This document shows positions 1 to 64,000 of a stretch of DNA of 64,000 nt, in pieces. The stretch covers positions 1 through 64,000 of the forward strand of contig NZ_WAJS01000009.1 in NCBI RefSeq assembly GCF_008831045.1. The letters run 5' to 3'. This DNA comes from Adlercreutzia muris (lineage in GTDB: Bacteria; Actinomycetota; Coriobacteriia; Coriobacteriales; Eggerthellaceae). The position numbers and the translations under genes are program-made. Each line of letters opens with the position of its first letter. Position 1 is the first letter of the stretch. The notes under the pieces are model-generated. The model saw nothing but the letters and a program-made list of their open reading frames with translations. It had not been told where the DNA came from and made no database searches.

Positions 1-2986
1 GATGGAGGGAGGGGGCAGGGCGGGGTCGAACCCGTCGGGCGTCTCGAGCTTCGTGGTCGGGTTCGGGTCGATGGGATCGATGGCCACCTCGACCTTGGGC
101 GCCGCATCGGGGTCCTCGGCGGGGTCGATGCTCTCGAGGAAGTTCGCGGGGGCGCCGCTTGCCTGCTGCCCCTCGTCGGGCGGCAGGAACTTGAGCGACA
201 CCTCGTGGCGGCCCTCGGCGCCCACGCTGGGCACCAGGTGGTCGGTCTCCGAGGGCTTGAAGGTGTAGAAGAACTGGGTATAATGGCCCGCCCCGTCGTC
301 GCCGGCGCGCACGGCGTTCTGCGGGAAGGCGGGCTTGCCGTCCTCGCCGAGGATGACGTTGCCCTTCTCGTCCTTCTTGTCCTCGAACCTCAGTTCGATG
401 GGGCCTCCCACCGGCTCGCCGTCCACGTAGAGTTGCACGCGGCCCTCGGGGGCGGCGCAGGTGGGCTTGGTGGGCTCGCTGCCGTCCTGCCCGTCGACGG
501 TCTTGGCGCGCTCGATGACCGCGCTCACCTTGAGCGACTGGTCGGAGGGATGGGGGTTCCCGCCCGGCTTCTGGCCGGCGTCCGTCTCGTCGACCCACTC
601 AGCCGCCAGGTCGCGTACCTGCGAGGCGATGGGCATGACCCTGCCCCACATGACGGCACGGTGCCCCCAGTAGCTCTTGGCGAACTCGGCGATCTCCGCG
701 TCCGAGCTGCTCTCGTCGGCGTACTGCTTCGATACGAGCGTGATTTTCAGGGCGCCGACGTTGACGGGCATGGTCGTACTGCTCGTTTCGGGGCCCGTGG
801 GCGCGGCGGTCTCGCCGTTATCGCCCGGAATGCGATCATGGGGCTGGTAGCGGTACTCGATGAGCTGCTTGCCGCTGCTGTCGGTCACCTTGTCGAGCAC
901 CTTGTTGTCGGGCGCCGGCGTCGTGATGGGCTTTGAGGCCAGATCGTAGGCGGGCAGCGGCGTGCCGTCGTAGTACTTGGTCAGCGAGGAGAGGTAGTCC
1001 TTGTCGTCTATCTCGAAGTCGAGGTAGCGCTTGAGCAGATCGCCCGCTTGCCCCGGCTCGCGGAAGAGGGGCAGCACCTGGCGGACGTTGCCGTCGTCGT
1101 CCGCGTAGGTCAGTTTGACGGAAATCTGCTTTTCCATGGCCTCCTCGGGCAGCCACAGGTACAACTTGCCGTTAGTGAAGGTGGCAGGAGAGCCGTAGGG
1201 CCAATCCATGCCGCCGACCTGCAGATTCCAATCGATAATGGGATTGTTTCCCGAGCTGTTGGTTTTCTCAAGTTCGGCCATAAGATCGATGGCGACCATC
1301 TTCACGATGGGGTTGCTCGTCGAAGCGGGATCGTAGGGGTAGGTTCCGTAAGCGGAATCATTGCTCATGGCGCCGTTGATAAGGGCCTGGTACTGCTCGT
1401 TGGCGACAACGCCGTTTTCATGGGTGACCGTTCCGATGCGAACAGAGCCGCCGATAACGACGACATTTCCCTGATTGGCGCCGATGGCTTTAGGGTCGCC
1501 GCCTTCGGAATGCGGAGCCGAGGTGTCGGGAAGTACCGTTCCGCCCGCGATGACAATCTCATGTCCCTTGTTGTTCGACACGCACCCCTGCCCAAGCGCG
1601 TTGCCGTGAGCAGCTGCCTTGGGAATGACGACGCCTCCATTTACGTAGATGTCGCCCGCCTGGGTACGTGCGGGGTCGTTGGCGCCGCTTCCGTCGGGTG
1701 TCGAGGGGATGCCGCAGTCGAGGGCGTCGGCGAACAGATAGCTATCTGTGTCGGGGTAGTGGGATGAGTACGCCCATGCGCCGCCGCCGATGCCGGCTCC
1801 GTGGAATGACGCCTTAGCCTCCACACGTCCGCCATTGAATTCCATATAGGTTCCGCAGCTTCCGTGCCCGCCGCCGATGCCGGCGCCCATTCCGTTTGCG
1901 AGGCTGCCGTCTATTGCCGTGACGTTCAGGTTGCCGCCGTTGAACACCATGCGGCCGGCGTTCTCATATGCGCCACCGCCGATGCCCGCAGCGAGAATGC
2001 CGCCTGTGGCGGTTAGCGATCCGGGGTCGTCGCTCTCAAGAAGGTTGAGCCGACTGCCCCCTTGAGTGGTGCCCGCGGTGTAAGTTTTGCCGTCAGCTGC
2101 CTTGAAGGTGACGCCATCGGGAATGCGGCCCGGGTATTTTGCCGGGTTCATGGCAATGGCGTTGCCTGACACATCGATATTCGGAATGTCGTCGTCGATG
2201 GTGAGGGAGGTGCCCTCGCCGCAGCGAATGGCGGGCGCGCGGCGGTTGGCTGTTGCCATCAGGGTATTGCTCGACCCCTTCGCGAGCGTGAGCCAGAGCG
2301 AGGTCTGCGGCGAGACCGTGTTGCCGTCGGCATCGCGATTGCGTTCGATGGTCACGGGAATGGGGGAGTTAATGTTAACGTTGTCGAAGGAGATGCGGGC
2401 CTGGGTGCCCGCAGCAATCCATACCGTTGCATTGGCTGCAACGGCAGGGTCGTCATTGCTGATGGTTAGGGCAGCATCACCGCAGATGACAAGCTCATTG
2501 AGCGTGTCGGTAAGCACTGCCGCGCCTGAGCGGGCAGGTCGGTCGTAGGCAGTAGAAATAAAATAGAAGTCCTTGCCGGGAGTGCCGCCTGTAACCGTCA
2601 GGCCGTATTGGCTTCGGTCGCTGCTACGTGCCGCATTAGATGGTTCCGCGACTTCATCTGCGGCAGCTTTCGTCGGATCGGCCGCGTTGGCAGATGCGGT
2701 AACGAGCGGCAAGAGGGCTTGCGAGAGAAGCGTGGTGAGCGTGATACCGTCTGCTGGTGGCTCAGCTTCGCCAGAAGAGGGATCTTCCGACGCGGATGGA
2801 TTGTCCTCAGCCGGGGTGGTCTCGCCGGTTGCGGCAGCGTCAGCTACCGGCTCAGAAAACTCGATGGGGGGGGGTCTCCGTGCCCTGGCCCTCGGGCTCG
2901 GCGAGGGCCGCCGCGGGAGCCATCCCGCAGGCGAGCGCGGCCGCCAGGCCGAGGCGCAGAAGCGACCCCCGTCGCTTCTCTCTCAT
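1..2986 (-). CDS. Large secreted surface protein, 5' part only, interrupted by a C9 homopolymer frameshift
   Basis: The start ATG at 2986 has a good ribosome site (AAGGAGA) and encodes a Sec signal peptide (basic MREKRRG, hydrophobic core, cleavage near ALA-EP at about residue 31). As written, translation stops at 2852-2854, only 44 codons in, because of nine consecutive C on the coding strand (plus-strand G run 2866-2874). With eight C the frame is open to the window edge, about 995 residues, with no further stop in the stretches I translated. The body is acidic near the N-terminus, then has Gly-rich repeats of the type GAGIGGG alternating with FNGG or VNGG strands (around 1400-2100), as in right-handed beta-helix or carbohydrate-binding surface proteins, then Asp- and Pro-rich segments. 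The C-terminus and any wall anchor lie outside the window. Function is unknown. An extracellular adhesin or glycan-binding role is inference. It may be phase-variable, a recent pseudogene, or a base-calling error. Confidence 0.75.
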
Positions 2987-3067
2987 AGTGGTTCTCCTTC
3001 TCTTGCAGGCAGGGCGTCCTCTTCGGGTGCGCAAAACCATTGCCAACCTGTCAGCATACTGTGGCTG

Positions 3068-3096
3068 AATATACCCCTTCGCTCTGCTTTTCGCAA
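3068..3096 (-). promoter_or_regulatory. Sigma70-type promoter of the surface-protein gene
   Basis: Reading the minus strand, TTGCGA (plus 3091-3096) and TATATT (plus 3068-3073) are separated by 17 bases. The predicted start of transcription lies about 75 bases upstream of the ATG at 2986. This is a near-consensus promoter, so the gene is probably transcribed even when the reading frame is broken. Confidence 0.6.
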
Positions 3097-3155
3097 CCCT
3101 AAGCGTCGCGGTCGGACTTGTTCCGTCTGCCGGAGAGGAGGAGGGCGGCAAGTAA

Positions 3156-3195
3156 CAGAGGGCCGCTCGCAACCTTTGCGCGAGCGGCCCCTCTG
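3156..3195 (-). terminator. Hairpin downstream of panF
   Basis: A stem built on GGCCGCTCGC and GCGAGCGGCC with flanking CAGAG/CTCTG pairing lies between the panF stop and the promoter of the next minus-strand gene. There is no strong T run after it, so it may be a weak or factor-assisted terminator. Confidence 0.5.
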
Positions 3196-3221
3196 GCGGT
3201 TTCCGACTAAACGACGCTTTC

Positions 3222-4829
3222 CTATGCGGCGGGGGGTTCGTCTTGCGGGAAGAACACATCCAGGCGGGCGCTGGGCCTCTGCTTGCCGATAAGGCTGCCG
3301 AGCAGCATGAGCGCGCCCGCCACGGCAATGCCGATGACGATTTGGTGCAGGTCGGCCACCTTGAAGCCCAGGGTCATGGTGGCGCAGTAGGCCGCCGTGC
3401 CGCCCGCGAGCGAAAGCAGGGCGCCCAGCGCATTGGCCCGTTTCCAGAACAGGCCGCAGACCAGCACGAAGAAGAACGCCGTTTCCAACCCGCCGAAGGC
3501 GAACATGTTGATCTTCCAGATCACATCGGGCGGCACGATGGCCAGGGCGAGCACGAGGACCCCGAGACCGAGGGTGATGAGCTGGCTCCAGAAGGCCACC
3601 TTCCCGTCCTTGGGGGCGATACCGCGCCGCTCGCAAGCGGACAGGCACACGTCCTTGACGATGGCCGAGGCCGAGGAGATGAGCAGCGACGATACCGTGG
3701 AGATGGAGGCGGCCACGGGCCCCACGATGGCGATGCCGGCCACCACGGGCGGCAGGGTGCCCACGATGGCCGCGGGAATGATGTCGTCCACGGTGCCCCC
3801 GTAGACGGCGATGTCCTCGGTGAGCACGCCGGCCGTGAGCACGCCCAGGGCCGTCACGCCGATCATCATGGCGCCGATGATGACGGTGCCCCAGATCATG
3901 GCAGAGTGCAGGGCCCGGGTGTCGCGGTAGCCCATGGTGCGCACCACCGATTGGGGCAGCACGAAGGTGAAGACGCCCACGAGGAGCCACTGGGTCAGGT
4001 AGAGGGACGGCGGCATGGCGCCCCCCGCGAAGGGCTCGAGCATCTGAGGCTCATGGGCGGCGATGGACTGCATGATGGCCTCGTAGCCGCCGCCGGTCTC
4101 CAGAATGCCCCCCGCTAGGACGGCGATGCCGACGAGCATCATGATGCCGCAGAGCGCATCGGTCACGGCCACGCCGCGGAAGCCCCCGATGACGGTGAAC
4201 AGAACTGCCGCCGCGCCGAACAGGAGCAGGCCGGTGGTGTAGGAGTAGCCGGTCACGGCCTCGAAGAGCTTGGCTCCTCCCACGAACTGGGCCACCATGG
4301 TGGCCACGAAGAACAGTACGATGACCAGCGCCGACAGGTTCGCCAGGGCGCTGGAGCCGTAGCGGGCCCGGATGACGTCCACCACGGTCACGGCGTTCAA
4401 CTTGCGGGAGATAAGCCCCATCTTCTTGCCGAAGATGCCGTAGAGCAGCACGAGGGCCGTCACCTGGACCACGGCCATGTACACCCAGCCGAAGCCGATG
4501 CTCCAGGCCTGGCCGGGTCCTCCCACGAAGGAGCTCACCGAGCCGTAGGTGGCGATGGTGGTCATGGCCAGCACGAAGCCGCCCAGGGCGCGGCTGCCGA
4601 TGAAATAGCGGTTCGCGAAGTCGCCCGCGCCCCGGCGGCTGCGCACCCGTGCCACGATGGCGGCGATGAGGGTCACGAAGAGGAAGAGGGCCAACGGCGC
4701 CAGGGGCGCTGCGGCGGCCAGGGTGCCGTCGGCGAGATAGGGTTCGGCGAGGGCCGCGAGCCCGTCGGCCGCCTCGTGCATCGCGCTGCCAAGGGAAAGG
4801 AGCAGACCGTCCCAATCGAAGCTATCCAC
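3222..4829 (-). CDS. panF: Sodium:pantothenate symporter PanF
   Basis: Solute:sodium symporter family protein of 535 residues that should import pantothenate, the coenzyme A precursor, with Na+. The region YFIGSRALGGFVLAMTTIAT, followed by SSFVGGPGQAW and later QFVGGAKLFEAVTGYSYTTGLL, follows E. coli PanF closely, which makes the substrate call better than generic for this family. There are about 12-13 membrane segments. I place the start at a GTG at 4829, inside the stop region of the upstream yhdT-like gene (GTGGATAG overlap) and preceded by GAGGAGGTG. A longer in-frame ORF reaches 5030 but its extra 67 residues overlap the yhdT-like gene and look like out-of-frame sequence. The pair resembles the yhdT-panF arrangement of enterobacteria. 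Confidence 0.88.
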   Translation of the reverse strand: MDSFDWDGLLLSLGSAMHEAADGLAALAEPYLADGTLAAAAPLAPLALFLFVTLIAAIVARVRSRRGAGDFANRYFIGSRALGGFVLAMTTIATYGSVSSFVGGPGQAWSIGFGWVYMAVVQVTALVLLYGIFGKKMGLISRKLNAVTVVDVIRARYGSSALANLSALVIVLFFVATMVAQFVGGAKLFEAVTGYSYTTGLLLFGAAAVLFTVIGGFRGVAVTDALCGIMMLVGIAVLAGGILETGGGYEAIMQSIAAHEPQMLEPFAGGAMPPSLYLTQWLLVGVFTFVLPQSVVRTMGYRDTRALHSAMIWGTVIIGAMMIGVTALGVLTAGVLTEDIAVYGGTVDDIIPAAIVGTLPPVVAGIAIVGPVAASISTVSSLLISSASAIVKDVCLSACERRGIAPKDGKVAFWSQLITLGLGVLVLALAIVPPDVIWKINMFAFGGLETAFFFVLVCGLFWKRANALGALLSLAGGTAAYCATMTLGFKVADLHQIVIGIAVAGALMLLGSLIGKQRPSARLDVFFPQDEPPAA

Positions 4830-5199
4830 GGCGCACCTCCTCGCCGTCCTCGATACGCGCGGATTCGGTGACGGCGCTCGCAGCCACGCCGGCGGCCGCC
4901 CGCTCGCTCGCAGGAGCCGCGGCGGTGCCGTCCCCGGGGGCATCGTCATCGAGGCTGAAGTTCGCGAAGACGCCGCAGCCGAGCACGAGGGCGGCGAGCA
5001 CGGCCATGAGCCAGGTGCCCACGCAGCCACCGATGATCCAGATCGGAGTGGAGAAGAGCTCGATGTCGCTGTCGGCGAGGCCGATGCCCCAGGACAGCCA
5101 GGTAACCGCGATGATGGCCAGGGCGGCCACAGTGGCCAGGGCCTCCCGGTTGGCCTGCCGCATCTTCGCGGCGTAAGTCGTGAACTTCCTCTTGCCCAT
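4822..5199 (-). CDS. YhdT-like (DUF997) small membrane protein, partner of PanF
   Basis: A 125-residue protein with two hydrophobic segments (around residues 20-42 and 55-80) and an Ala/Glu/Asp-rich C-terminal tail. Size, topology and position directly upstream of and translationally coupled to panF match the YhdT/DUF997 family, whose exact role in pantothenate uptake is unknown. The ATG at 5199 is preceded by AAGGAGAGGAG. An upstream in-frame ATG (5268) would place the thrS terminator inside the coding region and is rejected. Confidence 0.7.
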   Translation of the reverse strand: MGKRKFTTYAAKMRQANREALATVAALAIIAVTWLSWGIGLADSDIELFSTPIWIIGGCVGTWLMAVLAALVLGCGVFANFSLDDDAPGDGTAAAPASERAAAGVAASAVTESARIEDGEEVRRG

Positions 5200-5215
5200 A
5201 GGGCTCCTCTCCTTG

Positions 5216-5250
5216 AAAAAAGGCACCGAGGCCAGTGTAGCCCCGGTGCC
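5216..5250 (-). terminator. Rho-independent terminator of thrS
   Basis: On the minus strand GGCACCG and CGGTGCC arms (plus 5222-5250) with an inner GGC/GCC pairing form a strong hairpin followed directly by six T. It sits between the thrS stop and the ribosome site of the yhdT-like gene. Confidence 0.88.
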
Positions 5251-5290
5251 TTGGCTGCGGCCGCTCAAAGGGCGGGAATCTGGTGAGCGA

Positions 5291-7210
5291 TTACAGGGCG
5301 GCGTCCCGGATGACGTCCAGGAACTTGGCGCGGTCCCACTGGCCCAGGTCGCCCTCGGCCCGATCGCGCACCGAAACGACGCGCTCCTCCACTTCCTTGT
5401 CGCCCAAGACCACCATGTAGGGGATCTTCTGGCTCTGGGCCTTGGCGATCTTCACCTTCATGGGCTCGTTGGCGTCCATGAACTCCACGCGGCCGCCGAC
5501 AGCCTTCAGCTCCCCGACGAACTCGGCCGCCGCCTCCTTGTGGCGGTCGGCGATGGGGATGACGGCCACCTGCACCGGCGCGAGCCACAGGGGCAGGGCC
5601 CCGGCGTAGTGCTCGATGAGGATGCCGAGGAAGCGCTCGATGGATCCGAAGATGGCGCGGTGCAGCATCCAGGGGGTCTCCTCGGTGTTGTCCTCGGTGC
5701 GGTAGGTCAGTCCGAAGCGCATGGGCATGTTGAAGTCGATCTGCACCGTGGAGCACTGCCAGGTGCGGCCGATGGCGTCCTTCACCTTGATGTCGATCTT
5801 CGGGCCGTAGAAGGCGCCGTCGCCCTCGTTGATCTCGTAGGCGAGCCCCCGCTGCTTGCAGGCCTCCATGAGCGAGTTGGTGGCGTGCTCCCACATATCG
5901 TCGGTGCCGATGGACTTGTCGGGGCGCGTGGAGATCTCGGCCTCGTAGGTGAAGCCGAAGGTGTCCATAATGTAGTCCACCAGCTCCAGGATGGCCACCA
6001 CCTCGCTGACCACCTGGTCCTTGGTGCAGAACACGTGGGCGTCGTCCTGAGTGAAGCCGCGGGCGCGCAGAAGCCCGTGCACCACGCCGCTCATCTCGTG
6101 GCGGTATACCGTGCCGAACTCGAAGTAGCGCAGGGGCAGGTCGCGGTAGGAGTGCAGCTCGTTCTTGTACAGCAGCACGTGGCCCGGGCAGTTCATGGGC
6201 TTCACGCCGTACTCGGAGTAGCGCGGCTCCTCCTCGGTGCCCTCGTTGATCTGGAAGAAGTACATGTTCTCGTGGTAGAAGCCGTAGTGGCCGCTCGTCT
6301 TCCACACGTCGGCGTTGTAGATGTGCGGAGTGATGACCTCCTCGTAGCCGCGCTCGTACAAGTCGCGGCGCAGCCACTCCTGCAGGGTGCGGATGACGCG
6401 CGCGCCCTTGGGAAGGTAGAGCGGCAGGCCCACACCGGCCATGGGCTCCATCATGTAGATGCCCAGCTCGCGCCCGAGCTTGCGGTGGTCGCGCTTCTCG
6501 GCCTCGGCCAGGTTGTGCAGATGCTCCTCCAGCTCCTTCTTGCTGAAGAAGGCGGTGCCATAGATGCGGGTGAGCATCTCGCGGTCGGAATCGCCCTTCC
6601 AGTAGGCGCCGGCCACCTTGGTCAGCTTGTAGGCGCCCAGTTTGTCGGCGCCGGGCATGTGGGGGCCGCGGCACAGGTCGGTGAAGGCACCGAGGCGGTA
6701 GACGGAGATGGTCTCGTCCTCAGGCAGCTCGTCGATGAGCTCCAGTTTCAAGGGCTGGTCGGCGAACAGGGCGCGGGCCGCCTCGCGGCTGACCTCCTCG
6801 CGCTCGATGGCCGGGGCGGCCTTGGCGATCTCGGCCATGCGGGCCTCGATGGCCGGGAAGTCCTCGGGGGAGAGGGAGACACCCTCGGGCAGCCGCACGT
6901 CATAGTAGAAGCCGTTCTCGATGGCCGGGCCAACGCCGAACTTCACGCCGGGGTACAGGTCGGTGAGGGCGGCGGCCATGAGGTGGGCCGTGGAGTGGCG
7001 CAGCAGATCGAGGGCCTCAGGGCTCTTGGCGGTGACAATGGCCACGGTGTCGCCGTCGGCCACGGGAGCGGTCAGATCGACGGGGGTGCCGTTCACGATG
7101 CCGGCCAGGGCCGCGCGGGCGAGGCCGGCGCCGATGGCGGCGGCGGTGTCGGCGACGGTGGCGCCCTCTTCCAGGGCCTTCTTCGATCCGTCGGGCAAAA
7201 CGATTTCCAT
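5291..7210 (-). CDS. thrS: Threonyl-tRNA synthetase
   Basis: Cytoplasmic enzyme that charges tRNA-Thr. At 639 residues it has the full family layout: TGS domain at the N-terminus (MEIVLPDGSKKALEEGATV), second editing domain, class II catalytic core with MNCPGH (a zinc-ligand Cys), motif 2 around FEFGTVYRHEMSG, motif 3 near the end of the core, and a C-terminal anticodon-binding domain. The ATG at 7210 is preceded by AAAGGAAG. It is followed by a strong terminator and is probably a single-gene transcript. The leader holds hairpins described separately. Confidence 0.97.
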   Translation of the reverse strand: MEIVLPDGSKKALEEGATVADTAAAIGAGLARAALAGIVNGTPVDLTAPVADGDTVAIVTAKSPEALDLLRHSTAHLMAAALTDLYPGVKFGVGPAIENGFYYDVRLPEGVSLSPEDFPAIEARMAEIAKAAPAIEREEVSREAARALFADQPLKLELIDELPEDETISVYRLGAFTDLCRGPHMPGADKLGAYKLTKVAGAYWKGDSDREMLTRIYGTAFFSKKELEEHLHNLAEAEKRDHRKLGRELGIYMMEPMAGVGLPLYLPKGARVIRTLQEWLRRDLYERGYEEVITPHIYNADVWKTSGHYGFYHENMYFFQINEGTEEEPRYSEYGVKPMNCPGHVLLYKNELHSYRDLPLRYFEFGTVYRHEMSGVVHGLLRARGFTQDDAHVFCTKDQVVSEVVAILELVDYIMDTFGFTYEAEISTRPDKSIGTDDMWEHATNSLMEACKQRGLAYEINEGDGAFYGPKIDIKVKDAIGRTWQCSTVQIDFNMPMRFGLTYRTEDNTEETPWMLHRAIFGSIERFLGILIEHYAGALPLWLAPVQVAVIPIADRHKEAAAEFVGELKAVGGRVEFMDANEPMKVKIAKAQSQKIPYMVVLGDKEVEERVVSVRDRAEGDLGQWDRAKFLDVIRDAAL

Positions 7211-7323
7211 AGTGCTTCCTTTCTGGCGCCGGGTGCAGACAGAGCACCTGCGCCCGTTCCGCCGCGGCGTTGACTACCGCGACGACGGGGTGGCGGCCGG
7301 CTTGTATGCCGGCCCTTTCTATT
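7211..7323 (-). promoter_or_regulatory. thrS 5' leader with two hairpins
   Basis: On the minus strand a GGCCGGC/GCCGGCC hairpin (plus about 7296-7314) is followed nearer the gene by GGTGC/GCACC pairing just before the thrS ribosome site. I do not see a T-box motif (AGGGTGGNACC), so this is only a structured leader that might affect translation or mRNA stability. Confidence 0.35.
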
Positions 7324-7350
7324 AAAACAGAGCCGCCGGGGCGACTCCGT
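7324..7350 (-). terminator. Terminator between the zinc-ribbon gene and thrS
   Basis: On the minus strand an 11-pair stem with two G-T pairs (ACGGAGTCGCC with GGCGGCTCTGT) ends in a short T run. A second perfect hairpin (CGGGAGC-CCC-GCTCCCG) lies just upstream, around 7366-7382. Confidence 0.6.
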
Positions 7351-7422
7351 TTCAATCGGGTGGAACGGGAGCGGGGCTCCCGATGGGTTCGCGCTCAGCG
7401 GCCCTCGACCGCGACCGCTGAC

Positions 7423-7935
7423 TTACTTCTGCGCGCCGCCGCGGGAAGAGCGGCCCTGGCCCGAGGAGCGGCGCGGGCGGCTGCCGGAGGAAGGCGCCGG
7501 GGCGGCGGAGCCCACGGGGGTGGCGCAGTAGGGGCAGACGGTCCAGGAGGGCTCCAGGGCGTGGTTGCAGCGCATGCAGAGGTTCTTCAGCTGGGTGTGG
7601 CAGTTCGGGCAGAGCACGAAGTCGGCCTCGACGGGGTAGCCGCAGGCGGCGCACTCGCCGTACTTCATGAGCTGGCGCTGCTTGAGCGCGATCTCCAGCT
7701 CCTGCTCGTCGCGATCCAGCTGCAGCAGGGGCGGACGGAGCAGGCAGTAGGCGATGACGCCGAGCACCGGCACGAGGGCCACGATGGCCCATAGATACCA
7801 CATGGTGCCGCGCAGGTAAGCGTCGCGCACCACCCACACGATGGAGAGCACGTACAGAATGACCAGGAGCACCAGCACGACGGTAAACGCAGCTTGCAGC
7901 TCCGGGGTCCAAAGCTGGGACAAAAGCTCGCTCAT
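7423..7935 (-). CDS. Membrane zinc-ribbon protein of unknown function
   Basis: 170 residues. Two hydrophobic segments near the N-terminus (about residues 15-38 and 45-67, the latter ending CLLRPPLL) resemble the PLDc_N-type membrane hairpin. They are followed by a charged linker and four CxxC knuckles (CAACG, CPNC, CMRC, CPYC), which form a double zinc ribbon in the cytoplasm, and an Arg/Ser/Gly-rich tail. Such proteins are widespread in actinobacteria; the molecular role is not established. A separate promoter upstream suggests a single-gene transcript. Confidence 0.65.
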   Translation of the reverse strand: MSELLSQLWTPELQAAFTVVLVLLVILYVLSIVWVVRDAYLRGTMWYLWAIVALVPVLGVIAYCLLRPPLLQLDRDEQELEIALKQRQLMKYGECAACGYPVEADFVLCPNCHTQLKNLCMRCNHALEPSWTVCPYCATPVGSAAPAPSSGSRPRRSSGQGRSSRGGAQK

Positions 7936-8034
7936 GGAATGACCTCTTCTTCGCTGACGGAGGGCCCGCGGCGGTCGCGAGGGGCCGCAGAACCCGGATA
8001 ACTCGGATCATCGCATTCGATGACACGGTGACAT

Positions 8035-8043
8035 AGTATAGCA
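8035..8043 (-). promoter_or_regulatory. Extended -10 promoter element of the zinc-ribbon gene
   Basis: On the minus strand TGC-TATACT forms an extended -10 element about 100 bases upstream of the ATG at 7935. The -35 region is T-rich and has no good match. Confidence 0.4.
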
Positions 8044-8186
8044 AAAAAAGAAACACCGTTCCCGCAGGCTGCACGAATGTACCGCATATCCCACCATTCG
8101 GCGCGGCGCGGGGCCGTCGAGATCGCGGGTGGGGGGCGCAGCGGTTCGGCCCATGTCGCGGTTCGGGGCCCGCCGGGCCGTGCCTC

Positions 8187-9575
8187 CTAGCGGCCGTCGT
8201 CCTCGGCCTCGGGCACGGGGCACACGCCGCCCGGGCAGCGCTCGGTGAGGTCGAAGACGTCGCTGTGCCTAAGGCCCGCGGCGCGCAGACGCTCCTTCAG
8301 CTGGCGGTGCAGCTCGCGCTCGCGGCGGCGGTGCTCGGCGAGGATGTGCCCGACGGCCCGGGGATGCTCGCGGATCTCCCGCAGGGCGCTCCCCAGATCG
8401 GCGTTGACCGAGTGGGCCGTGAGCGATGCCAGAAGCGGCATGATGAACACGGTGATGCCGCCGGCGGCCACGAGCACGCTGGCCGTGGCCTGGCCCATGG
8501 CCCCGGCGCCCACGGCCACGGTGGTCACGGCCACAATGATGGGCAGGGCCGTGGTGCAGTAGAAGGCCACGGTCAGCCGCTCGGGCACGGTCATGTCGCA
8601 GGAGGTCTTCCCCAGACTGAGGGAGATGAAGATGGGCAGGGCCCGCACGAACAGCAGAAGCCCGATGAACATGAGCAGAAGCCCCGGGTTCGCGGCGATG
8701 GCGGTCACGTCGATCTTCGCGCCGGACACGACGAAGAACAGCGGGATGAAAAATCCGTAGGCCATGGCCGAGTGCTTCATCTCCAGGGTGGGGTCGCCGT
8801 CGGGGATGAGGTAGCGCATGATGAAGCCGGCGGCGAAGGCACCTAGCACGATGTCGAGGTCGAACAGGGCCGAGATGGCCGTGAGCCCGATGAGCATCAG
8901 GTTCAGCGTGCGCACGAGCATCTGGGAGTTGGTGTTGGCGTTCTCCACCACGAAGCGGTAGACCCAGCCGCCCAGCCGCTCGGCCCGCTTCGGCACGGCG
9001 GCGGTGAGCAAGGCGATGGCGACGAAGGCCATGAGGATGAGTATGGTCTCCCACTTCGCCCGGGTGGACAGGAGCAGGGTCATGGCCAGCACCGGCAGAA
9101 GCTCGCCCCAGGTGCCATAGGCCAGAATCTCGCTGCCGATACGCGTGTCCATGAGCTTGCGCTCCTGCAGAATGGGCAGCAGGGTGCCCAGGGCGGTGGT
9201 GGTGAGCGCGATGGCCACGGCCATGCCGTCAACGGAAAACAGCGAGAACGAGGGCCAGGCCGCCACCACGACGGCCGCGACGGCGAAGGTGACGGCCCAG
9301 GTGGCCGCCCCGCGCTTGCCCTCGGCCCCGGTGAGGTTCTTGGGGCTGATCTCGTAGCCGGCCAAAAGGAACAGGAAGGCCAGGCCCAAATCGGACAGGA
9401 GCGCCATGGCGTCGGTCACCTGCACGATGTTCAGCACATGGGGGCCGCACAGGGCGCCGGCCGCCAGCAGGAGCACCGTCTCCGGCACCGCCTTATTAGG
9501 AATGAGGCGGCAGAGAATGGGACAGGCGAAGGCGATGAGCGCGATGATCGCGAGGGATACGAGGTCGGTTACCAT
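8187..9575 (-). CDS. Cation:proton antiporter, CPA2 family
   Basis: 462-residue membrane protein with about 12-13 transmembrane segments. It should exchange Na+ or K+ for protons across the cytoplasmic membrane. The pattern AAGALCGPHVLNIV, then LAFLFLLAGYEISPK, and VLGAFAAGFIMRYL is typical of the CPA2 (KefB/GerN-like) family. The soluble tail is short and charged, with a Cys pair (ERCPGGVCPVPE), and has no RCK/TrkA nucleotide-binding domain. I choose the ATG at 9575, with AAGGG upstream, because residues before MVTDLVSLAII are Arg-rich and non-membrane. The exact cation cannot be read from sequence. Confidence 0.8.
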   Translation of the reverse strand: MVTDLVSLAIIALIAFACPILCRLIPNKAVPETVLLLAAGALCGPHVLNIVQVTDAMALLSDLGLAFLFLLAGYEISPKNLTGAEGKRGAATWAVTFAVAAVVVAAWPSFSLFSVDGMAVAIALTTTALGTLLPILQERKLMDTRIGSEILAYGTWGELLPVLAMTLLLSTRAKWETILILMAFVAIALLTAAVPKRAERLGGWVYRFVVENANTNSQMLVRTLNLMLIGLTAISALFDLDIVLGAFAAGFIMRYLIPDGDPTLEMKHSAMAYGFFIPLFFVVSGAKIDVTAIAANPGLLLMFIGLLLFVRALPIFISLSLGKTSCDMTVPERLTVAFYCTTALPIIVAVTTVAVGAGAMGQATASVLVAAGGITVFIMPLLASLTAHSVNADLGSALREIREHPRAVGHILAEHRRRERELHRQLKERLRAAGLRHSDVFDLTERCPGGVCPVPEAEDDGR

Positions 9576-9800
9576 AGGGGCCCTTATCTTTAGCGGGGTT
9601 GCGTGGCTCCTATGATACACCGCGACCCGCCCCAGCGCGGCCGGGCGGCGCCATCGGCGGTGGTACATTTCTGTGTCAATCGGTTGACGATTCCCCATGC
9701 CGGGGGCCGCCGACCCCTTCCGCGCTACAATCTTCGGAGCGCGCAGGCCCATGCCGGGTCCCTCGCGCACCCGAGAAACCCGACTTCCCAGGAGGTTATC

Positions 9801-10109
9801 ATGGCAGAGGTAATCAAGTCCGTCGATGAGTTCCAGACCAAGGTACTCGAGGCGAAGACCCCCGTGCTCGTGGATTTCTTCGCCACCTGGTGCGGCCCGT
9901 GCCGCATGGTGGCCCCGGTCATCGACGAGATCGCTGCGGAGAAGGCCGGCGAGCTGGCCGTCTACAAGGTGGACATCGACCAGAGTCCGGAGCTGGCCTT
10001 CAAGTACCAGGTGTCCAGCGTGCCCACTCTCATCGTCTTCGAGAATGGCCAGGTCAAGAACGAGCGCCTCGGTGCCCAGCCGAAGCAGAACATCTTGGCG
10101 ATGCTGTAG
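9801..10109 (+). CDS. trxA: Thioredoxin
   Basis: 102-residue redox protein that reduces disulfides of cytoplasmic proteins. The active site WCGPC has C31 and C34. The cis-proline loop SVPT (P75) and the FENGQ turn are all present. The ATG at 9801 follows CAGGAGG at normal distance. The gene for its reductase, trxB, is 290 bases downstream, beyond a repeat element and a hairpin terminator, so the two are neighbours but may be separately transcribed. Confidence 0.95.
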   Translation: MAEVIKSVDEFQTKVLEAKTPVLVDFFATWCGPCRMVAPVIDEIAAEKAGELAVYKVDIDQSPELAFKYQVSSVPTLIVFENGQVKNERLGAQPKQNILAML

Positions 10110-10150
10110 GGGCTAGGGGCACAAGTGCTGCTTGTGGCTCCTCGCCGGTC

Positions 10151-10260
10151 GGGAACACGGGGTATTCTGATTCGCTCAGACAGTCCTCGCTTTGGAGAAC
10201 AGCCCACTGGGCTGTTCTCGTCGCTGCGGAACTCGCTCGGTCAGAACACCCCGTGTTCCC
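10151..10260. repeat. Nested palindromic element between trxA and trxB
   Basis: The outer arms (10151-10170 and 10241-10260) form a 20-pair stem with one mismatch. Inside is a perfect 11-pair hairpin (10195-10205 with 10209-10219). The single-stranded linkers contain CTCGCT and TCGCTGCGGAACTCGCT. These resemble the linkers of the two-hairpin elements at 12570, 42959 and 54782, but the order of parts differs, so I treat it as a distant relative. It could also act in termination of trxA. Confidence 0.7.
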
Positions 10261-10357
10261 TCTACGCATTTCCACGCTAGGGTTAAGGCAACCCATGTAG
10301 GGCAAGGGCCATGCCCTTGCTGCCCGGCAACGGCTGAGATACAACGAGCATTCGTAG

Positions 10358-10382
10358 GGGCGACCTCCTGGTCGCCCTTTTT
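10358..10382 (+). terminator. Hairpin terminator or attenuator before trxB
   Basis: GGGCGACC-TCCT-GGTCGCCC followed by five T, ending about 15 bases before the trxB start. Because it lies just in front of the trxB ribosome site, it could attenuate read-through into trxB. Confidence 0.6.
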
Positions 10383-10397
10383 GAAAGGGGAACGTTC

Positions 10398-11351
10398 ATG
10401 GCAGAGCAGGTTGAGGCCCAGGAGCGCGAGGTGCTGGATGTGGCCATTATCGGGGCGGGGCCGGCCGGGCTCACGGCGGCGCTGTACGCGGCGCGGGCCG
10501 GGCTTGACTGCGCGATGTTCGAGATGCTCTCTCCGGGAGGTCAGTGCGCCCAGACCGAGCATTTGGAGAACTACCCGGGCTACACCCGCTCCACGAGCGG
10601 CTTCGAGTTGTCCATGGACATGTACGACCAGGCCGCTTCCTTCGGCGCCCGCACCATTTCCGAAGAGGTGACCGCGGTGGACTTCACCACCGAGCCGAAC
10701 ATGCTCACCACCCCCTTCAACACCTACTTCGCCAAGACGGTCATCGTGGCCACGGGCACCAAGGCGGCCCAGCTGGGGCTGCCCCGAGAAGAGGAGCTGC
10801 GCGGCCGCGGCATCTCCTACTGCGCCACCTGCGACGGCAACTTCTTCCGCGGCAAGGACGTGGCGGTCATCGGCGGCGGCAACACCGCCGTGGCCGACGT
10901 GATCTATCTGGCGCGCATCTGCCGCAAGGTGTACCTGGTGCACCGTCGCGACAAGCTGCGGGCCACGGCCATCTACCACCAGCGCCTGGCCGAGCTGGAC
11001 AACGTGGAGCTGTGCTGGGACAGCGTGGCCACAGAGTTTCTGACCGAGAACGACGAGCGGCCGCGCGTGAGCGGCCTGCGCATTCGCAACCAGAAGACCG
11101 ATGGCGTGCGCGACCTGGCGGTGTCGGCGGTGTTCATCGCCGTGGGTACCACTCCCAACACCGAGTTCCTCGGCGGGGCCCTGGCCCTGGATGCGGGCGG
11201 CTATATCATCGCCGACGGCACGGGGCGCACTGCCACCGCCGACGTGTTCGCCGCCGGCGACGTGCGCACCAAGGAGCTTCGCCAGGTGGTGACCGCCGTG
11301 GCCGACGGGGCCAACTGCGCCGAATCGGCCGCCGACTTCCTGAACGCCTAA
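10398..11351 (+). CDS. trxB: Thioredoxin reductase (NADPH, FAD)
   Basis: 317-residue flavoprotein that reduces thioredoxin. The FAD-binding motif IIGAGPAGLTAALYAARAG is near the N-terminus. The redox site CATC has C142 and C145. NAD(P)H-binding GGGNTAV follows (about 155-161). The C-terminal FAD contact GDVRTKELRQVVTA matches low-molecular-weight TrxB. The ATG at 10398 is preceded by AAAGGGG. Confidence 0.95.
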   Translation: MAEQVEAQEREVLDVAIIGAGPAGLTAALYAARAGLDCAMFEMLSPGGQCAQTEHLENYPGYTRSTSGFELSMDMYDQAASFGARTISEEVTAVDFTTEPNMLTTPFNTYFAKTVIVATGTKAAQLGLPREEELRGRGISYCATCDGNFFRGKDVAVIGGGNTAVADVIYLARICRKVYLVHRRDKLRATAIYHQRLAELDNVELCWDSVATEFLTENDERPRVSGLRIRNQKTDGVRDLAVSAVFIAVGTTPNTEFLGGALALDAGGYIIADGTGRTATADVFAAGDVRTKELRQVVTAVADGANCAESAADFLNA

Positions 11352-11427
11352 GGTTTCCTGCCGGCCTTCCGCATTGTCGCGCCTGTGGGCATTGGCCGAC
11401 AGGCGCCTCATCGGTGTGCCTTTCTGC

Positions 11428-11433
11428 TACAAT
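11428..11433 (+). promoter_or_regulatory. Extended -10 element upstream of prfA
   Basis: TGC-TACAAT, 60 bases upstream of the prfA start. No clear -35 match at the usual distance, so it rests on the extended -10 alone. Confidence 0.4.
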
Positions 11434-11492
11434 ATGACGTCGCGCTTGCGGGCGCTATTGAACCCACCCCGTTTCACGCAAAGGACGCACCC

Positions 11493-12566
11493 ATGCAGGA
11501 AACTGATATGAAAGAGAAGCTCGTCAAGATCATCGAGGCCTACGACGAGCTGCAGGCCAAGATGGGCGATCCGGCGGTTCTGGCCGACCAGAAGGAGTAC
11601 AACCGCCTGGCCAAGGAGTACGCTGCCCAGGGGCCGCTGGCCAAGAAGGCCGCCGAGTACGTGGCCGCCATGGACGACTTGGAGGCGGCCAAGGAGATGC
11701 TCTCCGACGCCGACATGAAGGAGTTCGCCCAGGAGGAGATCGCCGGCATCGAGGCGCGGCTGCCCTCGTTGGAAGAGGACATCAAGTTCATGCTCATCCC
11801 GGCCGACCCAGCCGACGAGAAGGACATTATCGTGGAGATCCGCGCGGCGGCCGGCGGCGACGAGGCCGCCATCTTCGCCGGCGACCTCTACAAGATGTAC
11901 GAGCGCTTCGCCGCGTCCCAGGGCTGGAAGACCGAGACCATGGACGCCTCGCCCTCCGAGGCCGGCGGCTTTAAGGAAGTGCAGTTCAAGGTGAAGGGCG
12001 ACCATGTGTACTCGGTCATGAAGTTCGAGAGCGGCGTGCACCGCGTGCAGCGCGTTCCCAAGACCGAGTCCCAGGGCCGCATTCACACCTCTACGGCCAC
12101 GGTGGCGGTGCTGCCCGAGGCCGATGAGGTGGAAGTGGAGATCAACGAGGGCGACCTGCGCATCGACGTGTACCGCGCCGGCGGCCCGGGCGGCCAGTGC
12201 GTGAACACCACCGACTCGGCCGTGCGCATCACGCATCTGCCCTCCGGCTTGGTGGTGCAGTCCCAGGACCAGAAGTCCCAGCTGCAGAACAAGATCGCGG
12301 CCATGGCCGTGCTGCGTGCGCGCCTCTACGAGAAGATGCTCGCCGAGCAGCAGGCCGCCGAGGGCGCCGAGAGGTTGGCCCAGATCGGCTCGGGCGACCG
12401 GTCCGAGAAGATCCGCACCTACAACGGCCCGCAGGACCGCGTGACCGACCACCGCATCGGCTTCAACTCCACCTACAACGGCGTGCTTCTGGGCGACAAC
12501 CTGGGCGATGTGATCACGGCCCTGCAGGCGGCCGACCGTGCCCAGAAGCTGGAAGCGGCTGTTTAG
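11493..12566 (+). CDS. prfA: Peptide chain release factor 1
   Basis: 357 residues. It recognises UAA and UAG stop codons and triggers peptide release on the ribosome. The GGQ motif (residues 233-235, in [11 protein letters not shown]) is intact and is the site methylated by PrmC, whose gene follows. The block [20 protein letters not shown] is typical of RF1. I start at the ATG at 11493, which follows AAAGGA; a second ATG six codons in is possible. The next gene, prmC, is separated by a repeat element. Confidence 0.95.
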
Positions 12567-12569
12567 TTT

Positions 12570-12731
12570 CGTCGTTGCTCACGCAACGACGGGAACGCCG
12601 ATGCTGCGGATCCGACAGGCACCTGGCCTTGCCATTCAGCGCTTTCCCTCACAGCCCTTAGGCTGCTCGGCCGCGCTTCAAGGCAATTCCAGGCACCTGT
12701 CGGATCCTCGCTGACTTCCTTGGGCGAACCT
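12570..12731. repeat. Two-hairpin intergenic element, copy 1
   Basis: Starts four bases after the prfA stop. Hairpin A is a perfect 9-pair stem (12570-12578 with 12583-12591). Then comes the linker CCGATGCTGCGG, then a long hairpin B with arms at about 12608-12626 and 12688-12706 and an inner tip CAGCC-CTTA-GGCTG. It ends with the linker CTCGCTGACTTCCTTGGGCG. It is nearly the same as copy 2 at 42959-43126, and the changes between the two keep base pairing. It fills the prfA-prmC gap. Confidence 0.85.
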
Positions 12732-12749
12732 ATGTGACAAAGGGCGATA

Positions 12750-13805
12750 TTGTTGAATAATATCTGGACCATAAAATCTGCTTTGGAGTGGACTGAGGGG
12801 TATCTGGCCGAGAAGGGGGATGAGAACCCGCGGCTGTCGGCCCAGTGGCTCTTGTCCGAGGCGACGGGGCTTACGCGCATGCACCTGTTCGTGAACTTCG
12901 ACCGGCCGCTCTCGGAGGATGAGCGTTCGACGCTGCGCGATTACGTGCGGCGTCGAGGGGCGGGGGAGCCGCTGCAGTACATCACCGGCGAGGTTGCCTT
13001 CCGGCACATCACGGTGAAGGTGCGGCCCGGCGTGCTCATCCCGCGGCCTGAAACTGAGGTGCTTGTGAGCGAAGTGCTGGCCATGCTGCCGGCTCCGGCT
13101 AAGCACGAGGCCCAGTGGAGCCCCGAGGCCGCCGAGCGGGAAAACGCTGCGGTGGAAGCGGTGAAGAAGGCGTTGGACGAGGCGGGCGTCGGACCGATAG
13201 GATCGGAAGAGGCTCCCATTTCCGAAGATCCCGCCCGCCCCCTGCTCGTGGCCGATCTGTGCACCGGCACGGGGTGCATCGCCTGCTCTCTTGCGGCGGA
13301 GCATCCCGATGTGCGGGTCATCGCCACCGACATCGCCCCCGAGGCCGTGGCCCTGGCCCGGGAGAACGTCGCCGCCCTGGAGTTGGACGACCGCGTGGCC
13401 GTGCTGGAATGCTCGCTCGGCACCGGTATCGGCGAGAAGCGCCTGGGCACCTTCGATGCCGTGGTTTCCAACCCGCCCTATGTGCCCACCTCCGTGCTCG
13501 CCGACATTCCCCGCGAGGTGGCCGATTTCGAGCCGTCGCTCGCGCTGGACGGCGGCACCGACGGCCTCGATGTGTTCAGGCCCCTGGCGGCGTGGGCGGC
13601 CCGCGCCCTGAAGCCGGGCGGCGTGCTTGCCTGCGAGCTGCACGAGGGGCACCTGGATGCCGCCCGCGCCGTGGCCGAGGCTGCGGGTTTCACCGACGTG
13701 CGCATTGCAGACGACCTGGCCGGCCGGCCCCGCGTGCTTGTGGGGCGCAAGGGCGCCGGTGCGTCGGCGCCCTGCGACGCGGCTTTTCCGAGCGAGGCGC
13801 GCTGA
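12750..13805 (+). CDS. prmC: Release factor glutamine methyltransferase PrmC
   Basis: 351 residues. Methylates the Gln of the GGQ motif of release factors with S-adenosylmethionine. The N-terminal helical domain is followed by the Rossmann methyltransferase with DLCTGTGCIA and the catalytic NPPY. It is longer than usual (about 280): about 45 extra Ala/Glu-rich residues lie between the VLIPRPETE strand and the SAM-binding motif. The start is a TTG at 12750 with a modest AAGGG upstream, directly after the repeat element. It is paired with its substrate gene prfA, as in many bacteria. Confidence 0.93.
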   Translation: MLNNIWTIKSALEWTEGYLAEKGDENPRLSAQWLLSEATGLTRMHLFVNFDRPLSEDERSTLRDYVRRRGAGEPLQYITGEVAFRHITVKVRPGVLIPRPETEVLVSEVLAMLPAPAKHEAQWSPEAAERENAAVEAVKKALDEAGVGPIGSEEAPISEDPARPLLVADLCTGTGCIACSLAAEHPDVRVIATDIAPEAVALARENVAALELDDRVAVLECSLGTGIGEKRLGTFDAVVSNPPYVPTSVLADIPREVADFEPSLALDGGTDGLDVFRPLAAWAARALKPGGVLACELHEGHLDAARAVAEAAGFTDVRIADDLAGRPRVLVGRKGAGASAPCDAAFPSEAR

Positions 13806-13823
13806 CCCGAGAAAGGACTTTCC

Positions 13824-14660
13824 ATGACTTTGAACGACGGCAACCTCGTTGAGACGTTGGATGCGGCACAGGCGACGATGGGGGAACGCCTCGGTGGCTT
13901 CACGCCCGAGGTCGGCCTCATCTTGGGATCGGGCCTCGGTCCTCTGGCTGATCGGATCGAAGATCCCTCCTTCGTCCCCTTTGGCGAGGTGCCTGGCATG
14001 GGGGTGTCCACGGCCTCGGGCCATGTGGGGCGTTTCGTGGCCGGCATGCTCGGCGGCAAGCGGGTGCTCGCCATGCAAGGGCGCTTGCACGGCTACGAGG
14101 GCTACACGGCCCAGGAGGTGGCCTTCCCGGTATGGCTCATGGAGCGCCTCGGGGCGCGCACGCTCGTCACCACCAACGCGGCCGGGGCCATTAACGAGAG
14201 TTACCGCGTGGGCGAGTTCTGCATCATGGCCGACCAGCTGAACTTCACCGGGCGAAATCCCATCACGGGCACGGCGCCCGATGCCATGGCCCCGCGTTTC
14301 TTCTCGATGCTTGATGCCTACGACCCTGAGCTCCGCGCGTTGGCGCACCGTGTGGCCGACGAGCTGTCTATTCCCGTGCAGGAGGGCGTGTACCTGGGTT
14401 TGCTCGGCCCCTCCTTCGAGACGCCTGCTGAGATCCGCATGTTCCGCAAGTGGGGTGCCGACACCGTGGCCATGTCGGTGTGCGAGGAGGTCATCGCCGC
14501 GCGGCACGGGGGGATGCGCGTGCTCGGCATCTCGCTGGTGAGCAACATGGCCTGCGGGGTGGAGGGCGCGAGCCCTTCCGATGAGGAAGTCCACGAGGTG
14601 GGAGAGGCCCGCCAGGAGGACTTCTGCTGTCTCATCGAGGGGATTTTGGAACAGCTGTAG
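13824..14660 (+). CDS. punA: Purine nucleoside phosphorylase
   Basis: 278 residues. Cleaves purine nucleosides with phosphate for purine salvage. The phosphate-binding GSGLG, MQGRLHGYEGY, the strand TTNAAGAIN and the segment LGPSFETPAEIRM are those of the trimeric PNP/MTAP family, with LVSNMACGVEG (Asn of base recognition) near the end. The ATG at 13824 follows AGAAAGGA. It probably shares a transcript with prmC (18-base gap). Confidence 0.92.
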   Translation: MTLNDGNLVETLDAAQATMGERLGGFTPEVGLILGSGLGPLADRIEDPSFVPFGEVPGMGVSTASGHVGRFVAGMLGGKRVLAMQGRLHGYEGYTAQEVAFPVWLMERLGARTLVTTNAAGAINESYRVGEFCIMADQLNFTGRNPITGTAPDAMAPRFFSMLDAYDPELRALAHRVADELSIPVQEGVYLGLLGPSFETPAEIRMFRKWGADTVAMSVCEEVIAARHGGMRVLGISLVSNMACGVEGASPSDEEVHEVGEARQEDFCCLIEGILEQL

Positions 14661-14680
14661 GGTCCGGTCCGGGAAGTCCT

Positions 14681-15235
14681 CTACGCCAGGGCGATGGTGC
14701 GGATATCGCGGGGCACATCGGCGCCGGCGTAGAGGATGCCCTCCTCCACGAGCTGGGCCCCGATGGCGACGTAGCCCGCGGCGGCATCGCGGTTGCCCTC
14801 GATTTCCTCGGGTGTGAGCGCCCGGCGCACCTTCGCCGGCACGCCCACCACGAGCGAGCCTTCCGGCACAACCATGCCCTCAGTGACGAGGGCGCCGGCA
14901 GCTACGAGCGAGTTGTCGCCGATCACGGCGCCGTTCATCACCACGGCCCCCATGCCCACGAGCACATTGTCGCCGAGGATGCAGCCGTGCACCACCGCCC
15001 CGTGTCCGATGGTTACGCCGCGGCCCACGAGGCAGTCCTGGTCGTAGTCGAGGTGCAGGCAGCTGTTCTCCTGCACGTTGGAGCCCTCGCCGATGCGGAT
15101 GCGGCTGCCGCAGTCGCCGCGCAGGCAGGCGTTGAACAGAATGGTGGCGTTCTCGGCCACCTCCACGTTGCCCACGAGGGTGGCGTTCGGCGCGATGCGG
15201 CAGGCGGGGTGCAGACTCACGTTGCGGTAGGTCAT
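14681..15235 (-). CDS. Gamma-carbonic-anhydrase-like hexapeptide-repeat protein
   Basis: 184 residues. A left-handed beta-helix of hexapeptide repeats: NATLVGNVEVAENATILFNA, then GEGSNVQENSCLH, IGHGAVVHGC and GMGAVVMNGAVIGDNSLVAAGALV. Of the zinc ligands expected of gamma-carbonic anhydrases, His residues are present in ENSCLH and IGHGAVVHGC. It also matches YrdA/PaaY-like proteins, many of which have no proven carbonic anhydrase activity. The ATG at 15235 follows AAAGGAG. The gene converges on punA. Confidence 0.8.
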   Translation of the reverse strand: MTYRNVSLHPACRIAPNATLVGNVEVAENATILFNACLRGDCGSRIRIGEGSNVQENSCLHLDYDQDCLVGRGVTIGHGAVVHGCILGDNVLVGMGAVVMNGAVIGDNSLVAAGALVTEGMVVPEGSLVVGVPAKVRRALTPEEIEGNRDAAAGYVAIGAQLVEEGILYAGADVPRDIRTIALA

Positions 15236-15447
15236 GGCGTCTCCTTTGGCGATGGGTCAGGCGCGCCGGCGGCCGGCGCGATGCGATGTTCTCTTGCTTT
15301 CCCTACCTTAGCGCTCCCGATGATCGAAGGAAACACCCAAACCGCTCGAACCGTTGCATCTGCGCCCGCCCGCGGCCTCGAAGGGGCGCATTTTGTAGCC
15401 CAAAGGCGCCAGATCCCCCGCCGCGGAGGTGTTCCGCCCGAAAGCCG

Positions 15448-16644
15448 CTAGGCGGCGGACACCTCGTAGGCGGCCAGGGCAGCGCCGGTGATGTCGTCGA
15501 AGCTCCAGCTCTTCGCCGTGCGCGCCGCGCTTGCGGGGTCGTGGAGCACGATGCGGCTGTTGCCGTCGATGTCGTCGAGGACGATGAGGCTGGCCACGGG
15601 GGCGAAGGTGCCGGGCTCAGTCACGACGATGACGGGGATGTTCGAGACGATGGCCCGGCGCAGGGCGTGATCATCCACCTCGATCAGCTTCAGCGAGAGG
15701 CCGAACTCGGAGGCCGCCTCGGCGAGGAAGGTCTGCACCGTGTCGGCGCCGGCGGCCGTCAGGTCGTGGTCGGTGGCCCACTGCGCGAAGTCCGCCGGGG
15801 TCTTGGCCGTATCTCCCGTGACGGCCACATAGGCCATGGCGAAACCCGTGGGAGCGGCGCCGGCCTCGCCCAGGGTCGCCTGGCCGTAGGGAATGTCGCC
15901 CCAGGCGGCATCGGCCTGGTACAGGGAGGGTATCTCGCCGGCCTTCCACTGGCTTGCCGGGGTGCTTGTCGGCGCGGCCGTCTCGGCGGTCTCGTAGGGG
16001 GAATTGGCCGAGGCGGTGGCGGGCGCCAGGCAGAAGTAAGCCGCGAGCGCCACCAGGGTGAGCACGAGGGCCGCCCCCGCCGCCGCGACGGCGAGCGCGA
16101 GAGCGCGGTGGGCGCGCATCATGGCGGGCAGCCCCACGGAGCGCAGCTCGTCCCAGTCGGAGCGGTCGGTGACGTAGCCGCGGAAAGCGTGCCACGACGG
16201 CGCCGCCAGGGGGTATGTGCCCCGCCGGGCCCGGGTGGCGATGACGGCGTCGGCGCGAACCGCGCCGCCGTTGGGGGAGAGGGGCTCGCTCGTGGCGGGG
16301 AGCACCCGGCTGCGGTCTCGGCGCGCTGGAGCGGTCGCTGGGGTGGGGGTGAGGGCGTCTCGCACCGCGCCGACGGCCTTGCGCGCGGCGGCGAGAGGTG
16401 CGGGCGACGGCCCTGATGCTGCGAGTGGGCCCTTACTCGTTTCAGCACCGTCTGCCGATGAGGCGACCGTCGGCGCAGCCTTGGTGCCCCGGCCCTCGCG
16501 GACGGGCAGGGCCTCCTTGAGCCGGGTTGCCGCCACCGTCATCCAAGTCGATGCCCTCTTTCGGGCCTCAGCTACGGTCTCGCTGCGTCGCACCGCGGCG
16601 GGGCTCTTCCGGCGGTGCACTCTCACGGTAGTCGTCGCGGCCAT
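15448..16644 (-). CDS. Membrane protein with a degenerate C39-like peptidase domain
   Basis: 398 residues. A basic, low-complexity cytoplasmic N-terminus (1-175) is followed by one membrane segment (about 181-205), then an extracytoplasmic domain. That domain has the C39-like fold pattern: PSLYQADAAWGDIPYG, a helix starting GEAGAAPTGFAM, TPADFAQWA, and a late strand IVLHDP. The catalytic Cys expected in the GCGPT position is Ala (A263), and the region expected to hold the catalytic His reads FAPVASLIVL with no His. It is therefore unlikely to be a protease; it may bind peptides or cell wall. The ATG at 16644 has a weak AGGA upstream. Confidence 0.65.
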   Translation of the reverse strand: MAATTTVRVHRRKSPAAVRRSETVAEARKRASTWMTVAATRLKEALPVREGRGTKAAPTVASSADGAETSKGPLAASGPSPAPLAAARKAVGAVRDALTPTPATAPARRDRSRVLPATSEPLSPNGGAVRADAVIATRARRGTYPLAAPSWHAFRGYVTDRSDWDELRSVGLPAMMRAHRALALAVAAAGAALVLTLVALAAYFCLAPATASANSPYETAETAAPTSTPASQWKAGEIPSLYQADAAWGDIPYGQATLGEAGAAPTGFAMAYVAVTGDTAKTPADFAQWATDHDLTAAGADTVQTFLAEAASEFGLSLKLIEVDDHALRRAIVSNIPVIVVTEPGTFAPVASLIVLDDIDGNSRIVLHDPASAARTAKSWSFDDITGAALAAYEVSAA

Positions 16645-16832
16645 GGTCCCTGTCCTCTCTCACGGCGCGGATACAGTCACTTAAGATCATACGAAATGCC
16701 CGCGCGGCATCGGTGACAACCTGTCAACCGTCACTGGGAGGAGAGGGACTTGTCGCCCGCCTGTGGCGCTGTCGTTGCCTGTTGCAGCGCACCTGTTTCC
16801 GAGCCGTTGGAAAGAAAGTTGAGTGTTTCGCC

Positions 16833-16860
16833 TTGCGTTGGCGCGGGGAAGGGGTATACT
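16833..16860 (+). promoter_or_regulatory. Promoter of the ilv operon
   Basis: TTGCGT and TATACT with 16 bases between them. The predicted transcription start is near 16867, giving a leader of about 320 bases before ilvD. Confidence 0.6.
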
Positions 16861-16866
16861 GCGCAG

Positions 16867-17145
16867 CCAAGTTCATAGCGCACATGCGTTGACGAGGACC
16901 AGTAGGGGCCAAGCCGTCTGACAGCAAGCCTGCGGAATCTGCGAGCAGGCGTCGGCCGTTCCGAACAAGCCCTCCGAGCAGTTTGGTGAGAACGACGCCC
17001 GTGCTGCCGGCTTACCGCCGGGTGCGGGTGCGCAAGTAGCACTGGACCGGCGACACCGTCATATGTCGAGGCTCTTCTGCGGCCAGGCTCGTCCTGGCGT
17101 AGGCTGACCCATCCCGGACCCGGTGCGAAAGCAGCGGGTTTTTTT
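16867..17145 (+). promoter_or_regulatory. Attenuator leader of ilvDBNC, possible T-box
   Basis: A structured leader of about 280 bases ending in an intrinsic terminator (17119-17145). The start TTGACGAGGACCAGTAGGGG resembles the Stem I base with its AGTA motif of T-box leaders. GAGCAGTTTGGTGAGAAC (about 16976) resembles the conserved distal Stem I region, and CACTGGACCGGCG (17040-17052) is a poor match to the T-box AGGGTGGNACCGCG. A branched-chain amino acid operon with a long leader and a terminator makes tRNA-sensing attenuation plausible, but the weak T-box match leaves this open. No obvious leader peptide rich in Leu, Ile or Val was seen. Confidence 0.45.
17119..17145 (+). terminator. Attenuator terminator before ilvD
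   Basis: CCCGGTGC-GAAA-GCAGCGGG with one opposed G-G pair, capped by a GAAA tetraloop and followed by seven T. It ends 42 bases before the ilvD start. Confidence 0.85.
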
Positions 17146-17187
17146 GTTTGTCGGAGTGAAGTCCGGCACGGGAAGAAAGGAGAGCCA

Positions 17188-18860
17188 GTGGCACTGCGCA
17201 GCGACCAGATCAAGCGCGGGGCGGCCCGCGCGCCGCATCGGAGCCTGCTGAAGGCCGACGGTATCATCGACGAGGAGATGGAGCGCCCCTTCATCGCCGT
17301 CGTCAACGCGCGCAACGACATCATCCCCGGGCATACCCATCTCGATAAGATCTGCGAGGCCGTGAAGGCCGGCATCTATATGGCCGGCGGCGTGCCCTTC
17401 GAGATTTCCACCATCGGGGTGTGCGACGGCATCGCCATGAACCACGAGGGCATGCACTACTCGCTCGTGAGCCGCGAGGTCATCGCCGACTCGGTGGAAT
17501 GCGCCGTGGCCGGCCACGCCTTCGACGGCATGGTGTGCATCCCCAACTGCGATAAGATCGTGCCCGGCATGATCTTAGGGGCGCTGCGGGTGAACGTGCC
17601 CACGGTGTTCGTCTCGGGTGGCCCGATGCTGCCCGGCACCGCACCCGACGGCACCGCCACCGACCTGAACACGCTCTTCGACGGGGCGGGGAAGGTGGCC
17701 GCCGGCACCATGACCGAGGAGGAGCTCGCCTACTTCGAGGACACGGCCTGCCCCACCTGCGGCAGCTGCTCGGGCATGTTCACGGCAAACTCCATGAACT
17801 GTTTGTGCGAGGCTTTGGGGGTTGCCCTCCCCGGCAACGGCACCGTGCCGGCTGTTTATTCCGAGCGCATTCGGCTGGCCAAGCGCGCCGGCATGAAGGT
17901 GATGGAGCTCGTGGGCGAGAACGTGTGCCTGAAAGACATCCTGAACGAGGCGGCCGTGCGCAACGCCATGGGATGCGACATGGCCTTCGGCGGCTCCACC
18001 AACACGGTGCTGCACCTCACGGCCATCGCGAATGCGGCGGGCTGCCCTATCACCATGGACACGTGGAATGCCGTCAGCGCCCGCACGCCGCATCTGGTGA
18101 AGCTCGCGCCGGCCGGCCCGCGCCCGCTCATCGACCTGTACCGCGTGGGAGGGGTGCCGGTGGTGCTGGCCGAGCTCGACCGGCTGGGCCTCATCGACCG
18201 GGACGCCCGCACCTGCATGGGGCCCATGGGGGACTACCTCGATTACATGCACGCCGCCTGCCCCGGTGCCGACGGCGAGGTCGTCCGCGCCCACGACGAC
18301 CCCTTCTCGGCCGAGGGCGCCCTGCGGGTGCTCCACGGCAACATCGCGCCGGACGGGGCCATCGTGAAGAAGGCCGCCGTGGCCCCTTCCATGCTGTGCC
18401 ACACCGGCCCGGCCCGGGTGTTCGACTCCGAGGAGGAGGCCTGCGCGGCCATCAACGGCGGGGCCATCTCTCCCGGCGACGTGGTGGTCATCCGCTACGA
18501 GGGGCCGGCCGGCGGCCCGGGCATGCGCGAGATGCTCGCGCCCACCTCGGCCATCTGCGGCCGCGGGCTCTCCGAGAGCGTGGCGCTCATCACCGACGGG
18601 CGCTTCTCGGGCGCCACCAAGGGGCCGGCCGTGGGGCACGTGAGCCCCGAGGCGGCCGCCGGCGGCCCCATCGCGCTCATCTGCGAGGGCGACTCGGTCA
18701 CCGTGGACATCGAGGGCGGTCGTTTGACCCTGAACGTGGAGGCCGACGAGCTCGCCCGGCGCCGCGCCGCTTGGGTGCCGCCGGCGCCCAAGCACCACCA
18801 CGGGGTGCTGGCCAAGTACGCGAAACTGGTAACTTCTGCCGACAAGGGGGCGATTATCCA

Positions 18861-18864
<4 letters not shown>
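17188..18864 (+). CDS. ilvD: Dihydroxy-acid dehydratase
   Basis: 558 residues. Dehydrates 2,3-dihydroxy-isovalerate and -methylvalerate in valine, leucine and isoleucine synthesis, using an iron-sulfur cluster. The motif CDKIVPGMI near residue 120 and the cluster motif [18 protein letters not shown] near residue 190 are intact, as is [13 protein letters not shown] near the end. The GTG at 17188 follows GAAAGGAGAG. It is the first gene of ilvDBNC and overlaps ilvB by four bases (ATGA). Confidence 0.97.
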
Positions 18865-20914
<2,050 letters not shown>

Positions 20915-20918
<4 letters not shown>

Positions 20919-21397
20919 AGCACATCCTGTCTGTTCTGGTGGAGAACCGCCCCGGCGTGCTCTCCCGCGTGACCGGCCTCATCTCCCGGCGCGGCTTCAA
21001 CATCGAGTCGCTGTCGGTGGGACCTACCGAGGATGCCACCATGTCGCGCGTCACCGCCATCGTCATGGCCGACGATGTGGCCTTTGAGCAGATCACCAAG
21101 CAGCTGCACAAGCTCATCAGCGTCCACAAGATCACCGATCTCACCGACGAGGGGGCCATCGAGCGCGAGCTGGCGCTGTTCAAGGTGAGCGCGCCTCCCG
21201 AGCGAAGAAGCGAGGTCATCGAGATCGCCAACATCTTCCGCGCGAAGATCGTGGACGTGGGACGTGCGACGCTCACCGTGGAGGCCACCGGCGACGACGC
21301 GAAGCTCACGGGTCTGGAGGATCTGTTCCGTGCCTACGGCATCAAGGAGATCGTCCGCACCGGCAAGATCGCCCTGTCGCGCTCGAGCCACGACTAG
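20915..21397 (+). CDS. ilvN: Acetolactate synthase small (regulatory) subunit
   Basis: 160 residues. Regulatory subunit that gives valine feedback control to IlvB. The N-terminal ACT domain starts [20 protein letters not shown], followed by [12 protein letters not shown]; the second ACT-like domain has [19 protein letters not shown]. The start ATG overlaps the ilvB stop and follows GAAAGGAGG. Confidence 0.96.
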
Positions 21398-21440
21398 CTT
21401 CTATTTACCGAACATCAGCCAACGACGAGAAAGGAAACCC

Positions 21441-22454
<1,014 letters not shown>

Positions 22455-22500
22455 AACTTCCTTTGTCACATAAAGACGTGACGGGGAATTTCTCGGATCG

Positions 22501-22515
22501 CGTGACAAAATCACG
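22501..22515. promoter_or_regulatory. Dyad CGTGA-N5-TCACG upstream of tatA, possible CRP/FNR-type site
   Basis: CGTGACAAAATCACG is a perfect 5-base dyad, flanked by further GTCAC/GTGAC copies (TTTGTCAC near 22460, GTGAC near 22478, CGTGAT near 22522). Regulators of the CRP/FNR family bind GTGA-N6-TCAC type sites; the N5 spacing here is one short. Which gene it controls is not clear: tatA starts 125 bases downstream. Confidence 0.3.
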
Positions 22516-22640
22516 GGTCTGCGTGATAGGCGGCGGCGTAGGGACGAGGCATAGTGGACGCCATCGAAGCGCAAGCAACTCGGCGCGTCCGTGAGTACCA
22601 TCGGCGGGCGCGCCCCTCACCTCGAGAAGGAGAATGCCTC

Positions 22641-22901
22641 ATGAAGATCCTCGGAATGGGCGTGCCCGAACTTGTTATCATCCTCGTTGTCGTGCTGCTC
22701 ATCTTCGGCCCGAAGAACCTGCCCAAGCTCGGTGCCTCCCTCGGCAAGACGGTCAAGAGCCTGCGCGAGGGCATGGCCTTCGACAAGAAGGACGACGAAG
22801 AGGAAGAGGTCGTCGAGATCGTCGAGGACGAGCCCGCCCCCGCCGCGGCCGGCGCCCCGACCACCGCGGTCAAGAAGGTCGTCAAGAAGAAGGCCGAGTA
22901 A
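22641..22901 (+). CDS. tatA: Twin-arginine translocase protein TatA
   Basis: 86 residues. One membrane helix ([15 protein letters not shown]), then the [23 protein letters not shown] hinge and amphipathic helix typical of TatA/E, and a charged tail ending in Lys-rich sequence. Forms the pore of the Tat export pathway. No tatC is nearby. The ATG at 22641 follows GAGAAGGAGA; another ATG seven bases upstream is in a different frame. The substrate-binding protein at 46596 has a Tat-like RR signal. Confidence 0.92.
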
Positions 22902-22962
22902 CTTCCCTTTGTGAACCGACCCTGTTGCTCTCGGGCGCGGGGCGTTCAACCCTCCCTCCCAA

Positions 22963-23000
22963 GCGAAGCGGCGTCTGCCTTTTGGCAAGCGCCGCTTCGC
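22963..23000. terminator. Terminator after tatA
   Basis: A perfect 11-pair stem GCGAAGCGGCG with CGCCGCTTCGC closes a 16-base loop that contains TTTT. No long T run follows on either strand. Confidence 0.6.
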
Positions 23001-23056
23001 TTCGTTATGGGGTACAATGGATGGCTGGTAATGAACGACGGTTGAGAGGGGGGCTC

Positions 23057-24565
23057 GTGGGCTATCCGGCACCGCCGCAGCTGCGGCAGGCGCGATGCGC
23101 CATCATCGGCTTCGGCTGCAACCAGGCCTTCCTCTTCACAATGCTGTATCTGGACGGCTCGGTAGCCGGGCCCGAGCACGGGTTTTTGGCCGATCGCGCC
23201 GACCTGCTCTGCCTGCTCGCCGTGATGGCAGCCACGTTCGCCCTCATGCTGCACCGCCGGTGCCGCTCGGCGCTGTTGCGGGCCGGCGACGGGCTCGCGA
23301 ATCTGTTTGCCGCCCCGCTCGTGCTGGCCCTCTTGGCCCTCGTGGCGCTGCGAGCGTTGCTGCCCGAGGCGCCGTGGGTCGGATTCGCCCTGATGGAGGG
23401 TCTGCTCGTGGGGGTGCCCCTGGCGCTGCTGCTGTGCCTGTGGGGCCGTGCCCTGGGGGCGGTGCCCATCGACCGATCGGTGCCCGAGGTGTTCATCGGC
23501 AGCGCTTTGGGGGCGGCCGTCTGCTTTTTGGTGGTGGCGCTGCCTGTGGCCGAGGCCGCGCTTTTGCTGTACGCCCTGCCCCTGGGGAGCGCCTGGGGGC
23601 TGCGGGCCCTGGCGGCCACGGCCGACGGCGGCGCTGCAGATGGGGGAGCGGGCGGGGAAGGCGCCGCCGCTGCCGCTTCGGCCCCGAGCGCTTCCGATGC
23701 CCCTGATGACGACGCCTCGAAGCTGTCGGGCCGCATCCTGGCGGGCACCGTGGTGTTCGGCCTGGCCACCGGTGCCATCGAGGCCATGACGGCCCGGGCC
23801 CAGGCGGCCTCCCACACCTCGCTCTCCGTCACCTTCGTCCTGTTCGTGCTCTACTGCGTGGCGGCTCTGCAGCTCTACGGCGGCCGCCCGCTGTCGCTCG
23901 GCACCCGTGCGGTGCTGCCGACCGGATCTAGCCAGGAAACGGGCCCGCTCGGCGGTGCCTACCGCTTGGCTGTGCTGCTCATGGTGGGCGGCTTCATTGC
24001 CGTGCCGCTTCTGGAGCGCGTGGGCGTGGCCGGCGTGGCCGTGGTGCTGGCAGGGTACCTCGGCGTGTTCTCGGTGCTCGTGTCGCTGTTCCTCATCATG
24101 GGGCGCATCGCCGGCCGCGATGCCACCGCCTCCATCGCCCGGGGCTTCGCGGCCCTGTTCGCCGGCGAGATCCTCGGTGTGCTGGCCGGTGCCGGGGCCC
24201 TGGCGGCCTTCGGCGGGGCGGGCTCGGCGCCGGTCCTGGTCACGCTAGCCGGGGTGGCGGCGCTCTATGCCTATCTGTTCCTGTTCACCGACCGCGATCT
24301 GGCGGCCCTGTCAGTGGTGGTGTCCAAGAGCGACCGCTTCGGCGAGGCCTGCGCCCGCATCGCCGCCTCCGCCAAGCTGTCCAAGCGCGAGGCGGAGATA
24401 TTGCCTCTCGCCCTGCGGGGCCGCACGGCCGAGCGCATCGCCGGGGAATTCTTCATCTCGAAGAACACCGTGGACACCCACCTGCGCCGCATCTATGCCA
24501 AGTGCGGCGTGCACACCCGCCAGGAGCTCATCGATCTGGGCGAGCGCACGGAAGGAGAGCTGTAG
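23057..24565 (+). CDS. Membrane-embedded LuxR-type transcriptional regulator
   Basis: About 502 residues from a GTG at 23057 (after GAGAGGGGGG); an ATG at 23021 is an alternative, but a TACAAT element at 23013-23018 suggests transcription starts after it. The N-terminal ~420 residues hold about 10-12 membrane segments with Ala/Gly-rich loops. The C-terminal ~65 residues are a LuxR/FixJ helix-turn-helix ([20 protein letters not shown], then [20 protein letters not shown]). This layout, a polytopic sensor with a C-terminal LuxR domain, is characteristic of Eggerthellaceae, where many paralogs occur. The signal sensed is unknown. No target is obvious, and rnhA follows two bases later. Confidence 0.82.
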
Positions 24566-24567
24566 CC

Positions 24568-25140
<573 letters not shown>

Positions 25141-25149
25141 CCGTCAGTC

Positions 25150-26379
25150 TCAAACGAGATCGGCGCAGTAGCCGCGGGTCCGGATGGTGCGGGGGCTTTG
25201 CGGGAAGAGGTGCTCGTAGATGGCCATGAAGTAGCTGTCGGTCATGCTCGCCATGTAGTCCGCGACGATCTGGTTGGCCTCGCCGGCCAGGTACTCCTCG
25301 GCCACGATGGAACGGGAGGTGGCGGCCAGGCGCGCCGCGTGGTGGCGGAAGATGGGAGAATCCTCGCGCCCGGCCGTCAGGTCGGCCATAAGTCGGTCGT
25401 ACATCTCCTCGAACATCTCCTCCACGAGGTTCTCGGTGTCGTCCACCATGCCCTCTTTCAAATAGATGACCTCGTAGTTCTGCCGCTTCGCCCGCTTCAG
25501 GTCAGCGAAGACCTCCTCGCTCATGGCGATCTCGCCGCGGCCATAGGAGTTGTTCACGATGTCCACGGTGAGGTTGTTGATGATCTTGGCGTTGGTGGTG
25601 CCGATGACGTCGGAGTCGAAGACGTCTGCGGAATCGATGACCCCCATGGCCAGGGCGTCCTGGCGGTCCTTGCCGATGTAGGCGATCATGTCCGACACGC
25701 GCACCACGCAGCCCTCCAGGGTGGAGGGGCGCAGGGTCTTGATGACCGTCTCGTCGGCGTTGCAGGCCTCCACGAGGGCGTCCAGGTCGGCGAAAGAGCC
25801 GCAGGTGCCGCGGACAAGGCGCTGCTGGGCGAACTCGCCGTTGTGACAGAGCACGCCGTCCAGGGTCTGGAGGGAGACGTTGCGGCGGTACAGGGCATCG
25901 AGCACCCGCACCGAGTGGACGTTGTGGTTGAAGTAGCGCCCGGTGCGGCGGTGGTAGCAGGCCGAGAGGAAGCGCTCGCCGGCGTGGCCGAAGGGGGTGT
26001 GGCCCACATCGTGGCCGAGCGCGATGGCCTCGATGAGGTCGCAGTTCAGGCCGAGCAGGCCGCCGATGCCCCGGGCGATGCGGCTCACGAGCTGCACGTG
26101 GAGCCCGCGGCGGCTGATCTCGTCGTTCTCGGTGAACGAGAACACCTGGGTCTTGTCGGCGTAGCGGTTGTAGGCCGGGATGTTCAGCACCTTCTCGATG
26201 TCGCGCACGAAGGCGGGGCGGGTGAGGGTTGCGGCATCGTGGGGGAGGTCGCGTCGGCGCACCACTGCCTCGTCGGGGAAGCGCCAGGGGGATACCGCCC
26301 CGGTGGCGCGGTCCTCGCGGATGGCCGCTTCCACAAGGGGGTCCAGGGTCAGATAGGGAGTGGCATTCGTCGCTGTCAC
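25150..26379 (-). CDS. dgt: Deoxyguanosinetriphosphate triphosphohydrolase-like HD protein
   Basis: 409 residues. HD-superfamily hydrolase that splits dNTPs to deoxynucleosides and triphosphate. The metal-binding signature AIALGHDVGHTPFGHAGE and the upstream R-rich TRPAFVRDIEKVLN and THLQ-like HVQLVSRIARGI segments fit the actinobacterial Dgt group. The start is a GTG at 26379 because the sequence upstream is promoter DNA shared with dnaG. Divergent pairing with dnaG recalls the dgt-dnaG neighbourhood of actinobacteria. Confidence 0.9.
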   Translation of the reverse strand: MTATNATPYLTLDPLVEAAIREDRATGAVSPWRFPDEAVVRRRDLPHDAATLTRPAFVRDIEKVLNIPAYNRYADKTQVFSFTENDEISRRGLHVQLVSRIARGIGGLLGLNCDLIEAIALGHDVGHTPFGHAGERFLSACYHRRTGRYFNHNVHSVRVLDALYRRNVSLQTLDGVLCHNGEFAQQRLVRGTCGSFADLDALVEACNADETVIKTLRPSTLEGCVVRVSDMIAYIGKDRQDALAMGVIDSADVFDSDVIGTTNAKIINNLTVDIVNNSYGRGEIAMSEEVFADLKRAKRQNYEVIYLKEGMVDDTENLVEEMFEEMYDRLMADLTAGREDSPIFRHHAARLAATSRSIVAEEYLAGEANQIVADYMASMTDSYFMAIYEHLFPQSPRTIRTRGYCADLV

Positions 26380-26446
26380 GGTCGCTCGCTTTCTCGTCGC
26401 TGATTTCGGCCTATTGTAGGCTCTGAAACATTTGTTTGCGGCGACG

Positions 26447-26456
26447 GTGCTATACT
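26447..26456 (+). promoter_or_regulatory. Extended -10 promoter element of dnaG
   Basis: TGC-TATACT with the -10 hexamer at 26451-26456, about 90 bases upstream of the dnaG GTG. The -35 region (ACATTT) is poor. An in-frame ATG for dnaG at 26436 would lie upstream of the transcription start, which supports the GTG at 26544. Confidence 0.45.
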
Positions 26457-26543
26457 TCACAGGAAAAAGAGCAGCGGGACGGTGCGCGCGGGGCCCGGCA
26501 GGGCCTCGGCGCGGGCGTCCCCGAGAAACGGGAAGGGCGGGCC

Positions 26544-28418
26544 GTGGCGGGCATTAGCGACGAGGACATTCAGAAGGTGCGCGACGCCAGCGACGTGGTG
26601 GCCGTCATCGGGGAGCGGGTGCCCGTGAAGCAGCGCGGCCGCGACTTCTGGTGCTGCTGTCCCCTGCACCAGGAGAAGACCCCCTCGTTCAAGATCGACC
26701 CATCCACCCAGTTGTGGCACTGCTTCGGCTGCGGCGAGGGGGGCGACGTGTTCTCCTTCATCATGAAGACCGAGGATCTGAGCTTCCCCGAGGCCGTGCG
26801 CCGCCTGGCCGAGCGGGCCCACATCGACATCGTGGAGACGGGCGGCCGCGGCTCCATTCCGGCGAGCCGCAAGGCGCGCCTGAAGGAGGTGTGCGCCCGT
26901 ACGGCGGAGTTCTACCACACCCAGCTCATGCGCGGACGCGGCCCCGAGGCCGACGCGGCCCGGGCCTACCTGGGCGGCCGAGGCTTTGGAGGCAAGGTGC
27001 CCGACACCTGGTGCCTCGGCTTCGCCCCGGGTCGCGGCGCCCTGGTGCGCCACCTGTCGTCGCTGGGCTTTACGGGGGAGGACCTGGTGGCCGCCAACGT
27101 GGCGGTGGAGCGGGGCGGGCAGCTGCGCGACCGCTTCTACAATCGGGTGATGTTCCCCATCTTCGATGTGGCCGGCGACTGCATCGCCTTCGGGGGCCGC
27201 GTTATCGGCTCCGGCGAGCCGAAGTACCTGAACTCCGGGGAGACGCCCCTGTTCCACAAGTCCCAGGTGCTCTACGGCCTCGACCACGCCAAGGGGGCCA
27301 TGACCGCCACGGGCACCGCCATCGTGGTGGAGGGCTACACTGACGTCATCGCCCTGTCCGAGGCCGGCATCGCCAATGTGGTGGCCACCCTGGGCACCGC
27401 GCTGACCATGCGCCACATCCGGGTGCTCTCGCGCCACGCCTCCAAGCGCATCGTCTACCTGTTCGACGGCGATGCCGCCGGGCAAAAGGCCGCCGATCGG
27501 GCCCTGGCGTTCATCGACAGGTCCATGACGCCCGAGGCGGGGCGCTCCCAGGTGGAGCTCGTGGCCGTGACGCTGCCGGACAATTTGGATCCGGCGGAGT
27601 TCGTGCAGGCCCGGGGCGCCGATGCCCTGCGGGCGCTGCTCGACGACGCCATGCCCCTGTTGGAGTACGGCATCGAGCGGCGCCTGGCCGGGTTCAACTT
27701 GGACGCGCCGGCCGAGCGGGACCGGGCCCTTCGGGAGTGCCTGGGGCTTCTGGCCCCCATCAAGGAGTCGCTCGTGGCCAAGGACTACGCCGTGCGCATC
27801 TGGTCGACGCTGCGGGCCCACGGCCGCCTCGGCATCGAGGAGAGCGACGTGCTGAACTTGCTGGCAGCCCTGGAGCCGTCCCGCGGCGCCGAGCGCGAGG
27901 GCGGCCCCGGCGCCGCCGCGGGGACGCCGCCCTCGGCCGCTCCGCGCCGGGCGCTCTCCCGGGCCGAGCTCAACCGCTTGCGCTTCGAGAGGGAGTTCCT
28001 GAGCCTGGCGGCCCAGAACCCTCTCGTGGGGCTCGCCCACGCCGACGCTCTGGCCCAGATCCAGTGGCGGGAGGACGTGCACCGGGTGCTGGCCGAATCC
28101 ATCCTGGCCACCTTGGCCGAGAACCCCGCCGCCTCTCCGGCCGATGTGGTGGCCCGGGCCACAGTGGCCACGCCCCATGCGGGCCGCGTGCTCACGGGCG
28201 GCACCAGCCAGGCGGGGGAGCCGGCGGCCGTGGGGGCCTATCTGGCTGAGGAGCTGGCCCTGGACGATGCCGAGGAGGCCATCGGCTCGCTCACGGCCCA
28301 GCTGAACGCCGGGGTGTCAGCCGAGGAGGCCGAGCTGCTCCACGCCGCGGTCACCACGTTGCAGATGGACGTGGCAGCCCGACGGCTCGCCCACCGCACC
28401 CTGCCCTCGGCTCCCTAG
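26544..28418 (+). CDS. dnaG: DNA primase
   Basis: 624 residues. Makes RNA primers for replication. The N-terminal CHC2 zinc finger has C39-x2-H42 (CPLH) and C60-x2-C63 (WHCFGCGEGG). The catalytic core has the DnaG motif FGGRVIGSGEPKYLNS. The TOPRIM domain has VVEGYTDVIAL and FDGDAAGQKAADRA. The C-terminal region (about 480-624) is the Ala/Glu-rich helicase-interaction part. The GTG at 26544 follows GGAAGGGCGG. Confidence 0.96.
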   Translation: MAGISDEDIQKVRDASDVVAVIGERVPVKQRGRDFWCCCPLHQEKTPSFKIDPSTQLWHCFGCGEGGDVFSFIMKTEDLSFPEAVRRLAERAHIDIVETGGRGSIPASRKARLKEVCARTAEFYHTQLMRGRGPEADAARAYLGGRGFGGKVPDTWCLGFAPGRGALVRHLSSLGFTGEDLVAANVAVERGGQLRDRFYNRVMFPIFDVAGDCIAFGGRVIGSGEPKYLNSGETPLFHKSQVLYGLDHAKGAMTATGTAIVVEGYTDVIALSEAGIANVVATLGTALTMRHIRVLSRHASKRIVYLFDGDAAGQKAADRALAFIDRSMTPEAGRSQVELVAVTLPDNLDPAEFVQARGADALRALLDDAMPLLEYGIERRLAGFNLDAPAERDRALRECLGLLAPIKESLVAKDYAVRIWSTLRAHGRLGIEESDVLNLLAALEPSRGAEREGGPGAAAGTPPSAAPRRALSRAELNRLRFEREFLSLAAQNPLVGLAHADALAQIQWREDVHRVLAESILATLAENPAASPADVVARATVATPHAGRVLTGGTSQAGEPAAVGAYLAEELALDDAEEAIGSLTAQLNAGVSAEEAELLHAAVTTLQMDVAARRLAHRTLPSAP

Positions 28419-28511
28419 GGCGCCGTCGGGCGTTCCTCGGCTTCCGTAGATTTCGCGGGCGCTCTGGACGGCGCAGGCGCGGAGGTTCACAATAAGTTAG
28501 TTAACCCATGC

Positions 28512-28549
28512 CCGCGCGGCGGGCCGGCATTGCTCGGCCCGCCGCGCGG
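28512..28549 (+). other. Very stable perfect hairpin directly before the def ribosome site
   Basis: Fifteen perfect G-C-only pairs (28512-28526 with 28535-28549) close an 8-base loop. The ribosome site AAAAGGA of def begins only a few bases after the 3' arm. There is no T run, so it is not a classical terminator. It may shield or define the 5' end of the def-fmt-rsmB mRNA. Confidence 0.6.
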
Positions 28550-28567
28550 AAGAGAAAAGGAACTGCT

Positions 28568-29110
28568 GTGCTGCCCATCGTCATCGCCCCCGATCCGCTG
28601 CTCGCCACCGTGTGCGAGCCGTGCGATTTGTCCGACAAATCCCTCAAGCGCCTCTCCAAGCAGATGGCCCACGCCATGTACAAGAACTACGGCTGCGGTA
28701 TCGCCGCGCCCCAGGTGGGCATTACCAAGCGCCTTGTTGTCATCGATGTGGACTGGGACGGCGAGAAGGGGGAGAAGAACCCCATCGTGCTCGTAAACCC
28801 CGAGATCGTGGAGCTCGCCGGCGAACCGGAGGAGGGCGGCGAGGGCTGCCTGTCGTGCCCCGGCGTCACCGTGCCGGTGAAGCGTCAGCCCTGGGCGCGC
28901 GTGCAGTACTACGATCTGGACGGCGAGCTGTGGGAGATCGAGGGCGACGGCCTGCTCGGTCGCTGCCTGCAGCACGAGATCGATCACTTGAACGGCCGCA
29001 CCCTCTTCGAGAGCTGCGATCCGGTGACCCGCATCGAGGCGCTGCGGGCCTACGACGAGGCCAAGGCCGCCGGCGCGCGACCCGGCGACACCGACATCGA
29101 GGTGAAGTAG
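28568..29110 (+). CDS. def: Peptide deformylase
   Basis: 180 residues. Removes the formyl group from nascent proteins using a bound metal ion. The three family motifs are intact: GCGIAAPQVG (residues ~40-49), EGCLSCPG (Cys ligand) and QHEIDHLNG (two His ligands and catalytic Glu). The GTG at 28568 follows AAAAGGA; upstream in-frame residues would be encoded by the hairpin. It is followed one base later by fmt, so deformylase and formyltransferase are co-expressed. Confidence 0.96.
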   Translation: MLPIVIAPDPLLATVCEPCDLSDKSLKRLSKQMAHAMYKNYGCGIAAPQVGITKRLVVIDVDWDGEKGEKNPIVLVNPEIVELAGEPEEGGEGCLSCPGVTVPVKRQPWARVQYYDLDGELWEIEGDGLLGRCLQHEIDHLNGRTLFESCDPVTRIEALRAYDEAKAAGARPGDTDIEVK

Positions 29111-29111
29111 G

Positions 29112-30047
29112 GTGCGCGTCGTCTACATGGGCACGCCGACCTTCGCCGCCGCCATCCTGGAGCAGCTCATTCCCCACCATGAGGTGGTGGCCGTCTACAC
29201 CCGTCCCGATGCCGTGCGCGGCCGGGGCAGTGCGCCGGTGGCCTCTCCCGTGAAGGAGGTGGCCCTGACCGCCGGCATTCCCGTGCGCACCCCCCGCACT
29301 CTGCGGGACGCCTCCGAGCAGGCGGCCCTGGCCGCGCTTGCCCCCGACGTCATCTGCGTGGCCGCCTACGGGGCCATCCTGCCGCCGGAGGTGCTGGCCA
29401 TCCCGGCCCACGGCTGTCTGAACGTCCACGGTTCCCTTCTGCCTCGCTGGCGCGGGGCGGCCCCCATCGAGCGGGCCATCCTGGCCGGCGATGAGGAGGT
29501 GGGCGTGTGCATCATGGCCATGGAGGAGGGGCTCGACACCGGCGACTACTGCGTGTGCCGCTCCATTCCCGCGGCTGGGGCCACGACGGAAAGCCTCACG
29601 GCCGACCTGGCCGATCTGGGGGCGAGCGCGCTTCTGGCGGCGCTGACCCAGGTGGAGGCCGGGCGCGTGGCCTGGGTGGCCCAGGACGAGGCCGCAGTCA
29701 CCTACGCGGAGAAGATCGCGAAGGGGGAGCTGAACCTTGATCCTGCCGAGGACGCCGTGACGAACGATCGCCGCGTGCGGGCTTCGAGCGCGGCCCATCC
29801 GGCCCGCTGCATTCTGGGGGCGCGGGCGGCCACGGTGCTACGCGCCCGGGTGGCCGACGACGCCCCGGTTGCCCTGGTCCCCGGCCAGGCCATGCTCGCC
29901 GACAAGCGCCTGTACCTCGGCTGCATCGAGGGCATCCTGGAAGTAATCGAAGTGAAACCGGACGGGAAGCGCGCCATGGAGGCGCGCGCTTTCGCCGCCG
30001 GCGTCCCCGCACTGCGGGGCGAGGAAGGAACTTGGTCCCGTGCATAA
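29112..30047 (+). CDS. fmt: Methionyl-tRNA formyltransferase
   Basis: 311 residues. Formylates initiator Met-tRNA with 10-formyltetrahydrofolate. The catalytic segment NVHGSLLPRWRGAAPIERAI, with the Asn-His pair, and GLDTGD are intact. The C-terminal tRNA-binding domain follows from about residue 205. The start is a GTG at 29112. Its stop overlaps the GTG of rsmB. Confidence 0.95.
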   Translation: MRVVYMGTPTFAAAILEQLIPHHEVVAVYTRPDAVRGRGSAPVASPVKEVALTAGIPVRTPRTLRDASEQAALAALAPDVICVAAYGAILPPEVLAIPAHGCLNVHGSLLPRWRGAAPIERAILAGDEEVGVCIMAMEEGLDTGDYCVCRSIPAAGATTESLTADLADLGASALLAALTQVEAGRVAWVAQDEAAVTYAEKIAKGELNLDPAEDAVTNDRRVRASSAAHPARCILGARAATVLRARVADDAPVALVPGQAMLADKRLYLGCIEGILEVIEVKPDGKRAMEARAFAAGVPALRGEEGTWSRA

Positions 30048-32139
30048 CGACAATCACTCTCAGAATCAGCGCCGCTCTTCCGACCGGCCGTCCTCGGACG
30101 GCCATCGCGGGGCCCGCTCTGGCGGCCCGGGCGGCAACGGCTATCGGGGCCGCGACGACCGCGGCCCGCGCGAGGACCATGGGGGTCGTGGAGGCGACCG
30201 CTCCCGTGACGACCGCGGTCCGCGCAAGGATTTCGGATCCCGGGACGGCCAGGGCGGCCGTAATGGGAAACCCGGCGGCTTCCGCAAGGGCGGCAAGCCT
30301 GGTGGATACCAGGGCGGCAAGTCCGGGGGGTACCGCAAGGACGACCGCGGGCCTCGCGGCGGCAAGTCCTTCGAGCGGAAGCGCGGCGAGGGCGACCGCT
30401 CCCAGGGCGATGGCGACGAGCGCCGGGATTTCCGCGAGCCCCGCAAGGACTTCCGTGATCGCGGCGACGGCCCGCGCGGGCCGCGCCGAGACTTCTCGGA
30501 CCGCCGTGAGAGCGGCCCTCGCGATGATCGCGGGCCCCGCAAGGACTTCCACCCTCGGGACGATCAGCCCCGCGGCCCACGGCGCGACAGCCGCGGCAGT
30601 GGTCATCCGCGCGAGGTGTTCGTGGATGGCAAGCTCATGGCCGCCCCCGATCAGGGTGATGGGCGCGACCGGGGTCGCGGACGCGACTTCGGCGGCCGCG
30701 GCGATCGCCCGCGGGACGGCCGGCCCCCGCGCCGCGACGACGGCGCTCGGGCCAAGCGGCCGAACAGCCACCATGCCACCTCGGCCCGGGAGCTGGCTCT
30801 CTCGGCCCTGCATCAGCTGCGGGAGCGCGATGCCTTCGCCCAGGATATCATCGCCAAGACCATTGACAAATCGAGGCTGTCTCGGGAGGACCGCGCCTTC
30901 GCCACGCGCCTTGTGCTGGGCGTGACGAGCACCCGCGGCACCCTGGAAGACGTCATCGACGGTTGCATGGACTCGCCCGATGATGCCGCTCCGGCCGTGC
31001 GCGACGCCCTGGCCCTTTCGGCCTACGAGATCATCTTCCTGCAGAAGAGCCCGCACGCGGCTGTGGACCAGGGCGTGGAGCTCGTGAAGACGGTGGCCCC
31101 GCGGGCCGGCGGCCTGGCCAACGCCGTGCTGCGCCGCGTGGTGCGGGCCAAGGAGCATTTCCCCTTCGGCGACCCGCGCACCGACATCGCCGCCTACGCC
31201 CGCCTCCACGGGTTCCCCGTATGGCTCGCCGAGCGGCTCATCGCCGAGCTGGGTCCCGAGGGTGCCCGCGACTTCATGGTGGCCTCCAACGAGCCCGCTC
31301 CGGTGTTCGTCTCGGTCAACGCCGTGAAGGCCTCTGAGGACGAGGTGGTCTCCGTGCTGGCCGCGGCCCACGGCGATCCGACCCCGGTGACGGTGGCCGG
31401 CCGCCCCGTTCCCGGCTGTTACCGGGTGTCATCCGGTGTGCCCCTGCTCGACGGGCGCGTGCGCCGCATGTTCAGCCAGGGGCTGCTGCTCGTCTCCGAC
31501 GCCACGTCCCAGGCCGTGGCGAGCCTCGTGGTGGGCGATGAGGCCCCCGCTTCCTTCCTGGAGATCGGGGCCGGCCGCGCCACGAAGACCATTCTCGACC
31601 AGAGCTGCGCCTACCGCCGCTTCGGCAGGCAGATCAGCGACTACGTGACCGTGGACGTGCACGCCTTCAAGACCCGGCTCCTCCAGGAGCGCGCCGAGCT
31701 GTACGGCGTCACGGTGACCGAGCCCATCATCGGCGATGCCACCGACCTGGACGCGCTGGTGGGCGAGCGCACCTTCGACCGTGTGTTCATTGACGCGCCC
31801 TGCTCCGGCCTGGGCACCCTGCGCCGCCACGCCGACATCCGCTGGCGCCTGCGACCCGAGACCATCGACGAGTCGGCCGACCTGGATGCGCACCTACTCG
31901 CCAGCGCCGCGGCCCACGTGGCTCCCGGCGGCATCCTGGCCTACGCCACCTGCACCATCACCCATGAGGAGAACGCCGACGCCGTGGATCAGTTCCTCGC
32001 CACGGAGCCCGGCTCCGCCTTCGAGGTGATTCCCTACGAGAACCCCGAGCTCGGCGTCGAGCGCCCCTTCTTCTCCATCCCCCTGGAGCCCGGCGGTCCC
32101 GACGCCCACTTCTTGGCCCTTCTGAGGAAGAAGGCCTGA
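30040..32139 (+). CDS. rsmB: 16S rRNA (cytosine-C5) methyltransferase RsmB-like with a long RGG-type N-terminal extension
   Basis: 699 residues from a GTG at 30040 that overlaps the fmt stop. Residues 1-245 are low-complexity Arg/Gly/Asp with repeated DDRGPRKDF-type units, predicted disordered and RNA-binding. Residues ~247-390 are a NusB-like domain (ARELALSALHQLRERDAFAQ). The C-terminal half is an rRNA m5C methyltransferase with the catalytic DAPCSGLGTLRRH and YATCTI cysteines. The SAM-binding motif I, normally DLCAAPGGKT, reads EIGAGRATKT, which is atypical. The family modifies 16S rRNA C967; that target is inferred. The extension is encoded by DNA with codon use similar to the rest, with no frame break. 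Confidence 0.85.
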   Translation: MHNDNHSQNQRRSSDRPSSDGHRGARSGGPGGNGYRGRDDRGPREDHGGRGGDRSRDDRGPRKDFGSRDGQGGRNGKPGGFRKGGKPGGYQGGKSGGYRKDDRGPRGGKSFERKRGEGDRSQGDGDERRDFREPRKDFRDRGDGPRGPRRDFSDRRESGPRDDRGPRKDFHPRDDQPRGPRRDSRGSGHPREVFVDGKLMAAPDQGDGRDRGRGRDFGGRGDRPRDGRPPRRDDGARAKRPNSHHATSARELALSALHQLRERDAFAQDIIAKTIDKSRLSREDRAFATRLVLGVTSTRGTLEDVIDGCMDSPDDAAPAVRDALALSAYEIIFLQKSPHAAVDQGVELVKTVAPRAGGLANAVLRRVVRAKEHFPFGDPRTDIAAYARLHGFPVWLAERLIAELGPEGARDFMVASNEPAPVFVSVNAVKASEDEVVSVLAAAHGDPTPVTVAGRPVPGCYRVSSGVPLLDGRVRRMFSQGLLLVSDATSQAVASLVVGDEAPASFLEIGAGRATKTILDQSCAYRRFGRQISDYVTVDVHAFKTRLLQERAELYGVTVTEPIIGDATDLDALVGERTFDRVFIDAPCSGLGTLRRHADIRWRLRPETIDESADLDAHLLASAAAHVAPGGILAYATCTITHEENADAVDQFLATEPGSAFEVIPYENPELGVERPFFSIPLEPGGPDAHFLALLRKKA

Positions 32140-32160
32140 GGATTTCTCAGCTACGGTCTC

Positions 32161-32191
32161 AAGGCGGCCACCCCGAAGGGTGGCCGCCTTT
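32161..32191 (+). terminator. Terminator of the dnaG/def-fmt-rsmB region
   Basis: Thirteen perfect pairs, AAGGCGGCCACCC with GGGTGGCCGCCTT, around a CGAA tetraloop, starting 21 bases after the rsmB stop. The 5' A and 3' T runs are short. Confidence 0.8.
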
Positions 32192-32258
32192 GCGATGCGG
32201 TTCCACCGGGAGCTCCCGGCTTCTCGGCGGCTTCTCTTCCAAGATGAAAAGCGGAAAA

Positions 32259-32379
32259 TGCGACAAATTAACCAATCGGGCGACATTTGACGGATCGAAG
32301 TAAGCCTATGTGCGACAAATAAGACGATTGGGCGACATTTCGCGGCATGTGATGTCGCCCAATCGGTTGATTTGTCGCA
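32259..32379. repeat. Cluster of three 30-base motif copies, two direct and one inverted
   Basis: Copies at 32259-32288 and 32311-32340 (plus) and 32350-32379 (minus) share TGCGACAAAT-N4-C-RATY-GGGCGACAT. Copies 2 and 3 face each other across nine bases and could form a long hairpin; copy 1 could pair with copy 3 instead. The area is AT-richer than its surroundings and lies in the rsmB / XRE-cupin gap. Confidence 0.75.
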
Positions 32380-32839
32380 TTTTCTACCCCCGAGTTAGGG
32401 CAGCGGCACCCCGCCCGACCGCAGGGCCCCCTCTCTCAGGCCAGGGTGGAGGCGCTTCGCCCTGGCCGGAGGGCCCTCCTGGCCAGAGCAGTGCCTCCCG
32501 GATCGGGCAGCGGCATTCGCGATTGGGTTGGAGAAGGAGCCTCAGAGGGCTGCGCGGCGGTTGCTCGTTCTGCGTGCGGACGGTCGGCGGCGCGGTTTTC
32601 GCCTGGGACATCCGGGAGCCCTGCGGAGTGGTTGCCCTTGCTTTTCGACGGCGCCTATGGCGCGGGGCCCTTCAGGGGCCTTTCGCTCGCGGCCAACCAT
32701 TGGGGCGATGGCGGGTTGGCGGCAAAAACTATGGGGTTGGTCACCGATGTTTTAACGGATTTGAAACGTTGACCGTCTCGGTGTCAGTACAATAGCAAGC
32801 CACATCATTCCCTATGTCCGGAAAAGGAGGTCGCAGGTC
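32380..32839. other. Non-coding stretch upstream of the XRE-cupin gene
   Basis: No convincing gene: short ORFs here lack ribosome sites and normal composition. A complex GC-rich hairpin lies at about 32423-32472 (AGGGCCC/GGGCCCT outer, GGCCAGGG/CCCTGGCC inner). The string GGGCAGCGGCA occurs twice (about 32398 and 32506). A TACAAT -10-like element at 32788-32793 with a poor -35 is the best promoter candidate for the downstream gene. Confidence 0.45.
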
Positions 32840-33424
32840 GTGGAGCCGAACATCAAAGAGGTGGCGGGGCGCATCCGCGCTCTGCGCGAGGACATGGACC
32901 TCACCATGCAGGAGATGGCCGAGGCCACGGGCCGCAGTGTGGCCGAGTACGCTGCCCAGGAAGCGGGCGAGGAGGATCTCTCCTTCACCTTCCTGTACAA
33001 GTGCGCCGAGAAGTTCGGCGTGGACGTCATCGAGCTGCTCACCGGCGAGAACCCCCATCTGACGGGCTATTCGCTCACCCGCGCCGGCACTGGCCTTTCC
33101 ATCAAGCGCCGCGCGGGCTTCGAGTACCTGCACAAGGCACCGCACTTCCGCCACAAGCTGGCCGAGCCCTTCGTGGTGACGGCGCCGTATCTGGAAGAGC
33201 AGCAGAACGTGCCGGTGCATCTGTCGCGCCACGAGGGCCAGGAGCTCGACTTCATCATCTCCGGCCAGATGCGCTTCGCCTACGAGGACCACGAGGAGAT
33301 TCTGAACCCCGGCGACGTGGTCATGTACGACTCCGGCCGCGGCCACGGCATGGTGGCCACCGGAGGCGCGCCCTGTGTGTTTCTCGCCATCGTGATGAAG
33401 CCCGGCGACGAGAAGATTATCTAG
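32840..33424 (+). CDS. XRE-family regulator with C-terminal cupin domain (first copy)
   Basis: 194 residues. The N-terminal XRE helix-turn-helix (VAGRIRALREDMDLTMQEMAEATGRSV, about 6-65) is followed by a cupin_2 beta-barrel (about 110-190, with HLSRHEGQELDFIISGQMRF and NPGDVVMYDSGRGHGM). In this family the cupin senses a small ligand and the XRE domain binds DNA. The GTG at 32840 follows AAAAGGAGGT. It precedes the first acyl-CoA synthetase; a ligand such as the carboxylic or oxo acid handled by the cluster is inference. Confidence 0.85.
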   Translation: MEPNIKEVAGRIRALREDMDLTMQEMAEATGRSVAEYAAQEAGEEDLSFTFLYKCAEKFGVDVIELLTGENPHLTGYSLTRAGTGLSIKRRAGFEYLHKAPHFRHKLAEPFVVTAPYLEEQQNVPVHLSRHEGQELDFIISGQMRFAYEDHEEILNPGDVVMYDSGRGHGMVATGGAPCVFLAIVMKPGDEKII

Positions 33425-33581
33425 GCGGCCCGGCTCGCCGCGGTGCACTCCGCGGCCCTGGCGTCGCCCGACTCCATGAGAGGCACCTTCGGGCGCCGCG
33501 ACTCCGCAGCCCGGCCGCAAGGGCCCTTGCCGCGGAGTCGCCCCTGATCTTTTCGCCCCCGACTTCACCTGAGGAACTATC

Positions 33582-35372
33582 ATGCGCAATATCAACGAAC
33601 GCTACATCACCGAGGCCTATGACGAGAACGGCCTGCTCACCCAGTTCGACGTGGACGTGCCCGCCGACTTCAACTTCGCCTACGATGTGGTGGACGACAT
33701 CGCCGAGCACGATCCCGACCGCACCGCCATGGTGTGGTGCAACCCGGAAGGGGAGGAGCACGTCTTCACCTTCGCCGATATGAAGCACTGGTCCGACAAG
33801 ACGGCCAACTTCTTCGCGGAATGCGGCATCGGGCGGGGCGACTTCGTCATGGTCATCTTGCGGCGCCACTACCAGTTCTGGTTCACCATGCTGGCTCTGG
33901 AAAAGCTGGGGGCCGTGGCGGTGCCCGCCACCTTCATGCTGAAGGAGCACGATCTGACCTACCGTTTGAACGGGGCCGATATCAAGGCCGTGGTGTGCAC
34001 GAGCGCCGGCGACATCGCCGATGTGGTTGACGCCGTGGTCGCCGAGTGCCCCAGCGTGGAATCGCTCATTCTGGTGAACCCTGCCGGCGCGGGGCTGACG
34101 CCCCAGAACGCCGATGGAAGCTGGGCGCTGCCCGAAAACGAGCCCGCCGGCCCGGCCCTCTCGGGCCCTGAGGGCATCTGCGCGGCACCTGCGGCCCGCG
34201 AAGGCTGGCGCGACTTCAACAGCGAGGTACGCGCCGCCAGCGCCGACTTCGCCCGGCGCGAGACGGCCGCGGCCGATCCCATGCTCATGTACTTCTCCAG
34301 CGGCACCACGGGCAACCCCAAGATGGTGCTGCATAATTCCGGCTACGCCGTGGCCCACCTCATCACGGCCAAGCACTGGCACAACGTGAACCCCGAGGGC
34401 CTGCACTTCACCATCGCCGACACCGGCTGGGGCAAGGCCGTATGGGGCAAGTTCTTCGGCCAGTGGCTCATGGAGGCCGCCGTGCTCACCTACGACTTCG
34501 ACCGCTTCGATGCCGCCGACATCCTGGGGCTCATCGGCCGCTTCGGGGTGACCACCCTGTGCTGCCCGCCCACCATGTACCGGCTCATGACCGAAGTGGA
34601 TATGGACGCTTTCGACCTGTCCAGCCTGGAGTACTCCACCACGGCTGGCGAGGCGCTGAACCCCGATCTGTTCGACTTCTGGCGCGAGCACACGGGGCTG
34701 ACCATCTATGAGGGCTTCGGCCAGACCGAGACGCCGCTCACCGTGGCGAACCTGACGAACTCCACGCCGCGGCCCGGCTCCATGGGCAAGCCCGTGCCCC
34801 TGTACCAGATGGCCATCCTGCGCGGCGACGGCACCGAGTGCGACACCGGCGAGACCGGCGAGATCTGCATCCATGTGGATCCGCATCCGGCGGGCATCAT
34901 GATGGAATACTACCGCAACCCCGAAAAGACCGCCGAGGCCATGGACGGCACCTGGTACCACACCGGCGATACCGCCTGGCGCGACGAGGAGGGCAACTAC
35001 TGGTACGTGGGTCGCAACGACGACGTCATCAAGTCGAGCGGGTACCGCATCGGCCCCTTCGAGATCGAGAGCGTGCTTCTGGAGCACGAGGCCGTGCGCG
35101 AGTGCGCCGTCACCGGCGTGCCCGACCCGGTGCGCGGCTTCGCGGTGAAGGCCACCGTGGTGCTGGCCGACGGATGGAAGGGCTCCGACGCCCTGACCCA
35201 GGAGCTGCAGAAGTGGGTGAAGCGCCAGACGGCCCCCTACAAGTACCCGCGCATCATCGAGTACGTGGACGATCTGCCCCGCACCGTGAACGGGAAGATC
35301 CGCCGCGCCGCTATCCGCGAGGCCGACCAGACCCACCGCGCGTCGGAGAAGACCCCCGAGGGGCTGATCTGA
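33582..35372 (+). CDS. AMP-forming acyl-CoA synthetase (first copy)
   Basis: 596 residues. Activates a carboxylate to an acyl-CoA through an acyl-adenylate. The P-loop-like MLMYFSSGTTGNPKMVLHN, the adenylate motif YEGFGQTETPL, the hinge YWYVGRNDDVIKSSGYRIGP and the C-terminal catalytic Lys in TVNGKIRR are all present. It resembles the medium-chain (ACSM-like) group; substrate not determined. About 45 residues between the second and third motifs (QNADGSWALPENEPAGPAL and following) are extra relative to the second copy at 39517. It ends in a TGATG overlap with the ATPase gene. Confidence 0.88.
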   Translation: MRNINERYITEAYDENGLLTQFDVDVPADFNFAYDVVDDIAEHDPDRTAMVWCNPEGEEHVFTFADMKHWSDKTANFFAECGIGRGDFVMVILRRHYQFWFTMLALEKLGAVAVPATFMLKEHDLTYRLNGADIKAVVCTSAGDIADVVDAVVAECPSVESLILVNPAGAGLTPQNADGSWALPENEPAGPALSGPEGICAAPAAREGWRDFNSEVRAASADFARRETAAADPMLMYFSSGTTGNPKMVLHNSGYAVAHLITAKHWHNVNPEGLHFTIADTGWGKAVWGKFFGQWLMEAAVLTYDFDRFDAADILGLIGRFGVTTLCCPPTMYRLMTEVDMDAFDLSSLEYSTTAGEALNPDLFDFWREHTGLTIYEGFGQTETPLTVANLTNSTPRPGSMGKPVPLYQMAILRGDGTECDTGETGEICIHVDPHPAGIMMEYYRNPEKTAEAMDGTWYHTGDTAWRDEEGNYWYVGRNDDVIKSSGYRIGPFEIESVLLEHEAVRECAVTGVPDPVRGFAVKATVVLADGWKGSDALTQELQKWVKRQTAPYKYPRIIEYVDDLPRTVNGKIRRAAIREADQTHRASEKTPEGLI

Positions 35373-36154
35373 TGGGCGCCCCGTCCGACCCCGCGGCCGC
35401 GGGCGCGGCCATGCCCTTCGACCTGGCACCGGTCACGGTGGTGGTGGGGCACTACGGGGCGGGCAAGACCACCTTCGCCCTGAACCTGGCTCTGGACGCC
35501 GCCGCGGCCGGCTGCGCGGTCACCCTGGCCGACATGGACGTGGTGAACCCCTATTTCCGCTCGAGCGAGTACGCCGAGCTTCTGGAAGGGCGCGGAGTGC
35601 GGCTCATCGCCCCGGTGTTCGCCCGGGCCGGCACGTCCTTGGACGTGCCGTCGCTCACCGGCGAGGTGGTGCCCGCCATCCAGGCCGCCTACGCCTGGCA
35701 GCGGGCCAGCGACGGCGGCGAGCGTCTCGCGGCCCCGCGGCCCGTGGTCATCGTGGACGCCGGCGGCGATGATGTGGGCGCCACGGCCCTGGCCCGGTTC
35801 GCTGCGGCCCTGGCGGCCGGCCCCGGGGAGGTGCTTTACGTGGCCAACGCCTATCGCAACCTGACCCGCAAGGCCGCCGAGGCCGTGGCGGTGCTGCGCG
35901 AGATCGAGGCGAGGGCCTCGGTGCCGGTGACGGCCGTGGTTGGCAACTCCCACCTGCAGGGGGAGACCACCGTGGCCCTTGTGCGGGACGCGGTCCCGTT
36001 TGCCCAGGCCGTGGCCGAGGGCGCCGGGGTTCCGCTGCGGTGCGTTACGGTGCCAAAGTCGGCCATTCAACGGGAAAGCGACGGGCGCGGGGCCCTGGCG
36101 GGACTACCCGATGTCTATCCTGTGGAGGTGTACGTATCGCCGCCCTGGTCTTGA
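35372..36154 (+). CDS. P-loop ATPase of the CooC/MinD/ArsA type, unknown role
   Basis: 260 residues. The Walker A segment VVVGHYGAGKTTFALNLALD (GHYGAGKTT at residues 26-34) is followed by a switch-like ADMDVVNPYFRSSEYAELLE and a Walker B-like VVIVDAGGDD. This fits the deviant-Walker, ParA-like group, members of which insert metals or clusters or move cargo, though the Lys here is the classical GKTT only. It sits between the synthetase and the ferredoxin and overlaps the former by one codon, so a role in maturing or activating the oxidoreductase is a fair guess, unproven. Confidence 0.7.
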   Translation: MGAPSDPAAAGAAMPFDLAPVTVVVGHYGAGKTTFALNLALDAAAAGCAVTLADMDVVNPYFRSSEYAELLEGRGVRLIAPVFARAGTSLDVPSLTGEVVPAIQAAYAWQRASDGGERLAAPRPVVIVDAGGDDVGATALARFAAALAAGPGEVLYVANAYRNLTRKAAEAVAVLREIEARASVPVTAVVGNSHLQGETTVALVRDAVPFAQAVAEGAGVPLRCVTVPKSAIQRESDGRGALAGLPDVYPVEVYVSPPWS

Positions 36155-36235
36155 GGGCTCCGGGCGTAGGAGAGATTGAAGGGAAGCCGCGCGGCCCCAG
36201 GGCCGATGCGGCGAGGACAGTGCAAGGAGGTTTCC

Positions 36236-36442
36236 ATGGCGCGCGTTACCATCGACGACCACTTCTGCAAGGGCTGCGGCCTGTGCGTGGACGTCTGCCC
36301 CACGGCCATTCTGGAACTGGATGAGGCCGTCATCACGGCCAAGGGCTATCATCCGGCCCATTGCATCGATCAGGAGAAGTGCACGGGTTGCTGCTCGTGC
36401 GCGACGATGTGCCCCGATGTGGCCATCACGGTGGAAAGGTAG
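36236..36442 (+). CDS. Two-[4Fe-4S] ferredoxin subunit of a 2-oxoacid oxidoreductase (delta)
   Basis: 68 residues. Two cluster motifs: C11-x2-C-x2-C-x3-C (CKGCGLCVDVCP) and C49-x2-C-x2-C-x3-C (CTGCCSCATMCP). Carries electrons between the thiamine centre and external ferredoxin in four-subunit VOR/KOR enzymes. The ATG at 36236 follows AAGGAGG. The next subunit starts five bases after its stop. Confidence 0.9.
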   Translation: MARVTIDDHFCKGCGLCVDVCPTAILELDEAVITAKGYHPAHCIDQEKCTGCCSCATMCPDVAITVER

Positions 36443-36446
36443 GCTC

Positions 36447-37517
36447 ATGGCGCAGAAAGTACTCATGAAGGGTAACGAGGCCATGGCCGAGGCGGCCATG
36501 CGGGCCGGTTGCCGTCACTTCTTCGGCTATCCCATCACGCCCCAGACCGAGGTGGCCGCCTACATGGCGAAGATGATGCCGAAGGTGGGGGGCACCTATC
36601 TGCAGGCCGAGTCCGAGGTGGCGGCCATCAACATGGTCTACGGCGCCTCGGCGGCCGGCGCCCGGGTGATGACCTCCTCGTCGAGCCCGGGCATCTCGCT
36701 CAAGAGCGAGGGGATCTCCTACATGGCCGGCGCCGATCTGCCCGGCGTCATCATCAACGTGCAGCGCGGCGGCCCGGGCCTCGGCGGCATCCAGCCCTCC
36801 CAGGCCGACTACTGGCAGGCCACAAAGGCCACGGGCCATGGCGACTTCCAGATCGTCGTGTTCGCCCCCTCTACGGTGCAGGAGATGGCCGACTACGCCT
36901 TCGAGGCCTTCGATGTGGCCGACCGCTACCGCGTGCCGGTGATGATCCTGGCCGACGGCATGCTCGGCCAGATGATGGAGCCCGTGGTGCTGCCCGAGGC
37001 CATCGACCCGGCCACGCTGCCGGCCAAGCCCTGGGCCACGGACGGCCACGGCCACGCCCGGCCCCACAACGTGGCGAACTCCCTGTACCTGACCGCTGCG
37101 GCCCTGGAGGACCTCAACCGCGAGCGCTACGAGCGCTACGACGCCATCAAGGCCGCCGAGCAGCGGGCCGAGTGCTACCGCACCGAAGATGCCGATATCG
37201 TGCTCGTGGCCTTCGGCGGGGCGGCCCGTGTGGCCCGCAGCGCCGTGAACGCCGCCCGGGAGCGCGGCATCAAGGCGGGCCTCGTGCGCCCCATCACCCT
37301 GTGGCCCTTCCCCGAGGACGCCCTGGCCGAGGCCTTGGGCCGCGGGAAGGCGGCGCTGGTGGTGGAGATGAACATGGGCCAGATGGTGGAGGACGTGCGC
37401 CTCGTGGCGAACGGGACCGTGCCCGTGGAGTTCTACGGGCGCACCGGCGGCGTAATTCCCGCGCCGGAGGAGGTTCTGGCCGCGGTGGAGGCCCTGAACG
37501 GAAAGGTCGGTGAATAG
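36447..37517 (+). CDS. 2-oxoacid:ferredoxin oxidoreductase alpha subunit (VorB/KorA-like)
   Basis: 356 residues. The pyrimidine-binding half of the thiamine-dependent enzyme plus the transketolase-like C-terminal domain. LMKGNEAMAEAAMRAGCRHF, FGYPITPQTEVAAYM, SSSSPGISLKSEGISYM and NVQRGGPGLGG are typical and most like the subunit named VorB (3-methyl-2-oxobutanoate:ferredoxin oxidoreductase). The substrate among branched-chain, aryl or 2-oxoglutarate types cannot be fixed from sequence. Confidence 0.9.
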   Translation: MAQKVLMKGNEAMAEAAMRAGCRHFFGYPITPQTEVAAYMAKMMPKVGGTYLQAESEVAAINMVYGASAAGARVMTSSSSPGISLKSEGISYMAGADLPGVIINVQRGGPGLGGIQPSQADYWQATKATGHGDFQIVVFAPSTVQEMADYAFEAFDVADRYRVPVMILADGMLGQMMEPVVLPEAIDPATLPAKPWATDGHGHARPHNVANSLYLTAAALEDLNRERYERYDAIKAAEQRAECYRTEDADIVLVAFGGAARVARSAVNAARERGIKAGLVRPITLWPFPEDALAEALGRGKAALVVEMNMGQMVEDVRLVANGTVPVEFYGRTGGVIPAPEEVLAAVEALNGKVGE

Positions 37518-37518
37518 C

Positions 37519-38364
37519 ATGGCGCAGGACGAGCGCGAGATGAAGGTGGTCTACGAGCGCCCCCATGCGCTGTTGCCCGTGGTGACCAACTACTGCCCGG
37601 GCTGCCCCCACGGCATTGTGGAGCGCCTTGTGGCCGAGACCATGGACGAGCTGGACATCGAGGGGAAGACCATCGGCGTGGCGCCGGTGGGCTGCTCGGT
37701 GATGGCCTATGATTTCTTCGGCTGCGACATGATCGAGGCGGCCCACGGCCGGGCCCCGGCGGTGGCCACGGGCGTGAAGCGCGTGCACCCGGACAAGATC
37801 GTCTTCGCCTACCAGGGCGACGGGGATTTGGCCTCCATCGGCATGGCCGAGACTATCCACGCGGCCACCCGCGGCGAGCATATCGTCGTCATCTTCATCA
37901 ACAATGCCATCTACGGCATGACCGGCGGCCAGATGGCCCCCACGTCCCTGCCGAACCAGGTGACTCAGACGAGCCCCTACGGCCGCGATGTGGCCACGGC
38001 CGGCAATCCCATCCGCGTGAGCGAGCTGTTGGCCACCCTCGACGGGCCGGCCTACATCGAGCGCGTCAGCGTGGACAGCCCCAAGAACGTGCGCAAAGCC
38101 AAGAAGGCCATCAAGCGGGCCTTCCAGAACCAGGTGGATGGCGTGGGCTACTCCTTCGTCGAAGTGATCTCCACCTGCCCCACCAACTGGGGCATGACCC
38201 CGCAGGCCGCCTTCGAGTGGATGCGGGAGAACATGCTGCCGTACTACCCGCTCGGCGTGTACCGCGACGTGGTGGCCGACGGCTTCGCCGACGCTGCCGA
38301 GGCCGCGGCCGCCCGCAACGCCGCGTGTCCCATCGCCCACCCGGAGAAGAAGGGGGAGAACTAA
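37519..38364 (+). CDS. 2-oxoacid:ferredoxin oxidoreductase beta subunit (thiamine diphosphate)
   Basis: 281 residues from the ATG at 37519; a GTG three codons earlier overlaps the alpha-subunit stop. The TPP-binding half: NYCPGCPHGIVERLVAE, GVAPVGCSVMAYDFF, the TPP motif YQGDGDLASIG and INNAIYGMTGGQMAPT. Catalyses the reversible conversion of a 2-oxoacid and CoA to acyl-CoA, CO2 and reduced ferredoxin. It overlaps the gamma subunit by one base. Confidence 0.92.
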   Translation: MAQDEREMKVVYERPHALLPVVTNYCPGCPHGIVERLVAETMDELDIEGKTIGVAPVGCSVMAYDFFGCDMIEAAHGRAPAVATGVKRVHPDKIVFAYQGDGDLASIGMAETIHAATRGEHIVVIFINNAIYGMTGGQMAPTSLPNQVTQTSPYGRDVATAGNPIRVSELLATLDGPAYIERVSVDSPKNVRKAKKAIKRAFQNQVDGVGYSFVEVISTCPTNWGMTPQAAFEWMRENMLPYYPLGVYRDVVADGFADAAEAAAARNAACPIAHPEKKGEN

Positions 38365-38897
38365 TGAGCCGCGAGCTTCAATGCGTCATCGCCGGCTTCG
38401 GCGGCCAGGGGTCGCTTTTTGCCGGCAAGGTCATCGCCACGGCCGGCCTCATCGAGGATCGCGAGGTGTCCTGGATGCCCTCCTACGGCCCCGAGATGCG
38501 CGGCGGCACGGCGAACTGCTCCGTCACCCTGGCCGACGAGCCCATCGGTAGCCCCCTCGTGCTGCATCCCAACGCCCTCATCGCCCTGAACCAACCCTCC
38601 TTCGACAAGTTTCTGCCCACGGTGGATGCGGGCGGTATCGTCGTGGCCGACACGGCCATGGTGCCCGAGCTGCGCGAGGTGCCGGGCGTGACCGTTGTCG
38701 GCATTCCCGCCGCGAAGCTCTGCGAGGAGGCCGGCATCAAGGGCCTGGGCAACATCGTGCTCATCGGCAAGCTGTGGGCTGAGTTCCCCTTCTGCGGGCG
38801 GAAGGCCCTGGAAGGGGCGCTGGCCCAGGTGGCCGGCAAGAAGCCCGCGATGCTGGAGAAGAACAAGATCGCCCTCGAGCTGGGCATGAAGGCATAG
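38364..38897 (+). CDS. 2-oxoacid:ferredoxin oxidoreductase gamma subunit
   Basis: 177 residues. The CoA-related gamma domain: AGFGGQGSLFAGKVIATAGL near the N-terminus and SYGPEMRGGTANCSV. Together with the three preceding genes it gives a complete four-part enzyme. The start ATG overlaps the beta-subunit TAA. Confidence 0.92.
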   Translation: MSRELQCVIAGFGGQGSLFAGKVIATAGLIEDREVSWMPSYGPEMRGGTANCSVTLADEPIGSPLVLHPNALIALNQPSFDKFLPTVDAGGIVVADTAMVPELREVPGVTVVGIPAAKLCEEAGIKGLGNIVLIGKLWAEFPFCGRKALEGALAQVAGKKPAMLEKNKIALELGMKA

Positions 38898-38906
38898 GAG
38901 AGTGTC

Positions 38907-39458
38907 ATGGAAGAGAACCTGAAAGAACTCGGCATGCGCGTCCAGGGCCTGCGCGAGGCCTGCGACGTGTCGCGCCACACCATGGCCCAGGAGCTGGGCG
39001 TGGACATCGACACCTACCGCGCCTGGGAGGAGACCGGGGTGGACATCCCCATCTCGGCCATCTACCACATGGCCACGAAGTTCAACGTCGATCTCGCCGA
39101 GATCCTCACGGGCACGGCGCCGAAGCTCGACACCTACCATGTGGTGCGCAACGGCGAGGGAATCGACGTGGACCGCTTCCCGGGTTACCAGTACGAGGAT
39201 CTGGCCTGGCGCTACGCCCGCAAGATCATGCAGCCCCTGCGCGTGGTGCTCGATCCGGCCGACGACGACGCCGAGCTAGTGAGCCATGGCGGCCAGGAGT
39301 TCAACTACGTGGTAGATGGCTCCATCACGCTCGTGTTCCAGGATCGCGAGATCGTGCTGAACGCCGGCGACTCCATCTACTTCAACCCGAACTACCCCCA
39401 CGGCCAGCGCTGCAACGGCGATGCGCCGGCCACCTTCATCACCATCATCGCCGAGTAG
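38907..39458 (+). CDS. XRE-family regulator with C-terminal cupin domain (second copy)
   Basis: 183 residues. An XRE helix-turn-helix (LGMRVQGLREACDVSRHTMA, about 7-62) and a cupin_2 domain (ELVSHGGQEFNYVVDGSITL, then NAGDSIYFNPNYPHGQ). Paralog of the gene at 32840 but clearly diverged. It lies nine bases after the gamma subunit in the same orientation and probably in the same transcript, and directly before the second synthetase. Confidence 0.85.
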   Translation: MEENLKELGMRVQGLREACDVSRHTMAQELGVDIDTYRAWEETGVDIPISAIYHMATKFNVDLAEILTGTAPKLDTYHVVRNGEGIDVDRFPGYQYEDLAWRYARKIMQPLRVVLDPADDDAELVSHGGQEFNYVVDGSITLVFQDREIVLNAGDSIYFNPNYPHGQRCNGDAPATFITIIAE

Positions 39459-39516
39459 TCTTACCCCGGAAGAGCAGCGCGGACGACCGCAGGAGAACAG
39501 AGAGAAGCAATCAACC

Positions 39517-41190
39517 ATGGATCATGTTCTGAAGAAATACTGCCCCCGTATCGAGTTCGACTCCTACGAGGACTTCGCGGAGAACTTCCGTATCGAGGTT
39601 CCCGAGGCCTTCAACTTCGGCTTCGACGTCGTGGACGAGTGGGCCCGCGTGGAGCCCGACAAGCGCGCGCTTCTGTGGTGCAACGATGCCGGCGAGGAGC
39701 GCACCTTCACTTTCACCGATATCAAGCGCCTCTCGAATCAGGCCGCCAACGCCTTCGCCGACATGGGCATCGGCAAGGGCGATGTAGTGATGTGCATCCT
39801 GCGGCGGCGCTGGGAGTACTGGGTGTGCGCGGTGGCCCTGTGCAAGCTGGGCGCCACCATCATCCCCGCGTCCCTGCAGCTTACCCGTAAGGACGTGGTG
39901 TACCGGGCTAACAGCGCCGACGTGCGCGCCATCGTGGCGGTGAACGACGATTACGTGTGCACCCAGGTGGAACAGGCCATGCCCGACTGCCCCACGGTGC
40001 GCGAGAAGTTCATCGTGGACGGCAGCCGCGAGGGCTGGGTCGACTTCGACGACCTCATCGCCGGGTTCCCCGACACCTTCGAGCGGCCGACCGGCGAGGC
40101 GGCCGTCACCTCCAAGGACATCATGCTCATGTACTTCACGAGCGGCACCACGGGCAACCCCAAGGCCGTCGAGCACAACTTCGCCCACCCGCTCGGCCAC
40201 ATCATCACGGCGAAGTACTGGCAGCAGGTGCGCGAGGACAAGCTGCACATGTCGGTGACCGACTCGGGCTGGGCCAAGTTCGGCTGGGGCAAGATCTACG
40301 GCCAGTGGATCTGCGGCGCGACCATCTTCGCCTACGACATGGACAAGTTCGTGCCCGCCAAGCTGCTGCAGAAGATCCAGGACTACAAGCTCACCACCTT
40401 CTGCGCGCCGCCCACCATGTACCGCTTCATGCTCCAGGAGGACGTGGCCGCCTACGATCTGTCCAGCGTGGAGAACTTCGCCACGGCCGGCGAGCCTTTG
40501 AACGCCGAGGTGACCATCCAGTGGGAGCGTCTTACAGGCAAGAAGATCCGCGAGGGCTTCGGCCAGACCGAAGGGCCGGTGCTCCTGGCCACCTTCCCGT
40601 GGGTGGAGCCGCGCCCCGGTTCCATGGGCAAGCCCTCTCCGCTTCTGAACGTGAGGCTGCTGGACGACGAGGGCCGCGAGGTGGAGGACGGCGAGGAGGG
40701 CGCCATCTGCGTGACGGGCCTGAAGGAGGCCTATCCGCCGGGCCTGTTCGTCGGCTACTACGGCAACCCCGAGAAGACCGCCGAGGCCGTGGGCGGGGAG
40801 TACTACAACCTCCACGACATGGCCTGGCGCGACTCGGACGGCTACTGCTTCTTCGTGGGCCGCAACGACGATGTCATCAAGTGCTCCGGCTACCGCATCG
40901 GCCCCTTCGAGGTGGAAAGCGCGCTCGTGGAGCATCCGGCGGTGGTGGAATGCGCCGTCACGGCCGCGCCCGATCCCATCCGCGGCAAGGTGGTGAAGGC
41001 CACGGTGGTGCTGGCCCGGGGCTACGAGGGCACCGATGCGCTCACCCGCGAGCTGCAGGAGCACGTGAAGAAGACCACGGCGCCCTACAAGTACCCGCGC
41101 ATCATCGAGTACGTCGACGAGCTGCCCAAGACCATCGGCGGCAAGATCAAGCGCAAGCTCATCCGCACCAACGACGGCATCGAGGAATAG
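39517..41190 (+). CDS. AMP-forming acyl-CoA synthetase (second copy)
   Basis: 557 residues. Same family and order of motifs as the gene at 33582: MLMYFTSGTTGNPKAVEHN, REGFGQTEGPVLL, YCFFVGRNDDVIKCSGYRIG and the catalytic Lys in TIGGKIKRKLI. The two share an N-terminal segment (FNFGFDVVDEWA versus FNFAYDVVDDIA), so the pair arose by duplication, but active-site neighbours differ (ATFPWVEPRPGS versus ANLTNSTPRPGS), consistent with different acids. The ATG at 39517 follows AGGAGAACAGAGAG. A terminator follows. Confidence 0.88.
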   Translation: MDHVLKKYCPRIEFDSYEDFAENFRIEVPEAFNFGFDVVDEWARVEPDKRALLWCNDAGEERTFTFTDIKRLSNQAANAFADMGIGKGDVVMCILRRRWEYWVCAVALCKLGATIIPASLQLTRKDVVYRANSADVRAIVAVNDDYVCTQVEQAMPDCPTVREKFIVDGSREGWVDFDDLIAGFPDTFERPTGEAAVTSKDIMLMYFTSGTTGNPKAVEHNFAHPLGHIITAKYWQQVREDKLHMSVTDSGWAKFGWGKIYGQWICGATIFAYDMDKFVPAKLLQKIQDYKLTTFCAPPTMYRFMLQEDVAAYDLSSVENFATAGEPLNAEVTIQWERLTGKKIREGFGQTEGPVLLATFPWVEPRPGSMGKPSPLLNVRLLDDEGREVEDGEEGAICVTGLKEAYPPGLFVGYYGNPEKTAEAVGGEYYNLHDMAWRDSDGYCFFVGRNDDVIKCSGYRIGPFEVESALVEHPAVVECAVTAAPDPIRGKVVKATVVLARGYEGTDALTRELQEHVKKTTAPYKYPRIIEYVDELPKTIGGKIKRKLIRTNDGIEE

Positions 41191-41235
41191 TCGCGTCGCG
41201 GGCTGCGGTCGGTATTTGGCAACGAACGGTTGAAG

Positions 41236-41257
41236 AGGGCGCCTTGCGGGGCGCCCT
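41236..41257 (+). terminator. Terminator of the oxidoreductase / synthetase operon
   Basis: AGGGCGCC and GGCGCCCT pair perfectly over a 6-base loop, 45 bases after the second synthetase. The T run is short. Confidence 0.6.
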
Positions 41258-41301
41258 TGCCATAATCGGGCGCTTATCGGCAAAAATAGCCTGAAACGGC
41301 G

Positions 41302-41331
41302 TTGTCAAGAAGGAGGGATTTCGGGTATTAT
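41302..41331 (+). promoter_or_regulatory. Promoter of the cytochrome gene
   Basis: TTGTCA and TATTAT, both near consensus, spaced by 18 bases. It gives a leader of about 155 bases. The rest of the 302-base gap before the cytochrome gene shows no other clear signal. Confidence 0.65.
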
Positions 41332-41492
41332 GAGCGATGAAGCGAAACCCCCAGGGTCGATGACGCTGTGCGCGTGGCGAGCCGTGTGTCCTCATTCCTC
41401 GAGGTTCTGATCAGCTGGGGAGGGCAGATCTGCTCGCTTCGCACGAGGGAGGCGCATCCGCGCCTCGAAATCCCCAACTGGAAGGATGGAGT

Positions 41493-42224
41493 ATGTCCGA
41501 AGAAGAGAAGACCGCCGAGGTCGCCGCGGTAGAGGAGACCGAGGCTGCGCCGGCTGGCAAGAAGGCGCGCAAGAAGTGGCCCATCGTGGTCGGCGTTGTC
41601 GTGGCTGTGCTGGTCGTAGCCGGTGCCGGCTTCTGGGTGTGGCATGAGCAGCCGAGCTTCTGCAACGCCATCTGCCATACGCCGATGGATCCCTATCTGC
41701 CGACCTACGAGGCTACCCCGGGCGAGCCCGCCACTGACAAGTGGGGCAACGAGCTCGAGACCGCCAGCGGTATGCTGGCCGCCGTGCACCGTGCCGATGA
41801 GTCCTCCGACATCACCTGCATGGGCTGCCATGTGCCCACCCTGTCCGAGCAGATCGGCGAGGGTATCAGCTGGGTGACTGGCAACTACGAGGTTATGGCG
41901 ACTCAGGCCGGCATGCACGTGGTGCCCGAGAAGTCCCTTGAGGATCTCGTGGCCGCCCGCGGCATCGAGCCCGATCAGTTCTGCCTGAACGAGGGCTGCC
42001 ACAACATGACCCGCGACGACCTGATCAAGGCCACCGAGGGCATGGCTCGCAACCCCCACGTGCCGCAGCATGGCGAGGTTGCCTGCGGCGACTGCCACAA
42101 GGCCCATCGCGCGTCGGTGAACTACTGCTCCAGCTGCCACAACGACGCCGAGATCCCCGAGGGCTGGATCTCCGCTGCCGACGACAAGAAGCTTGTCAAG
42201 GAGCTGGAGTCGATGAACAAGTAA
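41493..42224 (+). CDS. Membrane-anchored multiheme cytochrome c (NapC/NrfH-like)
   Basis: 243 residues. A charged N-terminus, one membrane anchor (about 29-50), then an outside domain with five heme-type motifs: C57-NAI-C61-H, C109-MG-C112-H, C164-LNEG-C169-H, C198-GD-C201-H and C212-SS-C215-H. Two are not CxxCH but have three or four residues between the cysteines. It should pass electrons from menaquinol to an outside acceptor. No catalytic reductase subunit is next to it, so its partner is encoded elsewhere. The ATG at 41493 follows GGAAGGATGGAG. Own promoter and terminator indicate a single-gene unit. Confidence 0.88.
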   Translation: MSEEEKTAEVAAVEETEAAPAGKKARKKWPIVVGVVVAVLVVAGAGFWVWHEQPSFCNAICHTPMDPYLPTYEATPGEPATDKWGNELETASGMLAAVHRADESSDITCMGCHVPTLSEQIGEGISWVTGNYEVMATQAGMHVVPEKSLEDLVAARGIEPDQFCLNEGCHNMTRDDLIKATEGMARNPHVPQHGEVACGDCHKAHRASVNYCSSCHNDAEIPEGWISAADDKKLVKELESMNK

Positions 42225-42254
42225 CTTCTCCCTTCGCCACGGGGAAAGTGGGAG

Positions 42255-42286
42255 GAAGGCCGTCTTCGGACGGCCTTCTTTCGTTT
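42255..42286 (+). terminator. Terminator of the cytochrome gene
   Basis: GAAGGCCGTC-TTCG-GACGGCCTTC: ten perfect pairs with a stable TTCG loop, followed by TTTCGTTTT. Confidence 0.9.
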
Positions 42287-42418
42287 TGCCCAAAAGATGG
42301 TTACGGTTACGTGTCCGCTCATGGTTTCGCCACCGCGTTCGCGCGCGGGCGGTTCACTATGGGTCTGTGATCGCGAGCCGCCCACGGTAAGCGGCGACAC
42401 AGGCGAAAGGAGCGGATC

Positions 42419-42955
42419 ATGGAGCTAGAGAAGTCCCAGACATGGAAAAACTTGGAAACGGCCCTGTCCCAGGAGGCGGTGGCCTACGCCGAGTATACCT
42501 TCTACGCCCAGCAGGCGGCCAAGGACGGCTATACCCAGATCTCCGAGATCTTCAACGAGACGGCGGGCAACGAGCTGCACCATGCCAAGCTGCACTTCAA
42601 GAAGCTGCACGACGGGGCCGTGCCCGACACGCTGCAGAATCTGAAGGATGCCCAGGACGATGAGGACGCCGAGGTGAAGGTGTACACGGGCTTCGCCAAG
42701 ACGGCCCGCGAGGAGGGCTTCGCCGAGCTGGCCGACTTCTTCGAGGGCCTGGCCGCCATCGAGAAGAGCCATCAGGATCGCTTCGATCTGCTCATCGAGC
42801 GCATCGAGAACGGCGAGGTGTTCCGTCGCAAGGAGGTGAAGGTGTGGGTGTGCACCGTGTGCGGCCACATCGAGATCGGCACCGAACCTCCCGAGAAGTG
42901 CCCCGTGTGCGCCCATCCGCGCGGCCACTTCAAGATCAAGGCCGAGAACTACTAA
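42419..42955 (+). CDS. Rubrerythrin
   Basis: 178 residues. A non-heme di-iron peroxidase for oxidative stress in anaerobes. The four-helix bundle carries the iron ligands in SQEAVAYAEY, AGNELHHAKLH and AAIEKSHQDRF. The C-terminal rubredoxin-like domain has CTVCGH and CPVCAHPRG. The ATG at 42419 follows GAAAGGAG. The stop is followed directly by a two-hairpin repeat element. Confidence 0.95.
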   Translation: MELEKSQTWKNLETALSQEAVAYAEYTFYAQQAAKDGYTQISEIFNETAGNELHHAKLHFKKLHDGAVPDTLQNLKDAQDDEDAEVKVYTGFAKTAREEGFAELADFFEGLAAIEKSHQDRFDLLIERIENGEVFRRKEVKVWVCTVCGHIEIGTEPPEKCPVCAHPRGHFKIKAENY

Positions 42956-42958
42956 TGA

Positions 42959-43126
42959 AATTCCGTTCGTCCTGACGGAGCGAACGGAATTGCCGATGCT
43001 GCGGCTCCGACAGGCACCTGCCCTTGCCATTCAGCGCTTTCCCTCACGGCGCGAAGGCCGCTCGGCCGCGCTTCAAGGCAATTGCAGGCACCTGTCGGAG
43101 CCTCGCTGACTTCCTTGGGCGAACCT
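42959..43126. repeat. Two-hairpin intergenic element, copy 2
   Basis: Starts four bases after the rubrerythrin stop. Hairpin A: 11 perfect pairs (42959-42969 with 42981-42991). Linker: CCGATGCTGCGG. Hairpin B: arms at 43003-43021 and 43084-43102, tip CGGC-GCGAAG-GCCG. End linker: CTCGCTGACTTCCTTGGGCG. Compared with copy 1 (12570), the third base pair of the B stem changes from A-T to C-G, the innermost outer-arm pair from G-C to C-G, and the tip stem is also replaced while still pairing. Confidence 0.87.
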
Positions 43127-43229
43127 CGCATCGTATTCTTTATTTTATTTAGGTGCCTCCTCTCTTCTCGGCCATTCTCGATTACATCCTCCTCTCACCC
43201 TTTTCTTTGGGAGAAAACTAAATCAGTGC

Positions 43230-43258
43230 TTGCAAATCATCTTTTCGGGGTGTATGGT
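43230..43258 (+). promoter_or_regulatory. Promoter of pyrRBC
   Basis: TTGCAA and TATGGT separated by 17 bases. The predicted start of transcription is near 43265, just before the PyrR attenuator. The 100 bases upstream (43127-43229) are AT-rich and hold no gene. Confidence 0.65.
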
Positions 43259-43264
43259 GCAACC

Positions 43265-43382
43265 GTCCTTTAAATGCGGTACAGAGAGGCCGACAAGGTA
43301 CACCCCGTGCGCGGGGGCGCGACTGGCAAGCGTCGCGAACATAAGCGCACTCAGTGAGCCTCGTCGTCCGACGGGCTTTTTT
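43265..43382 (+). promoter_or_regulatory. PyrR-binding transcription attenuator
   Basis: The binding-loop hairpin CCTTTAAATGCGGTACAGAG, then AGGCCGACAAGG (43267-43298), contains the CAGAGAGG core seen in PyrR-binding RNA, with CCTT/AAGG and GGTG/CACC closing pairs. It is followed by a terminator, AGCC-T-CGTCG-TC-CGACG-GGCT (43357-43376), and six T. In the Bacillus model, PyrR with UMP or UTP holds the anti-antiterminator so that the terminator forms. The pyrR gene follows 90 bases on. Confidence 0.85.
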
Positions 43383-43471
43383 ATTGCCCGCCGGCGGCAG
43401 CGGAAGCGCGGGAAACTCGGACGCGCTTTCGGGTTTCGTCTGTACGCACTGAACCTGAGAAGGGAGTGTGT

Positions 43472-44068
43472 ATGAACGACGCAAGCTTGGTCAAGTCCGT
43501 CTGCATGGATGCAGACGAGATCGAGCGGTCGGTGACGCGCATCGCGCACCAGATCCTCGAGGCCAACAAGGGGGCTGAGAACCTGGCGCTCGTGGGCATC
43601 GTGACCCGCGGCGATCTTCTCGCCAAGATGCTCGCCCACAAGATTCAGGAGATCGAGGGGGTGGATGTGCCCCTCGGCAAGCTGGACATCAGCTTCTACC
43701 GCGACGACTTCGCGACTCATTTCGCCCCGGAGGTCCATTCCACCGACATCCCCTTCGACATCGACGGCAAGACCGTCGTGCTCGTAGACGACGTGCTCTA
43801 CACCGGGCGCACCATCCGCGCGGCGCTCGACGCCCTCATGGACATCGGCCGTCCGGCCGCCGTGCAGCTGGCGGTGCTCGTGGACCGCGGCCACCGCGAG
43901 CTGCCCATCCGCGCCGATTTCGTGGGCAAGAACGTGCCCTCCGCCTCCGACGAGAACGTGCGTCTGTTCCTCGAGGAAGTGGACGGCATCTCCGCCGTGG
44001 AGATCCTGGAAATCGAGCCGGGCAAGCGCGCCGGTTCCGCGCCGATCAAGAACAACGGGGGTGAGTAG
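43472..44068 (+). CDS. pyrR: PyrR, pyrimidine attenuator protein / uracil phosphoribosyltransferase
   Basis: 198 residues. Binds the leader RNA at 43265 in response to UMP/UTP and may also make UMP from uracil. The PRPP-binding motif [21 protein letters not shown] and [11 protein letters not shown] are typical. It is slightly longer than usual at the C-terminus ([17 protein letters not shown]). The ATG at 43472 follows AGAAGGGAG; a GTG two codons before is less well placed. It is followed five bases later by pyrB. Confidence 0.94.
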
Positions 44069-44072
44069 GGCC

Positions 44073-45017
44073 ATGGCCTTCAACCACAAGCATCTCATCG
44101 ACATCACGGAGTATTCCGCCGACGATATCATGACCATCCTGGAGACGGCCAAGAACTTCAAGCAGGTCAACGAGCGCCGCATCAAGAAGGTGCCGACGCT
44201 CAAGGGCTTCACCGTGGTGAACATGTTCAACGAGCCGTCCACCCGCACCCGCTCCTCCTTCGAGATCGCCGAGAAGCGCCTGAGTGCCGACTCCCTGAAC
44301 TTCGGCGGATCCTCCACGGCCACGGTGAAGGGCGAGAGCCTCGTGGACACCGTGAAGACGCTGTGCTCCTACAAGATCGACTGCATCGTGGTGCGCGACC
44401 GCTGGGCCGGCGTGCCCCGCAAGATCGCCGACGTGTCCGGCGTGTCGGTCATCGACGCCGGCGACGGCAAGCACCAGCATCCCACCCAGGCCCTGCTCGA
44501 TCTGTACTCCATCTGGGAGGAGAAAGGCGACCTCGCCGGCCTGCACGTCGGTGTCGTGGGCGACATCGCCCACTCCCGCGTGTGCGGCTCGCTCATCCCG
44601 GCGCTGAAGATCATGGGCTGCGAGGTGACGGTCATCGCCCCGCCCACGCTTTTGCCCGCGCGCCCCGACATCCTGGGCGCCGACCATGTGACGAGCAACC
44701 TCGACGAGGCCCTGCCCGAGCTGGACGTGGTGTACATGCTGCGCATCCAGCGCGAGCGCTTCGAGGGCGCGCCCTACCCGAACCTGCGTGAGTACAATCT
44801 GCTCTATGGCCTGACCAAGGAGCGCGACAAGCTGCTGAAGCCCGATGCCTGCGTGTGCCACCCGGGCCCCATCAACCGCGGCGTGGAGTTGGACAGCTTC
44901 ATGGCCGACCACCCCAAGCGCTCCATCATCCTCGACCAAGTCTACGCCGGCGTCCTTGTGCGCATGGCCGCCCTGTACCTGCTCCTAGGAGGTAGCAACG
45001 ATGGCATTGATGCTTAA
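44073..45017 (+). CDS. pyrB: Aspartate carbamoyltransferase catalytic subunit
   Basis: 314 residues. Joins carbamoyl phosphate and aspartate. The carbamoyl-phosphate motif NEPSTRTRSSFE, the SLVDT loop, DAGDGKHQHPTQALLDL and the late HPGPINRGVE are intact. No pyrI regulatory gene is nearby, so it is likely the unregulated trimer or the PyrB-PyrC type complex. I use the ATG at 44073; an in-frame GTG at 44061 overlaps the pyrR stop. It overlaps pyrC by 17 bases. Confidence 0.96.
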   Translation: MAFNHKHLIDITEYSADDIMTILETAKNFKQVNERRIKKVPTLKGFTVVNMFNEPSTRTRSSFEIAEKRLSADSLNFGGSSTATVKGESLVDTVKTLCSYKIDCIVVRDRWAGVPRKIADVSGVSVIDAGDGKHQHPTQALLDLYSIWEEKGDLAGLHVGVVGDIAHSRVCGSLIPALKIMGCEVTVIAPPTLLPARPDILGADHVTSNLDEALPELDVVYMLRIQRERFEGAPYPNLREYNLLYGLTKERDKLLKPDACVCHPGPINRGVELDSFMADHPKRSIILDQVYAGVLVRMAALYLLLGGSNDGIDA

Positions 45018-46293
45018 GAACGCCCGTCTGATCGACCCGCAGATCGGCCTGGACGACGTGGCCGACATCCTCATCCGCGACGGCAAGATCGTCGAGGTGG
45101 GCACGAACCTTTCCATGGAGAAGGGCGTCGAGCGCGATCTCGCCGGCAAGATCGTCACCCCGGGCCTCGTGGACATGCACGTGCACTTCCGCGATCCGGG
45201 CCAGGAGCAGAAAGAGGACATCGCCTCCGGCTCCCGCGCCGCGGCCCATGGCGGCTTTACCGCCGTGTGCACTATGCCCAACACCGACCCGGTCATCGAT
45301 GACGCCGTGGCCGTGGAATACGTGAAGGCCCGCGCCGCCGCGGTGGGGAAGTGCCGCGTCATCCCGTCGGGCGCCTGCTCGAAGAATCTCAAGGGCGAGG
45401 TGCTCGCCGACATGGGCGACATGTACGCCCACGGCGCCCCGGTGTTCACCGACGACGGCCACGGCATCCAGGACGCGGGCATGATGCGCCGCGTCATGGA
45501 CTACGCCCGCCAGTTCGACACCGCCATCATGGTGCACTGCCAGGACGACTCGCTCGTGGCCGACGGCCAGGTGAACGAGGGTGTGGCTTCCACGCGCCTG
45601 GGCATGGTGGGCTGGCCGGCCGAGGGCGAGGAGCTGGAGATCGCCCGCGACATCGCGCTCTGCCGCCTGACCGGGTGCCCCCTGCACATCCAGCACATCA
45701 CCACCAAGCGCGGGCTCGATCTGGTGGCCGCCGCCAAGGCCGAGGGGCTGCCCGTGACCTGCGAGGTGACCCCGCACCATATGTTCCTCACCGAGGACGC
45801 CATCACCGCCGAGTACCAGACCTCGCTGAAGGTGAACCCGCCCCTGCGCGCCGCCGAGGACGCCGCCGCCCTGGTGGAGGGGCTGAAGAACGGTGTGATC
45901 GACGCCATCGTGACCGATCACGCCCCCCACACCGATTGGGAGAAGGACCGCGAGTTCGAGCTGGCGCCCTTCGGCATGACCGGCCTGGAGACCTCCCTCG
46001 GCCTCGTGCTCACGCACCTCGTGCGCGCCGGCGTCATCGACTACGGCCGCATGGTCGAGGCCATGGCCGTGGCCCCGCGCGCCATCCTGCGCCAGGAGCC
46101 GGTGAAGATTGAGGCCGGCAGCACCGCCGACCTCACGGTCATCGATCCGGAGGCCGTCTGGACCGTGGAGGTGGAGGACTTCTGTTCCAAGGCCAACAAC
46201 TCCGGCTTCATCGGCGCCGAGCTTGTGGGCCGCGCCACCGACGTCTATGTGGGCGGCTGGGCCACCATGGAGGACGGCGCCATCGTCGAGTAG
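45001..46293 (+). CDS. pyrC: Dihydroorotase
   Basis: 430 residues, the type I (long) form. Closes carbamoyl aspartate to dihydroorotate with a zinc pair. The signature DMHVHFRDPGQEQKEDI has the HxH ligands. MPNTDP, VHCQDDSL, the later H-ligand segments PLHIQHITTKR and the TDHAPH motif (catalytic Asp) are present. The ATG at 45001 follows TAGGAGGT inside the end of pyrB. Confidence 0.96.
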   Translation: MALMLKNARLIDPQIGLDDVADILIRDGKIVEVGTNLSMEKGVERDLAGKIVTPGLVDMHVHFRDPGQEQKEDIASGSRAAAHGGFTAVCTMPNTDPVIDDAVAVEYVKARAAAVGKCRVIPSGACSKNLKGEVLADMGDMYAHGAPVFTDDGHGIQDAGMMRRVMDYARQFDTAIMVHCQDDSLVADGQVNEGVASTRLGMVGWPAEGEELEIARDIALCRLTGCPLHIQHITTKRGLDLVAAAKAEGLPVTCEVTPHHMFLTEDAITAEYQTSLKVNPPLRAAEDAAALVEGLKNGVIDAIVTDHAPHTDWEKDREFELAPFGMTGLETSLGLVLTHLVRAGVIDYGRMVEAMAVAPRAILRQEPVKIEAGSTADLTVIDPEAVWTVEVEDFCSKANNSGFIGAELVGRATDVYVGGWATMEDGAIVE

Positions 46294-46322
46294 CCCCGGC
46301 TTTCGATATCAGTGCTCGTGCG

Positions 46323-46350
46323 AGACCCCCTTCAGCGAAGGGGGTCTTTT
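46323..46350 (+). terminator. Terminator after pyrC
   Basis: Eleven perfect pairs, AGACCCCCTTC-AGC-GAAGGGGGTCT, followed by TTT. It ends the pyrR-pyrB-pyrC transcript before the iron-uptake cassette. Confidence 0.92.
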
Positions 46351-46544
46351 CTATGGGGGCAGCAAGGGCTGCGGGGCGGACGGCTTCTCTCTTTCTATAC
46401 GAAAGGGCCTCAGGGAGAAAACGTGTGGGTGATCGGGTCGTTTCGGTGCGGGAAGGCTCTCCTACAATGGGATGCATCGGCGCTTGTGGAGGTTTTCTCC
46501 GGAGTTGAGCGAAGCAAGTAAACCTATGCTAACATCTCCTGCCG

Positions 46545-46566
46545 TAAGTTTTCTAAAGCTAACTTA
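46545..46566. promoter_or_regulatory. Dyad upstream of the iron-type ABC cassette, possible metal-regulator site
   Basis: TAAGTT-N10-AACTTA with inner CT-N2-AG also symmetric, so 16 of 22 positions are palindromic. A half-site-like ATGCTAACA lies about 20 bases upstream. It is 30 bases from the start codon. Iron-responsive DtxR/IdeR or Fur-type control would fit the genes, but the site does not match those consensus sequences closely. Confidence 0.35.
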
Positions 46567-46595
46567 TTTCGTCAACAAAGAGAAAGGAACTGACC

Positions 46596-47591
46596 ATGGC
46601 CCCTCTTTCCCGCCGCACCTTCGCCGCCTTCCTCGGCATTGCCGCACTGACCCCCGTGCTCGGGGGCTGCGCCTCGAGTGCGACCGGCACTGCCTCCGGC
46701 TCCGGTGACACCGGCACGGCCAGCGACGCCGGCGCCGCCGCCTCCGGCTCGGGCATGCGCACCGTGGATACCGACAAGGGGCCGGTGGAGATTCCCGCGA
46801 ACCCCCAGACCATTGTGACCGACTACTATCTCGGCGAGTTTCTGGCCGTGGACGCAAAGCCGGTCATCGCGAGCCCCTATGCGCTGAACAACCCCTTCCT
46901 GGCGGGGCTGTGCGACGGCATCGAGGCGCTGAACACCACGTCGGCCGAGACCTCCCTGGAGATGATCGCCGAGAAGCAGCCCGACCTCATCGTCACCATC
47001 ACCGAGGCCGACTACGACAAGTACGCCAAGATCGCGCCGACGGTCTACATCGCCGACGGCACCCGCTCCGACGAGGATCTGTTCCGCTACATCGCGGGGC
47101 TCGTGAACAAGGCCGAGGCGGCCGAGGCCTACATCAGCGAGTTCAACGACAAGGTGGCCACGGTGAAGGACGAGATCGCGGGCATCGTGGGAGACCGCAC
47201 CGTGTCCATCCTGGAAGTATGGCCCCAGGAGATCTACACCATGGGCAGCCACTTCGCCCGCGGCGGTTCCATTCTCTACGATATGTGGGGGCTGAAGGCG
47301 CCTGAGGCCATCCAGGGCCCCATGGTGGATGGAGACGAGGCCTATAAGGTGATCGCGGTGGAGGCGCTGCCCGACTATGCCGGCGACTTCATCTGCTATG
47401 GCGTGCTGGACGGGGCCGATGCGGCCTATGTGGACGATTCCCAGCTGTGGAAGAACCTGCCGGCTGTCAAGAACGGCCTCGTGATGCCCTACGAGCAGGT
47501 GGCTTTCATGCACCGCGACCCCATCACGCTGACTAACCAGCTGCAGGCGTTCACGGACTTCTTCCGCGCCCATGCGGATGCGGCGGCCTAG
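46596..47591 (+). CDS. Iron-siderophore-type ABC transporter substrate-binding lipoprotein
   Basis: 331 residues. The N-terminus combines a twin-arginine-like SRRTFAAFLG (R6-R7) with a lipobox VLGGC (Cys25), so it may be a Tat-exported lipoprotein. A Ser/Gly/Ala linker (26-52) is followed by the two-lobed binding fold (VEIPANPQTIVTDYYLGEFL, then EKQPDLIVTI). It is FhuD/FepB-like. The ligand, an iron siderophore, heme or cobalamin, is not settled. The ATG at 46596 follows GAAAGGA. Confidence 0.85.
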   Translation: MAPLSRRTFAAFLGIAALTPVLGGCASSATGTASGSGDTGTASDAGAAASGSGMRTVDTDKGPVEIPANPQTIVTDYYLGEFLAVDAKPVIASPYALNNPFLAGLCDGIEALNTTSAETSLEMIAEKQPDLIVTITEADYDKYAKIAPTVYIADGTRSDEDLFRYIAGLVNKAEAAEAYISEFNDKVATVKDEIAGIVGDRTVSILEVWPQEIYTMGSHFARGGSILYDMWGLKAPEAIQGPMVDGDEAYKVIAVEALPDYAGDFICYGVLDGADAAYVDDSQLWKNLPAVKNGLVMPYEQVAFMHRDPITLTNQLQAFTDFFRAHADAAA

Positions 47592-47603
47592 GGGAGCGGT
47601 TCC

Positions 47604-48602
47604 TTGTCGCGCCTGAGAACATCGGTGTTCCTGCTCGCCGGCATCGCGGCCGTGGCCCTGGCGGCCGGGCTGTCGCTGTTCGTCGGCAGCACCCCCATCG
47701 CGCCCGACCAGGTGATCGGCGCGCTCGTGGCGCCGGACATGGCGAACCAGGAGCACGTGGCCGTGCTCGAGCTGCGCGGGCCCCGCACCCTGGGGTGCAT
47801 CCTCGTGGGCGCCGCCTTCGCCGTGGCCGGTGCCATCATGCAGGGGGTCACGCGCAACCCGCTGGCCGATTCGGGCCTGCTCGGCATCAACGCCGGCGCC
47901 GCCTTCGCTTTGGCACTGTGCCTGGCGCTGCTTCCGGGCATGAGCTTCGCGGGGGTGGTGGCCTGCTCATTTGCCGGCGCCGCCCTCGCCCTGGCCGCAG
48001 TGTTCGGGGCCGTGAGCTTCCGGCGGCGCAATATGGACCCGGTGCTCTTGGTGCTGGCCGGCTGTGCTGTGGGGCTCTTCCTCACGGCGCTGGCCCAGGG
48101 CGTGGCCATCTTCTTCAACATCGGCTACGCGCTCACCTTCTGGACGGCCGGCGGGGTGGCCGGCATCCGCGCCGACACCCTTGCCATGACGGCTCCCTTC
48201 ATCGTGGGGGCCCTGGCCGCGGCCTGCGCGCTGGCCCGGCGGGTGAGCGTGCTGTCCCTTGGCGATGAGGCGGCGGCCGGTCTCGGCGTGGCCGTGGGGA
48301 AGTCCCGGGCGCTGTGCCTGGCGGTCGTTCTCGTGCTGGCCGGGGCCGCTGTGGCCCTAGCGGGCCCCGTGGCCTTCGTGGGTCTTATGGTGCCCCACAT
48401 CGTGCGGCGCTTCGTGGGGGCCGACTACCGGGCCGTCATCCCCGCCTCCCTTGTGGCGGGATCGACCTTCATGCTCCTGGCCGACGCGGCGGCCCGCACC
48501 CTCATCGCCCCGAGCGAGGTGCCCATCGGCATCATCTTCGCCATCGTGGGCGTGCCCTTCTTCATCTGGTGCGCCCGAAGGGAGGCGACGGGCCTTGACT
48601 GA
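47604..48602 (+). CDS. FecCD-family ABC permease, first
   Basis: 332 residues with about nine or ten membrane segments. The family signatures LRGPRTLGCILVGAAFAVAG, TRNPLADSGLLGINAGAA and GPVAFVGLMVPHIVRRFVG (ATPase-coupling loop) are present. The start is a TTG at 47604 with GGGGAGCGG upstream. It overlaps the second permease by eight bases, so they are coupled and form a heterodimer. Confidence 0.9.
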   Translation: MSRLRTSVFLLAGIAAVALAAGLSLFVGSTPIAPDQVIGALVAPDMANQEHVAVLELRGPRTLGCILVGAAFAVAGAIMQGVTRNPLADSGLLGINAGAAFALALCLALLPGMSFAGVVACSFAGAALALAAVFGAVSFRRRNMDPVLLVLAGCAVGLFLTALAQGVAIFFNIGYALTFWTAGGVAGIRADTLAMTAPFIVGALAAACALARRVSVLSLGDEAAAGLGVAVGKSRALCLAVVLVLAGAAVALAGPVAFVGLMVPHIVRRFVGADYRAVIPASLVAGSTFMLLADAAARTLIAPSEVPIGIIFAIVGVPFFIWCARREATGLD

Positions 48603-49599
48603 GACGCTGAGGCGCCATCGCGGCGCGGCGATGATCGCCCTTCTGGCCCTGGCGGCCGCACTCGCGCTCTGGGCCGACATCAATGCCGGCTATCGCAGCA
48701 TCTCCTTGGACGAATTGGGGCAGATCGCCCGTGGCACAGCCCCGGCGAGCCTGGCCTACACCCTGGTGGAGCTGCGCCTGCCCCGGGTGCTCACGACCCT
48801 GCTCGTGGGCGCGGGACTCTCTTTGGCCGGCTGCCTTCTGCAGGGGGTGTCGCGCAACGACATGGCCGATCCGGGCGTACTCGGCATCAACGCCGGGGCC
48901 GGGCTGTTCGTGGCCGCCTTCATCGTGTTCGTGCCCGCGGGCCTCGTTCCGAGCACGGTGGCCCTGCCCCTGCTCGCCTTCGCCGGCTCGGCGGCCGTGG
49001 CCGCCGCAGGCTGGCGGCTGTCGGTGGTGCGCGGCGCCTCCAGCCCGCGGCGGCTGCTGCTGATCGGCGTGGCCCTGGCCACGGGGCTCTCCAGTGCCAC
49101 CTCGCTGCTCATGCTGTCGCTGCCCGATGGGGACTACGCCTTCGTGCAGAATTGGATCGCCGGCAACATCTGGGGAGCCACCTGGGAGAACATCCCCATT
49201 CTGGCCGTGGGCCTCGGGGTGCTGACGGCACTGGCCCTCTATCAGGCCCGCACCCTGGACGTGCTGGGGCTGGGCACCGCGGCCGCTACGGGGCTGGGAG
49301 CGAACGTGCCCCGGGCCACGGCAGCGCTTACGGCCGTGGCTGTGGGGGCCTCGGGGCTCTGCTGCGCGGTGGGCGGCGGCCTCACCTTCGTGGGGCTTGT
49401 CTGCCCCCATGTGGCCCGGCGCCTGGTGGGGCCCTCCTTCCGCGTGCTCGTGCCGGCCAGCGTGCTCGTGGGGGCCACCCTCATGCTTATCGCCGACATC
49501 GTCTCGCGCACGCTGCTCGCGCCCAACGAGATTCCGGTGGGCATCGTGGCGGCGGTCATTGGCGCCCCGTATTTTCTGTACTTGCTAGCCAGATCCTAG
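48595..49599 (+). CDS. FecCD-family ABC permease, second
   Basis: 334 residues from a TTG at 48595 (after GGGAGGCG) that overlaps the end of the first permease. LRLPRVLTTLLVGAGLSLAG, SRNDMADPGVLGINAGAG and TFVGLVCPHVARRLVGPSF mirror the first permease. In-frame sequence back to 48451 is not membrane-like and is rejected. Confidence 0.9.
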   Translation: MTETLRRHRGAAMIALLALAAALALWADINAGYRSISLDELGQIARGTAPASLAYTLVELRLPRVLTTLLVGAGLSLAGCLLQGVSRNDMADPGVLGINAGAGLFVAAFIVFVPAGLVPSTVALPLLAFAGSAAVAAAGWRLSVVRGASSPRRLLLIGVALATGLSSATSLLMLSLPDGDYAFVQNWIAGNIWGATWENIPILAVGLGVLTALALYQARTLDVLGLGTAAATGLGANVPRATAALTAVAVGASGLCCAVGGGLTFVGLVCPHVARRLVGPSFRVLVPASVLVGATLMLIADIVSRTLLAPNEIPVGIVAAVIGAPYFLYLLARS

Positions 49600-49612
49600 A
49601 GAGGGGAGTGCT

Positions 49613-50494
49613 GTGGAGCCGACTGCGACGCCATCGCCGTCGATGGCACCGGACAACGAGAAAACTGCCTTCTGCGAGACCTGCGACCGCACCTGCGAGC
49701 GGTTCGCCGATGCGGCCCTGCGGGGCGAGGGGGTGGCCGTGGGCTACGGGGACCGCCTCATCATCGAGCCCATGGACGTGGCCGTGCCCGTCGGCGAGGT
49801 CACCGCCATCATCGGCCCGAACGGCTGTGGGAAATCGACGCTTTTGAAGGCCCTTTCCCGCACCATGCCCCTGGCGGCCGGCGCGGTGTATCTGGACGGC
49901 CGGGCCATCGCCGAGATGCCCACGGCCGAGGTGGCCCGCAAGATGGCGCTGCTGCCCCAGGCCCCCGAGGCCCCGGGCGGCCTGACCGTGGGAGAGCTGG
50001 TGGCGCTCGGCCGCTATCCGCACCAGAGGGGCTTCGGGCGCCTTTCGACCCGCGACCGCGAGATCATCGCCTGGGCCCTGGCCATCACGCACCTGGACGA
50101 TTTCAGCGGCCGCGCCCTGGATGCCCTGTCCGGCGGCCAGCGCCAGCGGGCCTGGATCGCCATGGCCCTTGCCCAGGACACCGACCTCATCCTGCTGGAC
50201 GAGCCCACGACCTACCTGGACATGGCCCATCAGCTGGAAGTGCTGGAACTGTTGCGCTCGCTGAACGAGGAGCAGGGCAAGACCATCGCGCTGGTGATCC
50301 ACGAGCTGAACCTGGCCGCCCGCTTCGCCGATTGGATGATCGCGCTGAAGGACGGCTCCATCCGCGGGGCCGGCACGCCCGAGGAGGTCATGACCCCGGC
50401 CATGCTGCGCGAGGTGTTCGGCCTGGATGCCCTCATCGAGCCCGACCCCTGGACCGGCCGCCCCAGCCTCGTGAGCTACCGGTTGGCCCGCTAG
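49613..50494 (+). CDS. Iron-siderophore-type ABC transporter ATPase
   Basis: 293 residues. Walker A GPNGCGKST (68-76), signature LSGGQRQRAWIAMALAQ, Walker B LILLDEPTTYLD and the H-loop HELN are intact: FepC/FhuC type. About 38 N-terminal residues precede the usual start and hold a Cys cluster C21-x2-C24-x3-C28, which is not typical of the family. The start is a GTG at 49613 after GAGAGGGGAG; a later ATG would remove only part of the extension. Confidence 0.92.
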   Translation: MEPTATPSPSMAPDNEKTAFCETCDRTCERFADAALRGEGVAVGYGDRLIIEPMDVAVPVGEVTAIIGPNGCGKSTLLKALSRTMPLAAGAVYLDGRAIAEMPTAEVARKMALLPQAPEAPGGLTVGELVALGRYPHQRGFGRLSTRDREIIAWALAITHLDDFSGRALDALSGGQRQRAWIAMALAQDTDLILLDEPTTYLDMAHQLEVLELLRSLNEEQGKTIALVIHELNLAARFADWMIALKDGSIRGAGTPEEVMTPAMLREVFGLDALIEPDPWTGRPSLVSYRLAR

Positions 50495-50749
50495 GCGTCG
50501 CAGCCGCGATGTTCGCCGCAGCGGGTGATCGGGGCTTTCGCGGAAAACCGCAGCGACGAGCCGTCTTCCCCGACGGCCGCCGGGCCGACGCTGCTTGGCT
50601 CGCCAGTGCCGCTGAATCTGGCTCCAAGGCCGGTTGCTTTTGCGCAAATGCATAGAAGGCGGGAGGCACGTACTACTACTCCGCCTGGTCGAAGGCCAAG
50701 GCAGTGAAGACGAAGAAGTAGCGCCGTCGGCCCCGCTTCCCGACTTTCC
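50495..50749. other. Non-coding stretch after the ABC ATPase gene
   Basis: No gene supported. GCGACGAGCCGTC and neighbouring GC-rich palindromes can fold, for example CCGTC/GACGG around 50560-50577, but there is no T run. It leads into the 46-base repeat modules. Confidence 0.35.
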
Positions 50750-50868
50750 GGCCCCGAATCGGCGGATGTGGCGACACGTCCTTCGCTTCGGGGCCATTCT
50801 GCGTGTTGCGGGGGTTGCTTCCGGCCCCAAATCGCCGCCTGTGCCGACACGAGAGCCGATTCGGGGCC
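50750..50868. repeat. Two 46-base palindrome-bounded modules upstream of pyrK
   Basis: Modules at 50750-50795 and 50823-50868 are each exactly 46 bases, start GGCCCC-RAATCG and end TTCGGGGCC, and share the middle TGTG-S-CGACACG. The ends can pair (GGCCCCGAA with TTCGGGGCC). They lie between the ABC cassette and pyrK; a TAGAAT at 50912-50917 downstream is a possible -10 for pyrK. Confidence 0.7.
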
Positions 50869-50959
50869 AGCCTCCAAGCGATGGCGGGGTAGGCGCGCGG
50901 CCGTTATGCGCTAGAATGTCATCCAACGTTTTGACGGACGCGATACGACGGGAGAGCCT

Positions 50960-51754
50960 ATGGCGCTTTGCAACGAGAACGCCCCCATTCTGGTGAACGA
51001 GGAAGCGGGGTGCAACATCTGGCTCATGACCGTGGTCGCGCCCGAGATCGCGGCGGCGGCGCGGCCGGGGCAGTTCGTGCACGTGCGCGTGCCCGGCATG
51101 GACGACCATATCCTGCGCCGGCCTTTGGGCATCTACGCGACCGATGCGGAAGCGGGCACCGTGGACATGATGTACCAGGTGCTCGGCTTCGGCACCGACC
51201 GCATGACCGCGCTCGTCCCCGGCGATGCGGTGGAGCTCATCGGTGCCATCGGCCGCGGCTGGCAGCCTCCCGCGGGCTGCAAGCGGGCGCTCGTCGTGGC
51301 CGGCGGCGTGGGAAGCGCGCCTCTGTACCCGCTCGTGGAAGAACTCAAGGCGTCCGGTGCGGAGGTGACGGCCGTGCTCGGCGCCTCCACCATCGATGCC
51401 CTCGTGGCCCGCGAACGCTACGGGGCCGCTCTCGGCTGCGAGCCGGCCTGCTCCACCGACGACGGCACTTTCGGGCGCGCCGGCTTCTGCACACCGCTCG
51501 TGGAAGAGGCACTGACTGCGGCCGAGGCGGCCGGCGAGCCCTACGATTACGTGGCCTGCTGCGGGCCGGAGCCCCTCATGCGCATCGTGGCCGCCATGGC
51601 CGCCGATGCGGGCGTGTTCTGCGAGGTGTCCCTCGAGCGCCGCATGGCCTGCGGTGTGGGGGCGTGTTTGTCCTGCGTGGTCGACACGGTGGCCGGCAAG
51701 CGCCGCGCCTGCGTGGACGGCCCGGTGTTCCCCGCGAGCGAGGTGGTGTGGTAA
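50960..51754 (+). CDS. pyrK: Dihydroorotate dehydrogenase electron-transfer subunit
   Basis: 264 residues. Carries FAD and a [2Fe-2S] cluster that pass electrons from PyrD to NAD+. The ferredoxin-reductase-like FAD segment GQFVHVRVPGMDDHILRRPL, the nucleotide segment VVAGGVGSAPLYPL and the C-terminal cysteines in RRMACGVGACLSCVV and RRACVDGPVF are present. The ATG at 50960 follows ACGGGAGAG. It overlaps pyrD by one base. Confidence 0.94.
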   Translation: MALCNENAPILVNEEAGCNIWLMTVVAPEIAAAARPGQFVHVRVPGMDDHILRRPLGIYATDAEAGTVDMMYQVLGFGTDRMTALVPGDAVELIGAIGRGWQPPAGCKRALVVAGGVGSAPLYPLVEELKASGAEVTAVLGASTIDALVARERYGAALGCEPACSTDDGTFGRAGFCTPLVEEALTAAEAAGEPYDYVACCGPEPLMRIVAAMAADAGVFCEVSLERRMACGVGACLSCVVDTVAGKRRACVDGPVFPASEVVW

Positions 51755-52686
51755 TGCAGCGTTCCCCCAAAGAGACATCGGTCAAGCTGGCCGTGAACCT
51801 CGGCGGCCTGGCCATGAAAAACCCGGTCACCACCGCCTCGGGCACCTTCGGCGCCGGACGCGAGTACCACGACTTCGTGGACGTGGCGGCCCTGGGCGCC
51901 GTTACCACCAAGGGCGTGTCGCTGAACGGCTGGGAGGGCAACGCGAGCCCCCGCATCGCCGAGACCGCTTCGGGTATGCTGAACTCCATCGGGCTGCAGA
52001 ACCCCGGGGTCGCGCACCTGAAGGAGGTGGAGCTGCCCTGGCTCGCTTCCATCGGCGCCACGGCCATGGTGAACGTGTCGGGGCATTCCTTCGACGAGTA
52101 CGTGGCCGTCATCGAAGCCCTGGAAGAGGCTCCCGTGGCCGCCTACGAGGTGAACATCTCGTGCCCGAACGTGGACGCCGGCGGCATGACCATGGGCTGT
52201 CACGGGCCTTCCGTGGAGAAGGTCGTCTCCATGTGCCGGGCCGCCACGAAGCGCCCGCTCATCGTGAAGCTCACCCCCAACGTCACCGACGTGGCCGAGA
52301 TCGCCCGCGCCGCCGAGGCGGCCGGGGCCGACGCCATCTCGCTCATCAACACGCTTTTGGGCATGGCCATCGACGCGCGCACCCGCACGCCGAAGCTGGC
52401 CCGGGTGGTGGGCGGCTTCTCGGGCCCGGCGGTAAAGCCCGTGGCCCTGCGCATGGTGTGGCAGGTGGCCCAGGCCGTGAAAGTGCCGGTGCTCGGCATG
52501 GGCGGCATCTCCACTGGCGAGGACGCCGTGGAGTTCATGCTGGCCGGTGCCACCGCCGTGGCCGTGGGCACCGCGAACTTCGTGAACCCCACCGCCACCG
52601 TGGATGTCATCGACGGTGTCATCGACTACTGCGAGGAACAGGGCGTCGCCGACGTCAACGAGCTGATTGGAGCCCTCACGTGCTAA
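51754..52686 (+). CDS. pyrD: Dihydroorotate dehydrogenase, class 1B catalytic subunit
   Basis: 310 residues. FMN TIM-barrel oxidising dihydroorotate, NAD+-linked through PyrK. NPVTTASGTFGAG, the KGVSLNGWEGN loop, NISCPNVDAGG with the catalytic Cys, and GMGGISTGEDAVEFMLAGA (phosphate site) support the 1B class. The start ATG overlaps the pyrK TAA and its stop overlaps the pyrF GTG. Confidence 0.95.
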   Translation: MQRSPKETSVKLAVNLGGLAMKNPVTTASGTFGAGREYHDFVDVAALGAVTTKGVSLNGWEGNASPRIAETASGMLNSIGLQNPGVAHLKEVELPWLASIGATAMVNVSGHSFDEYVAVIEALEEAPVAAYEVNISCPNVDAGGMTMGCHGPSVEKVVSMCRAATKRPLIVKLTPNVTDVAEIARAAEAAGADAISLINTLLGMAIDARTRTPKLARVVGGFSGPAVKPVALRMVWQVAQAVKVPVLGMGGISTGEDAVEFMLAGATAVAVGTANFVNPTATVDVIDGVIDYCEEQGVADVNELIGALTC

Positions 52687-53408
52687 CCTCCTTCGATTCC
52701 ATTCCCGCCCGCGACCGCGTCATCGTGGCCCTCGACTGCGACGCCTGGGAGGCCATCGCGCTGGCCGACAAGCTTCAGGGCCACGCGCAGTGGCTCAAGA
52801 TCGGCATGACGCTGTACTACGCCGAGGGGCCCGCCATCGTGAAGATGTTCAAGCGCCGCGGTTTCAACGTGTTCCTCGATCTGAAGTTCCACGACATCCC
52901 GCACCAGGTGGAAGGGGCCGCTCGCTCGGCGGCGGCCAGCGGAGCCGACATGATCACCATGCACACCGTGGGCGGCATCCCCATGATGGAGGCGGCCCAG
53001 CGCGGGGCGGCGGCCGGCGCGGCCGAGTGGGGCGGGGAGGTGCCCGCCACCCTGGGCATCACCGTGCTCACCTCCATGGACGCGGCCACCCTGGCGGCCA
53101 CGGGCGTCACGCGGCCTCTGCCCGAGCAGGTGGCGGCCCTGGCGGCCCAGGCCAAGCAGGCGGGCATCTCCGGCGTGGTGGCCTCGCCCCAAGAGGCGAG
53201 CGTCTTGCGGGAGATCTTGGGCCCCGACGGGTTCATCGTCACCCCCGGCGTGCGCCCGGCCGGCGCCTCCCTGGGCGACCAGAGCCGCGTGGCCACCCCG
53301 GCCCAGGCCTTCGCCAATGGGGCGTCGCACATCGTGGTGGGCCGGCCCATCACCGAGGCCGCCGACCCGGTGGCCGCCTTCGAGGCCATTGCGACGGAAT
53401 TGGCCTAG
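52680..53408 (+). CDS. pyrF: Orotidine 5'-phosphate decarboxylase
   Basis: 242 residues. Makes UMP from OMP. The catalytic Lys-Asp array is in FLDLKFHDIPHQV, the substrate Lys in WLKIGMTLYY, and the phosphate-binding VTPGVRPAGASLGDQSRVATP and ASHIVVGRPIT are intact; this is the group I form. The start is a GTG at 52680 overlapping the pyrD stop by seven bases. pyrE is not in the window. Confidence 0.95.
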   Translation: MLTSFDSIPARDRVIVALDCDAWEAIALADKLQGHAQWLKIGMTLYYAEGPAIVKMFKRRGFNVFLDLKFHDIPHQVEGAARSAAASGADMITMHTVGGIPMMEAAQRGAAAGAAEWGGEVPATLGITVLTSMDAATLAATGVTRPLPEQVAALAAQAKQAGISGVVASPQEASVLREILGPDGFIVTPGVRPAGASLGDQSRVATPAQAFANGASHIVVGRPITEAADPVAAFEAIATELA

Positions 53409-53414
53409 GAGTTT

Positions 53415-53493
53415 CGCCGCCGTCGCGGGTCGCGGCGGCGCTTCTTTGGAGCGGGCTTCAAGGATTTCTGGAGCCTGCTCCAAAGAAAACTTT
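53415..53493 (+). terminator. Tandem hairpin terminator after pyrF
   Basis: The first hairpin CGCCGCCG/CGGCGGCG is perfect (53415-53422 with 53433-53440). The second is a 15-pair stem TTCTTTGGAGCGGGC with GCCTGCTCCAAAGAA (53442-53456 with 53473-53487), with one G-T pair. CTTTCTCGTTTT follows it. Confidence 0.75.
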
Positions 53494-53554
53494 CTCGTTT
53501 TGGCTGATACATTGAAGGTTTCATCACATTTACGGGTTCTGCGTGAATTACATG

Positions 53555-53582
53555 TTGTTTTGTCATGAATGGGTGGTATGAT
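53555..53582 (+). promoter_or_regulatory. Promoter of mihF
   Basis: TTGTTT and TATGAT with 16 bases between them, 34 bases before the mihF start. The DNA around is AT-rich for this genome. Confidence 0.6.
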
Positions 53583-53615
53583 TTCGGCAGCCCTAACCGG
53601 AAGGAGAACAACATC

Positions 53616-53927
53616 ATGGCTATCCCTCAACTCAGCCCCGAAGCTCGTGCCGAGGCTCTTGAGAAGGCAAAGGCCGCGCGGATCAAGCGCGCCGAGGTTC
53701 GTGAAGAGCTGAAGACCGGCAAACTCACCGTCGCTCAGGTGCTCGCCATGCGCGAGGATCCCATCGTGGGTCGCATGAAGATCTCCACCCTCATCGAGAC
53801 GCTGCCGGGCTACGGCAAGGCCAAGGCCGAGCGCATCATGCGGGAGCTCCAGATCGCCGAGAGCCGCCGCATCCGCGGCATCGGCGAGCGTCAGCGCGAG
53901 GCCCTGCTGGCCCGTCTGACGAAGTAG
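53616..53927 (+). CDS. mihF: Actinobacterial integration host factor
   Basis: 103 residues. A nucleoid-associated DNA-binding protein found in actinobacteria, unrelated to enterobacterial IHF. The basic N-terminal helix (SPEARAEALEKAKAARIKRAEV) and the helix-two-turn-helix segment VGRMKISTLIETLPGYGKAKAERIM, split by G residues, are diagnostic. It is followed by gmk and rpoZ, the usual actinobacterial order. The ATG at 53616 follows AAGGAGA. Confidence 0.95.
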   Translation: MAIPQLSPEARAEALEKAKAARIKRAEVREELKTGKLTVAQVLAMREDPIVGRMKISTLIETLPGYGKAKAERIMRELQIAESRRIRGIGERQREALLARLTK

Positions 53928-53953
53928 CACCGTTCACAGTAGCAAGGGAATAC

Positions 53954-54520
53954 ATGCGAACCGGAAACCTTTTCGTCATCAGCGGCCCCTCGGGGGCCGG
54001 CAAGGGAACCCTCGTCACGCGACTGCTTGAGGAGGTGCCCGACACCTGGGTTTCCGTTTCGGCCACCACGCGACGCCCCCGTCCCGGAGAGGAAGAGGGC
54101 GTCAGCTACTATTTTCTCGATCGGGAGGACTTCCTCGCCCTCGCGGACGAGGGCGGCTTTCTCGAATGGGCCGAGTACGCGGGCAACTGCTACGGCACCC
54201 CCTTAGCCTCGGTACAGCGGGAGATGGCTGCGGGCAGGCAGGTGATCTTGGAGATCGAGGTGCAGGGCGCCCTTCAAGTGAGGGAGAAGATGCCCGAGGC
54301 GCACCTCGTGTTCATCGAGCCGCCGTCGCTGGAAGAGCTGGAGCGGCGTCTGCGGGGGCGCGGCACCGAGGCCGATGATGTGGTGAGAAAGCGCATGGAG
54401 ACGGCTCTGGTGGAGCTTTCCCACAAAATGGAGTATGATATACGGCTGGTAAACGACGATCTGGACGAAGCCGTCGCCCAACTGGTCGCTTACGTGAACA
54501 ACACCGCCGAGCAGAAGTAA
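53954..54520 (+). CDS. gmk: Guanylate kinase
   Basis: 188 residues. Phosphorylates GMP to GDP. The P-loop ISGPSGAGKGTLV (residues ~9-21), the GMP-binding ATTRRPRPGEEEGVSYYF, and the lid helix region (EELERRLRGRGTEADDVVRKRM) are complete. The ATG at 53954 follows GCAAGGG. Confidence 0.96.
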   Translation: MRTGNLFVISGPSGAGKGTLVTRLLEEVPDTWVSVSATTRRPRPGEEEGVSYYFLDREDFLALADEGGFLEWAEYAGNCYGTPLASVQREMAAGRQVILEIEVQGALQVREKMPEAHLVFIEPPSLEELERRLRGRGTEADDVVRKRMETALVELSHKMEYDIRLVNDDLDEAVAQLVAYVNNTAEQK

Positions 54521-54535
54521 GAGGAATTTTCATCT

Positions 54536-54796
54536 ATGAGCATCATCGAGCCGAAGATCGACGTCCTTCTGGACCGCACCGATAACGACCGCTTCCTGCT
54601 GTGCGCCCTGGCCTCCAAGCGCGCCCACGACATCAACGACATGATGCGGGGCCAGCGCGACCGCGCCATCCAGCTGCAGACCGCCGTGGAGATCGCCCGC
54701 GCCGCTGACACGAAGCCCCTGTCCATGGCCTTCAACGAGGTGGCCCGCGGCGAGGTATCCTACGACCCCGAGTCCATTGATGTTAAAAACCATTAA
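54536..54796 (+). CDS. rpoZ: RNA polymerase omega subunit
   Basis: 86 residues. Assembly and stability subunit of RNA polymerase. EPKIDVLLDRTDNDRFLLCA, ASKRAHDIND and the late ALNEVARGEV-like AFNEVARGEVSYDPES fit the family. It starts 15 bases after gmk. The stop codon lies inside the 30-base perfect palindrome that opens the downstream repeat element. Confidence 0.93.
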   Translation: MSIIEPKIDVLLDRTDNDRFLLCALASKRAHDINDMMRGQRDRAIQLQTAVEIARAADTKPLSMAFNEVARGEVSYDPESIDVKNH

Positions 54797-54943
54797 TTAA
54801 TGGTTTTTAACCCGACGCTGCGAAGCCCCGTAACGCCCAATCTTGACGCTCCAAGTCCTTGCCGCGTACCCCCGTACGCTTCCTCGGTCTTTCGCGTCAG
54901 CCTTGGGCGTTACGGGGCTTCTCGCTGACTTACTACGCCAACC
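54782..54943. repeat. Two-hairpin intergenic element, copy 3
   Basis: Hairpin A is a 30-base perfect AT-rich palindrome (54782-54811) that includes the rpoZ stop. Then comes the linker CCGACGCTGCG, then hairpin B with perfect 19-base arms (54822-54840 and 54903-54921), an inner TGACGC/GCGTCA and a tip GCGTAC-CCCC-GTACGC. It ends TCTCGCTGACTTACTACGCC. Stem sequences are unrelated to copies 1 and 2, while linker sequences and layout are kept. Confidence 0.82.
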
Positions 54944-54982
54944 CGTGCTACAAAAATCTTAATTAATAGATATCAGAGGGCC

Positions 54983-56203
54983 ATGATGGAATTTCAGAGA
55001 ATCATTCTCGTGCACTACCACGAAATCGGGCTGAAGGGGCGCAATCGCGGCGTGTTCGAGAAGCGCCTCCAGAAGAACTTGGAGGCGCTTCTCGGTGCGT
55101 ACCCGATCGTCACCATCCATCGCATCTCCGGGCGGCTGCTCGTGTTCCTCAGGGAGGGCACGTCCTTGGAGGTGGCCAACGAGTGCGCCGATGCCATTCT
55201 GGGCGTGCCCGGCGTGGCCCGGGTGTCCTGCGGCTTCAAGTGCGAGCAGGAGATGGAGGCCATGGGCCGGGCGGCCTGCATCGCCCTGGCCGAGGCAGAG
55301 CCCTTCCAGACCTTCAAGGTGAGCGCCCGGCGCAATCACACCACATTTCCCATCGACTCCATGCAGCTGAACCGCGACATCGGCGCGGTGCTCTGCGAGG
55401 AGTTCCCCGCCAAGAACGTCCAGATGAAGGACCAGGACGTTACCGTGGGCGTGGAAGTGGTGGAGGGCTCCACCTATGTGTACGCCCGCAGCATCCGGGG
55501 CATCGGCGGCCTGCCCGTGGGCAGCTCCGGAACCGTAGTGGCCCTGCTGTCCTCGGGTATCGACTCGCCCGTGGCGCTTTGGCGCATGGCCCGGCGCGGC
55601 GCGGTGTGCGTGGGCGTGCACTTCTCCGGGCGCCCCCAAACCTCGGATGCCTCGGAGTTTCTGGTGGACGACATCGCCCGCGTGCTCGAGCGCACCGGCT
55701 GCATCGCCCGGGTGTACGTGGTGCCCTTCGGCGACTATCAGCGCGAGATATCCCTGGCCTGTCCGCCGGGCCTGCGGGTCATCCTCTACCGCCGCCTCAT
55801 GTTCAAGGTGGCCGAGGAGATCGCCCGGCGCGAACGGGCCGGGGCCCTGGTGACGGGCGAGAGCCTGGGCCAGGTGGCCTCCCAGACCCTCGACAACATC
55901 CGCGCCACCGACGCCGCCGTGGCCATGCCGGTGCTGCGGCCCCTCATCGGCTCGGACAAGCTGGAGATCATCGATGCGGCCCAGCGCCTGGGCACCTTCG
56001 AGATCTCGTCCATGGATGCGCCGGACTGCTGCACGTTGTTCATGCCGCGCAACCCCGAGACCCATGCGAAGTTGGCCGACGTGGAGGCCGCCGAGGCCGC
56101 CTATCCGATGGGGGAATGGGTGCAGGCCCTGGCCGATGCGGCCGAGCCCCGCGACTACGCCTGCCCGGCCTACCGGCCGCCGAGGAAAACCGGGGCCCGC
56201 TAG
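54983..56203 (+). CDS. thiI: tRNA 4-thiouridine / thiamine sulfurtransferase ThiI
   Basis: 406 residues. ThiI makes s4U8 in tRNA. The N-terminal ferredoxin-like and THUMP domains (HYHEIGLKGRNRGVFEKRL, later YVYARSIRGIGGLPVG) precede the PP-loop ATPase, with LLSSGIDSPVALWRM as the SGGxDS-type motif. No C-terminal rhodanese domain is present, as in the short form. The start is one of two adjacent ATGs (54983, 54986). A 377-base gap follows. Confidence 0.93.
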   Translation: MMEFQRIILVHYHEIGLKGRNRGVFEKRLQKNLEALLGAYPIVTIHRISGRLLVFLREGTSLEVANECADAILGVPGVARVSCGFKCEQEMEAMGRAACIALAEAEPFQTFKVSARRNHTTFPIDSMQLNRDIGAVLCEEFPAKNVQMKDQDVTVGVEVVEGSTYVYARSIRGIGGLPVGSSGTVVALLSSGIDSPVALWRMARRGAVCVGVHFSGRPQTSDASEFLVDDIARVLERTGCIARVYVVPFGDYQREISLACPPGLRVILYRRLMFKVAEEIARRERAGALVTGESLGQVASQTLDNIRATDAAVAMPVLRPLIGSDKLEIIDAAQRLGTFEISSMDAPDCCTLFMPRNPETHAKLADVEAAEAAYPMGEWVQALADAAEPRDYACPAYRPPRKTGAR

Positions 56204-56580
56204 ACCGGGGCCTCGACATCCATCGCGTCATGTCAAGGGCGGGAGCTGCGGCTGCCGCCCTTGTTGCGTGGGGCGGGGGTCGACTTCCGACGACTGTGGA
56301 AGGCGCCGCTCGGGTCACGCGGCCCCGGGCTCGCTGCCCAGTGAGGAAGACGCTTCGGAACGGAGGAAGAGGCGCGGGGACGGCTCGGGGGCGAATAGCG
56401 CGAGGCTACGGGGTGCATCGGAGATGAGCGGGGCGGGCTTCGGGGACGGCTTGGGGGCGAATAGCGCGGGATTTCAGGAGACGCCGGGGCGGCGCGCGGC
56501 AGGAGCGAGGTGCGGTCAAGGTGCGACATAAGTGCGGTTTGCGCTTGGTAGAGTGGGGCCGGTCGTTCTAAGGAGAAACC
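56204..56580. repeat. Gap with a 28-base direct repeat, between thiI and comEA
   Basis: CGGGGACGGCTCGGGGGCGA and its eight following bases (56375-56402) recur at 56441-56468 with one C-to-T change, 66 bases apart. The gap is very GC-rich and holds no supported gene: ORFs across it lack ribosome sites and have no protein-like sequence. No clear terminator for thiI was seen apart from weak GC-rich foldbacks. Confidence 0.5.
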
Positions 56581-57336
56581 GTGGCCTTCCAAGATCAAGC
56601 CGTGGGCATCTGCGCCCGCCTCCACCTCACTGCTGTGCGCAAGCCGATTCTCATCGGCATCGTCGTCGTGCTGGGCGTCGTGGCTGCCTCGGCCGTCCTC
56701 GCCCTGGCGTCTCCCGCCGCTGCGGGCGAGGTTGTCGCGGTGATCTCCGCGCAAGAGAGATCCGTTGTTGGGGAGGACGCCAGTGGGGCGGAGGCGGCGG
56801 CGGGAGAGGGGGAGACGATCTCGGCGGAACGAGAGGCTGAGGGCGGCAACGAGGGAGATTCACGGAGCGGGGAGGCGTCCCTTGGCGGCGCAGGGTCCGA
56901 GACGATGCTGTGCGTCCATGTGGACGGGGAGGTGGCCGCCCCCGGTGTCTACTACCTGCCGGAGGGCAGTCGCGTCGTCGATGCCGTAGAGGCTGCCGGC
57001 GGCATGACCGGCGATGCGCGCTCGTCCGGGGTGAACCTGGCCCAGGGACTTACCGATGGCCAGCAAGTGCTCATACCGGGCCCCGACGATGTGCCCGGTG
57101 CCGCGGATTCACCGGCAGGAGGAGAGGGGGCGGCTGCGGGCGATGAGCGAGTCAACGTCAACACCGCTACGGCAGCGGAGCTGGAGACCCTCGACGGCAT
57201 CGGCGAGGTCACGGCGGCCAAGATCATCGCCGAGCGCGAGGCCCACGGTCCCTTCGCCTCGCCCGAGGACCTCAAGCGCGTCTCGGGCATTGGCGACAAG
57301 AAGATCGAGGCTCTGCGAGATCGCATCTGTCTATGA
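56581..57336 (+). CDS. comEA: Competence protein ComEA (DNA receptor)
   Basis: 251 residues. A membrane anchor (about 21-48), an Ala/Gly/Glu-rich linker (50-108), an SLBB domain (CVHVDGEVAAPGVYYLPEGS, then AAGGMTGDA) and a C-terminal pair of helix-hairpin-helix motifs (VNVNTATAAELETLDGIGEV, then FASPEDLKRVSGIGDKKIEA). Binds incoming DNA outside the membrane. The start is a GTG at 56581 after AAGGAGAAAC. It overlaps comEC by four bases. Confidence 0.92.
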   Translation: MAFQDQAVGICARLHLTAVRKPILIGIVVVLGVVAASAVLALASPAAAGEVVAVISAQERSVVGEDASGAEAAAGEGETISAEREAEGGNEGDSRSGEASLGGAGSETMLCVHVDGEVAAPGVYYLPEGSRVVDAVEAAGGMTGDARSSGVNLAQGLTDGQQVLIPGPDDVPGAADSPAGGEGAAAGDERVNVNTATAAELETLDGIGEVTAAKIIAEREAHGPFASPEDLKRVSGIGDKKIEALRDRICL

Positions 57337-59693
57337 TGGGGGAGGATCTTCGGCCGCCCCGGCCCCATCTGCCGCCGCTGCTGGTTGCGGGCCTCGTCTT
57401 GTGGGGAGCCACGGCCCTGCTATGGCCGGCGCTTGCGGGAGCTTCGACGAAGGCGCTCGTTGCTGGTGGCACCGCATCGCTCGCGGCGGCCGTTGCCGTG
57501 GCGGCATGTTTGCTGCGGCGCGGTACGGCACCCTTGGGGGCCGTGGCGCTTCTGGCCCTGCTCGTTGCCGCGGCCTCCTCCTGCGCGGGCGCGGCAACGC
57601 TCCATGGGGGGTCTGCCGCCGCTCGCGATGGCGCGGGCCTGTGGCACTGCACCTTGACAACCGACGCGAAGCCCGGGGACTTCGGCTGGCAGGCCGAGGC
57701 GCGAGCCCGCGACGGCTCGGGGGTCGTGGTGCCGGTGCGACTGTACCTGCCTGAGGATGGCGCAGGGCTGCTCCAAGGGGACCGGGTTAGGGTCGAGGGC
57801 TCCTTTCGCGAGCCGGCGGAGGAATCCCGCGACTTCTTCTGGAATGGAGGCCTGGCAGGATCGATCTCGTCAACCGCTTGGGAACGGGAAGGGGAGGCGC
57901 CTCCCTTGGGCACCCTGCGCCAGCGGGCCATTGCGGCGGTGGCGGAGCACGGGGGTCGTGGGGGCGCCCTCGTACAGGCCCTCGTCTGCGGCTATCGCGG
58001 CCCGCTGGAGCTTGCGGACGGCTACGCCCCGTTCCAAACCGTAGGGCTCGCCCATCTCGTGGCCGTATCGGGGGCCCATTTGTCCCTCGTCACCATGTTC
58101 GTGGCCCAGCTCCTGCGTTTTGCGCGCCTCGGGCGCCGGGCCACCGCCGTAGTCACGGCCCTGTTTCTCGCCGCCTACGTGGGATGCGTCGGCATGCCGG
58201 TGTCGGCTCTGCGGGCGGCGGTCATGGCCACGACGGCGCTGCTGGCCCTCGTCGCCGACCGGCGCAGCTCTGCCCTGAACGCCCTCGGGCTCTGTCTCGT
58301 CGTTTTCGTGGGCCTCGATCCGTCCTGCGCCCTCTCGGCCTCCTTTGCCCTGTCGGCCGGCTCCACCTTGGGGATCGTGCTGCTCGCACCGCTGCTCTCC
58401 TCGGTCGCGGCAGGGCGCGGGAAGCGCCTCCGCTCTTTGGTGGTGGAGCCCGTGGTCCTCACGGTGGCCTCGGCCCTGGCCACCCAGCCCTATGCAGCGG
58501 CCCTGTTCTCCCAGGTGCCGCTCCTCGCGCCCGTGGCCAACGTGATGGCGGCCCCTCTGTTCGCCCTGGCCTGCACTGGGGGCTTCGCAGCAGTGGTGCT
58601 CGCGTGTCTGGTGCCCGCGCTCGCCCCCGCGGCTGTCGGATGCGCCGTGGCAGCTGCGCGACCCCTGGAGGCAGTGGTGGCCGTGCTCGCCCGGGCGCCC
58701 GGCAGCTGCCTGCCCGTCGATGTCGAGGCGCTTCCCATGGTCGCGCTCTCGACGATCCTCGTCGGGGGACTGTGGGTCTGGTGGCCCGTGGTGCGGGCAC
58801 GGGCCGTCGGCGGGGTCGTGGGAGCGCTGGCCGCCCTCCTTCTGGCCGCGACAGCGTCCCCGGCCCTGGCTGCCGGCCCTGACGAGATCGTCATGCTGGA
58901 TGTGGGCCAGGGGGACGCCTTCCTCCTGCGCAGCCAGGGAGCCACGCTCCTCATCGATACGGGCAATCGCGACGGGCTGCTCAAGGAGGCCATCGCCCGC
59001 CAGGGCGTCCATCGCATAGACCGCGTGGCCATAACCCATGCCGACGACGACCACTGCGGCTCTCTCCAGGCTCTCGGCGATGTGACCCGCGTGGGCGGCC
59101 TTCTCGTGGCCGACGACCTGCTCTCCTGCCCCTGCGAGAACTGCACGGAGCTGGTGGCCGAGGCCGAGGGAGAGGCCTATCCCGGGGGAATCGAGGGGCT
59201 CTCGGTGGGCGACGCCGTGGGCTGCGGCCGCTTCACGCTGGAAGTGGTCTGGCCGGATGCCTTCGATGACGAGGGCGGCAACGGCGACAGTCTCAGCTTC
59301 CTGTGCCTGTGGGACGGCGACGGGGACGGGGAGGCCGACTGGACGGCGCTCTTCTGCGGCGATGCCGAGGCGGAGGAGCTGGAGGCCATGGCGGCGATGC
59401 TTCCGCCCGAAGGAGTTGATGTGCTGAAGGTGGGCCACCACGGCTCCCGTAGCAGCCTCGACGAGAATCTGGCGCGCCGCCTCGCGCCGGCGGTGGCTCT
59501 CGTCGGGGTGGGCCAGTCCAACCGCTACGGGCACCCGGCACCGGAGGTGCTCGATGCCCTGACGGCGGTCGGGGCGCAGGTGCTCTGCAGCGACGAGGTG
59601 GGGGATGCCTCCATTGCATTCTCCATGGAGAAGCTCTCCGTCACGACCCAGAAGGGCGCCGACCCACCGCCTTCGGGTACAATGGGGCCATGA
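57333..59693 (+). CDS. comEC: ComEC/Rec2 DNA-uptake channel with MBL domain
   Basis: 786 residues. An N-terminal DUF4131-type segment, a central competence domain with about 8-10 membrane helices (VSGAHLSLVTMFVAQLLRF, GMPVSALRAAVMATTALLA), and a C-terminal metallo-beta-lactamase domain (DVGQGDAFLLRSQGATLLID, TNRDG, ITHADDDHCGSLQAL, KVGHHGSRSSLDE). The metal motif is the ComEC variant THADDDHCG. It overlaps comEA and holA, so the three form one operon. Confidence 0.93.
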   Translation: MMGEDLRPPRPHLPPLLVAGLVLWGATALLWPALAGASTKALVAGGTASLAAAVAVAACLLRRGTAPLGAVALLALLVAAASSCAGAATLHGGSAAARDGAGLWHCTLTTDAKPGDFGWQAEARARDGSGVVVPVRLYLPEDGAGLLQGDRVRVEGSFREPAEESRDFFWNGGLAGSISSTAWEREGEAPPLGTLRQRAIAAVAEHGGRGGALVQALVCGYRGPLELADGYAPFQTVGLAHLVAVSGAHLSLVTMFVAQLLRFARLGRRATAVVTALFLAAYVGCVGMPVSALRAAVMATTALLALVADRRSSALNALGLCLVVFVGLDPSCALSASFALSAGSTLGIVLLAPLLSSVAAGRGKRLRSLVVEPVVLTVASALATQPYAAALFSQVPLLAPVANVMAAPLFALACTGGFAAVVLACLVPALAPAAVGCAVAAARPLEAVVAVLARAPGSCLPVDVEALPMVALSTILVGGLWVWWPVVRARAVGGVVGALAALLLAATASPALAAGPDEIVMLDVGQGDAFLLRSQGATLLIDTGNRDGLLKEAIARQGVHRIDRVAITHADDDHCGSLQALGDVTRVGGLLVADDLLSCPCENCTELVAEAEGEAYPGGIEGLSVGDAVGCGRFTLEVVWPDAFDDEGGNGDSLSFLCLWDGDGDGEADWTALFCGDAEAEELEAMAAMLPPEGVDVLKVGHHGSRSSLDENLARRLAPAVALVGVGQSNRYGHPAPEVLDALTAVGAQVLCSDEVGDASIAFSMEKLSVTTQKGADPPPSGTMGP

Positions 59694-60658
59694 GCAATGA
59701 AAGCGAACAGAACCAGCTGCTGGCGGCCTACTTGGCCGTCGGCGAGGATGCCCTCAAGCGCGAGGCGGTCATCGCCCGCCTGCGAAAGCGCCTGTCGGCC
59801 CTGGGGGACCTCTCCTTCAACGCCGACGACTTCGACGGCGAGACGGCGGCCGGCGCCGATATCGCCGCCGCCTGCAACACCATGCCCTTCGCGAGCCCGG
59901 TGCGCCTCGTCTACGTGCGCAATGCCGAGAAGCTCAAGAAGGCCGATTCCGAGGAGCTCGTCTCCTACCTGGCCGCGCCGAGCGAGTCCACAGTGCTGGC
60001 CCTGGAGGCCGAGAAGCTGGCGAAGAACACGCGGCTGTACAAGGCCGTCGCCGGCCTCGGCCCCAAGGCCGTCATCGATTGCACGCCGCCCAAGAGCTGG
60101 GAGATGCCCAAACGGGTGCGGGCCATGGCCACCGGCCACGGCATCGTCCTTACCGAGGGGGCCGCCGGCGCTCTGGTGGAACTCGTGGGCGAGAACACCG
60201 TGCATCTGGACAGCGAGCTCAAGAAGATCGCCCTGGCCCACAGCGGCACCGATGCCGTGGGCGAGCGGGAGGTGCGCAGCCTGGTGGCCCGCACCTCGGA
60301 AGTGAAGCCCTGGGACTTCACGGCCGCCTTCGCCGAGCGGAACCTGGCGAAGTGCCTCGCCCTGCTTTCCCAGATGGAGTCCACTTCGGCCCATGCCCTC
60401 ATCGCTATGTGCGCCACGCGCATCCGTGAGCTCATGGCGGCCCAATCGGCTGCCCGCCGCGGGGGCACGCCAGTCGGACAGTTGCTGCACCTGCCCGACT
60501 GGCGCGTGAAGAGCCATGGCGCCTGGGCCCGCAACTTCTCGCCATCCGAGCTGCGGGCGGCTCTCGTCAGCTCCCGCGATGCCGAGCGGGCCATGAAGAG
60601 CGGCGCCGACCCCGATGAGGTGTTCTACGGCTGGCTCGTCGACACCTTGAGACGATAG
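59690..60658 (+). CDS. holA: DNA polymerase III delta subunit
   Basis: 322 residues. Clamp-loader subunit. The N-terminal P-loop-lacking AAA-like domain starts NQLLAAYLAVGEDALKREAV and continues with FASPVRLVYVRNAEKLKK. Domain III helices follow (FAERNLAKCLALLSQMESTS, then HALIAMCATRIRELM). It follows comEC with a four-base overlap, the common comEC-holA arrangement. Confidence 0.88.
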   Translation: MSNESEQNQLLAAYLAVGEDALKREAVIARLRKRLSALGDLSFNADDFDGETAAGADIAAACNTMPFASPVRLVYVRNAEKLKKADSEELVSYLAAPSESTVLALEAEKLAKNTRLYKAVAGLGPKAVIDCTPPKSWEMPKRVRAMATGHGIVLTEGAAGALVELVGENTVHLDSELKKIALAHSGTDAVGEREVRSLVARTSEVKPWDFTAAFAERNLAKCLALLSQMESTSAHALIAMCATRIRELMAAQSAARRGGTPVGQLLHLPDWRVKSHGAWARNFSPSELRAALVSSRDAERAMKSGADPDEVFYGWLVDTLRR

Positions 60659-60668
60659 GAACATCCCC

Positions 60669-61760
60669 GTGCCCGACCTCGATACCCTGATCGCCGACCT
60701 CGACGACCGCTACCAGCGGGCCGGCTTCGGCGAGCCGGTGGCGGTGCTTCCCGATCTGTATCTGGTGAAAGTGCCCCTGCCGGCCAATCCGCTCAAGGCT
60801 GTCAACTCCTACTTCATACTGGGAAGCGGGGGAGAGACCGTCATCGTGGACGTGGGCTTCAACCACCCCGACTGCGAGCGAGCTCTCGATGACGCCCTCG
60901 TGGCCCTCGGCCGCTCCTGGGACGGCGTGCGCATCGTGCTCACCCACTCCCATCCCGACCATACGGGCAATCTCGACCGCATCTGGCGTTCCGGTATGGC
61001 GGTGCAGGCCCATCTCCATTCCTTCCAGGAAGTGAAGAACCTCATGGCCCTGGAGGAGGCGATCTACGGCCCGCTGCTTCTCCAAGCGGCCACCCTCGAG
61101 CAGCAGCGGGAGATGACCTTCACCGACGAGGGCCCGCGGCTCCACGTCTCCGCCGAGCTGCTGCCCCTGGAAACCTATCCCTCCTTCACCTACCTGGCCG
61201 AGGGAGACACCGTCGAAGCGGGTCCCTACGCCTTTCGGGTCATCGAGACCCCGGGGCACGACCGATGGCACATCTGCCTCTACGAGCCCCGGGCGCGCCT
61301 CCTCATCGCGGGGGATCATGTGCTGGAGCGCATCACGCCGGCTGTCTCCTCGTGGTTTCCCGCCGTCGACGCCCTGGCCCAATTCATGGACAGCCTGCGC
61401 AAGGTGGCCGATCTTGAGGTCGATCTCATCCTGCCGGCTCACGGACGGCCCTTCACCGGTCTCGCCGAGCGCGTCGCTTTCTTGCTCCGCCATCATGAAG
61501 AGCGCCTTGAGGAGATCTACGGGTTGGTCCGCGGCGGCTGCGACGACATCGTCGCCATCTCACAGCAGGCCACATGGCGTTATCCCGATTGGGGAAGCTG
61601 GCCCCTCGATCAGAAGTTCTTCTCCATGGGAGAGACCTTGGCCCACCTCGTCTACCTTGTGCGCCAGGGGCGCATCCTCCAGGGTATCTGCGGCGACGAG
61701 TACTACTTCCGCATGCCCTATGATCGCAAGAACCTGGCTCTGACTCGCATCCAGGGCTAA
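60669..61760 (+). CDS. MBL-fold metallohydrolase
   Basis: 363 residues. The metal-binding motif THSHPDHTGNLDRI and the later ligands TPGHDRWHICL, LIAGDHVLERI and LPAHGRPFTG are intact, so it should be an active hydrolase of the broad glyoxalase-II-like group. A C-terminal helical part (about 270-363) resembles a winged-helix tail seen in some MBL proteins. Natural substrate unknown. The start is a GTG at 60669, ten bases after holA. Confidence 0.8.
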   Translation: MPDLDTLIADLDDRYQRAGFGEPVAVLPDLYLVKVPLPANPLKAVNSYFILGSGGETVIVDVGFNHPDCERALDDALVALGRSWDGVRIVLTHSHPDHTGNLDRIWRSGMAVQAHLHSFQEVKNLMALEEAIYGPLLLQAATLEQQREMTFTDEGPRLHVSAELLPLETYPSFTYLAEGDTVEAGPYAFRVIETPGHDRWHICLYEPRARLLIAGDHVLERITPAVSSWFPAVDALAQFMDSLRKVADLEVDLILPAHGRPFTGLAERVAFLLRHHEERLEEIYGLVRGGCDDIVAISQQATWRYPDWGSWPLDQKFFSMGETLAHLVYLVRQGRILQGICGDEYYFRMPYDRKNLALTRIQG

Positions 61761-61794
61761 CGCCGCCCTTCGGGATGCGGGGGCGGTGGGCCAT

Positions 61795-61822
61795 AAAAAA
61801 GCACCGCCCTGAAGGGCGGCGC
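61795..61822 (-). terminator. Terminator of rpsT
   Basis: On the minus strand GCGCCGCCC-TTCA-GGGCGGTGC followed by six T, 27 bases after the rpsT stop. The plus-strand MBL gene ends in a separate CCGCCGCCC/GGGGCGGTGG foldback just upstream. Confidence 0.9.
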
Positions 61823-61849
61823 CTCTCGCATCTGGGCTGGCTGCGCGGG

Positions 61850-62383
61850 TTACTCGGCGCTGTCCTCGGCCGGGGCCTCCTCGCCCTCGGCAGCCTCGGC
61901 GGCAGCGGCCTCAGCCTCGGCCTTGGCGGCTTCCTCGGCCTCCTTGGCCTTGCGCTCAGCGGCCTTCTTCTCCTCCTTCAGCTGCTTCTCGCGGCGCTTC
62001 GCCTTCTCGGCGGAAGCCTCGGCCATGGCGGCCTTGCGGGCCTCCTTGGCAGCGGCCTTCTTGGAGCCGGTCTTCTGGGCCTTGGGCGCCGGCTTCACGT
62101 AAGCGGCCTTGTCCTCGGCGGTGGCCACGGAGTTGGCCAGGGCCATGATGCCGCTCTTGCGGTTGGCGGCCTGGTTCTTGTGGATGACGCCCTTGGAGGC
62201 GGCCTTGTCCATCAGACGGCAGGCAGCGCAGGCGGCGGCGTAGGCCGCGGCGCCATTGCCCTCGGCCACGGCGTCCTTCACGCGACGGGTCGCGGTCTTC
62301 AGCTCGCTCTTGACGGCGCGATTGCGCATGCGGCGCTTCTCGTTGGTGATGATGCGCTTCTTCTGGGACTTGATGTTAGCCAT
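61850..62383 (-). CDS. rpsT: Ribosomal protein bS20 with a long C-terminal charged extension
   Basis: 177 residues from the ATG at 62383 (after AAAGGG). Residues 1-88 are a normal S20 ([20 protein letters not shown], then [18 protein letters not shown]), a primary binder of 16S rRNA. The next ~90 residues are Lys/Ala then Glu/Ala-rich, without Pro after about residue 100, and should form a long charged helix, which is not part of the usual 85-90-residue protein. A frame extending to 62644 is upstream sequence. It has its own terminator. Confidence 0.93.
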
Positions 62384-62741
62384 GATTGCTAGCCCTTTCT
62401 GGTTCGGTCGTTTCAGATCCCTTTTCCTTGCGGTATCCAACGACACGAACGCGCAGCGGTAAAGCCCGCCCGGGCATCGTGCGAAATGGAAAGCGGCGGG
62501 ATTTGCCCGCTTTCTCAGCCCCGGGCCCTGAGCCCGGAAGGCCGCCAGCAATCGCAATCTCTCAAGCGCAGCCACGTCTGCAGATTTGGCGGTGGAATCA
62601 CCGCGCGTGCGTATCGCTGGATACACAATGCGGTAGAATACCAAAGATTCGCATCAGCACCGTGAAGAAATCTGCCCGGGAGGGGCAATTCTTCGCGAGA
62701 CGCACACATACGCAGGAACCGACCGCGATAAGAAAGCCATT
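62384..62741. other. Divergent intergenic region between rpsT and lepA
   Basis: No gene supported. A perfect 8-pair hairpin GAAAGCGG/CCGCTTTC lies at 62490-62515. TAGAAT at 62634-62639 is a possible -10 for lepA, about 100 bases upstream of its start, with no clear -35. The rpsT promoter was not identified with confidence. Confidence 0.4.

Positions 62742-64000
<1,259 letters not shown>

Follow-up and report, generated by a model that had tools for sequence, protein, structure and literature searches.

In Bifidobacterium breve UCC2003, the sortase-dependent pilus genes bbr_0113 and bbr_1889 are split by a G11/G10 tract; the reference genome is in the OFF state, one base fewer results in pili, and enrichment of the ON length is observed in mice (PMC9187656). 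Slippage has been measured in this bacterium, and the promoter is active in the OFF state (PMC9187656). Frame switching of a like kind is described for the contingency loci of Neisseria, Campylobacter, Helicobacter, and Gardnerella, where poly-G/C runs of at least eight bases are located near the starts of surface genes (PMC5084427, PMC11287997). Adlercreutzia and other Coriobacteriia are common in the gut, but a literature search revealed no account of phase variation by homopolymers in this class.

Here, a window of 64,000 nucleotides from Adlercreutzia muris (positions 1 to 64,000 of contig NZ_WAJS01000009.1) was analysed, near one edge of which a run of nine cytosines separates a signal peptide from a long protein body. 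The G-tract of the B. breve sortase-dependent pili is the closest proven case. Both bacteria are gut actinomycetes, in both a short ORF for the signal peptide and a long ORF for a sortase substrate are parted by a G/C run, and in both the reference genome is OFF and one base fewer gives the ON frame. The B. breve genome contains two such clusters, whose operons include a dedicated sortase, whereas Adlercreutzia has ten scattered tract-bearing paralogs per genome, with C or G tracts and a common unit of leader, tract, and double stop, and no dedicated sortase beside most copies. The loci of Neisseria, Campylobacter, Helicobacter, and Gardnerella are likewise numerous in each genome, while the host lineage and the protein family differ, and our searches of the literature on them revealed no description of a conserved rare-codon stop pair directly behind the run. 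We consider it very probable, at about 0.8, that the C9 tract is a real on/off frame switch operating by slippage; in the sequenced DNA, the copy in the window is OFF.

Organisation of the Locus

The gene and all its elements described below are read from the minus strand. A consensus scan identified one sigma-70 type promoter, TTGCGA-17-TATATT, at positions 3068–3096 (0.0 expected in shuffled sequences), followed by the Shine-Dalgarno motif AAGGAG, within AGAGAAGGAGA, at 2994–2999, which is kept before the ATG across the family. The ATG at 2986 opens a leader ORF with a signal peptide, which covers the 112 nt up to the tract (2875–2986) and in which 57 of 112 columns are invariant among 19 copies. 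The tract itself, C9 on this strand and G9 on the plus strand, occupies positions 2866–2874 and is directly followed by ATCGAGTTTTCTGA. As written, the frame encodes 44 residues and is closed 11 nt past the tract by a TGA at 2852–2854; the frame that C10 would give is closed 19 nt past the tract by a TAG at 2844–2846. The remaining frame, beginning with ATC GAG TTT TCT GAG CCG GTA GCT GAC, stays open for 955 codons from 2865 down to base 1. Since 112 nt lie ahead of the tract, the ON lengths of this gene are C8 and C11. Base 1 of the window is the end of contig C9 in a 94-contig assembly of 2.77 Mb, and the gene is therefore truncated by the contig edge.

The earlier note on this DNA had described a minus-strand promoter, a ribosome site, and a signal peptide that run into nine C and a stop codon, all of which are seen in the sequence. 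It had also stated that one C fewer opens at least 950 codons, in agreement with the 955 codons found up to the contig end. The end that it gave for the feature, 2855, holds for the last sense codon, while the stop codon itself lies at 2852–2854.

A terminator-like hairpin of 13 pairs is present at 3159–3191, with an upstream transporter gene on one side and the promoter of the window gene on the other. Its location is consistent with an independent transcription unit for the window gene.

Position of the Tract and Related Copies in the Same Genome

The presence of a C9 tract was rejected as evidence in its own right, since such runs are rarer than shuffled sequences predict: the window contains one C9 run, while 4.26 are expected after dinucleotide shuffling. 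In this DNA of 67% GC, such a run is thus unremarkable, and the whole genome contains 41 runs of nine or more bases. An unbroken C9 or C10 was found at the identical base in all 17 readable copies of the leader, which were retrieved by the leader sequence and not by the tract; an 18th copy is masked by N. Judged from these aligned copies, it is the position of the tract, and not the tract itself, that exceeds chance. One family copy, on an A. caecimuris contig (L111, 2932500–2942000), has N over the leader–tract region, and its tract length is unreadable.

A search with the read-through protein revealed at least 12 family genes in the genome of A. muris (G000) and many more in its congeners. 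Ten of the 12, scattered over the genome, have a slippage-prone run of C or G downstream of the signal peptide. Six of these have a common leader and the junction GAGA-C(n)-ATCGAGTTTTCTGA, referred to below as junction A; the tract is C10 in the copies on contigs C8 and C62 and C9 in those on contigs C9, C39, C48, and C58, and all six are OFF. Three copies with another leader, on contigs C9 (at 85967), C11, and C26, have a C9 tract and are ON. The copy on contig C1 has a G10 tract 281 nt after the start and is OFF. Two tandem copies on contig C7 lack a long tract and are both ON; in the first, an in-frame C6 stands at position +112, where the tract copies have their run.

Distribution and Tract Length in Related Genomes

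A homolog of the body is present in 14 of 138 genomes of the bacterial family. Other genes with a tract after the signal peptide, which the earlier note had suggested looking for, proved to be numerous: 43 tract-bearing genes from four genera have C9, C10, G9, or G10 shortly behind the signal peptide. Across the genomes, junction A occurs with C9 in 18 copies and with C10 in four, and all 22 are OFF, counting G002:C2, in which the leader start is cut off and the remaining part is out of frame; none of the 22 has C8 or C11, the ON lengths. Both G002:C2 and G012:C134 are cut on the 5' side. With other leaders, C9, C10, or G10 corresponds to the ON state in most copies, and the state of the G9 copy G097:C95, which has a second start 9 nt ahead of the tract, is uncertain. 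The mode of the length is thus nine both where nine bases give the ON state and where they give the OFF state.

Among 84,980 species genomes, the junction pattern matched only Adlercreutzia/Enterorhabdus, formerly separate genera, and an uncultured bacterium, the named matches being A. mucosicola DSM 19490, A. caecimuris B7, and Enterorhabdus; no match was found in viral contigs. Two of the matches, L127 (1822–1844) and L136 (1539–1561), have lost the leader ATG, have a C6 tract, and run into stops soon after it. These are dead remnants, showing what decay of the leader–tract module looks like.

Comparison of tract lengths at the same position in related genomes, also proposed earlier, revealed differences between species, not within one strain, against stable flanks. 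The gene on contig C1 of A. muris (G10, OFF) and its ortholog G003:C9 (G9, ON) are identical at 446 of 460 nt (97%), and besides the tract base they differ in length only by one in-frame indel of 9 nt. The C10 copy on contig C62 corresponds to C9 in G003:C68, with gap-free flanks 98–99% identical over 360 nt, and the C10 copy on contig C8 to C9 in G003:C67, with gap-free flanks 96–98% identical. Another pair, G012:C290 (C9, ON) and G097:C14 (C10, OFF), shows 83–88% identity. The closest relative of the window gene, G005:C5 of A. mucosicola, likewise has C9 and is OFF; at the window locus, the length is the same. A tract-free, in-frame ortholog (L106, G003:C23) was observed for the tract-bearing ON gene on contig C26 (L061), which means that gain or loss of tracts occurs even between sister species.

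These comparisons bear on the possibility of an assembly or base-calling error, which the earlier note had regarded as the main rival explanation. Homopolymers are error-prone, and the contig ends within the window gene. However, many separate copies, in isolate genomes as well as in metagenome assemblies of separate projects, read C9 or C10 at this very position, and random error would not leave the junction-A copies always off while several others in the same genome are in frame. Such an error is thus very unlikely, and we reject it.

Maintenance of OFF Copies and Stop Codons behind the Tract

A plain pseudogene formed by a one-base insertion would explain why the frame of the window gene is broken as written, with the C9 frame ending after 44 residues. 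However, the 955 codons contain no further decay, the dN/dS between the window gene and its A. mucosicola relative is 0.43, and the identical break is found at the identical base in 22 copies from several species. True remnants such as L127 and L136, with the ATG of the leader lost, a C6 tract, and stops, look different. For the bodies of orthologs of OFF copies in general, dN/dS was 0.21–0.58, a range that overlaps the values of 0.31 and 0.24 for two tract-free ortholog pairs, while for the G10/G9 gene it was 0.08; the longest open bodies in the family reach about 1,700 codons. Of the 21 junction-A copies with available upstream sequence, 20 are preceded by the promoter TTGCRN-17-TATATT. The dN/dS values of OFF copies and the conserved promoter indicate that the broken copies are kept under selection. 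An unvarying tract with downstream decay, named earlier as the mark of a pseudogene, was not what we found, and this explanation is rejected as having next to no probability.

Both wrong frames are closed shortly behind the tract. In the first set of 30 genes, the two stops lie 7–24 nt past the tract in all cases. In the full table, 42 of the 43 genes have both within 24 nt, and only G097:C95 departs from this, with 50 nt. At codon positions in the bodies of the first-set genes, both stops occur within 24 nt in 2.0% of cases, with a median distance of 227 nt. The TGA of junction A is formed by the rare serine codon TCT before GA, and the TAG by the rare valine codon GTA before G; each codon makes up 4.7% of its synonyms, and each stop is present in 21 of 22 copies. 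Rare codons comprise half of the first four post-tract codons, compared with 13% in the bodies. Since the subfamilies build the stops from different codons, shared descent of junction A does not fully explain the stop pair. The pair is in keeping with selection for complete silencing of both OFF frames, and such selection would act only if both frames occurred. A rare-codon out-of-frame stop pair behind a tract could serve to flag phase-variable genes when a single genome is all there is to go by.

Between the same two genomes, dS ranges from 0.026 to 0.54 across the family loci (e.g., G000:C8 vs. G003:C67), which suggests recombination or gene conversion among the copies. One could hypothesise that the OFF copies form a silent reservoir, retained mainly to supply sequence to an expressed locus by recombination, and that the tract is incidental, as the several-fold difference in dS between loci, the far greater likeness of leader and junction than of bodies, and the OFF state of all junction-A copies would also agree with this. 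It is nevertheless highly improbable, because the OFF copies retain the promoter and the ribosome site, the rare-codon stops in both wrong frames make sense only if the copies are read through the tract, and no single expressed acceptor locus with a junction-A leader was found.

Predicted Surface Proteins

Complete siblings of the window protein are about 1,400–2,000 residues long and end with LAQTGD, a membrane segment, and a basic tail (RRR); this sortase signal was read in the siblings, the window copy being cut by the contig end before it. The signal peptide and the LPXTG-like end in complete siblings, together with the sortase genes present in the genome, correspond to the class of sortase-anchored proteins. 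A sortase gene is located about 2.6 kb upstream of the copy on contig C8, with other genes in between, and none was seen in an operon. The complete siblings contain DUF11 and the isopeptide-forming fimbrial domain RrgB_K2N_iso_D2, the latter in three of them, while searches of the window fragment alone against Pfam and NCBIfam revealed no family.

The structure of a 631-residue part of the window protein was predicted by AlphaFold2 with a mean pLDDT of 89.1, using 40 homologs. Foldseek found no match for this model in the PDB at E ≤ 0.001; VIA-align applied to the Foldseek list gave beta-helix proteins, among which Cthe_2159 (PDB 4peu) was the closest (Z 21.5, rmsd 2.5, 227 aligned residues), followed by a more distant likeness to many others, including the surface adhesin PfbA (Z 9.7). 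According to the model, the N-terminal domain of the body is a right-handed parallel beta-helix, comprising model residues about 23–465 and encoded at 1294–2622. Cthe_2159 has its fold in common with this N-terminal domain, but it is a single-domain protein, and polysaccharide binding by the window domain does not follow from the common fold. Their anatomy suggests that the proteins of the family are probably adhesins.

Proposed Switching Mechanism

The locus and its relatives display the attributes of a contingency locus: a slippable repeat, a one-unit change that toggles the gene, and, between orthologs of other copies, length variation with stable flanks. The inference drawn earlier that the tract toggles a large exported protein is the best-supported reading, considering the tract differences between orthologs, the dN/dS values, and the other tract genes. 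Each tract copy combines a signal peptide, preceded by a promoter or ribosome site, with a C/G run of 9–10 bases, two wrong-frame stops, and an intact long body. DNA polymerase would slip at replication, changing the run by one base, and such changes would be unhindered by MutS-type repair. An ON length (C8 or C11 in the window gene) would fuse the signal peptide and the body into an exported, sortase-anchored protein, while other lengths would yield only a secreted peptide of about 44–47 residues. With the copies switching independently, a clonal population would be a mix of cells with differing sets of surface proteins.

No match to MutS1 was found at E ≤ 0.001 in any of the 13 Coriobacteriales genomes, that of A. 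muris and 12 relatives, with the control positive in 11 of 14 genomes; for A. muris, absence means no match to one model. Indels in runs are therefore probably poorly repaired.

The OFF state of all 22 junction-A copies is unlikely under free switching among three frames. However, an assembly shows only the length that prevails among the cells, and the copies, which share ancestry and perhaps gene conversion, are not independent. Free slippage would also be expected to produce a wider range of lengths than nine and ten. Cells with an ON length may be at a disadvantage in culture and in the guts sampled, or else the length may settle at nine in equilibrium, with ON as a rare state. The exclusive occurrence of OFF lengths, never C8 or C11, may point to default silence or to low-level transcriptional slippage. 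A default-silent repertoire, in which selection would hold C9/C10 and a rare, host-dependent C8 would expose one giant adhesin, or else a C9 fixed as a recoding signal for RNA polymerase slippage, is conceivable but doubtful; if the repertoire is silent by default, the rare-codon stop pair would have evolved to complete the silence.

RNA polymerase slippage or ribosomal frameshifting on C9 would imply that the DNA remains C9 and that some of the transcripts or translation events yield the full protein, with low-level expression of all copies in all cells. This would be in line with 18 of the 22 junction-A copies, from several species, having exactly C9 and being out of frame in the same sense, and with CCC-C being a known context prone to +1 shifts. 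However, C10 copies would need another shift, and no single recoding direction serves the family, since C9, C10, or G10 is in frame in other subfamilies. In addition, the stops in both wrong frames limit the products of either shift, and the like layout in B. breve works by DNA replication slippage (PMC9187656), all of which makes recoding improbable.

If switching by replication slippage indeed takes place, ten independently switching giant surface proteins would produce very many surface types from one strain, with a bearing on colonisation, immune recognition, and phage attack, and most of the surface diversity would be hidden by the consensus genome. Taken with the B. breve case, this suggests that switching of sortase-anchored proteins by poly-G/C runs is a recurrent feature of gut actinobacteria.

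Other Genes with Long Runs

In two other exported genes of the A. muris genome, a G9 run is located inside the signal peptide, at C19:53697–53705 (L056, 3698–3706) and C38:17271–17279 (L065, 4272–4280); one of them is ON and one OFF. The former gene has a weak C-type lectin match, below the Pfam cut-off, and a YDG-like domain, and the latter is similar by eye. They probably represent a second phase-variable family. Paired C9 runs 39–48 nt apart were observed at C2:110954–111001 and C13:73272–73328, just ahead of a start codon with a ribosome site, where they could affect the promoter or translation spacing.
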